Part shown: in pieces, positions 1-64,000 of the stretch | How the letters are laid out: each line of letters begins with the position of its first letter | Position numbering within the stretch: position 1 is the first letter of the stretch | Assembly: GCF_003574965.1 (NCBI RefSeq) | Contig: NZ_CP032317.1 | Span: 434,001 to 498,000, forward strand | DNA from: Hymenobacter oligotrophus | Lineage (GTDB): Bacteria > Bacteroidota > Bacteroidia > Cytophagales > Hymenobacteraceae | DNA: 64,000 nt | Reading direction: 5' to 3' | Program-made: the position numbers and the translations under genes | The notes under the pieces: generated by a model | What the model saw: only the letters and a program-made list of their open reading frames with translations | Database searches by the model: none | What the model was told of the DNA's origin: nothing

Positions 1-12
1 CGGCTGGTTATA

Positions 13-50
13 GCAAAAGCGCCTTGCGTGGCCACGCAAGGCGCTTTTGC
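13..50. terminator. perfect 38-bp palindrome, probable bidirectional terminator
   Basis: Two exact 19-bp arms with no spacer, beginning GCAAAAGCGCC and ending GGCGCTTTTGC. It lies just past the stop of the minus-strand phosphodiesterase gene. The T-runs are inside the ends of the arms on both strands, so it could end transcription from either side. Confidence 0.7.
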
Positions 51-74
51 TTTTATAAAGTAGGCTCACCCGTG

Positions 75-569
75 CTACACGCGTGCACCGAGTTCTACCG
101 CCTGCAACTGCTCTACTTTGCCGTTCTCAACCCGAAACTTGAGAAGCGTGCGCACTTTATGAAAGCCGTGCTTACCGGCCGCGCCCGGGTTGAGGTGCAG
201 GAGGCCCAACTGGCGGTCGGGCATTACGCGCAGAATGTGCGAATGGCCACAGATGAACAGCCCTGGCCGCTCTTGCTGCAGCAGCGGGCGCACGGGCGGC
301 GCGTAGCGGCCGGGGTAGCCGCCAATATGCGTGATCAACACCTTCAGGCCATTCACTTCAAAAATCTGGTTTTCGGGGCAGCGCAGGCGGATGGTGCGGT
401 CGTCGATGTTGCCGAACACGGCGCGCAGAGGCGCTACGGCCTGCAGCTCGTCAAGTACTTTCTCATTGCCTACGTCGCCGGCGTGCCATATCTCGTCGCA
501 GCCTTGCAGGTGGTGCAAAATGCGGTCGTCGAGGTGGCTGTGGGTGTCGGAGAGCAGGCCGATTTGCAT
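75..569 (-). CDS. metallophosphoesterase, YfcE/MJ0936 type
   Basis: A 164-residue calcineurin-like phosphoesterase, probably a cytoplasmic phosphodiesterase using two metal ions. The family motifs are all visible in order: DTHSH near residue 8, GDVGN near 31, GNIDD near 53, a histidine in the THIGG stretch near 80, GHSH near 108 and NPG near 128. Length matches the single-domain YfcE/MJ0936 group, whose physiological substrate is generally unknown. It stands alone on the minus strand, ends next to a palindromic terminator, and is divergent from the following NUDIX gene. A TACTTTG element about 25 bases upstream of the start resembles a promoter -7 box with one base missing. Confidence 0.9.
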   Translation of the reverse strand: MQIGLLSDTHSHLDDRILHHLQGCDEIWHAGDVGNEKVLDELQAVAPLRAVFGNIDDRTIRLRCPENQIFEVNGLKVLITHIGGYPGRYAPPVRPLLQQERPGLFICGHSHILRVMPDRQLGLLHLNPGAAGKHGFHKVRTLLKFRVENGKVEQLQAVELGARV

Positions 570-816
570 GGCGGTAGCGTTGAGGTTGCAGCTGCAAAGT
601 ACGCGGCCCGCAAACCTAGGGTGCTGCGGTGCTGCGAATATTCGGGCAGCGTGTTACCTTTCTTGCTCGCAACCGTATTTCGCCTAACTGGCCGTCACAC
701 CCGGCTGCCTTAGCTGGCCTTTAGCACCCAAGCACCTTTCGTATACCGAAATTAATGCTGTGTTTTGCAGCCCGCCAGACGACCCTCTGCTCCCATTTTC
801 CTTCCGACTTGCCGCG

Positions 817-1509
817 ATGAATGTTTTCATCAACGACATCCCGATAATCATTAAGAAGACCTCCGAAAAGGTCTACAAGCACCGTTACGACCTTATCCTA
901 GGTCCTGAGGAAGAATTCATTTCGAAGGACTTGGTGGGCGATGTACTGGTGCGCGACGTAACGCCGGCTTTCATCGACCGCATGCTGCGCCTGATGGAGG
1001 TAAAAAAGCTGAAGAAGCTGACCTCCCTGACGCTCATGACCAAGAAAAAGAAGGCGCTCATCTTGCACCTCAAAGACCAGTTCAAGATAGCCAAAGCCGC
1101 CGGCGGCCTGGTGGTGAAGGATGGCCTGGTGCTGATGATTTACCGCCTGGGCAAGTGGGATTTGCCCAAAGGCAAGCTCAAGAAAGATGAAGACCCCGCC
1201 GAAGGAGCCTTGCGCGAGGTAGAGGAAGAGTGCAACATCAAGGTGTCGTTGGGCGACAAACTGCCCAGCACTTGGCACTCCTACGCCTACAACGGCAACA
1301 AAATCCTCAAGAAAACCAACTGGTACATCATGCAGTGCCTCGACGACGCGCTCATGAAGCCGCAGGCCGAAGAGTACATCGAGGAAGTGCGCTGGATGCA
1401 TCCGCAGGAAGCACTTAAGGCCCTGGATGAGTCGTACGCCTCTATTTCGCTGGTGGTGCGCCACTACCTGAGCGAGGTGGCTGGCGCGGCCACCGTCACC
1501 AACAAATAG
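817..1509 (+). CDS. NUDIX hydrolase with N-terminal extension
   Basis: A 230-residue protein with a NUDIX fold in its second half (about residues 85-215). The box is visible as GKLKKDEDPAEGALREVEEE, preceded by WDLPK, which is typical of Bacteroidota NUDIX proteins with an N-terminal region of about 85 residues. It probably hydrolyses a nucleoside diphosphate derivative; the substrate cannot be read from sequence. The ATG at 817 (MNVFINDIPI) is preferred over an upstream in-frame start at 760, because the extra 19 residues are low-quality and conserved content begins at MNVF. It is followed 44 bases later by a lipoprotein gene on the same strand. Confidence 0.85.
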   Translation: MNVFINDIPIIIKKTSEKVYKHRYDLILGPEEEFISKDLVGDVLVRDVTPAFIDRMLRLMEVKKLKKLTSLTLMTKKKKALILHLKDQFKIAKAAGGLVVKDGLVLMIYRLGKWDLPKGKLKKDEDPAEGALREVEEECNIKVSLGDKLPSTWHSYAYNGNKILKKTNWYIMQCLDDALMKPQAEEYIEEVRWMHPQEALKALDESYASISLVVRHYLSEVAGAATVTNK

Positions 1510-1553
1510 CCTTCGTTTGCCGGGGCGGCTCTCCGGCTTCATGCGTGCCCTTT

Positions 1554-2042
1554 ATGCGTTTGAGTTGTCCGTGCCTGCTCGTACTGGTGATGTTCGTGTG
1601 TGCGGGAGCCGCTTGCACCCGCACCACGCCGGCCATCGAAACCGATGCCGCACCGGCTGCGCGTGCCAAATCCCGTGCGGCTCCGGCCCTGAACGTACCG
1701 GCGCTGGTGGGGCGCACCATCGACGAGGTGCGCGAAGTGCTTGGCAACCCGCGCGAAGCCCACGCCCAGCCCCTAGGTGCCGAGCCCACCGCCGCGCAAT
1801 GGAACACCGGCCAGGCCCGCGAATGGACGAACACCTTTGATTACCAAGACGCCACGATTGTGGCCACGTTTGATGCCCGCACGCGCAAAGTGCGCGACTT
1901 GGTGTTGCTCGGGGGCAACGAAGACGAACTGATGCGGCGCGGCAACCTCGATTTGGTGAGCGACACTTACCTGGTGCTGCCCGTGCCCAGCCCCGTAGAG
2001 CCCTCCAAGATTACCGGTATCCGGGTGCTGGCCCGTAAATAG
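1554..2042 (+). CDS. small lipoprotein of unknown function
   Basis: About 162 residues. The N-terminus is a lipoprotein signal: a hydrophobic run and a lipobox ending AGAAC, so it is probably anchored in the envelope. The remainder contains GRTIDEVREVLGNP, which resembles the start of the small BamE/SmpA-like fold, but similarity is too weak to name a family. The ATG at 1554 is preferred over a GTG at 1545. The gene ends a few bases before a long hairpin shared with the convergent coaD gene. Confidence 0.65.
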   Translation: MRLSCPCLLVLVMFVCAGAACTRTTPAIETDAAPAARAKSRAAPALNVPALVGRTIDEVREVLGNPREAHAQPLGAEPTAAQWNTGQAREWTNTFDYQDATIVATFDARTRKVRDLVLLGGNEDELMRRGNLDLVSDTYLVLPVPSPVEPSKITGIRVLARK

Positions 2043-2047
2043 CCCAC

Positions 2048-2109
2048 CCGCCCCAAACGCCGAACGCGGCAGCACCCCGAGGTGCTGCCGCGTTCGGCGT
2101 TTGGGGCGG
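2048..2109. terminator. very long perfect hairpin terminator between convergent genes
   Basis: Two exact 29-bp arms (2048-2076 and 2081-2109) with a CCGA tetraloop, between the convergent lipoprotein gene and coaD. The bottom of the stem carries CCCCAAA/TTTGGGG. It lacks a long T-run outside the stem, so it could act as a structural block in both directions rather than as a classic intrinsic terminator. Confidence 0.7.
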
Positions 2110-2111
2110 AC

Positions 2112-2579
2112 CTAGGGCTGTTGCGCCGGCGGCATTTTAAAGGGCACGAAATCATCGACGTTGCCGCCAAAGCGGTGGATTTCGCGGATGATGGTGCTGC
2201 TGATGGCGGCCAGGGGCGGGGAAGTAATCAAAAAGACAGTTTCCAGATCGGGGTTGACGTGGCGGTTGGCCTGCGCAATGGTGTTTTCGTACTCGAAATC
2301 GGTGGTGTTGCGCAAGCCGCGCAGCAGAAACCGGGCACCCGTTTCGCGCGCAAAGTCGGCCGTAAGTCCCTTGTACGCCTGCACCGAAACGCGCGACTCG
2401 TTGCGGAAAACCTCGTTAATGATGCTTACCGTCTGCTCGACGGGCAGGTAACGCGTTTTGCTGCTGTTGTTGCCAATGGCAATTATGATATGATCGAACA
2501 GCTCGGTGCCGCGGCGTACCACATCGAGGTGGCCGTTGGTAAACGGGTCGAAAGAGCCGGGAAATAAGGCAATGCGCAT
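2112..2579 (-). CDS. coaD: phosphopantetheine adenylyltransferase
   Basis: Catalyses ATP + 4'-phosphopantetheine to dephospho-CoA + PPi, the penultimate step of coenzyme A synthesis, in the cytosol. The 155-residue length is typical. Family motifs are present: GSFDPFTNGH (residues 8-17, with the nucleotidyltransferase His17), RGLRNTTDFEYE near 88-99 and ISSTIIREI near 126. A DUF3822 gene lies upstream on the same strand, an arrangement common in Bacteroidota. The 105-base spacer to it contains an inverted, low-complexity repeat. Confidence 0.96.
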   Translation of the reverse strand: MRIALFPGSFDPFTNGHLDVVRRGTELFDHIIIAIGNNSSKTRYLPVEQTVSIINEVFRNESRVSVQAYKGLTADFARETGARFLLRGLRNTTDFEYENTIAQANRHVNPDLETVFLITSPPLAAISSTIIREIHRFGGNVDDFVPFKMPPAQQP

Positions 2580-2583
2580 TGTA

Positions 2584-2690
2584 ATGAGGAAGGAAGAAAG
2601 ATGAATGAAGAACTAGCACGGGCCTGACCGAAGGACCACGGGCGAAACGCCTCATCGGTTTCTTCCTTCGTCATTTGTCATTCTTCACTC
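2584..2690. repeat. low-complexity inverted repeat between coaD and DUF3822 gene
   Basis: Left arm built from GAGGAAGGAAGAAAG / ATGAATGAAGAA words and right arm from TTTCTTCCTTCGTC / ATTTGTCATTCTTCAC words. The arms are imperfectly complementary and would fold into a stem with a GC-rich loop. It resembles the short-word spacers seen at several other gene junctions in this window. Confidence 0.6.
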
Positions 2691-3641
2691 ACACAAGTGC
2701 AGGCTGTACAGCTCGAAATAGCGGTACTCAAATACGTCGTTGAGGCGGTAGCTGTAGCTGAGGTCGTAGGGGCGGTTGCCGAAGCGGACGTTGCGGATGT
2801 ACTTGCGCAGCACCGAGAACAGCTCCGAATCGTGCATTAGGTCGCCGTACACGGCTACGGGGTCGTCGTCGGGGTTCAGGCCTAACTCCTGCATCACCAG
2901 GATAACGTAGTAGATGAAATCTTCGGGCGTGCTGAAGCTAAAGACGTTGCAGAACAGCGGACGTTTTTCGCGCACCACGGCAACAGTCAGCTCGTGTGGG
3001 CCCACGCTCAAATACACCCTAGGCGGGCCTTGCCGCTCGCTTTGGTGCACCACGCCTTCGAGCAAGGCGCTGGTTTGGTGCAGCAACTTTTGCTGGGGGT
3101 AAGTACGCTCAAACCAGTCGGCCAAGGCCTTTTCAATCGAAAAAACGCTCACCACCTCGCGGTTGGGGTGCAAAAACCGACGTACCACCTCGTGCTGCGG
3201 ATCGAGTTGGTGGTGCAAGCGTAGGTAGTTGGCCTCGTCGCCGTCGCGGAAGAGGGGCGCGGGCAGCAGCGTGAAATGGCGGTTTTGCACCGCCAGGCGC
3301 ACACGGTTCCAGCCCTGCAGGCCCACCAAATCGTGGTGGCTGGCCAAGGTTTGCAGCTGGCCGGCGAGGGAGGTAGCAGGCTCGGGCGCGTAGTCTTCGA
3401 GCACCACAAACTTGTTGCGGCGCACATCGGCTACGCCCACACGCAAGCCGTGGGCCCCGGCCGTTAGGTACAGGTTGTAGCCCGCTAGGTTGTTGGTATC
3501 GAGGGTTTCGTCGCGCAGGCGGTGCAAAGCGGTAGGCAAGGCCACAGCGGCAACGAAATCGGCAGAATCGGCGTGAGACACAGGCGGCACAGCAGAACTA
3601 ATATCTGCTAAAGGTAAGCAGGCCGCCGTTTTGTGCCGCAA
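2685..3641 (-). CDS. DUF3822 family protein
   Basis: 318 residues by the longest reading. It resembles the Bacteroidota DUF3822 family, which has an actin/ASKHA-like fold by family description; no biochemical role is established. Recognisable parts are the N-terminal NLYLTAGAHGLRVGVADVRRNKFVVLEDY and the C-terminal acidic/aromatic end. Members usually sit next to coaD and often rsmD; coaD is here, rsmD is not. The TTG at 3641 lies directly against the stop of the preceding NUDIX gene (3642-3644), suggesting translational coupling. A GTG about 20 codons further in is an alternative start. Confidence 0.8.
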   Translation of the reverse strand: MRHKTAACLPLADISSAVPPVSHADSADFVAAVALPTALHRLRDETLDTNNLAGYNLYLTAGAHGLRVGVADVRRNKFVVLEDYAPEPATSLAGQLQTLASHHDLVGLQGWNRVRLAVQNRHFTLLPAPLFRDGDEANYLRLHHQLDPQHEVVRRFLHPNREVVSVFSIEKALADWFERTYPQQKLLHQTSALLEGVVHQSERQGPPRVYLSVGPHELTVAVVREKRPLFCNVFSFSTPEDFIYYVILVMQELGLNPDDDPVAVYGDLMHDSELFSVLRKYIRNVRFGNRPYDLSYSYRLNDVFEYRYFELYSLHLCE

Positions 3642-4145
3642 TCAGCGCAGCCGGAGTTGCGGAATATAGGCGTCGTCGGGGCTGATGAGGTCGCGCAGGA
3701 TGGGGTGCACCTGCCGCGGCGGCAGCTGCACCAGCTCGCGCGGCGAAAGCCAGGCCAGCTGCGTGAGCAGTTGCTGGTCGGGGTGGTGCTCGGGGTCGGA
3801 ACCTAGGCGCGGCAGGGCGGCAGGGTCGGTGGGCAGCACCTCAAAAAACATCTCGAGGGCTTGCAGCCGGTCGCCGTGGTACTCGTGCAGGTGCAAAAAG
3901 CGGCCAACTTGTACCACCAAGCCGGTTTCTTCCCGAAACTCGCGCACCACGCCCTCGCGCAAGGTTTCGCCAAACTGCCACCCTCCGCCTGGCGGCGACC
4001 AAAACGGTTCGTCGTTGGTCAATAAACCCCGGTGGGCCGTCAGCAGCAACGACCCGTCGTGCACCAGCAGGCCACACACGCGCACCCGGGCGCGTTCGGT
4101 ATAGGCTTGTAGCAACGATTCGGGCGAGGCAGAGGAAACAGGCAT
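3642..4145 (-). CDS. NUDIX hydrolase
   Basis: 167-residue single-domain NUDIX protein. The box reads GGGWQFGETLREGVVREFRE followed by ETGL (about residues 52-75), preceded by WSPPGG as in ADP-ribose / dNTP-sanitising subgroups. Probably hydrolyses a nucleotide diphosphate derivative; the substrate is unassigned. It abuts the DUF3822 gene downstream on the same strand and is likely cotranscribed with it and coaD. Confidence 0.88.
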   Translation of the reverse strand: MPVSSASPESLLQAYTERARVRVCGLLVHDGSLLLTAHRGLLTNDEPFWSPPGGGWQFGETLREGVVREFREETGLVVQVGRFLHLHEYHGDRLQALEMFFEVLPTDPAALPRLGSDPEHHPDQQLLTQLAWLSPRELVQLPPRQVHPILRDLISPDDAYIPQLRLR

Positions 4146-4184
4146 AAGCAGGGCAAGCGGTGCGGTAACAGGGCCCTAAACCTA

Positions 4185-4793
4185 TTAAACGCCCGTATGG
4201 TTGGGGCTACCGGCCGAAAAATTTGCGCGCCGACGTTGTCGCCAGCGCCACAACCGGCTGCCTATGAATACAATAGCCGCAATTGCCGCGCCGGCCATCA
4301 GCAGCGGCAAAAACAGGCCCAGCACCGAGCCCGCTATGGCCAGGGTATTCTCGAGGGTGGCGAGTACGGGGTTGCCCAAGCCGCCCGTGGCCGCCGTGGA
4401 GCCCGCTCGCAGCACGGCTGTGCCCGATTGGATAAGCCCGGCCGTACCGCCGCCTACCAACACGCCCAAGCCCCAACGCAGCATCGGGTTTAGCTCGGGG
4501 AGCGCGGCCGTCATCAGCAATGTGCCGGCCACAAACGAGGCGGGCGTGGTCAGCGAGTCGAGCAGGTTGTCAATTACCGGAAAGTAGTAGGCCAGCATCT
4601 CGGCTAGGGTGGCGGTGCCCAGCACACCTAGGGCGGCCCAAGTGCCCAACCACGCAAACCCCGGCGAAGGCGCCAAGTAGCCCGTGCGGTAAGCAATGCT
4701 GGCCGCCAGCAGGGGCACGAACACCCGAAAGCCGCTGCAAGCTGCCAAAGCCAAACCGAGCGCACCCGAAACAAGGTATTCCGATGGGTTCAT
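4185..4793 (-). CDS. DUF4126 membrane protein
   Basis: About 202 residues, five or six hydrophobic segments and a basic C-terminal tail (LWRWRQRRRANF). The sequence LGLALAACSGFRVFVPLL near the N-terminus followed by glycine-rich helices is characteristic of DUF4126, a family of inner-membrane proteins of unknown function. The ATG at 4793 is preferred over a TTG at 4802. A TATCTTTT box about 25 bases upstream (minus strand, 4817-4824) resembles a -7 promoter element. The gene is divergent from the thioesterase. Confidence 0.8.
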   Translation of the reverse strand: MNPSEYLVSGALGLALAACSGFRVFVPLLAASIAYRTGYLAPSPGFAWLGTWAALGVLGTATLAEMLAYYFPVIDNLLDSLTTPASFVAGTLLMTAALPELNPMLRWGLGVLVGGGTAGLIQSGTAVLRAGSTAATGGLGNPVLATLENTLAIAGSVLGLFLPLLMAGAAIAAIVFIGSRLWRWRQRRRANFSAGSPNHTGV

Positions 4794-4841
4794 GAGAATC
4801 AATGAGGTAGCCTGCGAAAAGATACGTGCTTTGGGTGCTGA

Positions 4842-4873
4842 TTGGCGAAGGCCGACCTAGGGCGGTACCTTTG
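4842..4873 (+). promoter_or_regulatory. Bacteroidota-type promoter for thioesterase gene
   Basis: A TTG (4842-4844) and a consensus TACCTTTG (4866-4873) are separated by 21 bases. The start codon at 4879 is only five bases past the -7 box, so the transcript is expected to be leaderless or nearly so. Confidence 0.65.
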
Positions 4874-4878
4874 CGGCA

Positions 4879-5340
4879 ATGTCTACTTCGCACACCACCG
4901 CCCCCGCCGACGACCTCACGGCGCGTATCCGCCGCAAGCTGGAGCGCCAGCACTTTATGCACCTCATCGGTGCCGATATTACCACCATTGAGCCGGGCCG
5001 CGTACAGGCCGAACTCGACCTAGGCAAGCAGCACCAGCAACAGCGCGGGTTTGCCCACGGCGGCCTCGTGGCTACCATGGCCGACCTCGTAGCCGGGTTT
5101 GCCGGCGTTACGCTCATCCCCGACGACCACGGCCTGGTAACCGTCGAACTGAAAGTAAGCTACTTGCACCCCGGCCTAGGTGATAAGCTGATAGCTACGG
5201 GTTGGGTGCTGAAAGGCGGCCGCCGCTTGCAGTTTTGCGAGGCCGAGGTGCGCGCTTTCGGCGGCAATAACCCAGAGGAAGGCTTGCTGATTGCCAAGGC
5301 TACGGCCACAATGGCTATCATCGAACCGGCGAATCAATGA
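4879..5340 (+). CDS. PaaI-family hotdog thioesterase
   Basis: 153 residues with the hotdog fold signature: FAHGGLVATMADLVAGFAG around residues 56-74, where HGG and the following Asp region form the active site, then VTVELKVSYLHPG. Likely hydrolyses an acyl- or aryl-CoA thioester in the cytosol; the exact substrate is unknown. The last codons and stop (CAATGA) lie inside the left inverted repeat of the adjacent four-helix-bundle element, so the C-terminal residues may derive from that element. Confidence 0.9.
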   Translation: MSTSHTTAPADDLTARIRRKLERQHFMHLIGADITTIEPGRVQAELDLGKQHQQQRGFAHGGLVATMADLVAGFAGVTLIPDDHGLVTVELKVSYLHPGLGDKLIATGWVLKGGRRLQFCEAEVRAFGGNNPEEGLLIAKATATMAIIEPANQ

Positions 5341-5769
5341 GCAATTAACAATGAGCAATGATCAATGGTCGGCTGAGCAAAACGTTATCTTGGCCAAATC
5401 ATATGCTTTCGCCGTGCGGATGCTGAAGTTGCACAAGCACTTGCGCATGGCTCAACAAGAGCACATTGTATCCAAGCAGGTCGTGCGGAGCGGTACGTCA
5501 TTCGGCGCTAACGTTGAAGAGGCTATAGGGGCCATTTCCAAAGCCGACTTTTCCGCCAAAATGTCAATTGCCTACAAAGAAGCGCGCGAAACATCCTATT
5601 GGCTGCGGCTGCTCCACGATGCCGAATACCTGGAAGCACGGATGTTCGAGTCGTTGCACAACGATTGCCAGGAGCTTTGCCGCATCTTGTTTGCCATTTT
5701 ACGCGGCAACGGCCGAGCATAACAACCCAAACTATTCATTGCTCATTGATCATTGTTAATTGATCATTG
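5335..5769. mobile_element. four-helix-bundle gene flanked by 33-bp inverted repeats
   Basis: Left arm 5335-5367 and right arm 5737-5769 are inverted copies matching at 30 of 33 positions, both made of CAATGA / CAATTAACAATG words. Between them is a single gene of the 23S rRNA intervening-sequence protein family. The left arm overlaps both the stop of the upstream gene and the start of the inner gene; the right arm ends six bases before the next start codon. No transposase is present. Reading it as a mobile or once-mobile unit is an inference from this architecture. Confidence 0.6.
5351..5722 (+). CDS. four helix bundle protein (23S rRNA IVS / Avd-like family)
   Basis: 123 residues, all helical. 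Characteristic family segments are VVRSGTSFGANVEEA (about residues 45-59) and KEARETSYWLRLLHDA (about 75-90). Relatives are encoded within intervening sequences of bacterial 23S rRNA genes, as stand-alone genes, and as accessory Avd proteins of diversity-generating retroelements; they form basic oligomers that can bind nucleic acid. The role here is unknown. The ATG at 5351 and the first six codons (MSNDQW) are encoded by the left inverted repeat, so the protein could bind its own control region. No reverse transcriptase or variable-repeat gene is nearby, so a retroelement role is not supported. Confidence 0.85.
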   Translation: MSNDQWSAEQNVILAKSYAFAVRMLKLHKHLRMAQQEHIVSKQVVRSGTSFGANVEEAIGAISKADFSAKMSIAYKEARETSYWLRLLHDAEYLEARMFESLHNDCQELCRILFAILRGNGRA

Positions 5770-5775
5770 CCCCCC

Positions 5776-7221
5776 ATGCTTACTACAAGAATACCTTCCG
5801 TCCGCAACTATTTCCCTTACGACCCCACCGAGGACCAGTCCACGCTGTTTGGGCAGCTCGATGGTTTTCTGAAAGACCAGCTACCCGGCCGGAAGGTGTT
5901 TTTGCTGCGCGGCTACGCCGGTACCGGCAAAACCACGGTTGTAAGCGCCTTGGTTAAGTGGCTCGATAAAATGGGCCGCAAGTACGTACTGATGGCGCCC
6001 ACAGGCCGTGCGGCCAAGGTAATGTCGCAGTACTCGGGAGTGCCGGCCAGCACCATTCACAAACGCATTTACCGCAAGTCTGGTGGGTCGGAGAGCATGG
6101 CCTTTGCGCGGCAACCCAACCGCTCCGGCGAAACCATCTTTATCGTCGACGAAGCCTCGATGATTTCAAACGAGAAGTCGTTTGGCGAGAGTGCCTTGCT
6201 CGACGACCTGCTCGGCTACGTGTTCGAGAAAACCACCAACCGCCTGCTGCTCATCGGCGATACGGCCCAGTTGCCGCCGGTAGGCCAAAGCCTCAGCCCG
6301 GCCCTAGACCCCGGCGTGCTGGCCAGCTCGTACCGCTGCCGCGTGGAGGCCGCCGAGCTGCGCCAGGTAATGCGCCAGGCCGAGTCGTCGGGCATTCTGA
6401 TGAACGCCACCGTGCTGCGCGAAGAACTGCGCGATGCGCAGGAAGCTACGCCGGGCTCCGCCGAAGCCAACCCCAACATCCAATTCATCACTAAAGGCTA
6501 CCCCGACATTTACAAAATGGGCGGCGACAAGCTGGAGGATGGCTTGCGCTGGGCCTACCGGCACTATGGCCACGAGAATACCACCATAATTTGCCGCTCC
6601 AACAAAAACGCCAACCAGTATAACCAGCTGATTCGGCGCACCTTGTTCGACGCCGAGGATGAGATTGAGGCCGGCGACTACCTGATGGTGGTGCGCAACA
6701 ACTATACCTGGCTGCCAGCCGAATCGGAAGCGGGCTTTTTGGCCAACGGCGACTTTGTGGAGGTAACCAAAATTGTGCGCCGCATCGAGGAATTTGGCTG
6801 CCGCTTTGCTGACGCCCGCCTGCGCCTCGTCGATTACCCCGACGAGCCTGAGCTTGAGGCGCGCCTGCTGCTCGATACCCTGCACACCGAAAGCCCCGCT
6901 TTCCCGGCCGACCGCTCCAAGGCGCTGTACGAGGCCGTAAGCGCCGATTACGCGCATCTTACCACCAAGAAGGACAAGGCAGCCGCCATGCGTGCCGACC
7001 CGTACCTGAACGCCCTGCAGGTAAAGTTTGCCTACGCGCTTACGTGCCACAAGGCACAGGGCGGCCAGTGGCCCGCCGTGTTCGTCGACCACGGGTTTCT
7101 GAAGGAAGACATGATCAACGCCGAGTTTACGCGGTGGTTGTACACGGCTGTTACACGTGCTTCCGAAAAGCTGTTTCTGTTGAATTTCAACGCCAAACTT
7201 GTTGACGGCGGCGCGGAATGA
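5776..7221 (+). CDS. RecD-like superfamily 1B DNA helicase / AAA ATPase
   Basis: 481 residues. Walker A is LRGYAGTGKTT (about 40-50), Walker B IFIVDEASM (about 118-126), motif III GDTAQLPPVG, and the C-terminal helicase motifs are CHKAQGGQW and YTAVTRASEK. This is the arrangement of RecD/TraA-type 5'-3' helicases, but the protein is short and lacks the N-terminal regulatory domain of RecD2. Probably a stand-alone DNA repair helicase. The ATG at 5776 is chosen over a TTG at 5767, which lies in the inverted repeat. If the preceding element were absent, the gene would directly follow the thioesterase. Confidence 0.88.
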   Translation: MLTTRIPSVRNYFPYDPTEDQSTLFGQLDGFLKDQLPGRKVFLLRGYAGTGKTTVVSALVKWLDKMGRKYVLMAPTGRAAKVMSQYSGVPASTIHKRIYRKSGGSESMAFARQPNRSGETIFIVDEASMISNEKSFGESALLDDLLGYVFEKTTNRLLLIGDTAQLPPVGQSLSPALDPGVLASSYRCRVEAAELRQVMRQAESSGILMNATVLREELRDAQEATPGSAEANPNIQFITKGYPDIYKMGGDKLEDGLRWAYRHYGHENTTIICRSNKNANQYNQLIRRTLFDAEDEIEAGDYLMVVRNNYTWLPAESEAGFLANGDFVEVTKIVRRIEEFGCRFADARLRLVDYPDEPELEARLLLDTLHTESPAFPADRSKALYEAVSADYAHLTTKKDKAAAMRADPYLNALQVKFAYALTCHKAQGGQWPAVFVDHGFLKEDMINAEFTRWLYTAVTRASEKLFLLNFNAKLVDGGAE

Positions 7222-7266
7222 ATCGGGTAGGGGCCGTGTTGGGGTAGCAACTTGTAGCTGCTCCGG

Positions 7267-7539
7267 ATGAAGCTTGTTTGCGCCTTAGGTATTGGTTGGT
7301 GGTTGTGGCTGGGCAGCGCTCAGCTGGCAACGGCGCAGGTGCTGCCTGCGCGGCCGCAGCGCAAGGCTGTGCCGCCCGTTGTGGCGCGTGGCAACGCGCC
7401 CTCGGTGTGGCGCAACCAGGCCGCATCGGAGGCCAAGCAGCTCCCGCTTTCGAAGCAGGATAGGCAAGCTTACGAAAACTGCCCCGACCCCAAACGCTAC
7501 GCCCGGAAGCACCGCCGCCAAATGGTGCGCATCTGGTAG
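7267..7539 (+). CDS. small secreted protein of unknown function
   Basis: 90 residues: a signal peptide of about 23 residues ending ATAQ, then a short basic chain with QAYENCPDPKRYARKHRRQM. No family is recognised. It stands 45 bases after the helicase and 98 bases before the DUF1573 gene, on the same strand, so cotranscription is possible. Confidence 0.55.
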   Translation: MKLVCALGIGWWLWLGSAQLATAQVLPARPQRKAVPPVVARGNAPSVWRNQAASEAKQLPLSKQDRQAYENCPDPKRYARKHRRQMVRIW

Positions 7540-7637
7540 TTTTGCTCACGGCCGTTCCTGCAATTGGTCCGATTGTTGGCAAGCGGCCCGAAAAGGTTAA
7601 CTTGAATTACCCTCCAACTCAAACAGTCACCCGCACC

Positions 7638-8141
7638 ATGAAAAAGGCACTTGTACTGGCGCTGTCGCTCTCGTTGGCCGGCTTCGCCGCTCAGGCTCAA
7701 ACCCCCGCGACTCCCGCACAAGCCGCTACTGCCAAGGCGAATGGCCCTGCCATCACCTTCACCGAAATGAAGTACGATTTCGGCAAAATCAAGCAGGGCG
7801 ACGTGGTAGAGCACACCTTTAAGTTCAAGAACACGGGCACCGCCCCGCTGGTAATTTCGAACATCGGCACTAGCTGCGGCTGCACCACACCCGACTGGAC
7901 AAAGGAGCCGATTATGCCGGGCAAAACCGGCTCCATCACGGCCAAGTTTAACTCGGCTGGTAAGCTAGGCATGCAAAACAAAGTCCTGACCATTGAGTCG
8001 AACGCTGCGGGTGGCAGCACCATGGTTTCGCTGGTAGGCGAAATCCTCGACCCGGCCGCTCCCGCCGAAGCCAGCGTGGAAGCCAAAACCAAAGCCAAAG
8101 ACGGCGAGGTGAAAACCAAGGTGAAGGCCAAGAAGTCGTAA
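7638..8141 (+). CDS. DUF1573 domain protein, exported
   Basis: 167 residues: signal peptide ending AQAQT, then a DUF1573 immunoglobulin-like domain with the typical FDFGKIKQGDVVEHTFKFKN-like stretch and SCGCTTPDW (about residues 80-100), and a lysine-rich tail. DUF1573 proteins are abundant in Bacteroidota envelopes; function is not established. The ATG at 7638 gives a clean signal peptide, whereas the longer frame from 7542 does not. A perfect palindromic terminator follows 20 bases after the stop. Confidence 0.88.
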   Translation: MKKALVLALSLSLAGFAAQAQTPATPAQAATAKANGPAITFTEMKYDFGKIKQGDVVEHTFKFKNTGTAPLVISNIGTSCGCTTPDWTKEPIMPGKTGSITAKFNSAGKLGMQNKVLTIESNAAGGSTMVSLVGEILDPAAPAEASVEAKTKAKDGEVKTKVKAKKS

Positions 8142-8161
8142 TTGCGGCTTAGCCGATAAAG

Positions 8162-8197
8162 CAAAGGCCCGGTTGGCAGCTGCCAACCGGGCCTTTG
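8162..8197. terminator. perfect 36-bp palindromic terminator
   Basis: Exact 18-bp arms beginning CAAAGGCCCGG and ending CCGGGCCTTTG, between the convergent DUF1573 and DUF423 genes. Symmetric, so usable from both sides. Confidence 0.75.
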
Positions 8198-8219
8198 TGT
8201 TCTTGTGCCTTTTGGCTAC

Positions 8220-8600
8220 CTAGGCGAGGCGCATGGCGGCTACGGCCAGCATCACCCACCCGATGATGAACAGCACCCCGCCGATAGGCGTGATGGCGCC
8301 CAGCCAGCGCAGGCCCGTGAAGCACAGCAAGTACAGCGAGCCGCTGAAGACAATGATGCCGCCCAGCCACAGCCAAGCCACCGTGCCCAAGCTTACGGCA
8401 TCGGGGCGTACCAGGCGCAGCACACCTAGGGCCATGAGGGCGAGGGTATGGTAAAACTGATAGCGCACGGCCGTTTCAAAGGTCTCGAGCCGGCCGGTAG
8501 CCTCGAGGTGCGCTTTAAAAGCGTGGGCCCCAAAGGCGCCCAGCGAAACACCTAGGGCGCCCAAAATAGCAGCGGTAAGAATAATCAGGCGAGCAGTCAT
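8220..8600 (-). CDS. DUF423 membrane protein
   Basis: 126 residues with four hydrophobic segments. The N-terminal LGVSLGAFGAHAFKAHL followed by ETAVRYQFYHTLALM is diagnostic of DUF423 (YwdK-type) inner-membrane proteins, whose function is unknown. The ATG at 8600 is preferred over an upstream start at 8624. A TACTTTCG box lies just upstream on the minus strand, one base off the promoter consensus and very close to the start. Confidence 0.87.
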   Translation of the reverse strand: MTARLIILTAAILGALGVSLGAFGAHAFKAHLEATGRLETFETAVRYQFYHTLALMALGVLRLVRPDAVSLGTVAWLWLGGIIVFSGSLYLLCFTGLRWLGAITPIGGVLFIIGWVMLAVAAMRLA

Positions 8601-8700
8601 GCGGCGAAAGTAAAAGCTAAGCAAACAATGGGGAGCACGGCAAAGGTAAGCGCCTTTTAGTGGCCAAAGCCGAACCCTGTGCTACGGCCGAGGTAACCCC

Positions 8701-9375
8701 CTAGGCCGGGTAGGCCCGGTGCCCGAAAATGGCGCTGCCTACCCGAATGAGCGTGCTGCCCTCCTCGATAGCCACGCGGTAGTCGCCGCTCATGCCCATG
8801 GATATTTCGTTGAAATCCTGATTGTCGGCAAAAAAATCCGCTTTCAGCCGCTCGAAGTAACCGCGTAACGTGCCGAACTCCTGGCGCAGTTTGCCCTCGT
8901 CGTCGGTGTTGGTGGCAATGCCCATTACGCCGGCAATGCGCACGTGCTGCAGTTGTTGCGCCGCGTCGCGCAGCATGGCCTCGGCCTCCGCCCACGACAA
9001 CCCAAACTTGGTTTCTTCGTCGGCGATGTGGAACTGCAGCAGCACGCGTATTTGGCGCTGATGCTTGGCGGCCTGGCGCTCCACTTCCTGCAACAGCTTC
9101 AGGCTATCGATGCTCTGAATGGTGTGCACGAACGGGGCGATGTACTTGACCTTGTTGGTTTGCAGGTGCCCGATTAGGTGCCACTCGATATCGGCGGGCA
9201 GCTCGGGCTGCTTGGCCGTGAGCTCCTGCACACGGTTTTCGCCAAACAGCCGTTGCCCCGCGTCGTAAGCCTCGCGAATCAGCTCGACGGGGTGGGTTTT
9301 GGAAACGGCAACGAGGCGGCAATTGGTACCGGACAGCTCTTGCTGGAAAGCACGAATGTTATCAGCTATCGACAT
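8701..9375 (-). CDS. yggS: YggS-family pyridoxal phosphate homeostasis protein
   Basis: 224 residues, length typical of the family. The PLP-binding lysine is K26 in LVAVSKTHP; other family marks are GENRVQEL, WHLIGHLQTNK, MGMSGDY and RVGSAIFGHR. Members bind PLP in a fold-type III barrel and influence vitamin B6 and amino-acid homeostasis without a known reaction. Translation from the ATG at 9375 is supported by a consensus -7 box ending five bases upstream. The gene lies 46 bases downstream of the VWA gene but has its own promoter. Confidence 0.93.
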   Translation of the reverse strand: MSIADNIRAFQQELSGTNCRLVAVSKTHPVELIREAYDAGQRLFGENRVQELTAKQPELPADIEWHLIGHLQTNKVKYIAPFVHTIQSIDSLKLLQEVERQAAKHQRQIRVLLQFHIADEETKFGLSWAEAEAMLRDAAQQLQHVRIAGVMGIATNTDDEGKLRQEFGTLRGYFERLKADFFADNQDFNEISMGMSGDYRVAIEEGSTLIRVGSAIFGHRAYPA

Positions 9376-9380
9376 GCTGG

Positions 9381-9388
9381 CAAAGGTA
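9381..9388 (-). promoter_or_regulatory. -7 box of yggS promoter
   Basis: The minus strand reads TACCTTTG, an exact TAnnTTTG match, ending five bases before the ATG at 9375. A TTC/TTG-like -33 element is weak. This spacing implies a leaderless message. Confidence 0.6.
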
Positions 9389-9421
9389 GGTGCTGGCACC
9401 GTGCCGCGCCGAACGCGACAC

Positions 9422-10471
9422 CTAGTCCTCCATGGCACTTACCATAAAGGTGTTTTTCAGGCCAAGCCACAGCAGCCACAAGCCAACGCACCAGTACAGG
9501 TAAAAGCGGTAGTAATCGTGGGTGTTGCGGTAGCGCGTCAGCTTCACCTCGGTTTTCTCGAGCTGATCGATTTGAGCAAATACGCGCCGCAGGGCGGAGT
9601 TGTCGGTGGCCCGGAAAAACTGCCCAGCACCGGCCTCGGCAATCTGGCGCATGGTGGTTTCGTCGAGGCGGGTTTCCACAAACCTAGGGCGACCTTGCTC
9701 GTCGCGGCCGTAGGGCACGGTGCCGTCTTTGCCCAAGCCAATGGTATAGAGCTTCAGCCCAAAAGCGTGGGCAAGCTGGGCGGCCGTAAGCGGGTCGAGC
9801 GAGCCGGCGGTGTTTTCGCCATCGGAGAGGAGGATGCACACCCGCGAGCGGCCCGGCGAGTTGCGCAGGCGGTTGGTAGCCACACCCAAGGCCGTGCCAA
9901 TGGCCGTGCCGTCGGTAGGTATCAGACCTAGGCGCAGGTTGTTAAGCTCTTCCGTCAGCAGCTCGTAGTCGGTGGTGAGAGGCAGTACCGAGTAGGCCTC
10001 GCCGGCAAAGGCCACAACGCCGATCCGGTCGCCGCGGCGGCCCCGCACAAAGGCCTGCGCCATGCGCTTGGCTGCTCCGAGGCGGTTGGGCTGAAAATCC
10101 TGCAACTCCATGGAGGCCGACACGTCAACGGCCAGCACGATATCGATGCCGCGGCCCGATTGCTCCACGCGCTCATCGGTGCGCTGGGGGCGGGCCAAGG
10201 CCAGCAAGCCCATCATCAGGCTAAGCGCCAGCACCACGTCGGGCACAAAGCGCAGCAAGGAGCTCCAGTGGCTGCGCGCTTGCCCGCGCACAAAGGCCAC
10301 GCCGAGCTTGCGGCGGCGGCGCTGGGCCAAGGCTTCGCGCAGCAGAAACAACAAGGGCACAGCCGCCAGCAGCAGTAGCACCCGGGGGTAAGCCCAGGTG
10401 TAGCTGGTGAGGGTGGAGTAGCGGAGCCCATCGAACGCCGGTACTACTACGTGCTGCCAAAACTGCTCCAT
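9422..10471 (-). CDS. VWA domain membrane protein, BatA-like
   Basis: 349 residues: two N-terminal transmembrane segments (about 30-47 and 72-92), a von Willebrand A domain with the MIDAS DVSAS at 116-120 and later TDGTAIGTAL and LLSDGENT, and a C-terminal transmembrane segment about 322-342. This is the layout of BatA/BatB aerotolerance-type proteins, thought to act in the inner membrane with DUF58 and MoxR ATPases. It follows the DUF58 and signal-peptide membrane genes in one minus-strand operon. No moxR gene is in the cluster here. Confidence 0.88.
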   Translation of the reverse strand: MEQFWQHVVVPAFDGLRYSTLTSYTWAYPRVLLLLAAVPLLFLLREALAQRRRRKLGVAFVRGQARSHWSSLLRFVPDVVLALSLMMGLLALARPQRTDERVEQSGRGIDIVLAVDVSASMELQDFQPNRLGAAKRMAQAFVRGRRGDRIGVVAFAGEAYSVLPLTTDYELLTEELNNLRLGLIPTDGTAIGTALGVATNRLRNSPGRSRVCILLSDGENTAGSLDPLTAAQLAHAFGLKLYTIGLGKDGTVPYGRDEQGRPRFVETRLDETTMRQIAEAGAGQFFRATDNSALRRVFAQIDQLEKTEVKLTRYRNTHDYYRFYLYWCVGLWLLWLGLKNTFMVSAMED

Positions 10472-10552
10472 GCAAGTCGAAAGTTAAGCAGAAGCATTGG
10501 GAGGGCCCGTCATATGCGCCTAGGTGCGGAAGCGAGTAGCAAGGCCTGCAAG

Positions 10553-11533
10553 CTAACTGCCAATGGCTTGGCGGCGCAACGAGGCCGTGCGCACCAACTG
10601 GTAGCGGCGGTCGGCAAAGCGGCGGAGCAGCTCCAGGGCATGGTCGGTTTGCTCGGCGGCTTCGTCGGGCAGCTGATTGCCGTAAATCATCCGGTCGGAT
10701 AGGCGCAGGGCCGTGGCCACGTCGGAGTCGCCTTGGTACTGGGCCACAATCTCGCGGGTGGTCAGGGTGTTTAGCGAGTTGCCCTCGAGGCGGGCCAGGT
10801 AGTTTTTCCAAAGCGTGATGGCGCGCTCCATGTTGGCCAGCGAACGGCTCAGCTGAAAACGCTCGAGGTGACGGGCGTACTGCGCCATGAAGTACACGTG
10901 GTTGCGGGCCATGCGGTAGCGGCGGTAGCGTTGGCGCAGGTTGCGCCCGAACGTCCACCAGATTACGCCCGCCACCGCCAATACCGCTAGCGCCCCGGCA
11001 ATCCAGTACGGGTAGTTAAACAACGGCTCTACGGGTGCAGGCCGCAAATCTTGGCGGAGCGGGGGCAAATCGGCGCCGGACGCCACGGCAGGGGCGGTGC
11101 GCACCAGCCGCACGGCAGCAGGAGCGGCATACAGCAACACCGTGTCGCGGCCGCGCAGCACGGTTACGGGCAATTGCAACTGCTGAAGCGAATCGAGGGA
11201 GAATGTGCGCAGTGTGTAGCGGCACCGATCGAGGCTAACGCCGTTGCTGGTGCGCGTAGGCCAGTACTCGCGGCGCACGTACTCAAAAGGCTTGTACTCG
11301 GCCGTGGAGTCGGGAAAAACCACGTTGAGCGCGGGCTCGTGCCTGAAAGTCAACTCGAACTCCACCAACTCGCCAATGCGCGTGGTGGGCCGCAGAAAAC
11401 GACCTTTCGGCAACGAATCGGGCCGGGCAGCAGCTGGGGTGGTAGGTGCCTGAGCCGGAGCTTGGGCATTGGCACCTAGGGCGCCGAACAGCAACACCAG
11501 CAACCACGGCCAACGAAGTACGCGAAGCTGCAT
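10553..11533 (-). CDS. exported membrane protein of DUF58-VWA operon (BatD/DUF4381-like)
   Basis: 326 residues: signal peptide ending GANAQA, an extracytoplasmic beta-rich region to about residue 175, one transmembrane segment near 180-200, a basic stretch and a helical cytoplasmic part. It holds the position usually taken by BatD or DUF4381 proteins between DUF58 and VWA genes; the family call rests mainly on this context. Its ATG overlaps the TAA stop of the DUF58 gene by one base, indicating translational coupling. Confidence 0.7.
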   Translation of the reverse strand: MQLRVLRWPWLLVLLFGALGANAQAPAQAPTTPAAARPDSLPKGRFLRPTTRIGELVEFELTFRHEPALNVVFPDSTAEYKPFEYVRREYWPTRTSNGVSLDRCRYTLRTFSLDSLQQLQLPVTVLRGRDTVLLYAAPAAVRLVRTAPAVASGADLPPLRQDLRPAPVEPLFNYPYWIAGALAVLAVAGVIWWTFGRNLRQRYRRYRMARNHVYFMAQYARHLERFQLSRSLANMERAITLWKNYLARLEGNSLNTLTTREIVAQYQGDSDVATALRLSDRMIYGNQLPDEAAEQTDHALELLRRFADRRYQLVRTASLRRQAIGS

Positions 11534-12456
11534 TAGGTAGTGGCCGAAGACTGAGGTTGAGCACCGCGGCGGTTGCGCAGGCGAAACAAATTGAGGAGCT
11601 GCGGCACGTAGTCGACATCGGTGGCGATGCTGAGAAACGACGTGCGGTGGCGGCGGCAAATCTGGCCGATTTGCTCGCGGTTTTGCTCGTAGGTGGCGCG
11701 GTAGCGGGCCCGCCAAGCCTTCGACGAGGTGTTTACCCACACGGTGCGGCCGGTTTCTTCGTCGCGGAGCGGCACAATTCCCAAGGGCGGAAACTCCTTC
11801 TCGCGCCGATCGAGCAGCTGCACCACAATCAGGTCGTGCTTGCGGGCCAGCATGGTCAGCTCGCGTTCGTATTCGGTATCGATGAAGTCGGAAAGCAGCA
11901 GCACCAGGCTGCGGCGCTTCAGCAAACCTAGGGCCTGCCTGATGCCGGCGGCCACGTTGGTGCCCGGGCTTTGCGGCTCCAGCGAGAACACCGATTTGAT
12001 GAGCGCGTAAGCATGGCGCAGGCCCTTGCCCGGCGGCAGGTACAGCTCCTTCTGATCGGAAAATGCCAGTACACCCAGTTGCGCATCTTGCCGGGCCGCC
12101 GAAAGGGCCAGGATACCGCAGATTTCGCGGGCTACATCGAGCTTGCGGCGGCCCTCGGCGCCTACGCGCTGCGAGCGGCTAACATCGAGCAGCAGCAGCA
12201 CCGATTGCTCGCGTTCTTCCTTGTAGGTCTTTACGAAGGTGCCGTGGCCTTTGGCCGAAACGGCCCAGTCGATGGCGCGGACTTCGTCGCCGTACTGGTA
12301 CAGCCGCACCTCGTCGAACTCCAGCCCGGTACCTTTGAACACCGAGTGAAAATCGCCCTGCAGCTGGGCATCCACCACCTTGCGGATGCGGATTTCGAGC
12401 TGGCGCAAGCGGCGCAAAATGCCTTGAAGGGAATTGTCGGGGGTGGGCTGACTCAT
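11533..12456 (-). CDS. DUF58 domain protein
   Basis: 307 residues. The DUF58 signature region is plain: GLEFDEVRLYQYGDEVRAIDW, then TFVKTYKEEREQSVLLLLDVS, followed by a degenerate VWA-like fold. DUF58 proteins work with MoxR ATPases and Bat membrane proteins; the mechanism is unclear. It is the first gene of a three-gene minus-strand operon and is divergent from a small lipoprotein gene 50 bases away. Confidence 0.9.
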   Translation of the reverse strand: MSQPTPDNSLQGILRRLRQLEIRIRKVVDAQLQGDFHSVFKGTGLEFDEVRLYQYGDEVRAIDWAVSAKGHGTFVKTYKEEREQSVLLLLDVSRSQRVGAEGRRKLDVAREICGILALSAARQDAQLGVLAFSDQKELYLPPGKGLRHAYALIKSVFSLEPQSPGTNVAAGIRQALGLLKRRSLVLLLSDFIDTEYERELTMLARKHDLIVVQLLDRREKEFPPLGIVPLRDEETGRTVWVNTSSKAWRARYRATYEQNREQIGQICRRHRTSFLSIATDVDYVPQLLNLFRLRNRRGAQPQSSATT

Positions 12457-12494
12457 GAGCGGTGGCTAAAATAACGCGTTGGAACCGCAGCTGT

Positions 12495-12502
12495 TATTTT
12501 TG
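12495..12502 (+). promoter_or_regulatory. -7 box of DUF4296 gene promoter
   Basis: TATTTTTG matches TAnnTTTG exactly and ends four bases before the GTG start at 12507. No well-spaced TTG was found upstream, so confidence is moderate. Confidence 0.5.
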
Positions 12503-12506
12503 TGCC

Positions 12507-12881
12507 GTGAAGAATCCTCTTATAGTATTCGTTTTGCTGCTGAACACGCTGCTGTTCAGCCAGTGCGACCGGCCCGAAGAGCCCGGACGCCCCGCCCAAT
12601 TGTTGCCCCGCGACAGGATGGTGCGCATACTTGTGGATTTACACCTCACCGAAGCCCGGGTTGAAAACGCCGGTACCTCGCCCGATACGGCCCGCGCCAT
12701 GTTCAACCGCGAGTCGGTTGCGCTGTACCGCCGTCACAACACCACCGAGGCGGTGTTCCGGCAAAGCATGCAGTACTACGCCGTTCACGGCAAGGATTTG
12801 GATGAGATTTACGGCGTAGTGATTGACAGCATCAACGCCCGCGAGGTAAAGCTACCCACTCAGCAACCAATCCATAAATAG
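12507..12881 (+). CDS. DUF4296 lipoprotein
   Basis: 124 residues starting from GTG: a hydrophobic signal with lipobox LLFSQC (Cys about residue 20), then MVRILVDLHLTEARVE and FRQSMQYYAVHGKDLDEIYG. This pattern is the Bacteroidota DUF4296 family, small lipoproteins with unknown function. The GTG at 12507 is chosen because the longer frame begins in the divergent promoter region and adds a non-signal leader. It ends about ten bases before a large palindromic repeat. Confidence 0.8.
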   Translation: MKNPLIVFVLLLNTLLFSQCDRPEEPGRPAQLLPRDRMVRILVDLHLTEARVENAGTSPDTARAMFNRESVALYRRHNTTEAVFRQSMQYYAVHGKDLDEIYGVVIDSINAREVKLPTQQPIHK

Positions 12882-12893
12882 CTCGGTAGCGCG

Positions 12894-13165
12894 GCAGTAG
12901 CGCGGACTTTGGTTACGCCGACCTTCGGTTGTAGTCCGCGTCCACAGATAGTAATTTCTGACCTAGGGCGGCACACGATGTAGCGCGGGCTTTAGCCCGC
13001 ATTTGCCAGAACGAAATCGTAGGTGCGAAACCGCGCATCACCGGCTGTTCGGACAAACGCGGACTGAAGTCCGCGCTACACGCTACACCGCGCAACTAAT
13101 GATTTTACTATCCACGGACGCGTACTACAACCGAAGGTCGGCGTAGCCAAAGTCCGCGCTACTGC
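12894..13165. repeat. large composite palindrome of the GTAGCGCGG family
   Basis: Outer arms of about 65 bases (12894-12958 and 13101-13165) are near-perfect inverted copies: GCAGTAGCGCGGACTTTGG with ACGCCGACCTTCGGTTGTAG, then CCGCGTCC and GATAGTAA. Inside are two smaller hairpins, GCGGGCTTTAGCCCGC at the left and GCGGACTGAAGTCCGC at the right, and a CCTAGG at 12962. The right arm ends at the stop of the csaA gene. No coding potential was seen. Confidence 0.85.
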
Positions 13166-13166
13166 G

Positions 13167-13520
13167 CTATGCCAACCGACTGCCGTTGGGCACCGGGCCA
13201 GTTAACGAGGCTAGTACAATGTGGCCGTCAGAATCGGGGGCACCGGTAACGAGCACCTCCGAGCGAAACGGCCCGATTTGCTTAGGCGGAAAGTTGACCA
13301 CGCACAATACCTGCCGGCCCACAAGGGCTTCGGGCGTGTAGTGCTTGGTGATTTGGGCGCTCGATTTCTTCAGGCCTATTTCGGGCCCTAGGTCGATGAG
13401 CAGTTGATAAGCCGGCTTACGCGCCTCGGGAAAGGTGCGGGCCTCTACAATGGTGCCCACGCGGATATCCACGCGTTCGAAGTCGGACCAGGTAATAACG
13501 GGAGCAGGTTCGGATAGCAT
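13167..13520 (-). CDS. csaA: CsaA-type tRNA-binding / export chaperone protein
   Basis: 117 residues forming a single tRNA-binding (EMAP II / OB-fold) domain. [39 protein letters not shown] and [12 protein letters not shown] match the CsaA family closely. CsaA dimers bind tRNA-like and unfolded protein ligands and were described as export-related chaperones; the cellular role is unsettled. The ATG at 13520 is chosen because the longer frame begins inside a small repeat hairpin. TACCTTGC lies just upstream, a near match to the -7 box. Confidence 0.9.
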
Positions 13521-13545
13521 TGCCGCAAGGTAAGCGCCGCGGTTT

Positions 13546-13590
13546 GTAGCGCGGAAATCCGTTGGCGTTGCCAACCTTCGATTCCGCGCT
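13546..13590. repeat. short truncated copy of the GTAGCGCGG repeat
   Basis: A 45-base imperfect hairpin with GTAGCGCGGAAATC at one end and GATTCCGCGCT at the other, and GTTGGCGTTGCCAAC inside. It sits between the DUF922 gene and csaA and appears to be a deletion derivative of the larger repeat. Confidence 0.65.
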
Positions 13591-13597
13591 TCAGCTG

Positions 13598-14227
13598 CTA
13601 CTGACCGGTAGCCTGGGCAGTAGCCTCGGGCCCGGCAAAGGCCTGTAGTTGCGTCAGGCGTTGCTGCACCTGCTCGTGCCAGGCTTTTTGCTTGATGAGG
13701 TTGAGGCCGTGGTTGGTTTCGACGTCGTAGCGTTGCTGCTCGCGCTGCCAGGCCGCAATAGCTACTTTCATGAGGTTGTTAAAGGCCGGCTGCAGCCGCT
13801 CGCAGTCAAACTTGATGGTTTGCAGGCGCTGGCGCAGCATGCGGGCGTGCACCTCCGTGAGGTCGAAGTGTACTTGCTCGTGGTGGAGCAGCGCGGCCGA
13901 AGCGGTTTGCGGCGCCTTCACCCACGATTCGGTAGGCGTGAAGGTAGCCTGCACGTTGGCCGAGAATACGTAATCCTTGCAGCCGATTTGCGCACCAATG
14001 TTGGCCGTGGTAAGGGCGTGCAGCGGATCGGCCGTGTTGGGCCGGGCTTTAAAATCGGCCCAGGTAAGGGGGCGTTTGGCCGACCACGCCAGCAGTTCGG
14101 GCTTGCCTTGGGCGGCGGGCTGTTGCTGCTGCACCGGCGGCTTTGGGGCCACTTGCTGAGCGGGTGCGGTAAACGGAAGCACTAAAAAGGAGCGCAGAAG
14201 CAGCGGAAAAAGCAGCAGATCGAGCAT
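13598..14227 (-). CDS. DUF922 family putative Zn-protease, exported
   Basis: 209 residues: N-terminal signal peptide ending TAPAQQ, a Q/P-rich linker, then a domain with [12 protein letters not shown] and [11 protein letters not shown] (about residues 115-125). The HExxHFD-like histidine/glutamate cluster is the reason the DUF922 family is annotated as a possible zinc-dependent protease; no substrate is known. Tail is glutamine-rich. It lies downstream of a MATE pump gene with a 39-base gap and may be in the same transcript. Confidence 0.85.
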
Positions 14228-14266
14228 AAATCGAAAGCTAAGAAAGCGAGGCTACGTACTGCCGCG

Positions 14267-15646
14267 CTAACGCACGAGCACGGCACTTTCGTTCAGTGCC
14301 GAGCCAGCCACGGCAGTGCCTTGCGTTTCGCGGGCGAAGCGGCGTAATAAGATAGCAGCTACCGACGAAAGACCCACCAACAGGCCCACCCAAACGCCCT
14401 GCGCGCCCCAATCGAGCCAGAAGCCGAGCACATAGCTGAGCGGCAGCGCCACCACCCAATACGAGAGCAGGGCCACTAGCGAGGGCACCTTCACATCCTC
14501 CAACCCGCGCAAGGCACCTAGGCCCACTACTTGCAAGCCATCGGATATCTGGAACAAGGCGGCAATCAGCAGCAGGCTGGCCGCTTGGGCCACCACGGCG
14601 GGGTCGGAGTTGTAGAACAGCGGAATGTAATGGCGCGCCACCACCAACAACAAGCCGCACGTGGCCATAAACAGGAATGTGAGCCAATAGGCCGTGAAGC
14701 CCGCCCGGCGGGCCCCGGCCATGTCGCCGATGCCGCGCAGGTTGCCCACCCGAATGGTAGCCGCGGTGGCTACGCCGCTCACGGCCATAAACGTGACGGA
14801 GGCTACGTTGATGGCAATTTGATGGGCCGCCTGCGTGCTAGCGCCCAACCAACCAGCCATGATGGCCGAAACGCTGAAAGCACCCACCTCGAACACCAAA
14901 TGCGCGCCGATGGGCAAGCCAATGTCGAGCAAGCGGCGCTGAATGTGCCACTCCGGGCGCCAGCTTACAATGGCCTCGTGGTAGGGGCGCAGGCGCTTGG
15001 CCCGCAGCACGTACGCCGCCATGAGCGCGGCCATGATAACGCGCGCAATTAGGGTGGCCCAGGCGGCGCCCATCATGCCGAGGTTGGGTGCCCCTAGGCG
15101 GCCGTACACGAAGGCGTAGCACAGCACAGCATTGATGACGTTGGCCAATACCGACAGTATCATGGCTTGCCGCGTGAGGCCCAGGCCTTCGGCGAATTGC
15201 CGGAAACCTTGAAAAACCATCAGCGGAATCAGCGACAGAAACATGACGCGCACCCACGGCGCGGCCAGCGCTACCACCGCCGGCGGCTGGTTGAGGTACT
15301 TGAGCAGCGGCGTAATCAGCCAACCTAGGCCGGCCAAAGCCACGCCCGCCAAGGTGCTCATGATAACGCCGCCCGTAAGCAGCTGGCCTAGGCGGGTAAT
15401 GTCGCGTTGGCCATCGGCAGCGGCCACCAGGGGCGTAATGCCCATCGAGAGGCCCAGGCCCAGCACCATCAGCAAGGTGGTAACGCTAACGCCTAACGAT
15501 ACCGCCGCCAGCGGCACGGTGCCGGTGTGGCCCACCACCATGCTGTCGACTACGTTCACGAGCACGTGGCCCAACTGGCTGAGCATTACGGGGTAAGCAA
15601 GCAGCAGAGTAGGGCGAATGTGCGGGCGCAACGAAGCCAAAGCCAT
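14267..15646 (-). CDS. MATE-family multidrug efflux transporter
   Basis: 459 residues with about twelve transmembrane segments in two halves, as in NorM-type exporters that move cationic drugs or metabolites using Na+ or H+. Family marks include YPVMLSQLGHVLVNVVDSMVVGH at the N-terminus, FQGFRQFAEGLG near the middle and ALRGLEDVKVPS near the end. The ATG at 15646 is preferred to a GTG at 15670, because TAACTTTG (15670-15677, minus strand) is an exact -7 box that includes that GTG. Confidence 0.93.
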   Translation of the reverse strand: MALASLRPHIRPTLLLAYPVMLSQLGHVLVNVVDSMVVGHTGTVPLAAVSLGVSVTTLLMVLGLGLSMGITPLVAAADGQRDITRLGQLLTGGVIMSTLAGVALAGLGWLITPLLKYLNQPPAVVALAAPWVRVMFLSLIPLMVFQGFRQFAEGLGLTRQAMILSVLANVINAVLCYAFVYGRLGAPNLGMMGAAWATLIARVIMAALMAAYVLRAKRLRPYHEAIVSWRPEWHIQRRLLDIGLPIGAHLVFEVGAFSVSAIMAGWLGASTQAAHQIAINVASVTFMAVSGVATAATIRVGNLRGIGDMAGARRAGFTAYWLTFLFMATCGLLLVVARHYIPLFYNSDPAVVAQAASLLLIAALFQISDGLQVVGLGALRGLEDVKVPSLVALLSYWVVALPLSYVLGFWLDWGAQGVWVGLLVGLSSVAAILLRRFARETQGTAVAGSALNESAVLVR

Positions 15647-15669
15647 AACCAAATCGAGTAAGCGAACCA

Positions 15670-15677
15670 CAAAGTTA
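15670..15677 (-). promoter_or_regulatory. -7 box of MATE gene promoter
   Basis: The minus strand reads TAACTTTG, an exact TAnnTTTG match, 23 bases before the ATG. It is immediately downstream of the terminator hairpin for the egt transcript. Confidence 0.5.
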
Positions 15678-15678
15678 A

Positions 15679-15719
15679 CCGCCCGGCGGGCTCCCTAGGT
15701 TGGGGAGCCCGCCGGGCGG
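15679..15719 (-). terminator. hairpin terminator after the egt/repeat region
   Basis: Exact 17-bp arms (15679-15695, 15703-15719) of CCGCCCGGCGGGCTCCC type; the loop and its edge contain CCTAGG. It separates the MATE gene from the upstream egtB-egtD unit. Confidence 0.65.
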
Positions 15720-15775
15720 CAGATACGCTGTTGATTGGGGCTGCGTTAGCAGTGCGGGAACGACTAAGCCAGAAT

Positions 15776-15981
15776 GTAGCGCGGGCTTTAGCCCGCGTTG
15801 GCGTGAACGAAATCGTTAAAGCGAAACTGCGCGGCGAAGATCGTTTGGATAAACGCGGGCTGAACCGTAGGAAGGCGTAGCCAAGCCCGCGCTACATTTA
15901 CCTAGGTCAGGAATTACTGTCCGGGGACGCGGACTACAACCGCAGGTCGGCGTAGCCAAAGTCCGCGCTACACCGCGCTAC
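15776..15981. repeat. two adjacent units of the GTAGCGCGG repeat
   Basis: First unit (about 15776-15896) starts TGTAGCGCGGGCTTTAGCCC and ends AAGCCCGCGCTACA. The second (about 15907-15981) reads GGACGCGGACTACAACCGC then AGTCCGCGCTACACC and matches the right outer arm of the 12.9-kb copy. CCTAGG at 15901 separates them. It ends ten bases before the egtD stop. Confidence 0.8.
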
Positions 15982-15990
15982 GGCGTGCGG

Positions 15991-17013
15991 TTAGTCCTGC
16001 GGCGCGAACAGCACGTCGGCAAACCAGTGCTGCTCGTCGGCGAATACCTGCTGCACCGCCAAGCCCGCGGCCGCACCTAGGGCCTCGATTTGGGGCAGCG
16101 TGAATTTGTAGGAGTTTTCGGTATGGATGGTTTCCCAGGCCGCAAACCCGAAGCTGCGACCTAGGGCCCCAATACGAACCTGCTGGGCCTGGCGGCTAAC
16201 GAGGTACGAGCGGATAACGCCCGCCTGCGGGTCGTAGTCGGTGAAATGCTCCCACTGCCCTAGGTCGAAATCGGCGCCCAGCTCGCGGTTGAGGCGGGTA
16301 AGCAAGTTCAGGTTGAAGGCGGCCGTTACGCCCTGGGCATCGTCGTAGGCCGCGCGAATTTGGCGCGGGTTTTTCTGCAGATCGAAGCCGATAAGAAGCC
16401 GGTCGTTGGGGGTGAGCTGGCTGCTGAGCGCGCGCAGAAACTGCTGACGCGCCTCGGGCTGAAAGTTGCCGATGTTGGAGCCCAGAAACAGTACCGCTTT
16501 GCGGCCCGCCTGCGCACGCATTTGCGCCAAGGCTGCGGCATACTCGGCTACCAGCGGTTGCACCTGCAGCGCGGGCATCTCGTGGCGCAGGCTACTGGCC
16601 AAGCCCTCCAGCGCCGAAGCCGAAATATCAACGGGCGCGTACACCACGTTGGCCTGGGCCTCGAGTAGCTGACGCAGTAATATCTTGGTTTTCAGTCCAT
16701 CGCCGGCGCCAAGCTCCAGCAAATGGAACGCCGCTTGGTTTTCGGGCGCTAGTGCGGCGCAAATGGCTTCGCGGTGTTGGGTGAGCAGCTGAAACTCGGT
16801 GCGGGTGGGGTAGTATTCCGGCAGCTCCATGATCTGCTGAAACAAGCGGCTGCCCGCCTCGTCGTAGAAGTACATCGACGACAAGGCCCGTTGCGGCCGG
16901 CTTAGGCCTTCGAGCACGTGTTGCGCCAAGGCAAAATCAGCAGTTGGGGCTGGGCCGGGTGCTGCAGTTGTTGGGCTGGCTTGCCCCGAAGGAGCAGTGT
17001 GAGTGATGGGCAT
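15991..17013 (-). CDS. egtD: L-histidine N-alpha-methyltransferase
   Basis: Transfers three methyl groups from S-adenosylmethionine to histidine, giving hercynine, the first committed step of ergothioneine synthesis. The 340-residue protein shows the EgtD pattern: SSMYFYDEAGSRLFQQI, ELPEYYPTRTE, the SAM motif LLELGAGDGLKT, FLGSNIGNF and HTENSYKFT near the C-terminus. It lies 75 bases downstream of egtB on the same strand. The first 25 residues are a low-complexity Ala/Pro/Thr leader. Confidence 0.95.
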   Translation of the reverse strand: MPITHTAPSGQASPTTAAPGPAPTADFALAQHVLEGLSRPQRALSSMYFYDEAGSRLFQQIMELPEYYPTRTEFQLLTQHREAICAALAPENQAAFHLLELGAGDGLKTKILLRQLLEAQANVVYAPVDISASALEGLASSLRHEMPALQVQPLVAEYAAALAQMRAQAGRKAVLFLGSNIGNFQPEARQQFLRALSSQLTPNDRLLIGFDLQKNPRQIRAAYDDAQGVTAAFNLNLLTRLNRELGADFDLGQWEHFTDYDPQAGVIRSYLVSRQAQQVRIGALGRSFGFAAWETIHTENSYKFTLPQIEALGAAAGLAVQQVFADEQHWFADVLFAPQD

Positions 17014-17088
17014 GGTGCGGCAAAGAGTGTGGTAATAGCCCGCACCTAAGGGGCGGGCACGCCAATAACAAGCGCAAGCGGCAAGGGG

Positions 17089-18411
17089 CTATTTTACCAG
17101 CCGGATGCCGGTGTACTGCCAGCGCTTATCGGGGTGGAAGAAGTTGCGGTAGCTTAGGCGAATGTGGCTGACGGGCGTGGCGCACGAGCCGCCGCGCAGT
17201 ACCATTTGGTTGATCATGAATTTGCCGTTGTACTCGCCTAGGGCGCCGGGTGCTTTTTGGTAGCCGGGGTAGGGGTGGTAGGCCGAGTACGTCCATTCCC
17301 AACAATCGCCGAGTAGCTGGTGGCACTGGGTTGAATCGGAGGCTGCAGGCAGCGGGGCCGGGTCGAAGCGGTTGCTTTCCAGAAACTGGCCCGCCATGAC
17401 ATCGGGCACAAAGTGCCGGGCCGCCAGCTCCCATTCTTGCTCGGTGGGCAGGCGGGCACCGGCCCAGTGCGCGTAGGCATCGGCCTCGTAAAAACTGATG
17501 TGCGTAACGGGCGCGGCGGGGTCGAGGGGTTGCAGGCCGTGGTGGGTGAAGCGGTGCCAACTGCCATCGGGCTGTTGCACCCAATATAGCGGCGCTTGCC
17601 AGCCTTGCTGTTGCACCATCTCCCAACCCTCACCCAGCCAATAGCGGAAATCGGTGTAGCCGCCGGCTTGCATAAACTGCAGGTACTCGGCATTGGTAAC
17701 CAAGCGGTTCTGCATCTGAAAAGGCTCCACGTACACCGTGTGTGCCCCAAGCTCGTTGTCGAAGCAGAAGCCGGCCGTGTCATCGGCACCGGGCTGGTAG
17801 CCGATAGTGCCCAAGCCGCCGGGCACTTGCAGCCAGGCTGGGGCCGGGGCGGCCGCAGTAGTGGGAACCACAGCCTGCGGCTCGCCCCAATAGGAGGGCG
17901 CCAACGGATTGGTGCTGAGGATGTACTTGATGTCGGTAACGAGTAGCTCTTGGTGCTGCTGCTCGTGCTGCAAGCCCAACTCGAGCACCTCGGCAAACGG
18001 GGCATCGGCCACCGCGTGGTAGGGCGCAAGCAGTTGCTGCATGTGCTCATCAACATAGGCGCGGTAGGCGTACACATCGGCCAAAGGCGGGCGCGAAATG
18101 GTGCCGCGGTCGGCGCGGTTTACGCGCGAGCCCAACGAGTTGTAGTACGAGTTGAAGAGGTAGGCGTACTGCGGGTGGTACACGCGGTAGCCGGGCAAGT
18201 GCTCCTTCAGCAGAAAGGTTTCGAAAAACCACGTGGTGTGGGCCAGGTGCCACTTGGGCGGACTCACGTCGATAATGGGCTGCACAACAGTGTCTTCGGG
18301 CAGCAGGGGACGGCACAGCGCCTCGGTTTGGGCCCGCACGGCAGCAAAACGCTCGGCAGCGGTAACGGCGGCAATTACCGCGAGGGGAGCAGAAGCAGCA
18401 ACGAAAGACAT
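17089..18411 (-). CDS. egtB: ergothioneine sulfoxide synthase
   Basis: 440 residues: an N-terminal DinB-like domain and a C-terminal formylglycine-generating-enzyme fold. Iron-ligand candidates are a histidine of WHLAHTTWFFETF (H55/H58) and H149/H153 in QHEQQHQELL. The C-terminus ends LRGGSCATPVSHIRLSYRNF, as in EgtB. It joins hercynine to a thiol donor (gamma-glutamylcysteine or cysteine) with oxygen. The ATG at 18411 is preferred to 18474, where the extra 21 residues are not family-like. No egtA, egtC or egtE gene is adjacent. Confidence 0.94.
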   Translation of the reverse strand: MSFVAASAPLAVIAAVTAAERFAAVRAQTEALCRPLLPEDTVVQPIIDVSPPKWHLAHTTWFFETFLLKEHLPGYRVYHPQYAYLFNSYYNSLGSRVNRADRGTISRPPLADVYAYRAYVDEHMQQLLAPYHAVADAPFAEVLELGLQHEQQHQELLVTDIKYILSTNPLAPSYWGEPQAVVPTTAAAPAPAWLQVPGGLGTIGYQPGADDTAGFCFDNELGAHTVYVEPFQMQNRLVTNAEYLQFMQAGGYTDFRYWLGEGWEMVQQQGWQAPLYWVQQPDGSWHRFTHHGLQPLDPAAPVTHISFYEADAYAHWAGARLPTEQEWELAARHFVPDVMAGQFLESNRFDPAPLPAASDSTQCHQLLGDCWEWTYSAYHPYPGYQKAPGALGEYNGKFMINQMVLRGGSCATPVSHIRLSYRNFFHPDKRWQYTGIRLVK

Positions 18412-18742
18412 AAGCGGCAGAATCAGAAAACGTGGGCTAGCTACGAGAATACGGCCAATCACGGCTTTATACATAAGCCGAATGGCGGCCGAATGTTGGG
18501 CTTAAATATCTGATTTGGAGTATGTAGTAGCTGATAAATATATCCAGAAAATACTTGGCAAAACTCAACCCTCGGCAGGGGCGGGCGTACACAAAAGCCC
18601 GCCGCAAGGCCATCGGGTGGTCCGCTTGGGGCCGCCGTTGGTGCGGCGCCGGCCTAGGTGGCCGCTGCGGCATACGGCCGTAGCACGCTTGGGCTTCGGG
18701 GCCGCATAAGTGTATCACAACCATCACCTAACCGCATTTCCC
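18412..18742. other. intergenic region between divergent egtB and a disordered-protein gene
   Basis: 331 bases. The part next to egtB (about 18490-18560) is AT-rich and presumably holds its promoter, but no convincing TTG-N19-TAnnTTTG pair was found. The remainder is GC-rich with one CCTAGG at 18653. No supported gene. Confidence 0.5.
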
Positions 18743-19138
18743 ATGGCCAATAATCAGCAAGGCAAACGCAGCCAGAACGACCCGAACGCCCCGCAGAACC
18801 AAGGCGATAAGCAAAGCATCCAGTCGTCGGACCAGGCGCAGCACATGGGCTCTACCGACCAGAGCCGCTCGATCCAGAGCGGGGTGCCGGGCATACCGAG
18901 CCAAATGCACGTAGGCGCCGACCGCGGCGACGACCTCGAAGACCAAGTAAACACCACCATGACGAGCGGCATGGGCCAAAACCGCGAAGGCGAAGGCCAA
19001 AACCAGAGCCGCCCCGGCAACTTCGGCGCCAGCCCCACGCAGAAAGGCGGCGAAAGCCGCAGCGGTGGCGACACCGGCAGCGGCATGGGTACGCAAAGCG
19101 ACCAAAACGCCAGCAGCGGCAACCGCCGCAACGGCTAA
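18743..19138 (+). CDS. disordered Q/N/G/S-rich small protein
   Basis: 131 residues, strongly hydrophilic and of low complexity from MANNQQGKRSQNDPNAPQNQ onward. It has no signal peptide, no hydrophobic core and no recognised domain. A short, more ordered piece lies near VPGIPSQMHVGADRGDDLED. Composition resembles hydrophilin/stress-type proteins, but that is only a resemblance. The ATG at 18743 gives the natural start. A similar gene follows 138 bases later. Confidence 0.6.
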   Translation: MANNQQGKRSQNDPNAPQNQGDKQSIQSSDQAQHMGSTDQSRSIQSGVPGIPSQMHVGADRGDDLEDQVNTTMTSGMGQNREGEGQNQSRPGNFGASPTQKGGESRSGGDTGSGMGTQSDQNASSGNRRNG

Positions 19139-19169
19139 GCCCGAGGCGGTTACCGCCAGCAACTAATGG

Positions 19170-19201
19170 CTGCCCCTGCAGGCCCAGGCTTGCAGGGGCA
19201 G
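19170..19201 (+). terminator. hairpin after first disordered-protein gene
   Basis: Exact 11-bp arms CTGCCCCTGCA / TGCAGGGGCAG with a 10-base loop, 31 bases past the stop. No clear T-run follows. Confidence 0.5.
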
Positions 19202-19214
19202 TTGCGCAACCGTT

Positions 19215-19248
19215 GGGTTCCGGAATGGCGTATGCCATTCCGGAACCC
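19215..19248. repeat. perfect 15-bp hairpin ahead of second disordered-protein gene
   Basis: GGGTTCCGGAATGGC pairs exactly with GCCATTCCGGAACCC around a GTAT loop. It lies 28 bases before the next ATG, so it would form in that gene's leader if transcription reads through, and could act as a regulatory or stabilising structure. Confidence 0.6.
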
Positions 19249-19276
19249 GAAGTTCAACCACACTCCTGAACCAACC

Positions 19277-19579
19277 ATGGCAGAGCAACAGCAACCCAAT
19301 TCGCAACAGAATCTGCGCGAGGATAAGATAGAACAGAACACGCCCGGCAGCCAAAGCAGCAGCGGCATGAGCAACCAAATCAACGACTCGTTGGTGGATG
19401 CCATGGAGCGCGAAAAACTGCAGCGCGGCGAGGACCTCGACGTGTCGGCCGATGCTTTAGGTGGCTTGGCCGGCAATCAACCCAAAGGCAGTGCCACCGA
19501 GCAAAACCGCTTCGATCAGCAACCCGGCTCGCCCATTAACCGCGACCCGGAGGCCACTACCGGTCCGGTAGTCGACTAA
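19277..19579 (+). CDS. disordered acidic/glutamine-rich small protein
   Basis: 100 residues starting MAEQQQPNSQQNLREDKIEQ; hydrophilic and mostly disordered, with one possible helix around SLVDAMEREKLQRGEDLDVS. No domain recognised. Similar in style to the gene just upstream, suggesting a related job or common control. The longer frame from 19166 runs through two hairpins and is rejected. Confidence 0.55.
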   Translation: MAEQQQPNSQQNLREDKIEQNTPGSQSSSGMSNQINDSLVDAMEREKLQRGEDLDVSADALGGLAGNQPKGSATEQNRFDQQPGSPINRDPEATTGPVVD

Positions 19580-19597
19580 CCAGCTTGTGCCCTAGGT

Positions 19598-19639
19598 GGT
19601 GCCCCGCCGTGGCTGCTTTGGCAGCTGCGGCGGGGCACC
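19598..19639 (+). terminator. hairpin terminator
   Basis: Exact outer arms GGTGCCCCGCC / GGCGGGGCACC with further pairing inside, followed by CTACTTTTG. It precedes menC. Confidence 0.65.
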
Positions 19640-19661
19640 CTACTTTTGATGCCACCCACAC

Positions 19662-20741
19662 ATGCCCGCTTCCATGGCTTTGCGTCTCCGATACTCGTGC
19701 CGCGCGTTGCGCTTTAACTTTCCGGCCCGCACCTCGCGCGGCGCGCTTACCGAGCACGTAGCCTGGTACCTGCACCTCTCGGATGATGATTCGGGCGCGG
19801 AAGGCATTGGCGAAGCGGCTCCGCTGGCCGGCCTCAGCCCCGACCACCGACCCGATTTCGAGGCCCGGTTGCAGCGCCTGTGCCAGGAGTTCAACGACCT
19901 AGGGCTTGCGGAGGCACCTGCCAACTGGCAGCAATTTGTGGAGCCTGAGTGGCCCGCCTTGCGCTTCGGCCTCGAAACGGCGCTGCTCGATTACCAACGC
20001 GGCGGCCGCCACCAGTTGTTCGACAACGCATTTAGCCGCGGCGAGGCCGGCCTGCCCATCAACGGCTTGGTGTGGATGGGCGACGCCGCGTTTATGCAGG
20101 AGCAGATTCGGAAGAAACTGGCCGAGGGCTACCGCTGCCTTAAAATGAAAATCGGCGGCATCGACTTCGACACGGAGCTAACCTTGCTGCGCAGCATCCG
20201 CGAGGTAGCCAGCCCCGCCGAGCTGGTGCTGCGCGTGGATGCCAACGGGGCGTTTGCCTTGCCCGATGCCCAACGCAAGCTCGAGCAATTGTCCGAATTT
20301 CAATTGCACTCTATCGAGCAGCCTATCAAAGCCGGGCAGTGGCCAGCCTTGGCCGCGCTGTGCCGCACCTCGCCCGTGCCCATTGCCCTCGACGAAGAAC
20401 TCATCGGCCTCACCGACCTAGGGCAGCAGCGCGCGTTGCTCGAGCAAGTGCAGCCCGCCTACGTGGTACTGAAACCCACGCTGCTGGGCGGCCTGGCTGC
20501 TGCGGGCCAATGGATTGCCGAAGCCACCCAGCGCAACATCGGCTGGTGGATGACCTCAGCCTTGGAGTCGAACGTGGGCCTGAATGCCATTAGCCAGTAC
20601 ACGGCCCAGTACCCCGTGGGCGATTTTGCGCAAGGCTTGGGCACCGGGCAGCTCTACCACAACAACGTGGGCAGCCCGCTGCAGGTGGCCGGTGGGTATT
20701 TGCACTACACCCCGTTGGGCCACTGGGAGCAGTTGGGATAA
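19662..20741 (+). CDS. menC: o-succinylbenzoate synthase (enolase superfamily)
   Basis: 359 residues. The muconate-lactonizing-enzyme-type barrel has KMK at 161-163, metal ligands D193 (VDANG), E219 (IEQP) and D244, and the second catalytic Lys K271 (LKPTLLGG), with WMTSALESNVGLNAISQY near the end. These fit MenC, which dehydrates SHCHC to o-succinylbenzoate in menaquinone synthesis, and menaquinone is the usual Bacteroidota quinone. A dipeptide epimerase is the main alternative. No other men genes are in the window. An internal ATG at 19674 is a possible start. Confidence 0.82.
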   Translation: MPASMALRLRYSCRALRFNFPARTSRGALTEHVAWYLHLSDDDSGAEGIGEAAPLAGLSPDHRPDFEARLQRLCQEFNDLGLAEAPANWQQFVEPEWPALRFGLETALLDYQRGGRHQLFDNAFSRGEAGLPINGLVWMGDAAFMQEQIRKKLAEGYRCLKMKIGGIDFDTELTLLRSIREVASPAELVLRVDANGAFALPDAQRKLEQLSEFQLHSIEQPIKAGQWPALAALCRTSPVPIALDEELIGLTDLGQQRALLEQVQPAYVVLKPTLLGGLAAAGQWIAEATQRNIGWWMTSALESNVGLNAISQYTAQYPVGDFAQGLGTGQLYHNNVGSPLQVAGGYLHYTPLGHWEQLG

Positions 20742-20801
20742 AAGCGGTGGTTGCGGGGCTGAAATTTTCGTATCTTATTACGCCCCAATTCACCAGCCCC
20801 C

Positions 20802-22094
20802 ATGGCCTCGTCAAGCCCGTGTCGTTGTCCGTTGCTTGGCCGCGTGCGGCTGTGGGTGCTGGCGTTTGCGGTAGGGCTGGCGATGGGTGCCGGCGCACCT
20901 AGGGCGGGCCTGGCGCAGTCGGTGCTCTACAAGCTCGCGCACAGCAAAAGCGCCAAAAGCCGACTGCCCTTTACGCTGCAGCGCAACCTGATTGTGGTGC
21001 CCGTAACGCTCAACGGCCGCGGCCCCTACTACTTTATGCTTGATACGGGCGTGGGCACTTCGCTCATCACCGATCCTGGCCTGCGCGATTCGCTGGGCCT
21101 GCGCCTCGGGCAGCGCTTTTTGGTGGCCGGGGTAGGCGAGGAGGCACCGCTCGTCGCGTTCCAGACCGATAGCGTACGCGTGCAACTCGGCGACAAAGCT
21201 TCTTCGCCCTGCATATCTTTCCTGCTGCTCTCCGACGATATCTTCGACCTGTCGAGCTACGTGGGGCAGCCCATTCACGGCATTTTGGGGGCCGATGTGT
21301 TCCGCAGTTTTGTGGTGGAAGTAGATGCCGAGGAGCAAATCCTCATGCTGCACGACCCCATCCGATTTCGGGCGCCGCGCGGCCGCCGCTGGGCCCACCT
21401 GCCGCTCGACATCGAAGGCGACAAGTCGTACATCCACACCGAGGTGGCCCTCAACGACTCGGTGCGCATGCCGCTCAAGCTGATTTTGGACACCGGCGCC
21501 GGCCACGCGCTGTCCATCGAAACCAGCTCCGACGCCCGCCTTACCCTGCCGCCCGAGCGCCTGCGCACCCACCTAGGGCGCGGCCTCAGCGGCGATGTGC
21601 ACGGCTATTTGGGCCGCGTGCAGGGCATGCGGTTGGGTCGCTACTACGTCCGGTCGCTCATCACCTCGTTTCCCGACGACAAAGCCGTGCAGGCAAAAGT
21701 GCAGGTGCCGCGCAACGGCAACATCGGGTTCGAGCTACTCAAGCGCTTCAACGTAGTTATCGATTACCCGCACAACAAGCTGTGGCTGAAACCCAACGCC
21801 TTGTACCGCGACCCGTTTGAGCACGATATGTGCGGGCTGGAGCTGCTGGCCACCGGGCCGCAGTACCGCCGCTACGTGGTGCAGCGCGTAGAGCCCGGTT
21901 CGCCTGCCGATCGGGCCAAAATCAAGCCGCGCGACGAAATATTGTCGCTGAACCTGGCTCCGGCCGAATCGTTTTCGCTTACGCAGCTAAGCCGCCTGCT
22001 GCACTCGGCCGACGGGCGCGAGCTGATTCTGTTTCTGCGCCGCCCCGACGGCGAAATCTACCCGGCGCGCATCGTGCTGAAGCGGCAGATTTGA
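20802..22094 (+). CDS. exported tandem aspartyl protease with PDZ domain
   Basis: 430 residues: signal peptide to about residue 39, then two retropepsin-like repeats with catalytic-type motifs LDTGVGTS (Asp81) and LDTGAGHAL (Asp230), then a PDZ domain (about 345-420, with VQRVEPGSPADRAKIKPRDE). Having both aspartates in one chain suggests a self-contained pepsin-like active site. Probably acts on proteins in the periplasm or at the surface. It lies 60 bases after menC and 6 bases before the acyltransferase gene. Confidence 0.85.
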   Translation: MASSSPCRCPLLGRVRLWVLAFAVGLAMGAGAPRAGLAQSVLYKLAHSKSAKSRLPFTLQRNLIVVPVTLNGRGPYYFMLDTGVGTSLITDPGLRDSLGLRLGQRFLVAGVGEEAPLVAFQTDSVRVQLGDKASSPCISFLLLSDDIFDLSSYVGQPIHGILGADVFRSFVVEVDAEEQILMLHDPIRFRAPRGRRWAHLPLDIEGDKSYIHTEVALNDSVRMPLKLILDTGAGHALSIETSSDARLTLPPERLRTHLGRGLSGDVHGYLGRVQGMRLGRYYVRSLITSFPDDKAVQAKVQVPRNGNIGFELLKRFNVVIDYPHNKLWLKPNALYRDPFEHDMCGLELLATGPQYRRYVVQRVEPGSPADRAKIKPRDEILSLNLAPAESFSLTQLSRLLHSADGRELILFLRRPDGEIYPARIVLKRQI

Positions 22095-22100
22095 GGCGCC

Positions 22101-23375
22101 ATGGCCACGAACCGGCCAAACGCGTATCTTGGCTTCACCCCCGTGGCCACGGCTGGGGGCTTCCACCAGCTTCGTAGTGCTCCCGCCCCGATGTCATCGG
22201 CCACCGTTTCTGCCGCCTCCGCTCAGCCGCCCGGCTCGGCCGCCATTCGGGCCAACCAGCACATTTATTACGATTACTACGACCCCGACTTTGTTCGCGC
22301 CCTCGACGAGAACATCCTGCAACTGCTCGATCGGGTGTGGTTTCGCTCGGAGCTGGTGGGTTTCGAGGAGCACTACCCCGAGCGCAACAACCCGCACCGG
22401 CCGCTTATTTTCTGCTCCAACCACTCGGGCATGGCTTTCCCCTGGGACGCCATCGTGGCCCTTTCGCACCTGTACCGCCGCTTGGCCCGCAAGTCCGATT
22501 TGCCCCGGCCGTTGTCGGCGCCGCTGCTCAGCCAATCGGCCCTGATGAACCCCTTTCTGCTCCGCAACTTCTGGAAGCGGGCCGGCTGCGTGGATGCCAC
22601 CACGCTGAACTTCGAGACGATGATGTACTACAACGACCACAACCTGATGCTGTACCCCGAAGGGGTGCCCGGCATCGGCAAGGGGTTCAACCGTAAGTAC
22701 CAGCTGCAGCGCCTGGCCAGCAGCATCGTGCGCCTCAGCATTCAGCACAACACCGATCTGGTGCTGTTTTCCACCGTGAATGGCGAGTACCTAAACCCGG
22801 GCGCCTATAGCTGGGATTGGCTCAACAACCTGAGCAAGAAAATCGGTATTCCGTTTCTGCCCGTTACGCTGCTGCTGGTTGGCATCATCCTGCAACCCTG
22901 GATGTTCTACATGGCTTTCCCGGCCAAGCTCACCTTTGTGCTAGGCAGCCGCATGCGCCCCGCCGATTGGGTTGACAAACCCTTCGAGGAGCTCACGCGC
23001 GAAGACTTTGTGGAGCTAACCGAGCGGGTACAAAAGCAAATGCAGCAAGAGCTCGACACCGCCGTGGCGCGCTACGGGCAGCAGCCCTACCGTTGGGGCG
23101 AGTTGTGGCAGCGCATCAAGCAAAATTGGCGCTACTTCCCGTTTTTCTTGCCGCCGTTCTGGCCCATGCTGTTCCATGAGTTTGAAAGGCAATATTCCCA
23201 GAAAGGGCGCAAGCATTTCCGCTTGCGGCTTACCGGTTTTGGTACTACCCTGCGGCTGCTGTGGCGCAATCCGTTTGTTATCAATTTCTTTATACCAATC
23301 CTGGGCTGGATACCCATTGCTATCCGGGGATACTACAAAAACCGCATCGGCCAGAAGCTGCCCGGCCAACGGTAG
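22101..23375 (+). CDS. PlsC-like glycerol acyltransferase
   Basis: 424 residues. The acyltransferase core contains IFCSNHSGMAFPWDAI (His/Asp motif with unusual wider spacing) and MLYPEGVPGIGKGFNR (the FPEG-like motif). A hydrophobic segment FLPVTLLLVGIILQPWMFYM and the C-terminal hydrophobic patch suggest membrane association. Probably transfers acyl groups to a lysophospholipid or other lipid acceptor. Start at 22101 is only six bases after the protease stop; ATG 22191 is an alternative that removes a low-complexity leader. Confidence 0.78.
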   Translation: MATNRPNAYLGFTPVATAGGFHQLRSAPAPMSSATVSAASAQPPGSAAIRANQHIYYDYYDPDFVRALDENILQLLDRVWFRSELVGFEEHYPERNNPHRPLIFCSNHSGMAFPWDAIVALSHLYRRLARKSDLPRPLSAPLLSQSALMNPFLLRNFWKRAGCVDATTLNFETMMYYNDHNLMLYPEGVPGIGKGFNRKYQLQRLASSIVRLSIQHNTDLVLFSTVNGEYLNPGAYSWDWLNNLSKKIGIPFLPVTLLLVGIILQPWMFYMAFPAKLTFVLGSRMRPADWVDKPFEELTREDFVELTERVQKQMQQELDTAVARYGQQPYRWGELWQRIKQNWRYFPFFLPPFWPMLFHEFERQYSQKGRKHFRLRLTGFGTTLRLLWRNPFVINFFIPILGWIPIAIRGYYKNRIGQKLPGQR

Positions 23376-23626
23376 CAGCGGTGCCTAAGTGCGGGGGAGT
23401 AGCTAGTAGAAAATTTCTAAGAAATCGGGAGAGTACAATACCTCGCAAAAGCCCTATATTTTCAACTCAACTCGCGCCGGTTGCGTACTCAGGCTAACGG
23501 TTAGTCTTTATTGTAGAGGCGCTGTTTCGAGTTAAGTAATAGCTAGTTAAGCTTTCCAAGTACAGGCCGCCACCGTTGGCTTGCCTGCGCTGCCCGCACC
23601 GCGCCTATCACCTGCCATTTCCCACC

Positions 23627-24631
23627 ATGCCTTCCTTTCAGCACCAGCTGGTTAAAACGTTGCTTTCGGCAGCAGCCGGGCCCATTGCCCGCCGGCGGCC
23701 TACCCTAAATACGCTGCGCCTGGGGCTCGAGCTAAGCACGCTGCTGCAGTTTATGCCCTGGAACGTGCACTTCGAACGGGCCGACACGGGCAGCACCGGC
23801 GTAGTAGCCGAATGGATTGAACCCGACGGCGCCGACCGCCGCCGTGTGCTGTTGTATTTGCACGGGGGCGCCTACGTAATGGGCTCCCTCAACACCCACC
23901 GCGGCTTTATAGGCGCGCTGGCGCAGCAGTGCGGCCTGCGCGCGCTATCGGCCGATTACCGCAAGGCGCCCGAACACCCGTTTCCGGCTGCTTTGCACGA
24001 TGCCGCCGCGGCTTGGCATTGGCTTCTGGGCCAAGGCTACCGGCCGCAAGATGTGGTTTTGGCTGGCGACTCGGCCGGCGGCGGCCTGGTGCTGGCCCTG
24101 ATGCTGTACCTGCGCAAAGCCGGTTTGCCGCAGCCGGCAGCTGCCTTGTGCCTTTCGCCCTGGAGCGACCTAGCCATACCGGGCAGCGCCGCTTTTACCG
24201 CTGAAAAACTACCCGACGAAGCCAAGCTGGTAGAGGCGCTCGAAATCAAAGCCTGGGGCCAGCAGTACGCCGGCAGCACCCCGCTTACGCACCCCATGCT
24301 CTCGCCCCTGTTTGCCGAGCTGCACGACTTGCCCCCGCTGTTGCTGCAGGTATCGGATGGCGAGCTGCTGTACCCCGATACCCTGGCCTTGGCCACCAAA
24401 GCCCGCACGGCTGGCGTACCCGTAACGCTGCAAACATTCGAGGGGCTGGTGCACTGGTGGCATTTGTTTTGGCGCACCGTACCCGAGGCCAAACAAGCCC
24501 TGCAGCAAGCCGGGGATTTTGTGCAAGGCGTGTGGCGCGCCCAAGCCGCTGCCGAGCAGTTGCTGGCGCAAAAACACCTAGGGGCAAAGCGCCCAAAACC
24601 CATACGGGCAGTAGCCCGCGCAGCTGCCTAA
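23627..24631 (+). CDS. alpha/beta hydrolase, hormone-sensitive-lipase type
   Basis: 334 residues with the HSL-family oxyanion motif YLHGGAYVMGS, nucleophile GDSAGGG, acid LLLQVSDGELLYPD and a catalytic histidine in LVHWWHLF. Likely an esterase on short acyl esters. The C-terminus is an Ala/Arg/Lys-rich tail after residue 310. The 250 bases upstream carry no gene; an AT-rich stretch near 23410-23470 may hold the promoter. ATG 23627 is preferred to 23576. Confidence 0.88.
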   Translation: MPSFQHQLVKTLLSAAAGPIARRRPTLNTLRLGLELSTLLQFMPWNVHFERADTGSTGVVAEWIEPDGADRRRVLLYLHGGAYVMGSLNTHRGFIGALAQQCGLRALSADYRKAPEHPFPAALHDAAAAWHWLLGQGYRPQDVVLAGDSAGGGLVLALMLYLRKAGLPQPAAALCLSPWSDLAIPGSAAFTAEKLPDEAKLVEALEIKAWGQQYAGSTPLTHPMLSPLFAELHDLPPLLLQVSDGELLYPDTLALATKARTAGVPVTLQTFEGLVHWWHLFWRTVPEAKQALQQAGDFVQGVWRAQAAAEQLLAQKHLGAKRPKPIRAVARAAA

Positions 24632-24807
24632 CTAGTGCCGAATGCCCGAGCTAATGGTTGAGAAAAATCATGCAAAAAATTGGTGCTCAATCATCCGCGA
24701 ATATTTACCTTTTCGTAGGTTTGTTACGGGTAGTCGGCATGCATACTACTTTGGGTTTGCCTCACCAGCCGCGCCGGTTTTAGTCAACCTCAACCATTTC
24801 TCAAGTC

Positions 24808-25287
24808 ATGGAAGACCTGTTTAAGAAGTTCATCTACGCTGGCGTTGGGTTTGTTTCGCGCACCAACGACCGGGTGCAGGACACGATTAACCAACTGGTG
24901 CAGGAAAACAAACTCTCGCAAACGGAGGGGCAGAAAATCCTCAACGAGCTGCAGAAAAACACCGACACCAAGCGCAAGGAGTTCGAAACCCAGATCAACA
25001 GCATTGCCAAGCGCGTGATGAAAGGCATGGGCGTAGCCTCGAACGCCGACGTGGAGGAGCTGAAGAAAGCCGTAAAAGGCCCCGGCAGCAAAGCCAGCAG
25101 CAGCGCCACCAAACCCGCAGGTACCGCTTCGGCCAGCAAAACCAAGAGCACCACTGCCAAGAAAGCCGACAGCACTACGGCCGCCGCCCCCGCCAAAAAA
25201 GCTGCCTCGGGTGGTAGCAAGAGCAGCGCGGCCAAAAAATCGAGCAGTGCAGCTGCTACAGGCAGCACCGCCACCGACAACGCATAA
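24808..25287 (+). CDS. phasin-like protein with basic alanine/lysine tail
   Basis: 159 residues. The first 85 form an amphipathic helical region: MEDLFKKFIYAGVGFVSRTN, then helices with LVQENKLSQTEGQKILNELQ, as in PhaF/PhaI-type phasins. The rest is a low-complexity Ala/Ser/Thr/Lys tail (repeated KKA/AKK) like histone H1 or PhaF tails, probably nucleic-acid binding. Phasins coat polyhydroxyalkanoate granules; no PHA synthase is in the window, so the granule role is unproven. A hairpin terminator follows. Confidence 0.75.
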   Translation: MEDLFKKFIYAGVGFVSRTNDRVQDTINQLVQENKLSQTEGQKILNELQKNTDTKRKEFETQINSIAKRVMKGMGVASNADVEELKKAVKGPGSKASSSATKPAGTASASKTKSTTAKKADSTTAAAPAKKAASGGSKSSAAKKSSSAAATGSTATDNA

Positions 25288-25309
25288 GCTTGTAATGGCA
25301 CTTGCACAG

Positions 25310-25345
25310 CCCCGCTGGCCCTAGGTCGGCGGGGTTTTGTTTTGT
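25310..25345 (+). terminator. terminator after phasin-like gene
   Basis: Stem CCCCGC / GCGGGG with a loop containing CCTAGG, followed by TTTTGTTTTG. It lies before the UbiB-like start, which rules out the longer frame for that gene. Confidence 0.65.
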
Positions 25346-25391
25346 GTTAGGGGCCCTAGGCGGCGCCCGATTTTTTCCGATTTTGCCGACA

Positions 25392-27077
25392 ATGTTCAAA
25401 AACACGATAACCAACCTCGGTCGCATCCGCCAAGTGGTGGAAGTGCTGCTGCGTTATGGCTTCGAAGACGCCGTAACCACCACGGCCTTGCGCCGGCTGG
25501 TGCCCGAGCGGCAGCGTCGCAGCTGGCACCACGGCAACCAATCGGTGTTCGAGATGTCGCGCTGGGAGCGGGTGCGCATGGTTATCGAGGAGTTGGGGCC
25601 CACGTTTATCAAGCTCGCGCAGGTGCTCAGCAACCGCGCCGATTTGCTGCCCCAGCCGTTGGTTGATGAGTTTGCCAAACTGCAAAGCAGCGTACCGCCC
25701 TTCGACAGCGCCGTGGCCCGCCAAATTGTGGCGCAGGAGCTTGGCCGCCCCATCGAGGAGGTATTCAGCGAGTTCGACGATGTGCCCCTGGGTTCGGCCT
25801 CCATTGGGCAGGTGCACCGCGCCCGCCTGATTGATGGCGCCGAAGTAGTGGTGAAGGTGCAGCGCCCCGACGCCCGCGACAAAATCACCACCGACCTGAG
25901 CTTACTGCGCGAACTGGTGCGCCTAACGAGCGGCTACTTGCGCCGGCAGGGCATCAGCAACCCGCAGGATATTGTGGAGGCCTTCGAGCGCAGCATGATG
26001 CAGGAGCTCGACTACACCTCGGAGGCGCGGGCCATGGAGCAGTTTCGCAAGCTTTATGCCGAGTACCACACGTTTTACGTGCCCGAGCCGCACCGCAGCC
26101 TCAGCACCGCTCGCGTGCTCGTGATTGAGTTTGTGAGCGGTTGCAAAATCACCGACAAAGACCAACTGCTGCGCTGGAACCTCGACCCCGCCGCGGTGGC
26201 CGAAACCGGCATGGACATCTACCTGACGCAGATTTTCGAGTTCGGTATTTTCCACGCCGATCCGCACCCCGGCAACGTGCTCGTGCGCCCCGATGGCAGC
26301 ATCGTGCTCATCGACTTTGGCATGGTGGGGCGCCTTACCAAGCAGCAGAAGTACGCGTTTGCAGGCGTGTTTATTAGCATGGGCCAGCAGGATGCCCGCG
26401 GCATGGCGCTCAACTTCCGGCGGTTGGCCCTTACCTCGGATATCCGCGATATGCGCAGCTTCGAGGCCGAGCTGCAGCAACTCATCGACGACTTTACGGG
26501 GCTCGATGTGAAGGAAATGAGCATGAGCGCCCTCGCGGAGCGCCTGCAGGGCGTCATTTACCGCTACAAGCTGCAGGTGCCCGGCTCGGTGTTTCTGATT
26601 CTGAGGGCCTTGGTAATCCTAGAAGGCATTGGCAAGGTGCTGCACCCGGTCTTCAACACCTTTGAGTTTGTGCGCCCCTACGGCCGCCGGCTGATTATGG
26701 AGCAGTACTCCATGAGCAACATCGGCGCCGAGCTGCAGTACACCGGGCAGCAGCTGCTGGCGCTCATGTACACGTTGCCCACCGATTTGCGCCAAATTGT
26801 GCGCAAGCTTTCCAAAGGCGATTTGCGCGTGCAAGCGCAGCTGTCGGGCTACGCCCCGCTGCTGAGCACGGCCGAAAGGCTGGTGTCGCGCACCATTATC
26901 ACGCTGCTGGCGGTGGCGTTTCTGCTGTTCTCGGGCTTGTCGTTGCTCGGCAATTACCCTGCGGGCCAAATGCCCTACTTCCGCGGCTTGCCCGCCGTAA
27001 CGTGGTGGGGCCTGGGCGGTACGGCGTTTTGGTTGATGGTGCTGTTTATTCTCACCATCAGAAAGGAAAAGCAGTAA
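25392..27077 (+). CDS. ABC1/AarF/UbiB-family atypical kinase
   Basis: 561 residues. UbiB-family marks: the KxGQ-like TFIKLAQVLSNRADLLP, the A-rich loop LGSASIGQVHRARL, VVVKVQRP with the ATP-site lysine, FHADPHPGNVLV and LIDFGMVGRL (catalytic and metal residues), and two C-terminal hydrophobic segments. Family members are linked to isoprenoid quinone metabolism; in a menaquinone user the target is uncertain. ATG 25392 is chosen because upstream frame sequence is the preceding terminator. Confidence 0.92.
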   Translation: MFKNTITNLGRIRQVVEVLLRYGFEDAVTTTALRRLVPERQRRSWHHGNQSVFEMSRWERVRMVIEELGPTFIKLAQVLSNRADLLPQPLVDEFAKLQSSVPPFDSAVARQIVAQELGRPIEEVFSEFDDVPLGSASIGQVHRARLIDGAEVVVKVQRPDARDKITTDLSLLRELVRLTSGYLRRQGISNPQDIVEAFERSMMQELDYTSEARAMEQFRKLYAEYHTFYVPEPHRSLSTARVLVIEFVSGCKITDKDQLLRWNLDPAAVAETGMDIYLTQIFEFGIFHADPHPGNVLVRPDGSIVLIDFGMVGRLTKQQKYAFAGVFISMGQQDARGMALNFRRLALTSDIRDMRSFEAELQQLIDDFTGLDVKEMSMSALAERLQGVIYRYKLQVPGSVFLILRALVILEGIGKVLHPVFNTFEFVRPYGRRLIMEQYSMSNIGAELQYTGQQLLALMYTLPTDLRQIVRKLSKGDLRVQAQLSGYAPLLSTAERLVSRTIITLLAVAFLLFSGLSLLGNYPAGQMPYFRGLPAVTWWGLGGTAFWLMVLFILTIRKEKQ

Positions 27078-27090
27078 CCGTTTCCCAAGC

Positions 27091-27497
27091 TGTCATTGCG
27101 AGGAGGGACGACGAAGCAATCGGTCCTTGGCTGGGCACAACCGCTCACCTAGTAGCAACCGAAACCACGTAGCGCGGTGTAGCATGGACTTTGTAGTCTG
27201 CGTCCCCGGATAGTAAGTTTTGTTTTCGGACCTAGGGGTGCGGCGCGTGTAGCGCGGACTTCAGTCCGCGTCGGCGTGAACGATTGGCATCGAGCGAATA
27301 CGTGCGGCCGATTTCGTTCTGGCAAACGCGGGCTAAAGCCCGCGCTACACAGGACGCCCTAGGTCCGGAAATAGAAATTACTATCGTGGGACGCGGACTG
27401 CAAAGTCCGCGCTACGGCCCTAGGTGCATTTCGCTTGGTGCTGGGTGAGCGGTTGTGCCCAGAACTGATTGCTTCGTCGTCCCTACTCGCAAGGACA
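27091..27497. repeat. outer TGTCATTGCGAG-type inverted repeat enclosing a second repeat
   Basis: Left arm 27091-27152 and right arm 27441-27497 are inverted copies of about 57-62 bases at roughly 90% identity: TGTCATTGCGAG, GGGACGACGAAGCAATC, then GGGCACAACCGCTCACC. The CATTGCGAG...GAAGCAATC word pair is a recurrent bacterial intergenic repeat. The loop holds a full GTAGCGCGG element. Confidence 0.85.
27168..27419. repeat. GTAGCGCGG composite palindrome nested inside another repeat
   Basis: Outer parts AGCGCGGTGTAGC...TGCGTCCCCGGATAGTAAG and ACTATCGTGGGACGCGGACT...CGCGCTACGG pair across the element. Inner hairpins are GCGCGGACTTCAGTCCGCG and GCGGGCTAAAGCCCGCGC, with CCTAGG at 27231 and 27357. 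The order of parts matches the copy at 12.9 kb. Confidence 0.8.
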
Positions 27498-27562
27498 GCC
27501 TGGCAAACGGCTGCTTTTCACTTTTTCAGGAACATTTCATTGCAGCAACGCCGCAAGGCCGT

Positions 27563-27570
27563 GAACTTTG
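27563..27570 (+). promoter_or_regulatory. possible -7 box for the 716-residue envelope protein gene
   Basis: GAACTTTG differs from TAnnTTTG at one base and is followed by CACCC, a common context for these promoters. It is 51 bases before the GTG start. Confidence 0.35.
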
Positions 27571-27621
27571 CACCCGTTTAGCTCGGGGCCGGATGCATCG
27601 GCCGCGTTTGGAGTTTGCATC

Positions 27622-29772
27622 GTGCGTTTTTGTTCTGCTTTCCGTTTGCTCGGCGCCCTGCTGGTGCTGCTATTCTTGATTCCGGCTACTGCCAAAGCGC
27701 AAAGCTCGCTGCTGCGCGATGTCATCATTCGCACCGATACGGCTGCGTATCAGCTTAGCCGCCACACCGCCAACGTGCAGGGCGAGCCGACGCTGTTCTT
27801 CTGGTTTCGGCGCGATGATGAAACTGTGGAGCTACGCCTGCTGCCCGAAGGCAAGCTGCCTGGCCAAAAGCCCTTGCGCCTGCGCCGCTCCGCCGATTTT
27901 CAGCAGCTCGATTCGCTGACGCTCGAAGCCGACGGCACCTACCGCACCCGCCTGAAATTTCAGGACCTTACCAGCAGCCAGTTTATCCGGCTGGTGGTGG
28001 AGCAACCCACCGACGTGCCGGGCCAGGAAGGCTGGCGCGACGTGGTGCCTTTGCTGCCTGTGGCCCGCACCTCAGTTTCCATTCGCCGCACCGACGATGA
28101 GCTGTACGTTGGCGAGGAGAAGGTATTTGAGCTGAACAGCTCGAACCCACGCAACGTGCGCGCCACCGGCGAGTGGGTGCGCGGCGAGGATTTCGACTAC
28201 CGCGTGGTGCGCGAGCAAAACGGCACCCTGCGCCTGCACGTGCTGCCCAACCAGCTGGGCCGCAAACCCCTAGGTGTGCGCCTGCAAACCGAGCGGCCGC
28301 AGCTGCTCAGCGGCGGCAAGCTTAGCTACCAGTTGCCGTTGCTGCGCCAGGAGTTCACCGTGAAAGCCTCGCGCTTGCGTTTTCTTTCGCCCGATAAGCG
28401 CAGCGTTACGCTCGACGAGCTAAGCCGCCGCCGTGGGGTGGAGCTGATTTTGGATAACGGCCGCTCGTTTGAGCTGCGCCGCACCTACCGTCTCGAGGAC
28501 CAGGAAGAGCCCGGCGGCAGCTTGATTGCGGAACTTTACACGCGCCAGTACCTCAGCAACGACCGCGTGCTCTGCTACCTGCGCCCCTACAACACGCACC
28601 GCCAAACCGACGGCTACCTCTACATCAAGCAAAACGACCAAGCGCAGTACGTCACGAACCTCGACATTACGCCCAAAACCACCGTCACCAGCGTGCAAGT
28701 GCTGCACCGCGGCGGCGACTGGACGTCGTCGCTCAACGTGAGCCCCGGCGAAACCGTGGACGTGCGCCTGGAAGGCGAGGGGCTGCAGAAAGCCCGCTTC
28801 CACCTCGAGGACCTGCAGGTAATTCTGTCCGACTCTTCGGTCCGGACCGAGTCGCGCGTGGTGCTGCGCGTGCAGGTGCCCGTAACGTTCGATAAGCGCA
28901 AGAGCACGATCCTGAACGCGGGCCAACCCACCGGCTTTGCGCTTACCGTGCGCGAGTTTCAGCGCCCGCACCCGCTCGATTTTGTGTCGGTAAGCTACGG
29001 CGAGGGGTCGCGGCCCGTTACGCGCCTCAACGGCCCGGTGCTGTACGGCCACACCATCCGCGACGTGGTGTTCAACTTCAACACCAACGGCATCGATACC
29101 GACAAGTCGCTCTACGGCAAGCAATTCCTGAGCTTTGAGATTCGCACGCTCAACAGCAAAGGCGAGCTGGTGGAAATCCGCAACGTGGACAACGTGGTTA
29201 TTTGCCCCGGCGATAACTCCCCGCGGGCGGCCTTCTACCAGGACAAGCAATGCCGCACCGACCCGCTGAGCCTTAACAGCTTGCTGGGCCGCAAAACCTA
29301 CGACCTCGACGACTGGAGCCGCATTATTGTTACCATCAGGCACCAATCCGGGCAGTACGCCGAGCCCGGCTCCACGCAAGTGCTGGAGCTGGTGCTGAAG
29401 CGCACCTTCAAGTTCGATATCGATGTAAGCTTCCCCGGCGGCCTGCTCACCAAGCGCGCCGGCGAATCGAGCTACACCGATTTCGGCGGCATTTCGCTGG
29501 CCACGCTCGCGCAATTCAGCTTTTACCACCCCGAAAAAATCAACCGCTTGCGGCCGTACAAAATTGGCGCAGGCTTCGTGGCCCTCAACGCGTTCAACCT
29601 GAACTCGAGCGCCTCCGTGCGCCGCGATTTGGGGTTGGTGGTGCTGGGGTCGGTGTACCCCACGCGCCGCGATGCCAAGCTCACCTTTCCGCTGTATTTG
29701 GGCGGCGGCTACCTGATGACGCTCGGCAAACCGTTCTTTATGTTCGGGCCGGGCATTGGGGTGCGGTTGTAG
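27622..29772 (+). CDS. large exported envelope protein, unknown family
   Basis: 716 residues from GTG. A signal peptide ends near ATAKAQ. The body is beta-rich with several similar segments of about 100 residues, suggesting tandem Ig-like or sandwich domains. The last 100 residues (SYTDFGGISLATLAQFSFYH to FMFGPGIGVRL) alternate like membrane beta strands and end in an Arg-Leu pair, consistent with an outer-membrane C-terminus. I do not recognise the family. GTG 27622 is chosen for the signal peptide; a TTG at 27568 overlaps the likely promoter. Confidence 0.65.
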   Translation: MRFCSAFRLLGALLVLLFLIPATAKAQSSLLRDVIIRTDTAAYQLSRHTANVQGEPTLFFWFRRDDETVELRLLPEGKLPGQKPLRLRRSADFQQLDSLTLEADGTYRTRLKFQDLTSSQFIRLVVEQPTDVPGQEGWRDVVPLLPVARTSVSIRRTDDELYVGEEKVFELNSSNPRNVRATGEWVRGEDFDYRVVREQNGTLRLHVLPNQLGRKPLGVRLQTERPQLLSGGKLSYQLPLLRQEFTVKASRLRFLSPDKRSVTLDELSRRRGVELILDNGRSFELRRTYRLEDQEEPGGSLIAELYTRQYLSNDRVLCYLRPYNTHRQTDGYLYIKQNDQAQYVTNLDITPKTTVTSVQVLHRGGDWTSSLNVSPGETVDVRLEGEGLQKARFHLEDLQVILSDSSVRTESRVVLRVQVPVTFDKRKSTILNAGQPTGFALTVREFQRPHPLDFVSVSYGEGSRPVTRLNGPVLYGHTIRDVVFNFNTNGIDTDKSLYGKQFLSFEIRTLNSKGELVEIRNVDNVVICPGDNSPRAAFYQDKQCRTDPLSLNSLLGRKTYDLDDWSRIIVTIRHQSGQYAEPGSTQVLELVLKRTFKFDIDVSFPGGLLTKRAGESSYTDFGGISLATLAQFSFYHPEKINRLRPYKIGAGFVALNAFNLNSSASVRRDLGLVVLGSVYPTRRDAKLTFPLYLGGGYLMTLGKPFFMFGPGIGVRL

Positions 29773-29902
29773 GGCAAACGGTGCCAACCCGGCCATAAGT
29801 TTGCGCGGGACAAAAACGATAGAGTGCAGCAAAGCACGAAAAGCTGCAGAGCGGTCAGAAATCAGGTAAACGGCTTACCCTAGGTCCTAACTCAAGCGTT
29901 GC

Positions 29903-31012
29903 TTACCGCAGCCAGTGGTAGCCTACCTGAACCCCCGCGAAGCCCAGCCCCGTCAGCAACAAGTTGCGGTACCACCCCTGCAGGCGCAACTCCCGTCGGG
30001 CACCTAGGGGCACATGCACGCCGGCGGTCAGGTCGAGGTGCGCGGCAACGCCACGCCCGCCATGGTAACTTTCGGCCACCCGAAACGGCCCCGTGCTGCC
30101 CGCCGGCCGCTGCTGCACCTCGTTGAACTGATGAACCATAAACGAAAGGCCCATGCCCGCTCCTGCGTGCAGGCCTACTCGCTGGGGCTGCCCCCAGCGC
30201 TTACCTAAAGCAGTGGTAGCCGCTGCCATGCCTGCCCGGCTGTACTCGCGCTGCTCCACCGGGGCGTTGGAGTTGTTGGTTGTCTTGGTCACGCCGGAGT
30301 AAGCTTTCAGGTGGCTGTAATCAAGCTGCAGGCTGGCGTATAATCCGCTGGCGCGCCGGCCCGTCCACTCAAAGCCAACCTGCGGCAGCAAATTGGTTTG
30401 GCCTTTGTTGCCCAACAAGCCGAACAACCCGGTCGCTCGCACGGCAAAACCTTCCTGCCAGGCAGATGAAACCGATGGCTGGCGCAGGCGCCACGCTTTA
30501 TCAACGCAGGTATTGTACTCCGTTAGCGCCCGCTGCACATTAAATAGCGAATAAGGCAGCTCCAGCACGCGGGCATCGGTTTGCTTTAAGGTGGCGCAAC
30601 CCGTTAGGTAGCGGTTGAACAACACATGCCAATTACCCGGGCTGAGTTCATAAAGCGTATCATTAGCGGCGGGGCGCAGTAGCATACCGCTCTGCGAGGC
30701 ATCCGTATACAAGCTGGCGGGGCCGATCAGCTGCGGCAACACAAACCACACCGAATCGGCGCCGGAGGCCAAGCGCACCACCGAGCTGTTAATAGGCGCG
30801 TTGGCCCCAACGGCGTAGGCCTTCACTTGGCTTGGGCGAACAAGTTGGGGAGCAGTTGCATTTGCTGTGCGCAGGTACACCCGGCCGCGGCGCTCGGTAA
30901 TGGTACCCCGTACGGTGTCGCCGCTCAGCTTGAGTACGTAGCCAGGCAGGCCTTGTGCTATAGTTGTAAGGGGTAATTGAAGGATGAAAATCAGCGCGTA
31001 AAGTCGAAGCAT
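29903..31012 (-). CDS. outer-membrane beta-barrel protein, unknown function
   Basis: 369 residues: signal peptide ending TIAQG, an N-terminal domain with GYVLKLSGDTVRGTITERRG (a strand-rich pattern frequent in Bacteroidota barrel proteins), and a C-terminal half of amphipathic strands (from about residue 185) ending FAGVQVGYHWLR. Probably an 8-to-10-stranded barrel in the outer membrane. It lies downstream of the phosphohexomutase gene on the same strand, separated from it by a terminator, and faces the 716-residue protein gene. Confidence 0.75.
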   Translation of the reverse strand: MLRLYALIFILQLPLTTIAQGLPGYVLKLSGDTVRGTITERRGRVYLRTANATAPQLVRPSQVKAYAVGANAPINSSVVRLASGADSVWFVLPQLIGPASLYTDASQSGMLLRPAANDTLYELSPGNWHVLFNRYLTGCATLKQTDARVLELPYSLFNVQRALTEYNTCVDKAWRLRQPSVSSAWQEGFAVRATGLFGLLGNKGQTNLLPQVGFEWTGRRASGLYASLQLDYSHLKAYSGVTKTTNNSNAPVEQREYSRAGMAAATTALGKRWGQPQRVGLHAGAGMGLSFMVHQFNEVQQRPAGSTGPFRVAESYHGGRGVAAHLDLTAGVHVPLGARRELRLQGWYRNLLLTGLGFAGVQVGYHWLR

Positions 31013-31055
31013 GCGTTGAGGTATAGAGCGGCGGATTCAAGCAAAAAGCAAGAAT

Positions 31056-31090
31056 ACAACAAAGCCCGGGCACTGCCCAGGCTTTGTTGT
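31056..31090 (-). terminator. terminator after phosphohexomutase gene
   Basis: Stem ACAACAAAGCC / GGCTTTGTTGT with an inner GGGC/GCCC pair, oriented to end the minus-strand transcript; TTCTTGCTTTTTGC follows on that strand. Confidence 0.7.
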
Positions 31091-31125
31091 GTAGGTCTTG
31101 ACTGACACTAGGTCCTATTCGAACA

Positions 31126-32874
31126 TTACTGCAGCTGCATTTCCTGGATGATCTGCTGGATGCGACCGTCGAGCTGCTGCTGGGCTTGCTCGAAATCGGC
31201 ACCGTTGCCGAGGGGCTGCTTCAGGCTGAAGTAGAACTTGATTTTGGGCTCGGTGCCCGAGGGGCGGGCCGACACCTTCGAGCCGTCTTCGGTCAGGAAT
31301 TGCAGCACGTTGCTGCGCTCTAGCTCGATGGGCTGCTCTTGGCCAGTGCGCAAGTCGCGGGCAACTTGCTGCTGGTAGTCGAGCAGCTGCACCACGGGCG
31401 AGCCACCTAGGGAAGCCGGCGGGTTCTGGCGCAGCTGGGCCATCATTTCCTGGATTTCCTCGGCGCCGCGCTGGCCCTTTTTGGTCAGCGAAATCAGGTC
31501 TTCCTTGTACAGGCCGTAGGTGCGGTACATCTGCACCATTTCCTCGTACAGCGTGCGGCCTTGGTCTTTGGCCACGGCAGCCATTTCGGCAATCAGGCAG
31601 CAAGCCGAAACGGCATCTTTGTCGCGCACAAAGTCGCCAATCATGAAACCGTAGCTTTCTTCGCCGCCGCCGATGTAGTAGTGGCCTTCGTTCTTGGCTT
31701 CAAGGTCGCGGATGATGCCGGCGATGTACTTGAAGCCCGTGAGCGTTTGGTAGGAGCGGATGCCGTAGTGCTTCGCCACGTCGCCGAGCACGTCGCTCGT
31801 TACAATGGTGTACACGATGTAGTCCTTCTCCTTATCGAGCTTGCCGGCTTGCTGGCGGGCCGACACGAGATAGTGCGTGAGCAGCGCAGCGGTTTGGTTG
31901 CCGTTCACGAGCACCCATTCGCCCTGCGTGTTCTTCACGCCGATACCCACGCGGTCGGCGTCGGGGTCGGTGGCAATTACGATGTCGGCGTCGAGCTGCT
32001 TGGCCTGGTCGAGGGCCATTTGCATGGCTACTTTCTCCTCGGGGTTCGGCGACTTTACCGTCGGGAAGTTGCCATCGGGCGTGGCTTGCTCCTGCACAAT
32101 GTGAATGTTGTCGAAGCCGAAACGCTGCAGCGCCTTGGGCACCATGGTAATGCCCGTGCCGTGCAGCGGTGTGTACACGATTTTGAGGTCGTGCTGGCGC
32201 TTAATGGCATCGGGGTTGATGCTGAGCTTGGCCACCTCGCCTAGGTAGGCATTGTCAAGCGCTTCGCCGATGATGTGAATGCGCGACGAATCGGCCGCGA
32301 ACTTCACCTCGTCCACGGAGTGGATGGCGTTTACCTCGCGGATGATGTTTTTGTCGTGCGGAGCCACTACCTGGGCGCCGTCGTTCCAGTACACTTTGTA
32401 GCCGTTGTACTCCTTGGGGTTGTGCGAGGCCGTAACCACGCAGCCGCTGTGACAGCCTAGGTGCCGAATGGCAAACGACAGCTCAGGAGTGGGGCGCAGC
32501 GCCTCGAACAGGTACACCGTAATGCCGTTGGCCGAGAAAATGCCGGCCGCGGTTTCGGCGAAGGTGCGCGAGTTCAGGCGCGAGTCGTGGGCAATGGCCA
32601 CCTTAATTTCTTCGCCGGGAAACTGCTGCAACAGGTAGTTGCACAAGCCCTGCGTGGCCATGCCCAAAGTGTAGCGGTTCATGCGGTTCGAGCCCACGCC
32701 CATTACGCCGCGCAAGCCGCCGGTGCCAAACTCCAGGTCGCGGTAAAAGGCGTCGCTCAGGGCTTCGTCGTCGCCGGCCGCTTGCAGGCGGCGAATTTCG
32801 GCCTTGGTGTCGTCGTCGTAGTTGCCGCTAAGCCAGGTGCTGATTTTTTGCTGGATGTCGGAAGAGAGGGGCAT
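31126..32874 (-). CDS. phosphoglucomutase / phosphomannomutase family
   Basis: 582 residues of the alpha-D-phosphohexomutase superfamily. Active-site serine in VTASHNPKEYNGYKVY (about 137-152), metal loop DPDADRVGI (about 305), sugar-recognition loop GGEESYG and phosphate-binding RPSGTEPKIKFY near the C-terminus. It interconverts hexose 1- and 6-phosphates; the long form is usual in Bacteroidota and acts on glucose, mannose or both. It is divergent from a very small secreted-protein gene. Confidence 0.94.
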   Translation of the reverse strand: MPLSSDIQQKISTWLSGNYDDDTKAEIRRLQAAGDDEALSDAFYRDLEFGTGGLRGVMGVGSNRMNRYTLGMATQGLCNYLLQQFPGEEIKVAIAHDSRLNSRTFAETAAGIFSANGITVYLFEALRPTPELSFAIRHLGCHSGCVVTASHNPKEYNGYKVYWNDGAQVVAPHDKNIIREVNAIHSVDEVKFAADSSRIHIIGEALDNAYLGEVAKLSINPDAIKRQHDLKIVYTPLHGTGITMVPKALQRFGFDNIHIVQEQATPDGNFPTVKSPNPEEKVAMQMALDQAKQLDADIVIATDPDADRVGIGVKNTQGEWVLVNGNQTAALLTHYLVSARQQAGKLDKEKDYIVYTIVTSDVLGDVAKHYGIRSYQTLTGFKYIAGIIRDLEAKNEGHYYIGGGEESYGFMIGDFVRDKDAVSACCLIAEMAAVAKDQGRTLYEEMVQMYRTYGLYKEDLISLTKKGQRGAEEIQEMMAQLRQNPPASLGGSPVVQLLDYQQQVARDLRTGQEQPIELERSNVLQFLTEDGSKVSARPSGTEPKIKFYFSLKQPLGNGADFEQAQQQLDGRIQQIIQEMQLQ

Positions 32875-33078
32875 AAATGCGAAGGTTCGGGTGGCGTTTG
32901 TACGTCAAAGAAAAAGGAAGTTTGAATACAGCGAAGCTTGGTCAGGGTAAAGCTCACATTATCATGCGATTGAACTGCGCCCAATTTTTGCGCACTTGCG
33001 GCAGTGAAAGCCAGCAACTCCGCAGTCGGCTGGCTCAACTGCACTCAGCCGCCGTTCAGCTCCTTTTCCTTACCCGCT

Positions 33079-33261
33079 ATGAAAACCGTTCATCGCCTAA
33101 TTAGCCTGCTCATGTTTATGCTGCTGGTTTTGCTTGTAGCTCTGCCGTTCGCCGTGGCCTTTGCCCAAGCACCCGCCCAGCAAAGCAATCCTGCCGGCCA
33201 ATTCACCACAGAGCAACTGCGCACCGACGAAAAAGCGCCGAGCCAGATCTGTAACCAATAA
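33079..33261 (+). CDS. very small secreted peptide, unknown
   Basis: 60 residues: a strongly hydrophobic signal (MKTVHRLISLLMFMLLVLLV) ending AFAQA, then about 30 polar residues with one cysteine (SQICNQ at the end). No family recognised. A hairpin terminator follows, which supports it as a transcribed unit. Confidence 0.45.
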   Translation: MKTVHRLISLLMFMLLVLLVALPFAVAFAQAPAQQSNPAGQFTTEQLRTDEKAPSQICNQ

Positions 33262-33297
33262 ACTCAGCCCTAGGTGAACTAGCCTGGTAACAACACC

Positions 33298-33330
33298 AAC
33301 GGCGCCCGAGCAGGTAGCTCCGGCGCCGTT
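33298..33330 (+). terminator. hairpin terminator between convergent genes
   Basis: AACGGCGCC pairs exactly with GGCGCCGTT around a 15-base loop that itself contains GAGC/GCTC. It lies between the small peptide gene and the LamG gene. Confidence 0.6.
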
Positions 33331-33355
33331 GTAGCTTGTTGGGTTGTGGCAGGGG

Positions 33356-34339
33356 TTACTGTACCAGCATGGTACGCGACACCGTTTGACCCTCGGTGGT
33401 AAGCTGGTAGCGGTACAGGCCGCTGCGCAACGAGCCGCGGAAGGGCACTGTGTATGTGCCCGCAGCGCGCTTTTCGTCGAGGAGCGTGGCCACTACGCGG
33501 CCTGTTACATCGAGCACCGTGAGACGCACGGGTGTGGCGCGCTCCAGCGTAAAAGTGATGTTGGTTTCGTTGCGGAAGGGGTTGGGGTAGCTGGGTTGCA
33601 GCTGGGCCTGGGCTACCTCCCCGGTTTTGCGCGTGCCGGTAATCACCGAGGTTACTACGGTGGGGTCGTTGGCCTCCACGGCGTTCGTCGAACCTAGGGT
33701 GCCGGCAGGGCCGCCAGTTACTTGGTTGGCCAGAGTTTGGCCCGTAACGTTCTCAAACTTGTAGTAGGCTAACAGCCGCGCCTGCGGGGTGGTTACGCCG
33801 CTTTGCATGTCCGACATTACCTGGCTGGCGGTGCGCCCGTCGTTCCACACCATCACTTCGTCGATGTAGCCTTGCCAGCCCGTGTCGCCGGTGTTGTGGC
33901 CAATGCCCAATACGTTGGCGGTAGGCAGCGTCCAGGGGGGCTGGTTGGAGGTGGCCACCTGAACGCCGTTGATGTACAGGGTGCCCACGGAAAGGTTCCA
34001 GGTGTAGGCCACGTGCGTCCAGGCGCGCATTGGCACGCGCCCGCCCGCGGCAATGTTGTAGAGCTCGAGCTGGCCCTGGCTGTTCACGCCAAACCAAGGC
34101 GTGTCATCGCCGAACTCCATGATTGTATGGCGGCCGGTGCCGTTGCTGTACGAGCTGCCGTTAAAATATACCCACGCCTCCAACGAAAGAAAGTCGTTGG
34201 GCACGAGCAGCGGCACGGTTACTTTGGAGGATGCGCTGCTGCTGAACCCTAGGCTGTGGCCGCCTTGCTGCGCAAAGGCGCCAACGCTAAGGCCGCAAGC
34301 CAGCGCAATAGCAAGAGTGGTACGGAGAATTGTTTTCAT
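33356..34339 (-). CDS. LamG-like secreted protein with type IX sorting tail
   Basis: 327 residues: signal peptide ending GAFAQQ; a concanavalin-A-like (LamG) domain about 28-205, with LSLEAWVYF, WTHVAYTWN, YINGVQVA and YIDEVMVWN; and a C-terminal Por-secretion tail from about 248 (LQPSYPNPFRNETNITFTL, ending YRYQLTTEGQTVSRTMLVQ). It should be exported by the type IX system and anchored at or released from the surface, where LamG domains often bind carbohydrate. Confidence 0.9.
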   Translation of the reverse strand: MKTILRTTLAIALACGLSVGAFAQQGGHSLGFSSSASSKVTVPLLVPNDFLSLEAWVYFNGSSYSNGTGRHTIMEFGDDTPWFGVNSQGQLELYNIAAGGRVPMRAWTHVAYTWNLSVGTLYINGVQVATSNQPPWTLPTANVLGIGHNTGDTGWQGYIDEVMVWNDGRTASQVMSDMQSGVTTPQARLLAYYKFENVTGQTLANQVTGGPAGTLGSTNAVEANDPTVVTSVITGTRKTGEVAQAQLQPSYPNPFRNETNITFTLERATPVRLTVLDVTGRVVATLLDEKRAAGTYTVPFRGSLRSGLYRYQLTTEGQTVSRTMLVQ

Positions 34340-34675
34340 AGAGCGGTGGAGTGGTATTTATTGAAGTGGTTAATGATACTAAACTCATTTTATATTGTTC
34401 GCTAATGGCTTATGATATTCTTGAGTTAAGTTGCACAATAGCAAGGTTGTAGAAGGAATTTTACCAACTATTTTCGGCTGAGTGCCATTTCGCTTCGAAA
34501 AACCCAAACCGGAAGCTGCGCAGAAGCAAAGTCTATGATCAACTGATATTACAACCCGCCCAAGCCAAGAGCCGCTGGCCCTAGGTGCTCCGCCCACACC
34601 CGCTTGCCTGGTGGCTGGCAACGTTAAAGCAGCCGTGCGTCTGTAGTCATGCATTGATAAGGCAAACTGCCTGGC
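34340..34675. other. AT-rich intergenic region upstream of LamG gene
   Basis: About 335 bases. The half nearest the LamG gene is AT-rich, consistent with a promoter, but no well-spaced consensus pair was found. A reading frame on the minus strand (34385-34699) has no recognisable features and ends in a terminator stem, so it is not called. Confidence 0.4.
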
Positions 34676-34725
34676 CTGCAACAAAAAAGCCCAGGCCACC
34701 TAGGGCCTGGGCTTTTTTGTTGCAG
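34676..34725 (-). terminator. perfect 22-bp-arm terminator after hppD
   Basis: Arms 34676-34697 and 34704-34725 are exact (CTGCAACAAAAAAGCCCAGG and its complement) with ACCTAG as the loop, giving CCTAGG across the loop edge. A-run and T-run on both sides make it work in either direction. Confidence 0.85.
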
Positions 34726-34743
34726 CGAGCTAAACTGCTAGGA

Positions 34744-35877
34744 TTACAAGTTGCCGCGCAGCGCCTGCTCGCGCTCAATGGCTTCGAACAACGCTTTGAA
34801 GTTGCCCTTGCCGAAGCTCTTGGCGCCTTTGCGCTGGATGATTTCGTAGAATACGGTGGGGCGGTCTTCTACGGGCTTCGTGAAGATTTGCAGCAGGTAG
34901 CCTTCCTCGTCGCGGTCGACGAGCAGGTTCAGCTCTTTAATCGATTGCAGGTCTTCGTCGATATGGCCCACGCGCTCCAGCAGGTCGTCGTAGTAGGTGT
35001 CGGGCACCGTCAGGAAGTCGACGCCGCGGCGGCGCAGTTCCGTTACAGTCGTGCGGATGTCGTGCGTAATCAGCGCCATGTGCTGCACGCCGGCATCGTG
35101 GTAAAAGTCGAGGTATTCCTCGATCTGCGACTTTTTCTTGCCTTCGGCGGGCTCGTTGATGGGGAATTTCACGAAGCCGTTGCCGTTCGACACCACCTTC
35201 GACATCAGGGCCGAGTACTCGGTCGAAATGTCCTCGTCGTCGAAGGTGATGAGCAACTTGAAGCCCATTACGTCTTCGTAAAACTTCACCCACTGGTTCA
35301 TCTGGCCCCAGCCCACGTTGCCCACGCAGTGGTCGACGTACTGCAAACCCACCGGGTTGCCCTGCGGAATGTTGCTTTTGCGCGCCACAAAGCCGGGCAG
35401 AAACACGCCGTTGTACTTGGAGCGCTCCACAAAGGTGTGGATGGTTTCGCCGTAGGTGTAAATGCCCGACAGCGTAACCTCGCCGTTGGCGTCGGAAATG
35501 GTGTACGGCTCGAAGGCCGGCTTGGCACCGCGCTTGGTGGTTTCCTCGAACGACTTGCGCGCGTCGTCAACCCAAAGGGCCATCACCTTCACGCCGTCGC
35601 CGTGCTTGGCTACATGCTTGGTAATATCGGAGTCGGGCAGCAGCGAGGTGGTGAGCACCAGCCGGATTTTGTTTTGCTGCAGCACGTACGAAGCCCGGTC
35701 GCGCACGCCCGTTTCGGGGCCGGCGTAGGCCACCAGCTCAAACCCAAACGCTGCTTGGTAGAAGTAGGCCGACTGCTTGGCGTTGCCCACGTAAAACTCA
35801 ATGTAGTCGGTGCCGTTTAGGGGTAAGAAATCAGCGGTAGCGGGAGTGGCCGCGGCGGCCGGAGTCATCGTTTCCAT
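34744..35877 (-). CDS. hppD: 4-hydroxyphenylpyruvate dioxygenase
   Basis: Converts 4-hydroxyphenylpyruvate to homogentisate in tyrosine breakdown, using Fe(II) and O2. 377 residues; iron ligands are identifiable as H183 (VDHCVGNV), H266 (VQHMALIT) and E345 (FYEIIQRKG). N-terminal half is the duplicated vicinal-oxygen-chelate domain beginning GTDYIEFYVGN. No homogentisate dioxygenase or other tyrosine-degradation gene is nearby. Its own terminator lies 20 bases past the stop. Confidence 0.96.
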   Translation of the reverse strand: METMTPAAAATPATADFLPLNGTDYIEFYVGNAKQSAYFYQAAFGFELVAYAGPETGVRDRASYVLQQNKIRLVLTTSLLPDSDITKHVAKHGDGVKVMALWVDDARKSFEETTKRGAKPAFEPYTISDANGEVTLSGIYTYGETIHTFVERSKYNGVFLPGFVARKSNIPQGNPVGLQYVDHCVGNVGWGQMNQWVKFYEDVMGFKLLITFDDEDISTEYSALMSKVVSNGNGFVKFPINEPAEGKKKSQIEEYLDFYHDAGVQHMALITHDIRTTVTELRRRGVDFLTVPDTYYDDLLERVGHIDEDLQSIKELNLLVDRDEEGYLLQIFTKPVEDRPTVFYEIIQRKGAKSFGKGNFKALFEAIEREQALRGNL

Positions 35878-36033
35878 ACGCAGGAGCAGGGTTCGGGTGG
35901 TTTATCGGATGTCGGGAATACTTTCGTAAAAATACTGTTTCGGGGTAATTTGTGCCCGAGGCCGCTGTTTTCTTGAATCTTTCACAAATTTGCCAATGCA
36001 GCCGCGCGCCCGCGCCGCCGTCATTTTTCGCCT

Positions 36034-36411
36034 ATGGATACCAACGCCCTTGATAAAGCCCTTGCGGCTCTGCTGAAGAAAAAGCACGAATTGCACCAAC
36101 TCGCCTACAGCGACGCCCGCTACGACGACGTAGAGGAAGAACTCCACGACCTCGAAGACGACTTCAACGAGGAGTACGGCGAGTTCTTAGAAGCCGCCCT
36201 GGAAAAAGTACACGGCGAGCTAGGCTCCGATACCGATGTGCTGCTGCCCACTGCCTACCTGCCCAACGGCCCCGAGCCCACCGCCGAAGACGGCGTCTGG
36301 ATCGACTCGGAGAAGTACCCCGGCAAGGTGCGCCTGGTGCTGATGCCCAGCCCCACGCGCTTGGTGCTCAACACCAGCAAAGGCCAGCAGCACGAGCTCT
36401 GGAAAGCTTAA
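36034..36411 (+). CDS. acidic small protein, unknown
   Basis: 125 residues. The N-terminal 60 form a charged helical pair (KALAALLKKKHELHQLAYSD followed by a D/E-rich DDVEEELHDLEDDFNEEYGE). The C-terminal half is beta-like with VWIDSEKYPGKVRLVLMPSP. Cytosolic; no known domain. It is divergent from hppD and followed by an inverted repeat and the DUF952 gene. Confidence 0.7.
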   Translation: MDTNALDKALAALLKKKHELHQLAYSDARYDDVEEELHDLEDDFNEEYGEFLEAALEKVHGELGSDTDVLLPTAYLPNGPEPTAEDGVWIDSEKYPGKVRLVLMPSPTRLVLNTSKGQQHELWKA

Positions 36412-36418
36412 ATTTTCA

Positions 36419-36526
36419 GTTGTCAGTTACGAGTTGCCAGTTGTCTGCCGTGAGGCGAGCAACTGGCTTCTGCGTTTTACATCGGCTTACCTTAGCCCTA
36501 GCAACTGACCATTAGTAACTGACAAC
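36419..36526. repeat. GTTGTCAGTT-ended inverted repeat
   Basis: Left arm 36419-36445 starts GTTGTCAGTTAC; right arm 36500-36526 ends GTAACTGACAAC. Arms pair at both ends with a mismatched centre. It ends three bases before the DUF952 start. The same terminal word is found in the iscU downstream spacer at 56250-56331. Confidence 0.75.
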
Positions 36527-36529
36527 GGT

Positions 36530-36880
36530 ATGATGCTTTACCGCGTAGCCGAACTACCCGATTGGCAGCGGGCCCAGCAAACGGGCTTTTTCGCCAGCGC
36601 CGATCTACAGGCCGAGGGTTTCATTCACACCTCCGAGCGGCACCAACTCCTCGATACGGCCAACCGCTACTACCCAGGCCGCACCGATATAGTGCTGCTC
36701 GAACTCGACGAGGCAACCCTAGGTGCCGCCGGCGTGCCCGTAAAGCGGGAGTGGGCCGAAAGCCGCGGTCAGTTTTTCGCACACGTGTTTGGGGCCATAC
36801 CCCTAGGTGCCGTGCGGCGCACGCTGCCCTTTGCACCCGCACCCGATGGCACATTTGCTCTGCCAGCCGAACTGACCTAG
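36530..36880 (+). CDS. DUF952 family protein
   Basis: 116 residues matching DUF952: LYRVAELPDWQRAQQTGFF, EGFIHTSERHQLLDTANRYY and LLELDEATLG, ending with the FAHVFGAIPLGAV segment. A small cytosolic family of unknown activity, structurally related to ADP-ribosyltransferase-like folds by family description. Two adjacent ATGs (36530, 36533) are possible starts in different frames; 36530 is in frame. The upstream inverted repeat is almost touching the start. Confidence 0.88.
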   Translation: MMLYRVAELPDWQRAQQTGFFASADLQAEGFIHTSERHQLLDTANRYYPGRTDIVLLELDEATLGAAGVPVKREWAESRGQFFAHVFGAIPLGAVRRTLPFAPAPDGTFALPAELT

Positions 36881-36897
36881 GTGTTACAGGCCCCCGA

Positions 36898-36941
36898 ATG
36901 CGCAAGGCCCCGCTGCTACCCTGCAGCGGGGCCTTGCGCAT
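36898..36941. terminator. 18-bp-arm terminator between convergent DUF952 and DUF2911 genes
   Basis: ATGCGCAAGGCCCCGCTG pairs exactly with CAGCGGGGCCTTGCGCAT around an 8-base loop. Confidence 0.75.
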
Positions 36942-36956
36942 CCAAAGGGGTACTTT

Positions 36957-37538
36957 CTACCTCACCGCAATAGGCAGCTCCATGTTTTCCCAGCGCAGCA
37001 CCACGCCGGGGCTGGTTACGGTGTAGGTAAGGCGCTCCATCATGGCGGCCTTGCGCGGCGTTACCGTTACACGCAGCGCATCGTGCCGGTCGTCGTAGTC
37101 GAAAGCGCCCCATTGCTTGGCGTGCTTGTTGAAAATAACGGTCCAGGCTTGCTCCGTCGGGATTACGAAGAACGCGTATGTGCCAGCGGGCAGCTGTTTG
37201 CCTTCCACGGTTACGGACTTGTCGAAGCTGACGGTGGTGGCCTCGTTGGCGCCGGCGCGCCACACTTGGTTGTAGGGCACTAGTTCGCCCCAAATTCGGC
37301 GGCCCTTAACGGCTGGGCTACTGTATTTGATGGCAACGTTAGCGCTGCCTGCTTTGCCGGTGGCGGTGGCAGCAGGGCTGGGTTTGCCTTGGTTATCGGA
37401 GGCTACAATGGCGCCGATGGGCTTTACCTTGGGCTGGGCCTGGGTTTGTGCCTGAAACTGTGCCTGCGCGGCCGAGGTAGCCAGCGCACCTAGGCCAGCA
37501 AAAGCCAGCGCGAGCACGAAGCGAAGTTGATTTTGCAT
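36957..37538 (-). CDS. DUF2911 exported protein
   Basis: 193 residues: signal peptide ending SAAQAQ, a glutamine/alanine linker, then a DUF2911 beta-sandwich with VAIKYSSPAVKGRRIWGELV, VWRAGANEATTVSFDKSV and LPAGTYAFFVIPTEQAWTVI. The family is common in Bacteroidota envelopes with no known activity. ATG 37538 is chosen over 37622 for the signal peptide. Confidence 0.88.
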   Translation of the reverse strand: MQNQLRFVLALAFAGLGALATSAAQAQFQAQTQAQPKVKPIGAIVASDNQGKPSPAATATGKAGSANVAIKYSSPAVKGRRIWGELVPYNQVWRAGANEATTVSFDKSVTVEGKQLPAGTYAFFVIPTEQAWTVIFNKHAKQWGAFDYDDRHDALRVTVTPRKAAMMERLTYTVTSPGVVLRWENMELPIAVR

Positions 37539-37667
37539 AGCGGTAATCGGGCTGATGAAAGAGCGTACGCCCAACAGAAACAAAAGCCCGCTTAAAGTTG
37601 CCTTAACAGTATAGAGTGGCACGAATATTTCTGCCCAAGCTCTTCGGTACCAAACCCAGGCAAGCCC

Positions 37668-38513
37668 ATGCGTTTTTTTACCTTACTATTCGTTTTCGGA
37701 GCTATGTGGTGGCTGGTAGGCTGTGCGCCTCAGTACCACCTTGTGCTGAAACCCGCCAGCGGCGCCACCCGCTGGGAAAACGGGTTGGAGTTGGTAGGCG
37801 CCCACGCCGACAGCCTCGAAGCAAGCCTGGCCGCAGCCGCCACGGCAGGCAATTACCTGGAGTTTGCGGTAACGGTGCGCAACCGCAGCGCCCGCCCAAT
37901 AGTGGTAGCCCCCGAAGAGTTTTATCTCGAGGCCAATTTCGCGGCGCCCGCAACTGCTGGCGCCGCGCCGGTAGGGCCGCTGCGCGTACCGGCCGTGAAC
38001 CCCGAGGAAAGCATTCGGATGTTGCAGCAGGGTGCCGCGTACCACGAGCAAAAATCAACGGCCGTGCCGGCGGCCGAAATTTTATCAGGCATTAACGAAA
38101 TAGCGCAAGACCTGAGCAGCCGTAAGCGCAAGGAAACCGACGCGCAGCGCGATGCCCGCAACGCCGCCTACCACGCCGAAATGAACGGCTACCAGCAAGA
38201 ACGCACCGACCACGCCGTGCGCGCCGCCGCCCTCCGCACTGAACTGCGCGCCGCCGAAGCTGACTGGCTGCGCAAAACCACCCTCGGCCCCGGCATGGCC
38301 TTATCGGGCCGGGTACGGTTTCGGCGCACCGCCGACGGCGCGGAACGTTTGCGCCTAGTGCTGCCCGTGGGCGGCCGCGAGCTGGCCGGCGAGTTTTCGC
38401 AGTTTCGCTACCGCCAAAGCGGCTACCAGCCCGCTACGGCCAGCGCCGTACCTAGGGCGGTGCCGGCCGTTAATCAATCAGCTCCGCCAGCTCCAGCCAC
38501 CGCTCGCCCTTAG
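37668..38513 (+). CDS. lipoprotein of unknown function
   Basis: 281 residues. Lipobox WLVGC near residue 19; a beta-rich part about 35-110 (LEFAVTVRNRSARPIVVAPE suggests an Ig-like domain); a charged helical middle with RKRKETDAQRDARNAAYHAE; and a second beta-rich part, then an Ala/Pro tail. No family recognised. Its last 44 bases overlap the 3' end of the convergent ABC-F gene. Confidence 0.65.
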   Translation: MRFFTLLFVFGAMWWLVGCAPQYHLVLKPASGATRWENGLELVGAHADSLEASLAAAATAGNYLEFAVTVRNRSARPIVVAPEEFYLEANFAAPATAGAAPVGPLRVPAVNPEESIRMLQQGAAYHEQKSTAVPAAEILSGINEIAQDLSSRKRKETDAQRDARNAAYHAEMNGYQQERTDHAVRAAALRTELRAAEADWLRKTTLGPGMALSGRVRFRRTADGAERLRLVLPVGGRELAGEFSQFRYRQSGYQPATASAVPRAVPAVNQSAPPAPATARP

Positions 38514-40362
38514 CATCGAGGTCGGCATCTAGCTGCTGTAGGCGGGCGGCCCACTCGGCCAGTTGCTGGTGGTTGCCGCTGCCGTTGTTTAGCTGCTCCA
38601 CCAGTTGCTTTTTCTCGTCTTCGAGTTGGGCAATGGCAGCTTCGAGCTGCTCGTACTCCTTTTTCTCGGCGAAGCTGGCGCGGCGGGCTTTGTTTGCTGC
38701 CGGAGCCGCAGCAGCGGGCGCAGTGGCCGCTGATTTGGCTGCTTTGGCCGCAGAGGCTGCGGCTTCGGCCGCCTGCTGATCTTTCAGGAACTGGCGGTAA
38801 TCGGTGTAGTTGCCGGGGAAGAGACGCACGCGCCCCCCGGGCTCCAGCACCAGCAGTTGCTCCACCAACCGATCCATGAAGTACCGGTCGTGCGATACGA
38901 GCACGAGGCAGCCGGCAAAGTTCAACAGAAAGTCTTCCAGGATGTTGAGCGTCACGATGTCGAGGTCGTTCGTGGGCTCGTCAAGAATCAGGAAGTTGGG
39001 GTTCTTGATCAGCACGCGCAGCAGCTGCAGGCGGCGCTTTTCGCCGCCGCTTAGCTTGCCTACCAAGGTGTATTGCTGCGCCGGCGGAAATAGGAAGTGC
39101 TGCAACAGCTGCGAAGCCGTGAGCGTGGAGCCATCGGCCATTTCTACTACTTCGGCCACTTCCTTCACCACATCAATCACGCGCTGGTCGTCGGAGTACT
39201 GCAGCTCTTGCTGGGTGTAGTAGCCGAACACGGTGGTTTGGCCAGCCTCTACCTCGCCGCTGTCGGGCTGCAGGCGCTGCGTGAGGATGTTGAGCAGGGT
39301 GGTTTTGCCGGTGCCGTTGGGGCCCACAATACCTAGGCGCTCCTGCTTGCGGAACACGTGGCTGAAATCCTGCAGGACGGTTTTCTCGCCAAAACGCTTG
39401 TTAAGGTGCTTGGCCTCGAGCACTTTGTTGCCCTGGCGCGTCGATTTTACCGACAGCTCTACCTGCTGTTGCGGGCCGCGGCCTTTGGCTTTTTCCTGGG
39501 TGTCGTAAAAGGCCTCGATGCGGGCTTTTTGCTTGGTGCCGCGGGCTTGCGGTTGGCGGCGCATCCACTCCAACTCTTTGCGCAGCAGGTTGCGGGCTTT
39601 TTCAACCTCCACGGCCTCCATTTGCTCGCGCTCGGCCTTCTTCTCCACAAAGTAGGCGTAGTTGCCCTGGTAGCGGTGCACTTGGCCCCGGTCGAGCTCC
39701 ACAATTTCGTTGGCCACGCGGTCCAGAAAGTACCGGTCGTGGGTTACCATGAGCAGCGTGAGGGTGGGGGAGGCCAGCCGGTTTTCGAGCCACTCAATGG
39801 TGTCGAGGTCGAGGTGGTTGGTGGGCTCGTCGAGAATGATGATTTCCGGCTCCTCAATCAGCAAACGGGCCAAGGCTACGCGCTTTTGCTGCCCGCCCGA
39901 AAGCGAGCCAACGCGCTGCTCCAAATCATGGATGCCCAGCTGACCTAGGATTTGCCGCACTTGGGCTTCGTAATCCCAGGCGTTGAGCGCGTCCATGTGC
40001 TGCAGCGCGTGCTGCAATTCGGTGGGGTCGGCGGCGTCGCCTTTCAGCATCAGGCGCTCGTAGTCGCGCACGGCCGCAAGCGTGGCGTTTTCGCCCGCAA
40101 AAATGCTTTGCTGAACGGTGAGGTTGTTGTCGAAGGTGGGTTGCTGGGGCAAAAAGCCCATGCGCATGCCGTTGCGTACGCTCACCAAACCCGTATCGGG
40201 CGGCTCGAGGCCAGCCAGCACGCGCAGCAGCGTGGTTTTGCCCGAGCCGTTTACGCCCACCAGCGCCGTGCGCTGGCCCTGTTGCAACCCAAACGACAAG
40301 TCGCGGAACAACCAACGATCCGCGTAATTCTTCGAAATATTCTCAGCCGACAGCAAATTCAT
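38470..40362 (-). CDS. ABC-F family ATPase, Uup/YdiF type
   Basis: 630 residues with two ABC domains: Walker A GVNGSGKTT and GPNGTGKTT, signatures LSGGQQKR and LSGGEKRR, Walker B IIILDEPTNHLDLDT and LILDEPTNDLDIVT, the ABC-F linker RQPQARGTKQKARI between them, and a C-terminal coiled coil (from about 555) after an alanine-rich linker. ABC-F proteins act on ribosomes, not in transport. The Uup-like C-terminal coil suggests a nucleic-acid-binding role. ATG 40362 follows a consensus -7 box by four bases. Confidence 0.93.
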   Translation of the reverse strand: MNLLSAENISKNYADRWLFRDLSFGLQQGQRTALVGVNGSGKTTLLRVLAGLEPPDTGLVSVRNGMRMGFLPQQPTFDNNLTVQQSIFAGENATLAAVRDYERLMLKGDAADPTELQHALQHMDALNAWDYEAQVRQILGQLGIHDLEQRVGSLSGGQQKRVALARLLIEEPEIIILDEPTNHLDLDTIEWLENRLASPTLTLLMVTHDRYFLDRVANEIVELDRGQVHRYQGNYAYFVEKKAEREQMEAVEVEKARNLLRKELEWMRRQPQARGTKQKARIEAFYDTQEKAKGRGPQQQVELSVKSTRQGNKVLEAKHLNKRFGEKTVLQDFSHVFRKQERLGIVGPNGTGKTTLLNILTQRLQPDSGEVEAGQTTVFGYYTQQELQYSDDQRVIDVVKEVAEVVEMADGSTLTASQLLQHFLFPPAQQYTLVGKLSGGEKRRLQLLRVLIKNPNFLILDEPTNDLDIVTLNILEDFLLNFAGCLVLVSHDRYFMDRLVEQLLVLEPGGRVRLFPGNYTDYRQFLKDQQAAEAAASAAKAAKSAATAPAAAAPAANKARRASFAEKKEYEQLEAAIAQLEDEKKQLVEQLNNGSGNHQQLAEWAARLQQLDADLDAKGERWLELAELID

Positions 40363-40366
40363 GCTG

Positions 40367-40374
40367 CAAAGGTA
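40367..40374 (-). promoter_or_regulatory. -7 box of ABC-F gene promoter
   Basis: Minus strand TACCTTTG, exact match, four bases before the ATG. The expected -33 region is occupied by a repeat array and has no good TTG. Confidence 0.55.
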
Positions 40375-40386
40375 GGGGAGGGGTAC

Positions 40387-40460
40387 TAAGTACCGGGTAT
40401 TGGGTACTGAGTATTGAGACGTGAGTGTTGGGTATCGAGTACTGGGTATTGAGTATCGGG
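40387..40460. repeat. degenerate GGGTACTGAGTATT array
   Basis: Several imperfect copies of words such as GGGTACTGAGTATT and GGGTATCGAGTACTGG in tandem, just upstream of the ABC-F promoter. Similar words occur in the isc operon spacers. Confidence 0.65.
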
Positions 40461-40507
40461 AAGAAAGAAGGCAGGGGCGCAACCTGCCGACCGGCTGGCC
40501 ATACACG

Positions 40508-40540
40508 CCTAACTCCTAACTCCTAACTCCTAACTCCTAA
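40508..40540. repeat. TAACTCC tandem repeat
   Basis: About four to five tandem 7-base copies of CTAACTC, running into the stop codon of the 79-residue protein gene. Confidence 0.8.
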
Positions 40541-40776
40541 ATCACCCGCACCCGATCAACGTGCACATCGTCGCGCAGAATTTCGAGGCCGCGGTAGGCG
40601 AGGGGGCGGCCGGTATTGGTGGTCAGGTCGCCGCCGTCGGCGTGCAGGCCCGCTACATCGAGCACCAGTTGCGTGTACTTCCGCTCACCAAGTTCGATGG
40701 CTACCGGACGGCCTTGTTCAGTGTTGTAATGAGCAAGCGCCTGGTCTATCTCTTCCAGAATGACGCTTCGGTTCAT
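40537..40776 (-). CDS. small protein of unknown function
   Basis: 79 residues starting MNRSVILEEIDQALAHYNTE; likely a helix followed by beta strands (RPVAIELGERKYTQLVLDVA). No family recognised. The stop lies at the edge of a tandem repeat. Divergent from murI with 188 bases between. Confidence 0.5.
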   Translation of the reverse strand: MNRSVILEEIDQALAHYNTEQGRPVAIELGERKYTQLVLDVAGLHADGGDLTTNTGRPLAYRGLEILRDDVHVDRVRVI

Positions 40777-40951
40777 AAAAGCAGAAGTAGTTTGCTGAGC
40801 AACATACGCAATTGCCGCGAAATGCCGCACGCCACAACCGGCCCCTCCAGCGCCAGCAGCGGCCTGCCGCGCCCGCCCTAGGTGCCTGAGTTAGCTGCCT
40901 GCCCGGTGGGGCCAAAGGCACCTAGGGCGTGGTTGCACCGCCAATCTGCCG

Positions 40952-40959
40952 TACCTTCG
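40952..40959 (+). promoter_or_regulatory. -7 box of murI promoter
   Basis: TACCTTCG, one base off TAnnTTTG, with a TTG 16 bases upstream at 40933-40935. The ATG follows after five bases. Confidence 0.5.
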
Positions 40960-40964
40960 GGCCC

Positions 40965-41795
40965 ATGTCTGCACCTGCTTCCCTGGCCGATTCGCGCCCT
41001 ATTGGGGTTTTTGACAGCGGTATCGGCGGCCTTACGGTGGCCCGCGCCGTAAACCAGCTGCTGCCCCACGAGCGGCTGGTGTACTTCGGCGATACCGCGC
41101 ATTTGCCCTACGGCGACAAATCGACGGCGGCCATACAGGCCTACAGCGTCAAGATCTGCGATTTGCTTTTGCGCCAGCATTGCAAGGTTATTCTCATTGC
41201 CTGCAACTCGGCTTCGGCGGCGGCCTACGAGCTGGTGCGCGAGTACGTGGGCTCTAAAGCGCGCGTGCTAAACGTAATTGACCCAATTGTGGAGCAAGTA
41301 GGCCAGCACTACTCTGGGCGCGAGGTAGGCCTGATTGGAACCAAGCAAACCGTGGGCTCCAACGTGTACCGCAAAAAGCTCGACCGCCTCGACCGCGACA
41401 TCCGGCTGCACGCTTTGGCCACGCCGCTGTTGGCCCCCATGATCGAGGAAGGCTTCGTGCGCGGCGCTGTTAGCCAAAGCGTCATCAACACGTATTTGTC
41501 AGACCCCGCGCTGGAGGGCATCGAGGCGTTGGTGCTGGCGTGCACGCACTACCCGCTAATTCGCGAGCAAATTGCCGAGTACTACCAGGGCTGCGTCGAT
41601 GTGCTCGATCCTTCGCACACGGTAGCGCTGGCGCTGCAGCACTTGTTGCAAACGCACAGCTTGGTGGCTGCGCCGGCCGAGCGCCCGCCGCAGCACCATT
41701 TCTACGTATCCGATTTTACGCCTTCGTTCGAAGAAAGCACCCGCTTGTTTTTTGGGCAAGAAGTAAACCTCGAGCATTACCCGCTCTGGGAGTAG
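40965..41795 (+). CDS. murI: glutamate racemase
   Basis: Supplies D-glutamate for peptidoglycan. 276 residues; the family motifs are FDSGIGGLTVARA near residue 14, the first catalytic cysteine in IACNSASAAAY (about 76) and the second in LACTHYPLI (about 188). ATG 40965 is chosen over 40929 because it follows a promoter-like box and leaves the family N-terminus intact. Confidence 0.95.
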   Translation: MSAPASLADSRPIGVFDSGIGGLTVARAVNQLLPHERLVYFGDTAHLPYGDKSTAAIQAYSVKICDLLLRQHCKVILIACNSASAAAYELVREYVGSKARVLNVIDPIVEQVGQHYSGREVGLIGTKQTVGSNVYRKKLDRLDRDIRLHALATPLLAPMIEEGFVRGAVSQSVINTYLSDPALEGIEALVLACTHYPLIREQIAEYYQGCVDVLDPSHTVALALQHLLQTHSLVAAPAERPPQHHFYVSDFTPSFEESTRLFFGQEVNLEHYPLWE

Positions 41796-41811
41796 CCCCG
41801 CGAGGAACCGC

Positions 41812-41855
41812 TGCCGCCGCCCGACCCTGCCATTTGGCAAGGCCGGGCGGCGGCA
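41812..41855 (+). terminator. terminator after murI
   Basis: Exact 12-bp arms TGCCGCCGCCCG / CGGGCGGCGGCA with further inner pairing (TGCC/GGCA), 17 bases past the stop. Confidence 0.7.
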
Positions 41856-41937
41856 TTTGCGGGCCGTACATAGCCGCAAGGATGAGTTGTATTATTTGGG
41901 AACTGTTACATTTTTTCTGAAAAAAACATTAATTAAA

Positions 41938-41967
41938 TTGAATATCAGAATTATTCATATAGGTTTA
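41938..41967 (+). promoter_or_regulatory. promoter of the csgEFG operon
   Basis: TTG (41938-41940), exactly 19 bases, then TAGGTTTA (41960-41967), one base off the -7 consensus, in an AT-rich stretch. The start codon is about 100 bases downstream, leaving a leader with room for post-transcriptional control. Confidence 0.6.
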
Positions 41968-42065
41968 CACAATAGCATTTATCTTATCTGTTGATGGATG
42001 CTGCAATGATTCTGCTTGCTGTATTAGTGTAGCTGCCTCGCTTGCGGGGCCCAACCTTAGGTGTT

Positions 42066-42686
42066 ATGAAACCCCGCGCTGCCTTGCAGGTAACTCCGGT
42101 GCCCGCCGTGTGCTGGTGGCGCCCCTGGTTGATGGCGGTAGCCAGCGTGGGGCTGGTGGTGTTGGCGGCTTTGCCAGCCCAGGCCCAGTCCGAAAAAAAA
42201 CTGCCGGCCCGCGCTGATGCTCCCAACCGCTCGGCCGCTGTGCCCGCGCGCGAAAGCAAATCGGCCCCGTTGCCAGCCAAAAAGCTCGAGGAGGCGTTGC
42301 ACCTGCTGCTGAGCGCCGACTCAGTGCGCAACAGCGCGCCCAAGGCGCTCGGGCCCGAGTCGGCGGGCCTGGTCATCGACCAAACCATCACCAAAATCGG
42401 CCACGATTTCTACGACGCGTTCTACGCCGTGTTCGAGCCGCCGCCTGGCGTGAGCGAGTACTCCGTGGTAATTGCCGAGCGCCCTTCGCGCGGGGGCAAC
42501 AGCGCCCTGGTGGCCATTTCCGTCGACAACACCGAGCTGTTCGAAATGCCCATGCAGGCGCGTTCCGACATCATCGAAGCCTCGGCAGCCGATGCCGCCG
42601 GCGCGGTGTACGGCTACCTCGAGTCGGTGCGCAACCTCGGCCAGCAGCTCGAACAAGGCGAGCTGCGGGGCACGGCGCAGTACTAA
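42066..42686 (+). CDS. csgE: curli assembly protein CsgE
   Basis: 206 residues: a signal/anchor region to about 42 (ending PAQAQS), a linker, then the CsgE domain with LVIDQTITKIGHDFYDAFYA, YSVVIAERPSRGGNS and VDNTELFEMPM. CsgE caps the CsgG pore and delivers curlin subunits. The mature region is longer than in E. coli by a low-complexity leader. First gene of csgE-csgF-csgG; ATG 42066 is chosen over 42042. Confidence 0.93.
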   Translation: MKPRAALQVTPVPAVCWWRPWLMAVASVGLVVLAALPAQAQSEKKLPARADAPNRSAAVPARESKSAPLPAKKLEEALHLLLSADSVRNSAPKALGPESAGLVIDQTITKIGHDFYDAFYAVFEPPPGVSEYSVVIAERPSRGGNSALVAISVDNTELFEMPMQARSDIIEASAADAAGAVYGYLESVRNLGQQLEQGELRGTAQY

Positions 42687-42732
42687 TTCTTTGGCTTTCC
42701 TTATTCCACCACCTTTCTACACGTTCTGCCCG

Positions 42733-43179
42733 ATGGTTATAAAAGTTTGGCTTACCGGTTTGGCGTGGCTGCTGCTGAGCTTGCTGGCTCGCCCGGCCGC
42801 CGCCCAGGATTTTGTTTACGAACCCAAAAACCCCTCGTTTGGGGGCGGCAACACCTTTAACTACCAGTGGCTGCTGAGCTCGGCCTCGGCCCAAAACACG
42901 ATTGAGGATGCCAACGCCCGCAACGGCGGCGGCGGCCGCGAAGAAGCCGACCCGCTTACTTCCTTCGCCGACAACCTCAACAAGCAGCTGCTGGCGCAGC
43001 TCACCAACCGCTTCATCACCTCGCAGTTTGGCACTGGCTCGGGCCCCGTTAAGCCCGGTAGCTACACGGTAGGCGTGTACCAAATTGAGGTAACGCCCGG
43101 CTCCAACGGCGTCTCGATCAAGATCACCGATTCGGGCACCGGCAATCAAACTACCGTCACCATTCCCAACGTGCCCTAG
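42733..43179 (+). CDS. csgF: curli assembly protein CsgF
   Basis: 148 residues: signal peptide ending PAAAQ, then DFVYEPKNPSFGGGNTFNYQ, the diagnostic CsgF N-terminus that inserts in the CsgG pore, followed by helical and strand segments. CsgF couples curlin secretion to nucleation at the surface. It lies 46 bases after csgE and about 50 before csgG. Confidence 0.95.
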   Translation: MVIKVWLTGLAWLLLSLLARPAAAQDFVYEPKNPSFGGGNTFNYQWLLSSASAQNTIEDANARNGGGGREEADPLTSFADNLNKQLLAQLTNRFITSQFGTGSGPVKPGSYTVGVYQIEVTPGSNGVSIKITDSGTGNQTTVTIPNVP

Positions 43180-43232
43180 GTGGCGCGCCGGTAGTTGCTT
43201 CTCTCCACCCCGTGCGTTATTTCTTGCCCTAT

Positions 43233-44642
43233 ATGAATACTTCGCTGCTGCGCCTCGCGCACCGGCTGGCACTGGCGACTGCGCTGGTGGCCGGCGGGTG
43301 CGCGCCCTATTTCCACCAACCCCTCTCTACGCAACCTGCGCGCCTAGGTGCCGAGGTAAACGCCAACGCCGAACTGCGCAGCCTGCCGATGCCCCGCGAA
43401 AAGGCCGTGGTGGCCGTGTATAAGTTTCGCGACCAAACCGGCCAGTACAAGCCCACGGCCAGTGGTTCGAGCTTTTCGACGGCCGTAACGCAGGGCACCA
43501 CCACCATTCTGATGCGGGCCCTGGAGGAGTCGCGTTGGTTTGACGCCATTGAGCGCGAAAACCTCAGCAACTTGCTCAACGAGCGTAAGATTATTCGCTC
43601 GACGCGCGCGGAATACTCCGAGCAAACCGGCCAGCGCCAGCCCCCGCTGCCGCCGCTGTTGTTCGCGGGCATTATTCTCGAAGGAGGCATTATTTCCTAC
43701 GACGCCAACATGCTGACGGGCGGCGCCGGTTTGCGTTATTTCGGGGCGGGTGCCTCGGGCCAGTACCGCCAAGACCGCGTAACGGTGTACCTGCGCGCCA
43801 TCAGCACCGCCAACGGCCGCGTGCTCAAAACGGTGTACACAAGCAAAACCATTTTGTCGCAGCAAGTTGATGCGGGCCTGTTCCGCTTTGTCAACTTCAA
43901 GCGCCTGCTCGAAACCGAAACCGGTTTTACCTACAACGAGCCTAGCGAAATGGCCGTGAAGGAGGCCATTGAAAAGTCGGTGCGCGCCATGGTGTTCGAA
44001 GGAATTAAGGACGGGCTTTGGGCTCCGCGCAACCCCGAGGATGCCAACGGCCCCAGCATGCGCGCGTACTTGCAAGAGAAGGACGAAAACCTGACGGTAG
44101 ATGTGCTCGGGCGCGACCTGCACCCCCGCCGCAGCACCCTGGGCATTGGCTTATCGGCGGGGCTACAGCGCTACAGCGGCGATTTTGCCAATCCGCTTAT
44201 TCGGCCGCAAGGCGCCCTTACCGTACGCTACCAATTTGGGGCGGGCCGCTGGAGCGCTTTCGCCTCGGCTGGGCGCGGACAGCTTTCGGCCGAAAAATAC
44301 CTGAACCGTACCCTCAACTATACCGAAGGCGGCATCAGCTACCGCTTGTTTCCGCTCGATGCCTTTACGCCAGTGGTGTTTGCCGGCGGCGGTGTAACGG
44401 TGCCTCAGCGTTTAGCAGGCGGTGCATCGGCAGTGCCCGTGCCGCACACGCTGTTTGGCCTCGGCGCCGAGTATTTGCTGACTAAGCGCATCGGGCTGCA
44501 CGCCAGCCTAGAAAACCGGTATTTTCTCAACGACAAGCTCGACAACATGCCCCACGGCTCCTACAACGACTACACCTGGGGCGGGCGTGTAGGCTTTACT
44601 TACTACCTCGGCAGTTCCGCCAAACGACAAGCAACTCAGTAG
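43233..44642 (+). CDS. csgG: curli exporter CsgG with C-terminal beta-barrel extension
   Basis: 469 residues. Lipobox VAGGC (Cys23) anchors it to the outer membrane. Residues about 40-290 are the CsgG domain (VVAVYKFRDQTGQYKP, GTTTILMRALEESRWFDAIE, AGIILEGGIISYDANML). Residues about 300-469 are an additional set of about eight amphipathic strands (STLGIGLSAGLQRYS to VGFTYYLGSS), like small OmpA-type barrels. E. coli CsgG is about 277 residues and has no such domain. The nonamer makes the secretion pore. Confidence 0.92.
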   Translation: MNTSLLRLAHRLALATALVAGGCAPYFHQPLSTQPARLGAEVNANAELRSLPMPREKAVVAVYKFRDQTGQYKPTASGSSFSTAVTQGTTTILMRALEESRWFDAIERENLSNLLNERKIIRSTRAEYSEQTGQRQPPLPPLLFAGIILEGGIISYDANMLTGGAGLRYFGAGASGQYRQDRVTVYLRAISTANGRVLKTVYTSKTILSQQVDAGLFRFVNFKRLLETETGFTYNEPSEMAVKEAIEKSVRAMVFEGIKDGLWAPRNPEDANGPSMRAYLQEKDENLTVDVLGRDLHPRRSTLGIGLSAGLQRYSGDFANPLIRPQGALTVRYQFGAGRWSAFASAGRGQLSAEKYLNRTLNYTEGGISYRLFPLDAFTPVVFAGGGVTVPQRLAGGASAVPVPHTLFGLGAEYLLTKRIGLHASLENRYFLNDKLDNMPHGSYNDYTWGGRVGFTYYLGSSAKRQATQ

Positions 44643-44741
44643 GTTCCTGTCTTTAGTGTTGATAATTAGCTACTTGTATACTGTTGAGCTGTTAATTAAA
44701 CTTTGCAAATAAAAAATTATACAAAAAAGTTAATTCAAGTA

Positions 44742-44771
44742 TTGTAATATAAAATTATACTCATATATTTG
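44742..44771 (+). promoter_or_regulatory. promoter of the major curlin gene
   Basis: TTG (44742-44744), 19 bases, and TATATTTG (44764-44771): an exact consensus pair in a very AT-rich 200-base spacer after csgG. A leader of about 65 bases separates it from the ATG at 44845. Best promoter match in the window. Confidence 0.75.
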
Positions 44772-44844
44772 AACTGTCGATCCGGAAGAGACAAGATTTA
44801 CTTACCCAAATCCTAGTAACCCATTCCCAACATCCTCCTACACC

Positions 44845-45510
44845 ATGAAAAAAATTCAACTTATTGCCGCCGCTCTGCTGGTTTCGGGTGCCGCCTTCGC
44901 CCAAACTACCCCCAACGCCAAACCTGCTGCCCAAGGCCGTTCAGCAAGCGTACGTGCGCTGCCTGGCAACAGCCAAATTGGTGCTACCAGCCGCGGCAGC
45001 GTTCTAGTAGATAACGACTCTTATTTGCAGCAAGTAGGTACCGGCAACTACGGCAGCGTAAGCCAAGTTGGTACGGACCACAGCGCCGATATGTACCAAA
45101 TTGGCAATGGTAACGATGCCTACCAGACGCAGCGTGGCGTATCGCCGATCAACGGTGGCAACGTGGCCTTCTCGTCGCAGTACGGCACCCGTAACTATGT
45201 AGACCAGGACCAGGATGGCTACCGCCAGGAAGCCATTGTGGAGCAAGGTGCTGCCGGTGCTAACGTAACCGAAAACTACGCGGTGCAGGAGCAGGACGGT
45301 GATTTCAACTACGGCTTCATCGACCAGGACAGCGACCGTAACTTCGCACACCAGAAGCAATCAAACACTGCCTTCTCGGGCGCTGGCAACTTCGCCGACA
45401 CCCGCCAGGGCAACGGCACTGCTGGCTCGGGCAACGCCGATCATCAGTGGAGCCAAGTGGTGCAAACTGGCAACGGCAACGCTGCCATCGTTCGCCAAGA
45501 CCACGACTAA
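44845..45510 (+). CDS. curlin-like amyloid subunit (CsgA role)
   Basis: 221 residues: signal peptide ending AAFAQ, then a Q/N/G-rich body with curlin-like spacing of Q and N, for example YLQQVGTGNYGSVSQVG and MYQIGNGNDAYQTQRG, and further copies toward the end (VVQTGNGNAAIVRQDHD). Repeats are more degenerate than in E. coli CsgA, and the middle is D/Q/E-rich. The position after csgEFG and the promoter of its own fit the major fibre subunit. Confidence 0.85.
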   Translation: MKKIQLIAAALLVSGAAFAQTTPNAKPAAQGRSASVRALPGNSQIGATSRGSVLVDNDSYLQQVGTGNYGSVSQVGTDHSADMYQIGNGNDAYQTQRGVSPINGGNVAFSSQYGTRNYVDQDQDGYRQEAIVEQGAAGANVTENYAVQEQDGDFNYGFIDQDSDRNFAHQKQSNTAFSGAGNFADTRQGNGTAGSGNADHQWSQVVQTGNGNAAIVRQDHD

Positions 45511-45545
45511 CAGCTGAGCGCGGGTGCGCTCCGAACACCCCAGCC

Positions 45546-45578
45546 ACCGGATCCGCTTGCTTGGCAGGCGGGTCCGGT
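45546..45578 (+). terminator. terminator after the first curlin gene
   Basis: ACCGGATCCGC pairs with GCGGGTCCGGT (one G-T pair), followed by TTTGC. Read-through to the second curlin gene would make it an attenuator that favours the first subunit. Confidence 0.55.
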
Positions 45579-45612
45579 TTGCTAGGTTAAAGCGCATCCA
45601 TCAGCCCAAGCC

Positions 45613-46197
45613 ATGAGCAAGGTTTTTGCACTTTTCACCGGGTTGCTGGTGCTGTTGGGCACCTGCCCGGCGTGGGCCCAACAACGGCCGGAAAGCGAAT
45701 CGGCACGGGCCGAGCAGCGCTTGGCCGAGGAAATTGGCCTGGAGCGCGTGCCGGTAACGGCACCCAATCCAGCCAATGCCAACAACGTGGCCACGCTGCT
45801 CCAGCAGGGTGTGGGCAACCAAGCACAGTCCATCCAAACCAACCCGGGTGTGCTGTCGAACCTGGCCTACATTCGGCAAGTAGGAGCTTCCAACGAGGCT
45901 CAGCTCAGCCAAACCGGCAGCGGCAACCGCACCACGGTGCGGCAGCAAGGCAACCGCAACCGCTTTGCGGGTTCGGTGGTCGGCGATGAAAACGAGATAG
46001 AAGTGGTGCAACAAGGCAGCCGCAACGTGGTCAACAGCGAGGTTGTCAACGACGGTCGTCAGTACACCATCCTGCAGCAGGGCAACAACAACCAGCTGAA
46101 CCAGGTGGAAACGTCGCCGGCTTCGCCCAAAGGCTACACCGTGGAGATGCGCGGCAACGGCATCAACATCACGATTGAGCAAGGCAAAGCTTGGTAA
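45613..46197 (+). CDS. curlin-like subunit (CsgB role)
   Basis: 194 residues: signal peptide ending AWAQQ, a charged linker, then curlin-type repeats LLQQGVGNQAQSIQTNPG, IRQVGASNEAQLSQTGSGN, VRQQGNRNRF, VVQQGSRN and ILQQGNNNQLNQV. The repeats are closer to the consensus than in the first curlin. Probably the nucleator or a second subunit. Terminator follows about 20 bases past the stop. Confidence 0.85.
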   Translation: MSKVFALFTGLLVLLGTCPAWAQQRPESESARAEQRLAEEIGLERVPVTAPNPANANNVATLLQQGVGNQAQSIQTNPGVLSNLAYIRQVGASNEAQLSQTGSGNRTTVRQQGNRNRFAGSVVGDENEIEVVQQGSRNVVNSEVVNDGRQYTILQQGNNNQLNQVETSPASPKGYTVEMRGNGINITIEQGKAW

Positions 46198-46215
46198 CAC
46201 CCTCTAACCGCGCCG

Positions 46216-46253
46216 CCCGGGCCAGCACGCCGCATAGGCTGCGCTGGCCCGGG
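46216..46253 (+). terminator. terminator of curlin unit
   Basis: CCCGGGCCAGC pairs exactly with GCTGGCCCGGG, followed by TTTGGTTTT. Confidence 0.75.
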
Positions 46254-46602
46254 TTTGGTTTTGGCGTCCACTGTAGATTGAAAAAATATAGTAATAATCG
46301 AATTATTATTTTACCTTACCTCATCCATTCAACGCTGCCGCATGTTGGTTTTGCTTGATATGCCTTGGGTTGGTGCCCTGCATTGCCGGGCCGTATCCGC
46401 CTATGCCTTTGAAATGCATTTCACCGCCGTTGCCAGTGGTTCGGGTCTTGATCAGCACCTAGGCAACCGCGCCCGCGGGGTACCCTAGGTGCGCCTGTTG
46501 CCGGGTGCAGCAGGCAGCATTGGCTTGGTGTCGATGCCCCTGCTTTTACTTCACCACAGTTAGTCCCTCATATTCTTACCTCTACTTCATCCCACCTCCA
46601 CC
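46254..46602. other. intergenic region between curlin and propeller-lipoprotein genes
   Basis: About 350 bases. An AT-rich part (46280-46320) may be a promoter, with no exact consensus pair. A 48-codon open frame (46342-46488) has no start signal or recognisable product. Two CCTAGG lie within 30 bases of each other (46458 and 46484). Confidence 0.45.
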
Positions 46603-48120
46603 ATGTTCGCTTATTTAACTCGCTCTGCCCTGCGCTGGCGCCCACTGGGCGTGTGGGCGTGGCTGGCAATGCTACTGCTCACCGCCTGCACCGAGGAACC
46701 AGTTGAGCCGTTGTTGGTTGGCCACATCGATGGCGTGGTAAAAGATAGCCGCACCAATGCACCTGTGCCCAACGTAGCCATCAGCACCAACCCGGCCTCT
46801 ACGTCGCTCACCACCGATGCCGCAGGCCAGTTCAGCTTCCGCGACCTAGAGATTGGCAAGTATTCCCTGAGCGTGCGGCGGGCGGGCTACCGCACCGAAA
46901 CCGTAAACGTAACGGTGAGCCAAGACAAGGCCACAACTGTTACCGTGGTACTCGAGCAATCCACCAGCAACCAGCGCCCTAACGCGCCCACCAAACCGCT
47001 GCCGGCCACCGCCGCTACCAACCAGGATATAAATCTGAAGCTCAAGTGGAAAGCTACTGACCCCGACGCCGGCGATTCTTTGCGCTACGACGTGGTGCTG
47101 TACCAAAGCAACTCCAGCCAGCAGCAATCGTTGCTCAGCAACAGCCGCGACACTACCGTGCAGGTAAGCAACCTGAAGTTCAACACCACTTATTTCTGGC
47201 AGGTAACCGTGCGCGACAAAGCCGGCGAAACCGTGCGCGGCGACGTCTGGACGTTCACAACCAAACCCATGCCGGAGCTGCGTTACCTATTTGCGCGCGA
47301 AACCAACGGCAACACCGATATATACGCCGCCGACGGTGCCGCCGACGGCGTCGTGATTCGCCTGACCAATGCGGCGAGCATTGAAACGGCGCCGCAACTC
47401 AGCCCCATGCGCGACCGAATTGCGTTTACTAGCAACGCCACCGGCGAGTACCAGATTTACACCATGAACCGCGACGGCTCCGATCCGCGGCGCGTGACAA
47501 ATGTGTCGGTAGCGGGCTACTCCAACAAGGGCACGGCCTACCGGTGGTCGCCCGACGGCGCCCACTTTATCTACGCCCACTACGACCAGCTGTATCGCAT
47601 CAACCGCGATGGTACCGGGCTAACGCTGCTGGCCACAGCACCAGCTGGGCGCCACTTCCGCGAAATGGATTGGGCCGAGCTGCAGAATGAAATCCTCGTG
47701 CAAACCATTGGATCCAGTGTTTTCGACGCCGAAGTATATACCTACCGGGCCAACGGTACCCTGCTCGGCATGGCCCTAGGTAATTTGCCCGGCCGCACCG
47801 ACTCGCCTTGTTACAGCATCGATGGCAAAACGTGGTTGTACACCCGCGATATATCGGGCGTGAATAATATTACCGGTCGCCAACTCGATGCCCGTATTTT
47901 CGCCGCCCGCACCGACGGATCGGGCGTGGTTGATGTGTCCTCCAAAAAGCTGGCTGGCACCAACGATTTGCACCCGCGCTATTCGCCCGATGGCTCCAAA
48001 ATCATTTTCGTGAACGTGTCGAACGACAACGTATCACCACCCGAAGTGTGGATCATGGACACCGACGGAAACAACCGTAAAATGCTCTTCCAAAACGCGA
48101 CCTTACCCGATTGGAAATAG
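46603..48120 (+). CDS. lipoprotein with carboxypeptidase-regulatory, FnIII-like and beta-propeller domains
   Basis: 505 residues: lipobox LLLTAC (Cys about 29); a carboxypeptidase-regulatory-like domain about 40-120 (IDGVVKDSRTNAPVPNVAIS, AGQFSFRDLEIGKYSLSVRR); an FnIII-like domain about 128-225; and a TolB/PD40 beta-propeller about 230-505 (IYTMNRDGSDPRRVTN, RWSPDGAHFIYA, RYSPDGSKIIFV). Surface or periplasmic binding protein, probably recognising sugars or peptides. Its place beside the curlin genes suggests an accessory to the fibre, not shown. Confidence 0.82.
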   Translation: MFAYLTRSALRWRPLGVWAWLAMLLLTACTEEPVEPLLVGHIDGVVKDSRTNAPVPNVAISTNPASTSLTTDAAGQFSFRDLEIGKYSLSVRRAGYRTETVNVTVSQDKATTVTVVLEQSTSNQRPNAPTKPLPATAATNQDINLKLKWKATDPDAGDSLRYDVVLYQSNSSQQQSLLSNSRDTTVQVSNLKFNTTYFWQVTVRDKAGETVRGDVWTFTTKPMPELRYLFARETNGNTDIYAADGAADGVVIRLTNAASIETAPQLSPMRDRIAFTSNATGEYQIYTMNRDGSDPRRVTNVSVAGYSNKGTAYRWSPDGAHFIYAHYDQLYRINRDGTGLTLLATAPAGRHFREMDWAELQNEILVQTIGSSVFDAEVYTYRANGTLLGMALGNLPGRTDSPCYSIDGKTWLYTRDISGVNNITGRQLDARIFAARTDGSGVVDVSSKKLAGTNDLHPRYSPDGSKIIFVNVSNDNVSPPEVWIMDTDGNNRKMLFQNATLPDWK

Positions 48121-48141
48121 GGTGTTCAGATTATCACTTCG

Positions 48142-48203
48142 AAGCCGAGCCCAGCCGCCCGGATCTGCATAACTCAAGCAGACCGGAGGGCTGGGCTCGG
48201 CTT
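48142..48203 (+). terminator. terminator of propeller-lipoprotein gene
   Basis: AAGCCGAGCCCAGCC pairs exactly with GGCTGGGCTCGGCTT; a long imperfect loop lies between. Confidence 0.7.
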
Positions 48204-48582
48204 TGTGCACTTCGGTTATATATCTGAGAGGGGTCAAGGAGAATAGTTTAGGCTAGGGTGTTAGGTACTTCGCATTATGTTGCGGACTTTTGTAGCCGAC
48301 CTGGCTTATTAGCTAAAATGTAGAATATACTATCTAAGCTTACTTGAAATCTGTCCGAAATCAAATAGCTGTGTTTCTGAACAAAGTTTTACGGAGAGCA
48401 GGCTAGCTGAATAGTATGGCACAAGATGTGTTAAGGTGATTTTTCTGTAACGCTCCGGCAAATTTTTTCTTTGAATAGGAAAAATGAAATAAAATGTGAA
48501 AAAAGTAAATACCCTTTTCGCAAACTCAGCGTAAGCAGGCTCAAATTCAAACCAACCATTTGTAACCATTTCTTCCCTATAT
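48204..48582. other. AT-rich leader upstream of large adhesin gene
   Basis: About 380 bases, markedly AT-rich toward the start codon and without a convincing gene. No exact TTG-N19-TAnnTTTG pair was found, though several partial ones occur near 48470-48530. Confidence 0.45.
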
Positions 48583-51500
48583 ATGAAAAACGCTTACTTA
48601 CGCGCAACAAGGCGGGCTAGTAGCTGGCAGTTTTGCGCGCTGTTGTTCATGTTGTTGAGTGTGTCGTTTGCCAGCCTTGCGCAGACGATTACGCTTACGC
48701 CGTCGCAAGCCGGCGACCCGCAGGACTTTGGCAGCGTTACGGTAGGTCAAACTTCTACCCCAAAAGAGTACGTTGTTACTGGCAGCAATCTGCTGGATGA
48801 TGTCTCGGTTGCCATCCCCACCCGGTTCGAGGCTAGTTTGAATGCGAACGGTCCTTTTAGTGGAAACACTATTTCTTTTTCGCCTGATGGTTCTGGCAAT
48901 GTTACTGGTACCATATATGTGCGTTTTCGCCCAACCACAGCTGGAGTGACTAATCGCACCTTGTTTGCTAACACGGTGGATCAGGACGGTGAGGTCGTGG
49001 CTTCGTCGCCTGCCATCCGATTGACTGGCACTGGCGTTGCTAGCTCACCTACCATCAATGTTTCTCCTACTGCTCTAGGTTTTGGTACGCAAACGATTAA
49101 CACTACCTCGGCTCCGCAAACCATTACCATTACAGGGTTGTCGCTTACGGACCGTATTACCGTTACAGCTCCGACCGGTTTCCTAGTTGGTAACAACGGT
49201 ACCTACGCGGCTACTACCACGCTTCCTGCTGCTGGCGGTTCTGTTGACGTAGTATTCAATCCTACGGCTGTACAGAACTACGTTGATGTGGTGACATTCA
49301 GCAGCACCGGCGCTGCTAACAAAACCGTATCTGTTTCAGGTACGGGGGAGTTTCCGGCACCAGTGCTCAATGTGTCGCCTACGAGCCTGAACTTCGGAAC
49401 CATTGACCAAGGTTCGAATAGCCCGGTACAAAGCATTCAGGTGAGCGGTGATTTCCTATCGACCGATGGCACGGGCTCAGTGTCCGTAAGTGCACCCTCG
49501 GGCTTCCTGATTCGCACCGGTACCAACAACTTCGGTCCTGGCCCCATTGCTCTGCCACTCGTGAACGGCAGCTTGGCACAAACCACAGTTGACGTAATCT
49601 TCGCACCAAATACTTCTGGTTCGTTCAGCGGCAACATTTCATTTGTGGCGCCGCGCATCACGCGCAACGTAGCGGTGCAAGGCCAAGCCAACGCCGTAAC
49701 TACGCCTACCATCACTGTTAACCCCGATAACCTGGAGTTCAATACAGTTTCGAACTCTGGTTCGGGTCAGACGCTATCGTTCACGGTACGCGCCATCAAC
49801 CTCGATGAGCCGCTGGTGCTTACCGGTTCGGCAAACAATATCGTGTTCCGCGACGCCACTGCTGGCGGCGGCTTCGTAAGCGGTACACTTAGCATCAATC
49901 CCGACGCTGACAAATCGTTGGTGCGCGTAATTGAAGTGCGCTTGGTGGGTCCGTTTAACGGTGCTCCCAGCTTTAGCGGTACCATCACGGCATCAAGCAA
50001 AGACGCTGCCTCGCGTACGGTTACGGTTACTGCTTCGCCGGTATTGGCTGGCAACTCGGTAATCAACGTATCCGGCGACTTGGCCCAATTCTCTACGGTG
50101 CCTGGTGTGCCATCGGCTACCCAAACCTACACGGTAGAAGGATCGAATTTGCTGCAAGCCGTAACGGTGCAGGCGCCGCCTTTCTTCCAAATTAGCAAGA
50201 CGGCCGATTTTACGTCCCTGAACGGTGCTACTGGCAACTCGCTTCAGTTTGCGCCAGATCGTGGCAACGACCTGCTTACTAAAACGATTTACATCCGATA
50301 CCTGCCGCCGAACGCCCGCGACGATGCCGAAAGCATTTTGCACTCGAGCGACCCCGCTCAGGGCGTGGCCAAGCCTGTAACCGGCACCAGCCAACCGACT
50401 ATCTTCTTGGCTAACGCTTTCAGCGAGGTTCGTCAGGTGGTAATCAACACCACTTCGACACCCCAACGAATCACTTTGCGTGCCGAGCGTGTGCGTAGAA
50501 ACATCACGTTCTCTACTACTGTTGAACCTAACACGTTTAACCCAAGCAACACGCAGCAATTCGAGTTCTCGCTTACAGGTGCCGAAGGCTCCTATCAAAA
50601 TTCGTTGACCGTAAGCCCGGACGCTACCACCTTTAGCGTAAACCAGGAGATTTTCGTGCGCTACAAGCCTACTTACTTGGGCAGCGCTCTAGGTCAGTTG
50701 CGTTACCAAAGCGACGACTTCGTTACCTCGAATCAGCAGTTCTTCCAAAACAACGGATTGCTCTCGGGTCGCTCGATTGATACGCAGCCAACCAAAGAAG
50801 CTACGGTGCAAGACAACACCCTGCGCGTTACTCGTTCGGGTAGCACGGCCACGGTTGAGTTCTTGCTCCCGCCCAATTACGTAGCCGAAGGTTACGGCGA
50901 GGGTCGCCTGATTGTAGCCAGCGAAAATGCCGCTCTGCCGCCCACTAACCAGCCGGTTGATGGCACTTCGTACCAGACGGGTAACCAGCGCTACGGCGAA
51001 GGTCCGCAATTGGCCCCGGGATACTTCTCGGTGTACGCTGGTCCGAATTCGCAAGCTATTATCGAGAACCTGGACCCGACGAAAGATTACTACTTCTACA
51101 TCTTCGAGTTCAACAACGTATTCCGTTTGGGCAACACCGACTTTGCGGTGCAAACGGCGGAAAACTACAAGACCCCGACGGTGCCCGATCCGATCATCGG
51201 TATTCGCCTGCCTGGTCAGCCGCAGCCACCGCTGCCCGTTGAGTTGGTATCGTTCGATGCGAAGCTGCACAATGCTAAGGTGTACTTAAACTGGGCTACT
51301 GCGCAAGAGAAGAACAACCGCGGCTTTGAAGTAGAACGCAGCCAAAACGGCACCGAATTCGCTAGCATCGGTTTTAAAGCTGGCCATGGTAATTCGGCCC
51401 GTCGCCACGAGTACAGCCTAGTTGATGAGCAGCCCTTGGCCGGTGTTTCGTACTACCGCCTAAAGCAAATCGACAACGACGGCACGGTGAACTACTCGCC

Positions 51501-51759
51501 GGTGCTGACCGTGAAAAATGGTCGCGTAGCCGATGTAGCGGTGTACCCGAACCCGGTAGAAGACGCACTGAACGTGCGTTTGAGCCACGGTGGTACCGAC
51601 GCCGACGTGGTAATTTCTGATTTGCTGGGCCGTACGGTGATGAGCGGCAAGCTCTCTGCCAACGGTACCTTCAACACCAGCAACTTGAAGCCCGGCAACT
51701 ACATCGTTACCATCAGCAACGGTGTTGAGAAAGTAACCCGGAAGGTGACGAAGCGCTAA
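48583..51759 (+). CDS. large type IX-secreted protein with choice-of-anchor repeats
   Basis: 1058 residues: signal peptide ending LAQT; repeated beta-sandwich domains of about 100 residues recurring with VSPTALGFGTQTINTTSAPQ-like and PDNLEF-type starts (choice-of-anchor D / Ig-like), to about residue 700; a proline-rich joint PGQPQPPLPVELVSFDAKL; the usual WATAQEKNNRGFEVERSQNG module; and a Por sorting tail VYPNPVEDALNVRL to the end. Exported by the type IX system, probably a surface adhesin. Third-position use is visibly richer in A/T than in the neighbours, and no CCTAGG occurs in the gene. Confidence 0.9.
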   Translation: MKNAYLRATRRASSWQFCALLFMLLSVSFASLAQTITLTPSQAGDPQDFGSVTVGQTSTPKEYVVTGSNLLDDVSVAIPTRFEASLNANGPFSGNTISFSPDGSGNVTGTIYVRFRPTTAGVTNRTLFANTVDQDGEVVASSPAIRLTGTGVASSPTINVSPTALGFGTQTINTTSAPQTITITGLSLTDRITVTAPTGFLVGNNGTYAATTTLPAAGGSVDVVFNPTAVQNYVDVVTFSSTGAANKTVSVSGTGEFPAPVLNVSPTSLNFGTIDQGSNSPVQSIQVSGDFLSTDGTGSVSVSAPSGFLIRTGTNNFGPGPIALPLVNGSLAQTTVDVIFAPNTSGSFSGNISFVAPRITRNVAVQGQANAVTTPTITVNPDNLEFNTVSNSGSGQTLSFTVRAINLDEPLVLTGSANNIVFRDATAGGGFVSGTLSINPDADKSLVRVIEVRLVGPFNGAPSFSGTITASSKDAASRTVTVTASPVLAGNSVINVSGDLAQFSTVPGVPSATQTYTVEGSNLLQAVTVQAPPFFQISKTADFTSLNGATGNSLQFAPDRGNDLLTKTIYIRYLPPNARDDAESILHSSDPAQGVAKPVTGTSQPTIFLANAFSEVRQVVINTTSTPQRITLRAERVRRNITFSTTVEPNTFNPSNTQQFEFSLTGAEGSYQNSLTVSPDATTFSVNQEIFVRYKPTYLGSALGQLRYQSDDFVTSNQQFFQNNGLLSGRSIDTQPTKEATVQDNTLRVTRSGSTATVEFLLPPNYVAEGYGEGRLIVASENAALPPTNQPVDGTSYQTGNQRYGEGPQLAPGYFSVYAGPNSQAIIENLDPTKDYYFYIFEFNNVFRLGNTDFAVQTAENYKTPTVPDPIIGIRLPGQPQPPLPVELVSFDAKLHNAKVYLNWATAQEKNNRGFEVERSQNGTEFASIGFKAGHGNSARRHEYSLVDEQPLAGVSYYRLKQIDNDGTVNYSPVLTVKNGRVADVAVYPNPVEDALNVRLSHGGTDADVVISDLLGRTVMSGKLSANGTFNTSNLKPGNYIVTISNGVEKVTRKVTKR

Positions 51760-51780
51760 GCACTTACCAACCGACCTTGC

Positions 51781-51809
51781 AAAAGCCCCTGCCCACGGCA
51801 GGGGCTTTT
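51781..51809 (+). terminator. terminator after large adhesin gene
   Basis: AAAAGCCCCTGCC / GGCAGGGGCTTTT with a CAC loop and a T-run, 22 bases past the stop. Confidence 0.85.
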
Positions 51810-51930
51810 TGTTTGTATATCAATCTATTAAAGCTCAACAATAAGAGAATAATGCAATTCTGTTGAACTCTACAATTACAGAAGTGTTAGGGCTGCTATC
51901 GAGCGTTAGTTGCAACCAGATAGTCGTTCT

Positions 51931-54900
51931 ATGATTACAACCTCTTCTACTTTTTGGAGCTGTGGATTGATGTTGCGGGTGTGGTGGCTTGTTATGCTGC
52001 TGGGCAGCAGTAGCCTTGGCCTAGCGCAATCGGCGATTACACCGGTGCACACCGGTCGGTTGGCCGACTTTACTGCTTGGAATTACGGCGGTGATGTGAG
52101 CACGCAAACAGTAAGCAGCAACGACTATTTGCGCCTGCTGAACAGCGCCGCTACGGTAACCACGCCAACGTTCAACTTCGCGAACTACACCTCAAAATCG
52201 CTCAATTTTCGGGTGCGAACTTTCAACGGGGTGGACGCTGCGAAGAACACAATTACTGTTACCGTATCTGCCGACAACGGGGCCACTTGGGCTGCTGGGT
52301 CGTACACCCGAACGCCCGGCTCCAGTACGCTTACCGCGGTAAGTACGATTGATCTGTCTGGCATCAACGCCACGCAGGTAAAAATTCGTTTTCAAAGCCT
52401 AGGTGCCGACGGGGCCGTGGGCGTAGGCATCGACGACATTGCTATTACTGGGACTATCAACAGTGCCAACGTGAACATTGGTGCGCCGGTGTTGTCGGAA
52501 GCGGCCGTGTGTGCAGGTGCCAACCTAAACGTAGCGTTTGCGGCGAACGGCACCTTTGGGAGCGGGAATGTATTCACGGCGCAGTTGTCCGACGCGGCCG
52601 GGAGCTTTGCCAACCCAACCAGCATTGGAAGTGCCGCTGCCTCACCGATTGCGGCCGTAGTTCCGGGTAACGCTGTTGCGGGAACGGTGTATTTGGTGCG
52701 GGTGGTAGCCAGCAACCCGGGCGTTAGTAGCCCCAACTCTGCCGCGCTGCAAGTGGCAAAACCAATTGTAAGTGTTGCGCCTGCTGGCGTGCAGAGCATT
52801 GCCCTAGGTAGCAGCGGCTTGGTACTGACGGCCACCGAAACACCAGGCGTAACAAAGCGGCAATGGGCCATGGCCACCAGTGCCGCGGGCCCATTTACAG
52901 CCATTGCTGGCGAGGTAGGCGCTACGTATACGCCCAGTTTTTCGGCCGCCGGCTCGTACTATGTGGTAGTGCAGTCGGAATTTGGTGGGCCGTGCAACAC
53001 CACCGTGCGCAGCAACGCGGTACAGGTAAACGTGACGCTACCGAAAACGCTGCTGCGCTGGGATGGTGGCGGCGACCGGGTATCGTTTACGGACCCCAAC
53101 AACTGGAGCCCCGATCTAGTACCCGCGGACGGTTACGACCTATTGCTCGATCATACGTTCGTCACGTCGGCTTACCAAGTAATGCTGCCGACCGGCGCAC
53201 CGGTGCCGTTGAGCCTGTCTTCGATGGTGGTAAACCCCAACGGAGGCGCGGCCATTACGGTAACGCTACCCAGCGGCAACACCACCGACGACTACTTGCG
53301 GTTTACGCGCGCCACCGATGCCTTGGTGCTGCACAGCGGGGCCACCTTTGTAAACAACTCTGGCTCTGGCGCGGGCACTCCGGTTGATGTAAGCACCGCC
53401 GGCAGCAACTTTGTGGTGTACAACGGCGCGGCATATGTGCACCGTACCAACCGTTCGGTGTCAGCGTTGCTCGACAACCTGTCGGCTACCGATGGGACCG
53501 AAAATGGCTTGTTTGCTTTTGAAACCATTGGCACCAGCAGCTCAACCGTTTCACTGAACGGCCGCACTTTTGGACGTTTGGCTTTTCGGGCGGTTGCGGG
53601 TAATATCAGCTACTCTTCTTCGGGGACAAATGCGCTGACCATCCGCGGCAACCTGGAGATAGAGCCAGGCGCTACGTTGGTTATCAACCTCAACGCCGAC
53701 GTTACGTTGCGCGGAAACCTGATCAACAACGGCAACTTCCGCTTTTCGCCGAGTAGCTCCACAGCCCGGCCACGCCTGATTTTTGCGGGTACTACGCCCC
53801 AAACCATCAGCGGCACTGCCCTAGGTGGTACCACCAGTTCATCGTACCTAGGAGCCAACGTGGTGCTGCAACTCAACAACAACCTAGGATTGAGCCTTGC
53901 CACGCCCGTTACCCTAAACGCCGGTGCTGCCTCGGCAGCCAACAACGGCGGCTTAGAGTTGTTGAGCGGCAAACTGAGCAGCAGCGCCAGCGCACCGCTG
54001 ACGATGGCACCCAATGCATTGGTAATAAATACCGCCGCCAATAGCTACGTGAGCGGACCTATGATCCGGGAAGTAGCGCTGGTAGCCTCAACGGGCGCCG
54101 AGCAGCCAGCCAGCAACCCGGTACTTGATTTTCCGGTGGGTACTGCCGAACGCACGCGCACCGTTTCGCTTACACTTTCGCCGGGCTCAACAGGTACGGC
54201 GTCGTATTTGGTAGAGGCCTTGGAGCAGGCCGCGCCCGCGCTGGGGCTGCCTGCCACGCTCGAGCGCGTATCGGCGGTGCGCCACTACCGGGTGCAGCGC
54301 CTAGGTGGTAGCGCAACTATCGCCCAAGCCAGCATTGCGCTGCCCATTGCCACCGACGATTTTGTGAGCAACCTAGCGGGCCTGCGCGTGGCTGCTGCCG
54401 GAAAGGAGCAAAGCACGTTTAGCGACCTGCAGGGCACCGTAAACAACGGGGCTATTGTGGCACCGGTACCGACGGGGCTGAACACGCAAGCATACGTTTT
54501 TGCGCTGGCAAGTGCAGTGGGCGCCAACAATCCGTTGCCCGTGGAGCTTACCGCCTTCACGGCCGCGCGGCAACAGCAGCATGTGCTGCTGCGCTGGCAA
54601 ACCGCGCAGGAGCTGAACAGCGCTTGGTTTGAGGTGCAGCGTAGCACCGACGGGAGCCGTTTTGTGGGTGTGGGGCGGGTAGCCGCTGCTGGCCAGAGCG
54701 CCGGGCTGCGCGAGTACCGCTTGCTCGATGCCGACGCGCCGGCCGGCAGACTTTACTACCGCATGCAGCAATTCGATACCGACGGCAAATCAACGTTTTC
54801 GCCGGTGGTAACGGTGGCTGCGCAGCGGCCGCTTACTGTTGGCGTGTACCCAAACCCAGCCAGCGAGGTACTGCATATCGATGCACCGGGGGCTGCTGTG

Positions 54901-55056
54901 CGGTGGCAAGTGCGCAACCACCTAGGCCAAGTGCGGTTACAGGGCTCAGCTGCCGGCCCTACGGCTATAAAAATCAGCAATTTGCCTGCGGGTGTTTACT
55001 TCCTGCACGTGCTCAGCGAGGGTCAGCACACCGAACATAAATTTATCAAACGGTAA
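51931..55056 (+). CDS. large type IX-secreted surface protein
   Basis: 1041 residues: signal peptide ending LGLAQS; an N-terminal beta domain with VHTGRLADFTAWNYGGDVST; a middle with Ig-like and right-handed-helix-like regions (RGNLINNGNFRFSPSSSTAR); the PLPVELTAFTAARQQQHVLL + RWQTAQELNSAWFEVQRSTD module; and a Por tail VYPNPASEVLHID ending HVLSEGQHTEHKFIKR. A secreted, cell-surface protein, probably adhesive. ATG 51931 is chosen over a TTG at 51910. Unlike the gene before it, it contains several CCTAGG. Confidence 0.88.
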   Translation: MITTSSTFWSCGLMLRVWWLVMLLGSSSLGLAQSAITPVHTGRLADFTAWNYGGDVSTQTVSSNDYLRLLNSAATVTTPTFNFANYTSKSLNFRVRTFNGVDAAKNTITVTVSADNGATWAAGSYTRTPGSSTLTAVSTIDLSGINATQVKIRFQSLGADGAVGVGIDDIAITGTINSANVNIGAPVLSEAAVCAGANLNVAFAANGTFGSGNVFTAQLSDAAGSFANPTSIGSAAASPIAAVVPGNAVAGTVYLVRVVASNPGVSSPNSAALQVAKPIVSVAPAGVQSIALGSSGLVLTATETPGVTKRQWAMATSAAGPFTAIAGEVGATYTPSFSAAGSYYVVVQSEFGGPCNTTVRSNAVQVNVTLPKTLLRWDGGGDRVSFTDPNNWSPDLVPADGYDLLLDHTFVTSAYQVMLPTGAPVPLSLSSMVVNPNGGAAITVTLPSGNTTDDYLRFTRATDALVLHSGATFVNNSGSGAGTPVDVSTAGSNFVVYNGAAYVHRTNRSVSALLDNLSATDGTENGLFAFETIGTSSSTVSLNGRTFGRLAFRAVAGNISYSSSGTNALTIRGNLEIEPGATLVINLNADVTLRGNLINNGNFRFSPSSSTARPRLIFAGTTPQTISGTALGGTTSSSYLGANVVLQLNNNLGLSLATPVTLNAGAASAANNGGLELLSGKLSSSASAPLTMAPNALVINTAANSYVSGPMIREVALVASTGAEQPASNPVLDFPVGTAERTRTVSLTLSPGSTGTASYLVEALEQAAPALGLPATLERVSAVRHYRVQRLGGSATIAQASIALPIATDDFVSNLAGLRVAAAGKEQSTFSDLQGTVNNGAIVAPVPTGLNTQAYVFALASAVGANNPLPVELTAFTAARQQQHVLLRWQTAQELNSAWFEVQRSTDGSRFVGVGRVAAAGQSAGLREYRLLDADAPAGRLYYRMQQFDTDGKSTFSPVVTVAAQRPLTVGVYPNPASEVLHIDAPGAAVRWQVRNHLGQVRLQGSAAGPTAIKISNLPAGVYFLHVLSEGQHTEHKFIKR

Positions 55057-55061
55057 GCCTG

Positions 55062-55108
55062 CCGCCCGCACCAAAACCTGTTCATCGCCAGAGTTTTGGT
55101 GCGGGCGG
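55062..55108 (+). terminator. terminator of second large surface protein
   Basis: CCGCCCGCACCAAAAC pairs exactly with GTTTTGGTGCGGGCGG around a 15-base loop. Confidence 0.75.
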
Positions 55109-55177
55109 TGGTCGGGTTTCAACTGGTTTCAATTTGTGCGCTGAGCAGCTGTACCTAAGTAAGCGTACCCAAATGAA

Positions 55178-55279
55178 CGTCATGCCGAGCTTGTTGAAGC
55201 ATCTCTGCCGCTTCGCCAGATACTATTCAGCGAAGCGGCAGAGATGCTTCGACGAAGCGGACGCCAGATGAGCATGACG
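55178..55279. repeat. CGTCATGCCGAG palindromic repeat
   Basis: Left arm 55178-55216 (CGTCATGCCGAGCTTG, GAAGCATCTCTGCCGCTTCG) and right arm about 55230-55279 pair with one extra segment (GACGCCAGAT) in the right arm. The GTCATGC...GAAGCATCTC word pair is another recurrent intergenic repeat, with no gene. Confidence 0.75.
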
Positions 55280-55353
55280 CCCAGACGTGTACGGTTATTT
55301 TCGACCGACTATTTAACAGTGCGCCCGGTATCCAATCCCTAGGTAGTCAAACC

Positions 55354-55399
55354 AAAAACGCGAGGCCTCCCCGGCAAGCAGGGGAGGCCTCGCGTTTTT
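55354..55399. terminator. 19-bp-arm bidirectional terminator before iscA
   Basis: AAAAACGCGAGGCCTCCCC and GGGGAGGCCTCGCGTTTTT pair exactly around an 8-base loop; A-run and T-run on both sides. Confidence 0.8.
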
Positions 55400-55417
55400 A
55401 TAAAACCGGGCAATGCG

Positions 55418-55744
55418 CTACACCGAGAAACTCTCACCGCAGCCGCAAGTACGCGAAGCGTTAGGGTTATTGAAGAAAAAGCCTTTGCCGTTAAGCCCGT
55501 CCGAAAAGTCGAGCTCGGTGCCGGCCAAGTACAAGAAGCTTTTCATATCGACCACCACACGCACGCCCTTATCCTCGAACTCTTGGTCCATGGGCTTTAC
55601 TTCGTCGTCGAAATCAAGCTTGTACGAAAGGCCCGAACAGCCTCCGCCCGCCACCGAAGCGCGCAAGCGGAAAGCATCGGTCAGGCCGGCGTCGCTGCGC
55701 AGGCGCTCCACTTTCTCCTTGGCTTTGTCTGAAACGGTAATCAT
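55418..55744 (-). CDS. iscA: iron-sulfur cluster assembly protein, IscA/SufA/ErpA type
   Basis: 108 residues. The three cluster-binding cysteines are at C36 (GGGCSGL) and C100, C102 (TCGCGES). Acts as an A-type carrier of Fe-S clusters. Last gene of a minus-strand cluster iscS-iscU-unknown-iscA. The A-type subgroup cannot be fixed by sequence alone. Confidence 0.92.
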   Translation of the reverse strand: MITVSDKAKEKVERLRSDAGLTDAFRLRASVAGGGCSGLSYKLDFDDEVKPMDQEFEDKGVRVVVDMKSFLYLAGTELDFSDGLNGKGFFFNNPNASRTCGCGESFSV

Positions 55745-55833
55745 GATGTATAGTACTTGGTATGGAGTACTTAGTAGCTAGACAAAAGATGCCGAGAAAT
55801 AGTGTCTCAGCACAATGTACTAACCACCGACTA
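55745..55833. repeat. TAGTACTT short-word repeat between iscA and upstream gene
   Basis: Left words TAGTACTTGGTATGGAGTAC, TTAGTAGCTAG and right words GTACTAACCACCGACTACTA pair imperfectly. Sequence words match the array at 40.4 kb. Confidence 0.6.
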
Positions 55834-56241
55834 CTAAGAAGAAGGGTTGAGTACGACGCTGAATACCGTGATGGTGTTCAAATCGCGGCCGTAGTACAGC
55901 TTATCCAAAGCTTCGTACGCGTTGTGGGCCCGGAAATACGAAGTCTGCAGTTCCTTGTCGCCGCGGGCCCGCCACTGGATGGTGTAGGAGCTTTCGTTGT
56001 CGCGAAAGTTTTGCACGTAAGCCAGCATCTTGCGCAATGCGTCGAGCTTGTCGTAGCCAACTTCGTACCGAAACAGAAAGCTTTGGTGGTGGCGCGGATT
56101 GACGGTAATCAAATCCAAGCGCACTTGCCCGTCGAGCTGGCGGTAATCGAACAGCAAGTTACCGGGCTGCATGCCTAGCGTCTCTTCGATCAGCCGCTGC
56201 ACGCGGGCGCTTTCAACGTGAACGTCGTTTGAAACTTCCAT
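55834..56241 (-). CDS. uncharacterised protein within the isc cluster
   Basis: 135 residues, all-cytosolic, alpha/beta: QRLIEETLGMQPGNLLFDYR, LDLITVNPRHHQSFLFRYE, AYVQNFRDNESSYTIQWRAR. No family recognised; it seems to lie in the isc transcript, between iscU and iscA, so a role in cluster assembly or a bystander is possible. Confidence 0.7.
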   Translation of the reverse strand: MEVSNDVHVESARVQRLIEETLGMQPGNLLFDYRQLDGQVRLDLITVNPRHHQSFLFRYEVGYDKLDALRKMLAYVQNFRDNESSYTIQWRARGDKELQTSYFRAHNAYEALDKLYYGRDLNTITVFSVVLNPSS

Positions 56242-56249
56242 TGGAACTG

Positions 56250-56331
56250 GTTGTCAGTTAACAGTTGCGGGTTGTCAGGTTGTTCAGGCCCGAAAAAAGG
56301 CACTGACAACCGACAACCCACAACTGACAAC
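56250..56331. repeat. GTTGTCAGTT-ended inverted repeat in the isc cluster
   Basis: Arms 56250-56278 and 56303-56331 begin GTTGTCAGTT and end AACTGACAAC, paired at both ends with a mismatched middle. It is the second member of the repeat found at 36.4 kb. Confidence 0.75.
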
Positions 56332-56337
56332 TCCAGA

Positions 56338-56754
56338 TTAGTGATGCGACTTGGCGGCTTCCAACTCGGGCAAGCCGTTCTTCACGCGGAAGTCGTTGAT
56401 GGCCGCCTTGATGGCGTCTTCGGCCAGTACCGAGCAGTGGATTTTAACCGGCGGCAGGGCCAGCTCTTCCACAATCTCCATATTGTCGATGGCCAAGGCC
56501 TCGTCAACGGATTTGCCTTTCAGCCACTCGGTAGCGAGCGACGAAGAAGCAATGGCCGAGCCGCAGCCAAAGGTCTTGAACTTGGCATCGGTGATGATGT
56601 TGGTGGTTTCGTCAACCTCGATCTGCAGGCGCATTACGTCGCCGCATTCGGGGGCACCCACCAGCCCGGTGCCTACGTTCTTTTTGCTTTTATCCAGCGT
56701 ACCTACGTTGCGCGGGTTGCTGTAGTGGTCGATTACTTTATCGGAGTAAGCCAT
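56338..56754 (-). CDS. iscU: Fe-S cluster assembly scaffold IscU
   Basis: 138 residues with the scaffold cysteines in GAPECGDVM, FGCGSAIASSS and IHCSVLAEDAI, and the LPPVKIHC chaperone-recognition site. It receives sulfur from IscS and builds the cluster. HscA/HscB and ferredoxin genes are absent nearby. Separated from iscS and the next gene by short repeats. Confidence 0.95.
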   Translation of the reverse strand: MAYSDKVIDHYSNPRNVGTLDKSKKNVGTGLVGAPECGDVMRLQIEVDETTNIITDAKFKTFGCGSAIASSSLATEWLKGKSVDEALAIDNMEIVEELALPPVKIHCSVLAEDAIKAAINDFRVKNGLPELEAAKSHH

Positions 56755-56756
56755 GG

Positions 56757-56850
56757 CTTTTGTTGGTAGTCAATACTTGGTATTTGGTAGTCGGAGCAGG
56801 CAGCCAGCAAAAGAAGTCTTAACACTGGCTGCTTACTACCTAATACCTGA
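56757..56850. repeat. GGTATTTGGTAGT inverted repeat between iscU and iscS
   Basis: Left arm about 56779-56807 (GGTATTTGGTAGTC...GCAGCCAG), right arm about 56825-56847 (CTGGCTGCTTACTACCTAAT), leaving an A/T-rich loop. Confidence 0.65.
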
Positions 56851-58065
56851 TTAATGTTCAGCCCACTCGATGGAGTTGAGGTCGATGCCTTCTTTGAACA
56901 TCTCCCACAGCGGCGACATCTCGCGGAGCTTGGTTACGGCCTCTTTTACGTGGCCAATGGCGTAGTCAATCTGCTCGTCGGTGGTGAAGCGCGACAGGCC
57001 AAAGCGCAGCGAAGAGTGCGCCAAGTCGTCGCTCAGGCCCAGCGCCTTAAGCACGTACGAAGGCTCCAGCGAGGCCGAGGTACAGGCCGAGCCCGACGAT
57101 ACAGCTAGGTCTTTCACGCCCATCATCAGGCCTTCGCCCTCAACGTACTTAAACGAGATGTTGGTGGTGTGCGGCAAGCGGTGCTCGCGCGAACCGTTCA
57201 CGTAGCTTTCTTCCAGCGTCAACAGCTCGCGCTCCAAACGGTCGCGCATGGCTGCGATGCGCTGGGTGTCGGCATCCATGTCCAAGCGAGCCAGCTCGCA
57301 GGCCTTGCCCAGGCCTACAATGCCAGGCACGTTGAGGGTACCCGAGCGCATGCCGCGCTCGTGGCCGCCGCCGTCCATCTGGGCGGTTACTTTCACACGC
57401 GGGTTCTTGCGGCGAACGTACAACGCGCCGATGCCCTTGGGGCCGTACATTTTGTGACCCGAGAACGACATCAGATCAATGCCGTCGGCGATTACGTCGA
57501 CCGGAATTTTGCCCACCGATTGGGTACCGTCGGTGAAGAACAGCGCGCCGTACTTCTTGGCAATAGCCGAGATTTCGCGGATGGGCTGAATCACGCCGAT
57601 TTCGTTGTTGGCGTACATGATGCTTACCAGAATGGTCTGGGGCGTCATGGCGGCTTCCAGCTCAGCTAGGTCGATAAGACCCTCGGCGTTGACGGGGAGG
57701 TAGGTTACGCGGGCACCCAGCTTCTCGAGGTGCTTGCAGGTATCGAGCACAGCTTTGTGCTCGGTGGTGGCGGTGATGATGTGGTTGCCCTTCTGGGCAT
57801 ACATCTCATACACACCCTTGATGGCGAGGTTGTCCGACTCGGTTGCGCCCGAGGTGAAAATAATTTCCTTGGGGTCGCAGTTAATCAGCTGCGCAATTTG
57901 CTCGCGGGCGTAGTCCACGGCTTCTTCGGCTTGCCAGCCAAAGGCGTGGTTGCGCGAGGCGGCGTTGCCGAAATGCTCGGTGAAATAAGGCAACATGGCC
58001 TCCAGCACGCGCGGATCGAGCGGGGTGGTGGCGTTGTTGTCGAGGTAAATGGGCAGCTTAAGCAT
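56851..58065 (-). CDS. iscS: cysteine desulfurase
   Basis: 404 residues. PLP lysine in [12 protein letters not shown], catalytic cysteine loop [15 protein letters not shown]-terminal [12 protein letters not shown] and the TEHKAVLDT histidine. Releases sulfur from cysteine for IscU. ATG 58065 is preferred to 58191, where the extra residues are not family-like. A TACCTTTA box (minus strand 58086-58093) is a plausible promoter 20 bases upstream. Confidence 0.95.
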
Positions 58066-58217
58066 GGTGCTTTCTATTGACGGCGTAAAGGTAGCTAGCG
58101 GAGAATGATTCGCCACTAGAACAGCAAAGTTGACGCGTAGGTTTACTTTTACCGCACAAAAGTAGACACAATCCAAATAAGCTGGGCACACCGGCCGCAG
58201 CCTTTATCTCAACCCCC

Positions 58218-58643
58218 ATGTTTACCAATCTGGAACACCTAGGCCTGGCTGTAAACAACCTCGAAGCAGCCACTGCGCTCTACACTACTTTGCTCGGGAT
58301 GGAGCCCTACAAGCGCGAAACCGTGGCGAGCGAAGGTGTGGACACCGTGTTCTTCCGAGTAGGGGGCTCCAAGATCGAGCTGCTGGGCGGCACCACGCCC
58401 GAAAGCGCCATCACCAAGTTTGTGGCCAAGAAGGGGGAGGGCATTCATCACGTGGCATTTGAGGTGAGCGACATCCGGGCCGAGATGCAGCGCCTGCGCG
58501 AAGCGGGCTTTCAGCTGCTCAACGAGCAACCCAAGCGCGGCGCCGACAACAAGCTGGTGTGCTTTGTGCACCCCAAAAGCGCGCACGGCGTATTGGTGGA
58601 GCTCTGCCAGGAAATCACCTCGACGGATATAGAAGTGGACTAG
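58218..58643 (+). CDS. mce: methylmalonyl-CoA epimerase
   Basis: 141 residues of the vicinal-oxygen-chelate fold: LEHLGLAVNNLEAATALYTT, GIHHVAFEVSDI and GVLVELCQE carry the metal-binding His and Glu residues. Interconverts (R)- and (S)-methylmalonyl-CoA. No mutase or carboxylase gene is beside it. Three bases separate it from the next gene, indicating cotranscription. Confidence 0.92.
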   Translation: MFTNLEHLGLAVNNLEAATALYTTLLGMEPYKRETVASEGVDTVFFRVGGSKIELLGGTTPESAITKFVAKKGEGIHHVAFEVSDIRAEMQRLREAGFQLLNEQPKRGADNKLVCFVHPKSAHGVLVELCQEITSTDIEVD

Positions 58644-58646
58644 CCC

Positions 58647-59228
58647 ATGAGCACCAAACACATGCTGAACGAAGTCGACGCCGCCGTCGATGCGCTGATC
58701 ATGCAGCTGATCATCCTGTACCCAACTGATACGGTGTGGGGGCTGGGCTGCGATGCAGAAGTGCCCCGCGCGGTAGAGAAACTTTACAAGCTGAAGCAGC
58801 GCCCCGAGGGCAAAGGCTGCATTGTGCTGGTGGCCGACGAGACAATGTTTGCGCGCTACGCCGAGCAGGTGCCGGCCAACCTAGCGGAGCTGCTGAGCCA
58901 GCAGGAGCGGCCTACAACGTACGTGGTAAAGGGCAGCCGGCACCTAGCCCCCAATCTGTTGAGCGCCGATGGCACCATTGGGCTGCGCGTGGTGCGCCAT
59001 GACGATTTCACGCACAAGCTGGTGCGGCGCCTAGGTCATGGCGTAGTATCTACTTCCGCCAACCTCAGCGGCGAGCCAGCCCCGACCTCTTACAAAGACA
59101 TAACCCCCGCCATTGTACGCGCCGCCGACCACGTGGTAAGCTGGCGCCAGGACGACGACAGCCCCGTTGCCCCCTCGCGCGTGGTGCGCGTGTTGCCCGA
59201 TGGCTCGCTGGAAGTACTGCGCGATTAA
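58647..59228 (+). CDS. L-threonylcarbamoyladenylate synthase (Sua5/YciO/YrdC family)
   Basis: 193 residues: YPTDTVWGLGCDA, the KLKQRPEGKGC nucleotide-binding K-x-R motif, and VSTSANLSGEPAP. This is TsaC/YrdC-type, making the threonylcarbamoyl-AMP used for tRNA t6A37. YciO-like relatives are hard to separate by eye. Directly follows the epimerase gene. Confidence 0.88.
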   Translation: MSTKHMLNEVDAAVDALIMQLIILYPTDTVWGLGCDAEVPRAVEKLYKLKQRPEGKGCIVLVADETMFARYAEQVPANLAELLSQQERPTTYVVKGSRHLAPNLLSADGTIGLRVVRHDDFTHKLVRRLGHGVVSTSANLSGEPAPTSYKDITPAIVRAADHVVSWRQDDDSPVAPSRVVRVLPDGSLEVLRD

Positions 59229-59419
59229 GCCCTGCTTTGGTAACCTAAGCACGGCGACCAGCAGATAGCAGGCCCTAGGTATGTGGTGTGCGTTTGGCTG
59301 CCGGCAGTACCCTAGGTCGGCAGAAGCCTCAGGCCGCTCGGCACCGCCCTGGGTTGTGGCCCTGGGTACATCTGCGTTTGCAAAAGCAGCTAAATCTGTT
59401 CGGCCAGCGGCTTGTGCCG

Positions 59420-59427
59420 TACCTTTG
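59420..59427 (+). promoter_or_regulatory. -7 box of CCA-adding enzyme promoter
   Basis: TACCTTTG, exact match, 24 bases before the ATG at 59452; it supports this start over an earlier in-frame one at 59281. Confidence 0.55.
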
Positions 59428-59451
59428 CGGCTTCCATCACCCGCTTTTCGC

Positions 59452-60912
59452 ATGAACCTGCCGCCCCAGCTGCCCGACCTGCCTTTGTTCCGAACCATTG
59501 CCGAAGCCGCCCACGAGCTGGGTTACCCGGCGTATGTGATTGGCGGGTACGTGCGCGACCTGGCCTTGCAGCGCGAAAGCAAAGACGTGGACGTGGTATG
59601 CGTGGGCGACGGAATACAGCTAGCCCAAGCCGTGGGCCGCAAGCTGCCCAACCGGCCCCGCGTAACCGTGTTCAAAAACTTCGGGACGGCCATGCTGCCC
59701 ACGCCCGACATTGAGGTGGAGTTTGTGGGCGCCCGCAAGGAGAGCTACCGCGCCGAGAGCCGCAAACCCGAGGTAGAAGCCGGCACCCTGGAAGAAGACC
59801 TTGCCCGTCGCGATTTCACCATCAACGCCCTAGGGCTGAGCCTGAACCCCAACGATTTTGGGGCGCTGATCGACCGGTACAACGGCGTGCAGGACTTGCA
59901 GGACAAGATCATTCGCACGCCGCTCGACCCCGACGTTACGTTTTCTGACGATCCGCTGCGCATGATGCGGGCCATTCGGTTTGCCACGCAGCTCAACTTC
60001 GACATCGACCCCGACACCTTCGATGCCATTGCCCGCAACAAGGAGCGCATCCAGATTGTGTCGCAAGAGCGGATTACCGTCGAGCTGAACAAGATCATCA
60101 TGGCGCCCAAGCCGAGCTATGGCTTCAAGCTGTTGTTTGCCAGCGGGCTGCTGCAGCTCATCTTCCCGAAGATGGCCGCTTTGCAGGGCGTGGAGCGCCG
60201 CGGGCAGCACGCCCACAAAGACAACTTTTACCACACGCTGCAGGTGCTCGACAACGTGGTGGAGGCCGGTGCCGATTTGTGGCTGCGCTGGGCCGCCATT
60301 CTGCACGACATTGCCAAGCCGCCCACCAAGCGCTTCGACCCGAAAGTGGGCTGGACGTTTCATGGCCACGAAGACAAAGGCGCCCGTTGGGTGCCCGGCA
60401 TCTTCGCCGACCTGAAGCTGCCCCTAGGTGAGGAGATGCGCATGGTGCAAAAGCTGGTGAAGCTGCACCTGCGGCCCATTGCCTTGGTAAAGGAAACCGT
60501 AACCGACTCGGCCGTGCGCCGCTTGCTGTTTGAGGCCGGCGACGACATCGACCGGCTCATGACGCTTTGCCGCGCCGACATCACCAGCAAAGACCACCAG
60601 CGCGTGGCCCGCTACCTGCGCAACTTCGATGTGGTTGAGCAGAAGTTGAAAGAAGTAGAGGAGAAAGACCACCTGCGCAACTTCAAACCCGTAATTACCG
60701 GCGAAGTAATTATGCAAACCTTCGGCCTTTCGCCCTCCAAAGCGGTGGGCGAACTGAAGGAAGCCTTGCTCGAGGCCATCCTCGACGGCAAGGTGCGCAA
60801 CGAGTTCGACGAAGCGTACGCGTTTCTGCTGGAGCTGGGGCAACGCAAAGGTCTTGCGCCCCAGCCCGCCGGTGCCGCGGGCACGGCCCCCTCGGCAGCT
60901 ACGCAGGCCTAA
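59452..60912 (+). CDS. tRNA nucleotidyltransferase / poly(A) polymerase family with HD domain
   Basis: 486 residues. Nucleotidyltransferase core: GGYVRDLALQRESKDVDVVC (metal Asp pair), EEDLARRDFTINALG and RMMRAIRFA. A central HD phosphohydrolase domain contains LHDIAKPPTKR and HGHEDKGARW. This layout matches bacterial CCA-adding enzymes with HD domains, which repair 3' CCA ends and may have 2',3'-phosphodiesterase activity. Ends with an Ala/Pro tail. Confidence 0.9.
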   Translation: MNLPPQLPDLPLFRTIAEAAHELGYPAYVIGGYVRDLALQRESKDVDVVCVGDGIQLAQAVGRKLPNRPRVTVFKNFGTAMLPTPDIEVEFVGARKESYRAESRKPEVEAGTLEEDLARRDFTINALGLSLNPNDFGALIDRYNGVQDLQDKIIRTPLDPDVTFSDDPLRMMRAIRFATQLNFDIDPDTFDAIARNKERIQIVSQERITVELNKIIMAPKPSYGFKLLFASGLLQLIFPKMAALQGVERRGQHAHKDNFYHTLQVLDNVVEAGADLWLRWAAILHDIAKPPTKRFDPKVGWTFHGHEDKGARWVPGIFADLKLPLGEEMRMVQKLVKLHLRPIALVKETVTDSAVRRLLFEAGDDIDRLMTLCRADITSKDHQRVARYLRNFDVVEQKLKEVEEKDHLRNFKPVITGEVIMQTFGLSPSKAVGELKEALLEAILDGKVRNEFDEAYAFLLELGQRKGLAPQPAGAAGTAPSAATQA

Positions 60913-61211
60913 CCGACCTAGGGAAAAACAAAACGACGCGCCGATTTCGGCGCGTCGTTTTGTTTTACTGTGGCTGTCAACACCCGCTGCGAGTTCGAGG
61001 AAACCGTCACCTTCCAGTTGCAGCGCGAAAGGTAGCAGGTCTCCTCGGGGGCAACCATTCACTCACCAAGGAGCCCCTAAACTCGTCGAGTTGTAGCGGT
61101 AGGTGTTCAGTTTCATGCCCATGCTTACGCAGTTGGCCGGCGAAGGATACACCTGTAATATAAGCAGTAGCGTGGTAATCAATTACCTGGCCCCCGGCTT
61201 TATTTACGGGG
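60913..61211. other. intergenic region after CCA-adding enzyme
   Basis: About 300 bases. Contains a CCTAGG at 60918, a long terminator hairpin (60925-60966), then some 245 bases with no supported gene or repeat. Confidence 0.5.
60925..60966. terminator. 20-bp-arm bidirectional terminator
   Basis: AAAACAAAACGACGCGCCGA and TCGGCGCGTCGTTTTGTTTT pair exactly around TT. It lies between the convergent CCA-adding enzyme and PspC genes. Confidence 0.85.
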
Positions 61212-63803
61212 CTACTCCTCCACGCGCGTTACCTTGGATGCCCCCGATTTGCTGTTGCGCACGTTGGTGGGGCTGCCGCTGTAGGCTACTTGGCTGGCGC
61301 CCGAAACATCGGTGCGCAGCTGGCGCACCACCTGCAGGCGGGCTTTGCTCACGCCCGTCAGCTCTACCTCGGCGTTGTTCACGGCAAATTCGCCGGCTTG
61401 CACCTCGCAAGCGCCGCTGCCTTCGATGCGCAGCTGATCGGCACGACCCGTCAGCGACGATTTGCAGGCGCCGGCCAGGTCGAGCGACAAGGTGTTGCAG
61501 TTACCGGCAAAGCGCAGGTGGCTGGCGCCGGCCTGCTCCACCTCGAGGTTGCCCAAGTCTTCGAAACCGGTGGCCTCGGCCTTCACGGCGCCGGCCAGCT
61601 CCAGGCCGCGCAGCGTGGGCAGCGTAACCTCCACCAGCACTTCGTCGCCATCGGTGCGGCGCCAGTTGCCCAACAAGCTGGTGTTGCGGGGGCGCACCAC
61701 CAGCTCGTCGCCGTTGCGGTGCACGTCGAGCTGAGTCAGTTCGCGCTCGGTGCCGTAGGCCTGCACTTTGTACTCGCCGCCCTGGCGCAGTACCACGTGG
61801 TAGGCGCCGTTAACTTCTACCTTGCTAAAATCGCGCTCGGTGTAATTGCGACGGGCAGTGCCGTAGTCGGCCGGGTCGGTCGAGAAGTCGTCGATGTCGC
61901 CTAGGTCCACATCAATGTTTACGTCCTCGTCGTCGGTGTCCACGTCGATGCGCACGCCGTTGCTGTCGAACTCGCCTTCGTAGTACTCGTCATCGTCGTC
62001 TTCGGGCTTCGGAAAGTCAGCCTCCGTGCAATCAACGCATTCGAGTTGGCTGCCGCGCAAGCGGTACAGGTGCTTCGATACATCGTCGGGGCGCTTGTCG
62101 CTGAGGAAGTTATAATCGTCGAGCAGATAAGCGAAAGCCGGCGTGATGCGGAATTGCTTGTTGCGCGGCAAGCGCAGGGTAACATCGAGCTCTTGGGCGC
62201 GGAAAATGGCACCCGGGCGGAACGAGAAGCGGTTGTCGAGTACCACGCTGGAGTCGCGGAGCACGGCGCGGTAGGCAATGGAGTTGCGGGCCGTGTTGGT
62301 GGCATCCTCGAAGGTGCGGCCGTGGGCGCGCACTTCTTGCGTGAAGGCAATTACGTTGCCGCTATCGGCAGCCGCGAAGATGATTTCGGGCTGCATGTCC
62401 CAGTCGTAATCGAGGCGGCGCGCGTCGAGCGTAACGGTGTTGCCCGGCAGGGCTCCTAGGTTGCGGGTGCTCGTGTAGCTGCCTTCCTCCTGAAACTCCT
62501 GCGAGGTACGAACCCCGCCGGCAATCGAGCCCACGATGCCCAGCATCCAGAGGCCCAGCAAAATCAGCGTAAGCGTGCGGCCCAGCAGCCAGCGGCGCAT
62601 CAGCAAGCCAATACCCGAGAACAGGAGCAGCAACACCGGAATGCCCGCGGCCAGAAAACCGCTAACCACAAACCACCACGGCACACCCGCCAATACGGCG
62701 TAGGCCGGGCCGTTGCCCAACTGAATGTTCTGCGACTCGGGCAGCAGGCCCACGGCCACGCCGGCCACAATCAGCAGGCCCATAAGCAGGCCAAAGCCAG
62801 CCAGAATAAACATGAAGCCTACAAACACGCGTACTACCGTGCCGAGCACCCGGGCCACCGGCCGAACGCCGCGCCCCACCTCTTCGATAAACGCACCTAC
62901 CGGACGATTACTGACTGGCGTAGTGCCTTGGTTGCGCAGGCTTTGCTCGAGGCCCGAGAGGGTTACGGCTTCGCCGCGCATTTGCGCCTTCTGGGATAGG
63001 GTGCGCGCAGGCGGCACCACCATCCACAGAATCAGGTACAGCAGCAGGCCCGTGCCCCCCAAGAAGATGCTCAGCACGAACACGATGCGCAGAATGGCTA
63101 CCTCGATGCCCATGTAGGCGGCCAAACCCGCGGCCACACCGCCGATTGAGCCGTTGTCGGTGTCGCGGAATAGTTTGCGCGTCACGTCGTCGTCGGGCAT
63201 GGGGCGGTCGTCGAAGCGCTTGGGCAGCGCAATCCAGAGCACCACGTAGGTGAGCAGGCTGATGGCCGGCAGGGCACCCACAAAGTCGCCGATAACGGGC
63301 GAAAACAGCGTGCCGATGAAGATCAGGCGCACCCACAGCGGGTTGAGGTTAAAGTAGCGTGCCAAGCCGGCGGCCACGCCCGCCACGCGGCGGTTGGTCA
63401 TGTCGCGGTACAGGCGGCGGGGTTCCTCTACCACCGTGGCAGCAGGGGCCGCGGCCGTGGCGGTGCCGGCGTAGGCGCCGCCACCTAGGGGCTGGCCGTA
63501 GCTGGCGGTGTCGGCAGCGTCGTCGTCGTCGAGCTGGCCGTCCTGCTGAAAGTCCTGTACGCGGCCCATTTTAGCTACCACAGCGTCCACGTCTTCGAAC
63601 GTGATAACCTGTTTGGTGCTGGAGAGGCGGGCGGCAAAGATTTCGGCAATGCGGCCTTCGATGTCGGCCACGATTTCCTCGTGTCCGCGGTAGGTGCTGA
63701 AGTACGCTTTCACGTCCTGCAGGTAGCGCTGGAGTACTTCGTAGCCATCTTCCTCAATGTGGAAGATCAGGCCCTGCAGATTGATGCTGATATTCTTTTT
63801 CAT
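61212..63803 (-). CDS. PspC-domain membrane protein with C-terminal DUF2807
   Basis: 863 residues. N-terminal soluble part about 1-85 with INLQGLIFHIEEDGYEVL; first PspC domain about 130-190 (YRDMTNRRVAGVAAGLARYF), second about 205-265 (LFRDTDNGSIGGVAAGLAAY); several membrane segments to about 440; a long acidic D/E-rich part; and a DUF2807 beta-helix-like domain about 670-860 (RDFSKVEVNGAYHVVL). PspC proteins belong to phage-shock/envelope-stress responses; DUF2807 is periplasmic and often auto-adhesive. Preceded by a PadR-type gene that may control it. Confidence 0.88.
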   Translation of the reverse strand: MKKNISINLQGLIFHIEEDGYEVLQRYLQDVKAYFSTYRGHEEIVADIEGRIAEIFAARLSSTKQVITFEDVDAVVAKMGRVQDFQQDGQLDDDDAADTASYGQPLGGGAYAGTATAAAPAATVVEEPRRLYRDMTNRRVAGVAAGLARYFNLNPLWVRLIFIGTLFSPVIGDFVGALPAISLLTYVVLWIALPKRFDDRPMPDDDVTRKLFRDTDNGSIGGVAAGLAAYMGIEVAILRIVFVLSIFLGGTGLLLYLILWMVVPPARTLSQKAQMRGEAVTLSGLEQSLRNQGTTPVSNRPVGAFIEEVGRGVRPVARVLGTVVRVFVGFMFILAGFGLLMGLLIVAGVAVGLLPESQNIQLGNGPAYAVLAGVPWWFVVSGFLAAGIPVLLLLFSGIGLLMRRWLLGRTLTLILLGLWMLGIVGSIAGGVRTSQEFQEEGSYTSTRNLGALPGNTVTLDARRLDYDWDMQPEIIFAAADSGNVIAFTQEVRAHGRTFEDATNTARNSIAYRAVLRDSSVVLDNRFSFRPGAIFRAQELDVTLRLPRNKQFRITPAFAYLLDDYNFLSDKRPDDVSKHLYRLRGSQLECVDCTEADFPKPEDDDDEYYEGEFDSNGVRIDVDTDDEDVNIDVDLGDIDDFSTDPADYGTARRNYTERDFSKVEVNGAYHVVLRQGGEYKVQAYGTERELTQLDVHRNGDELVVRPRNTSLLGNWRRTDGDEVLVEVTLPTLRGLELAGAVKAEATGFEDLGNLEVEQAGASHLRFAGNCNTLSLDLAGACKSSLTGRADQLRIEGSGACEVQAGEFAVNNAEVELTGVSKARLQVVRQLRTDVSGASQVAYSGSPTNVRNSKSGASKVTRVEE

Positions 63804-63832
63804 CGCAGTGCTGCAACTGTAGGGGTGGTGAG

Positions 63833-64000
63833 TCAGATGGAGGCGCCGGCGGGCGCGACGCTGGGGGAGGAGTTGCCGTTGGGCTTGGAGCGGATGATCT
63901 GGAGCGAGTCCTCAATCTCCTCCCACGTTAGGCGCAACTCGTGCAAGAACTGCTGCCCCACCTCCGTGAGGGTGTAGTACTTGCGAGGTGGGCCGCTGCT
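63833..64000 (-). CDS. PadR-family transcriptional regulator, C-terminal end only
   Basis: Only the last 55 residues are in the window: GPPRKYYTLTEVGQQFLHEL then TWEEIEDSLQII and a Ser/Pro/Ala tail. GPPRKYYTLTxxG is the wing of PadR winged-helix regulators. The gene runs off the right edge. It ends 30 bases before the PspC gene starts, on the same strand, so the two are probably one operon and the regulator may respond to envelope stress. Confidence 0.85.
   Translation of the reverse strand, partial: SSGPPRKYYTLTEVGQQFLHELRLTWEEIEDSLQIIRSKPNGNSSPSVAPAGASI

Follow-up and report, generated by a model that had tools for sequence, protein, structure and literature searches.

The system closest to the element reported here is the intervening sequence (IVS) of 23S rRNA genes. 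In the available sections of PMC4990558, the Coxiella IVS is described as ending in inverted repeats of about 28 bp and as cut by RNase III; tandem GACAGAT heptamers, two or three depending on the strain, stand directly before its S23p ORF. The same sections call this IVS selfish and suggest that its ORF is expendable. Mobility itself is an older idea: as these sections note, rRNA intervening sequences had already been proposed to move, with the ORF serving that purpose (Ralph and McClelland 1993). The protein family PF05635 is stated to resemble Avd in the excerpted part of PMC10053308.

Dispersed heptamer arrays have been described separately. According to the available parts of PMC4692102, such arrays are formed by GGGAATC in Xanthomonas and GGGGA(C/T)T in Nostoc; those of Xanthomonas mostly have four units, are mostly intergenic and include 70-75 convergent pairs per genome. 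The TAACTGA repeats of Beggiatoaceae form intergenic heptamer arrays that are nearly all direct (PMC4679880, in part). Rickettsia palindromic elements are short and lie in frame within ORFs (PMC10969869, in part).

We analysed a window of 64,000 nt from Hymenobacter oligotrophus (NZ_CP032317.1, positions 434,001-498,000; genome label G000), and compared this genome with seven congeners (G001-G007), which gives a genus set of eight genomes. A unit of 435 bp (5335-5769) was found with a thioesterase gene on one side and a helicase gene on the other. It thus lies in protein-coding DNA, as an earlier note on this stretch had stated. The features are:

4879-5340, plus strand: upstream host gene, hotdog-fold thioesterase (PF03061, 51.7 bits; TIGR00369)
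5335-5367, plus strand: left array of five CAATKAN heptamers, the fifth truncated, pointing inward (from the sequence)
5351-5722, plus strand: S23/IVP four-helix-bundle gene, 123 aa (PF05635; TIGR02436; model pLDDT 92; best PDB match 2RLD)
5737-5769, minus strand: right array of five CAATKAN heptamers, the fifth truncated, pointing inward (from the sequence)
5776-7221, plus strand: downstream host gene, RecD/PIF1-like SF1 helicase (PF13604, UvrD_C_2)

The helicase scored 151.8 bits against the RecD2 model, below the model cut-off of 500. No second ORF of at least 80 aa was found between the arms.

The two arms match at 30 of 33 bases, the figure given in the earlier note, and their local inverted-repeat score of 27 is the best here, the highest value among 300 dinucleotide shuffles being 17. 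The left arm reads CAATGAG, CAATTAA, CAATGAG, CAATGAT, CAATG, and the right arm, on the other strand, CAATGAT, CAATTAA, CAATGAT, CAATGAG, CAATG, so that the fifth unit of both ends at CAATG. The GC content of the arms is 0.32, compared with 0.60 for the window. The left array provides two signals of the surrounding genes: the thioesterase stop codon (TGA, 5338-5340) falls within its first heptamer and the inner start codon (ATG, 5351) within its third. The note had read the left repeat as covering both codons, which it does, and the first six codons of the inner gene, of which it spans nearly six. As also noted there, six bases separate the end of the right array (5769) from the helicase ATG (5776). 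Shuffling the order of the units costs little complementarity at this locus (p 0.18), which favours reading the arms as a pair of arrays built from one motif over reading them as a single long stem. This array nature, the dependence of the motif on lineage and the gene-less copies described below were all absent from the earlier note.

The inner protein belongs to the S23/IVP family, in agreement with the four-helix assignment made earlier: it scored 82.7 bits against PF05635 (cut-off 33.8) and 95.9 bits against TIGR02436 (cut-off 24). It had no other Pfam or NCBIfam match, and no nuclease or transposase domain was recognised in it. The predicted fold has four helices (pLDDT 92; TM 0.87 to 2RLD). 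The fold search matched 2RLD and 2GSC, both of which hold chains A-E, and matched Avd (4DWL) and the ribonucleoprotein of a diversity-generating retroelement (DGR; 8UBE) more weakly. According to the available text of PMC4990558, 2GSC forms a homopentamer. Across 28 aligned proteins, Q43, N54 and E80 (window numbering) are invariant, and R46 and S50 nearly so.

PF05635 was present in 235 of 296 sampled genomes of the window's phylum (221 above the curated cut-off), and a relative was found in 2 of 50,697 phage records. The genus set contains 23 PF05635 genes across seven of eight genomes; G004 has none, and G007, with eight, has the most among the congeners. G000 itself has three, each between inward-facing arrays with a unit of its own: CAATKAN for the window gene, TTGTCAG for L009 and AAGGANG for L011.

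We then surveyed the flanks of 139 PF05635 loci: the 23 genus loci, the best 30 from the 296 phylum genomes, 9 plasmid loci and 77 GTDB loci. The GTDB loci were 80 kept of 588, with phyla read from titles, less three at contig edges (L286, L309, L320). The plasmid loci were picked for spread, 9 from 25 records and later 5 from 37. Controls were taken from the same loci at an offset of 1100 bases, and those falling off a locus were skipped, which left 140 of 154 in the GTDB set. Inverted arms reached a score of at least 16, a limit fixed after the first arm results had been inspected, in 109/139 loci from many phyla and in 3/264 controls. By set, the counts were 22/23 (genus), 19/30 (phylum), 9/9 (plasmids) and 59/77 (GTDB); the 30 loci below the limit include 11 of the 30 phylum loci. 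The period was 7 in 90 of the 109 arm pairs, 8 in 16 and another value in three, and one of the three passing controls also had period 7. In the genus, 14 loci had period 7 and 8 had period 8, with 0/46 shifted controls passing. Period 7 was also seen at five additional plasmid loci, of which two are near-identical. Thus the note's proposal to look for similar arms around other four-helix genes was carried out with a positive result. As far as sampled, among best-scoring hits that include related, non-independent loci, inverted heptamer or octamer arms are a family-wide rule of PF05635 loci.

Period-7 arms have a median length of 32 nt. Rounded to whole units, 110 of 178 tracts have four or five; L275, with its very long arrays, was excluded from this count. 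For octamer tracts the median unit numbers were 3.8 and 4.1. AG was present in 91 of 106 unit motifs, compared with 58 expected from shuffled letters. An open frame through the arms, with T in every third unit, was considered as a strict rule and rejected, since several arms conform to it but others do not. The survey loci were also scanned crudely for seven short motifs of 23S rRNA, with no positive control; there was no match, a result of little weight.

The units are lineage-specific, and proteins that resemble each other have units that do so too. In Mantel tests, which ignore relatedness and base composition, motif similarity was correlated with protein identity both for 64 loci from many phyla (r 0.23, p 0.001) and for 39 loci of the genus and phylum sets (r 0.51, p 0.001). 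Most of the signal among the 64 loci came from pairs above 55% identity. Such co-variation would be expected if the S23/IVP protein reads the repeat.

The window also holds a second element, without a gene:

56250-56331, strand unassigned: gene-less element of the TTGTCAG type, arms 56250-56278 and 56303-56331

Its gene-bearing counterpart, L009, lies elsewhere in G000. The element is 6-8 bases from the ends of two co-directional ORFs, and the ORF at 56338-56754 beside it is, by eye, presumably iscU-like. Two more inverted repeats were seen in the window: one at 12894-13165, with 119-base arms and the GTAGCGCGGACTT motif, which is not of the heptamer type, and one at 27073-27515, with 59-base arms that carry GACGAAGCAATC and stand 325 bases apart.

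Gene-less copies are dispersed through the genus. Eighteen gene-less CAATKAN loci were inspected in G000, at least one of which (near 1000.7 kb) has a one-sided array, and an additional CAATKAN match lies near 3589 kb. When about 400 kb of each of six genus genomes were scanned de novo, 67 array pairs of period 7 or 8 (median loop 37 nt) were left after the removal of three gene-sized pairs and, by a GC limit, two GC-rich ones. Fifty-two of the 67 scored at least 16 to the arm of a gene-bearing copy of the genus, a count made without a random-arm control. In 24 of these 52, the gene resident in the same genome was the best match or within one point of it (permuted mean 13.9, p 0.0006). The G007 stretches had been selected at G000 element sites and are hence biased; excluding them gave 20/39 (p 0.005). 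For heptamers alone the figure was 14/34 (permuted mean 9.5, p 0.048, two pairs dropped); the test was redone with octamers because period-8 families are plainly present. The fewest array pairs, two, were found in G004, which has no PF05635 gene.

Whole-genome counts of the unit patterns were made in overlapping windows, in which long arrays are counted several times. The TTGTCAG pattern gave 80, 127 and 179 matches in the three genomes with the gene and 15, 22, 25, 26 and 51 in those without. CAATKAN gave 41 in G000, 40 in G007 and 30 in G003, neither G007 nor G003 having a CAATKAN gene, and 0-13 in the others; one long array contributed 13 of the 40 in G007. The GGTGANNT pattern gave 137 in G003 and 20 in G005, which have the gene, 143 in G002, which does not, and 18 in G006, where the reversed control gave 15. 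For CAATKAN and GGTGANNT, array counts therefore do not always follow the gene, which speaks against an explanation by mobile elements. A CAATGAA array of about 15 units was also seen at G007:C1:4179020-4179123, with no inverted partner among the matches listed.

The gene-less copies differ in what they share beyond the arms. Most of the 17 octamer copies aligned from G002, G003 and G005 have a common subterminal sequence and different outer flanks (by eye), and this sequence is also common to the gene-bearing L055 and L054. These octamer copies look like MITEs of an autonomous gene-bearing partner. The loops of the other gene-less copies are unrelated, save for two copies that occupy the corresponding site in two genomes, and in this they are unlike ordinary transposon copies; in the window's CAATKAN family, gene-less copies share only the arms with the gene-bearing copy. 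Three gene-less copies lie in frame and free of stops within ORFs that we take, by eye, to be ispG-like, uvrA-like and metH-like. The 3' end of L055 has an apparently complete gene-less octamer hairpin downstream of its S23 gene, and the right end of the L055 element may be this whole hairpin.

The earlier note had proposed a mobile family and a comparison of related strains for empty sites. By coordinates, no PF05635 gene lies at the thioesterase-helicase joint in any of the seven congeners (0/7). The joint sequence was read in G001, G002, G004 and G007 and contains no period-7 or period-8 array pair; in G003, G005 and G006 no thioesterase was detected within 1.5 kb. G007 has another S23 gene, with AATTAAT arms, about 3 kb upstream of the helicase. 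In two cyanobacterial plasmids an S23 gene with arms lies between cas2 and cas1, antisense to both, and in two related plasmids cas2 and cas1 abut directly, which represents an empty site. At the S23-bearing site the array starts where cas1 has lost about 65 bp of its end (by eye). Target-site duplications were not seen by eye at element ends that are fuzzy, in congener intergenic sequence that is too diverged to give exact joints. The lack of a duplication, and the loss and the antisense orientation at cas1, count against a mobile element. The gene-free sites, together with the arms at 109/139 family loci, support the proposal of a mobile family; neither of the two outcomes that the note named as refuting it was obtained.

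On plasmids, S23 genes lie amid defence genes in at least four of nine loci (L255, L256, L257 and L260), with hsdS/hsdR, cas2/cas1 twice and drmD/MmeI as neighbours. Another palindrome family, TCATCCTGA...AAGGACCTT, was seen in G001 (L069, about 1400-1467) and at the 54.7k and 399k sites of G007; it occupies the same kind of gene gaps as the heptamer elements, and sometimes the same sites.

The reading we favour, with moderate confidence, is that 5335-5769 is a full-length minimal mobile element whose ends are the two inward arrays and whose only sizeable gene encodes the S23/IVP protein; a ring of this protein would bind its own array, and a host enzyme would move the element. The ends are probably recognised by the element's own ring protein. 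Element ends would generally be inward arrays in which a lineage-specific heptamer is repeated four to five times. The Avd-like four-helix bundle, which forms five-membered rings in solved relatives, would bind them as a ring, perhaps with one unit per subunit. We infer this binding from the co-variation of motif and protein and from their co-residence. The bound ring may then mark the ends and mobilise its own element and, in trans, gene-less copies. Cutting and joining would fall to a host enzyme, a step suggested by the lack of any other sizeable gene in the element. Copies would persist where they are least harmful, in operon gaps or in-frame protein linkers, and those in operon gaps would be expressed from host transcripts, sometimes giving stop and start codons.

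The earlier note had raised movement through RNA. An RNA-level element would behave like the 23S rRNA intervening sequences: the arms would pair, RNase III would excise the RNA, and reverse transcription would spread it. The protein family is the same, the Coxiella IVS has its 28-bp stem, RNase III cut and tandem heptamers before the ORF (PMC4990558, in part), and Avd folds alike, weakly. Moreover, in-register pairing of the arms beat shuffled units at 64 of 72 gene-bearing loci (Wilcoxon p 3e-12, with arm limits set by the same score), gapped arms and arms longer than 60 nt being excluded. Orientation was examined at 99 gene-bearing loci with long flanking ORFs, partly related and with neighbours called mechanically: both neighbours are on the S23 strand in 71, on the opposite strand in 10 and mixed in 18, so that the gene is co-oriented in 71/81 cases with neighbours on one strand. 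This bias can mean expression from host transcripts or an RNA step, and it is the sole observation that leans towards RNA. Against this, unit order reached p 0.05 at single loci in 21% of the 72 with a gene and in 6% of 63 without one, and arm mismatches comprised 151 G.U, 192 A.C (p 0.03, in the opposite direction) and 418 transversions. Reading frames continue through three of the gene-less copies. A reverse transcriptase domain (RVT_1, PF00078) occurs in two of the eight genus genomes and had no match in G007 or in G000, which is 99.97% complete; by this model, G000 shows no genomic reverse transcriptase of the kind a DGR has. The reverse-transcriptase route is not supported, and we consider an RNA-level element improbable.

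Two related candidates were also rejected. The exact hairpin as the main conserved feature was dropped in view of the single-locus proportions above and the score-chosen arm limits, and selection on an RNA stem was dropped for want of a G.U excess between the arms.

Host regulation is about equally unlikely. Here the S23/IVP protein would be a repressor or an mRNA-binding regulator, and the dispersed intergenic arrays would be its operators. The arrays are indeed mostly intergenic, and site comparisons are partly in keeping with such a role. Sixteen of the 18 gene-less G000 sites were compared with G007 and classed by eye: eight have the same family in G007, about five a different heptamer family (one weak), two another repeat, and one is of uncertain class. 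Summed over seven of eight shared sites, arms are identical at 410/575 positions and loops at 199/412. However, arms are better kept than loops at only 4/7 sites and not at the other three, and a change of motif at about 5/16 sites is hard to reconcile with operators. Nor is this change predicted by simple transposition. In the ispG-like linker, a hairpin is present in five of eight genomes, with four different families, and absent from three. Copies lie inside three ORFs, and the gene is missing from the thioesterase-helicase site in all seven congeners. Passive tandem repeats, formed by slippage and template switching into inverted arrays with the gene there by chance, would account for slippage-like long runs (about 15 units in G007, far longer in L275) but not for arms at 109/139 loci against 3/264 controls, the co-variation of motif and protein or the common subterminal sequence of the octamer family, and are very improbable.

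Returning to a mobile element with S23/IVP-bound ends, we also put forward a wider proposal, which is tentative and in its full form rather doubtful. These elements may constitute a new, very widespread transposase-less class, in which an S23/IVP pentamer ring would read about five heptamers, one per subunit, and the array would be both binding site and element end. Specificity would shift by lineage, host DNA repair or replication would complete the movement, and new specificities would re-colonise the sites of older families. Such re-colonisation would explain motif replacement at single sites, as in ispG. The octamer medians of 3.8 and 4.1 and the Xanthomonas arrays of mostly four units fit poorly with one unit per pentamer subunit, and we lowered our confidence in this proposal because octamer arrays are nearer to four units.

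A recognition motif legible in the DNA beside most sampled genes would give the orphan PF05635 family a directly testable ligand. Heptamer arrays that were described separately (the Coxiella IVS, perhaps those of Xanthomonas and cyanobacteria) could have one cause. The element type points to mobility without a known enzyme, and the finding may also be relevant to the handling of nucleic acid by the related Avd.

Published work was compared with these results in a search whose coverage left out bioRxiv and most subscription journals; among the matches listed, none linked the PF05635 family as a whole to heptamer arrays. Such a link was likewise not found in the available parts of PMC8700078 and PMC4853749. 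The Xanthomonas and Nostoc arrays were studied as G-quadruplexes in the available parts of PMC4692102, whose main text does not contain the terms four helix or S23. The main text of PMC4679880, on Beggiatoaceae, does not contain four helix, S23, Avd or intervening sequence. Rickettsia palindromic elements share the in-frame ORF copies seen here, with no partner protein mentioned in the available part of PMC10969869, a MITE review in which the word heptamer is absent.

With respect to the main classes of mobile DNA, the element at 5335-5769 encodes no transposase, which separates it from DNA transposons and insertion sequences. Gene-less and gene-bearing copies have terminal sequence in common, as MITEs and their partners do. 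In REPIN/RAYT systems, a single resident protein, the Y1 transposase RAYT, accompanies dispersed palindromic partners; the S23/IVP elements have a similar resident protein and partners, but no recognised nuclease. Avd of diversity-generating retroelements is also a four-helix bundle, to which the weak matches 4DWL and 8UBE belong, but these retroelements need a reverse transcriptase, and G000 has no RVT_1 match. Heptamer ends are not known to be part of DGRs.

The 23S rRNA intervening sequences remain the nearest likeness, since they have the same protein family, terminal repeats of about 28 bp and heptamers before the ORF (PMC4990558, in part). Unlike them, the window element lies in a protein-coding operon, between thioesterase and helicase genes, and not in rRNA. 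Elements of the window type also differ from the Coxiella IVS as described in the available sections, where heptamers are reported for one species, in having arrays on both sides, dispersed gene-less copies and lineage-specific units across phyla. Taken together, the window element is of the S23 intervening-sequence type and is novel in its protein-coding setting, its family-wide, lineage-specific heptamer ends and its gene-less satellites.
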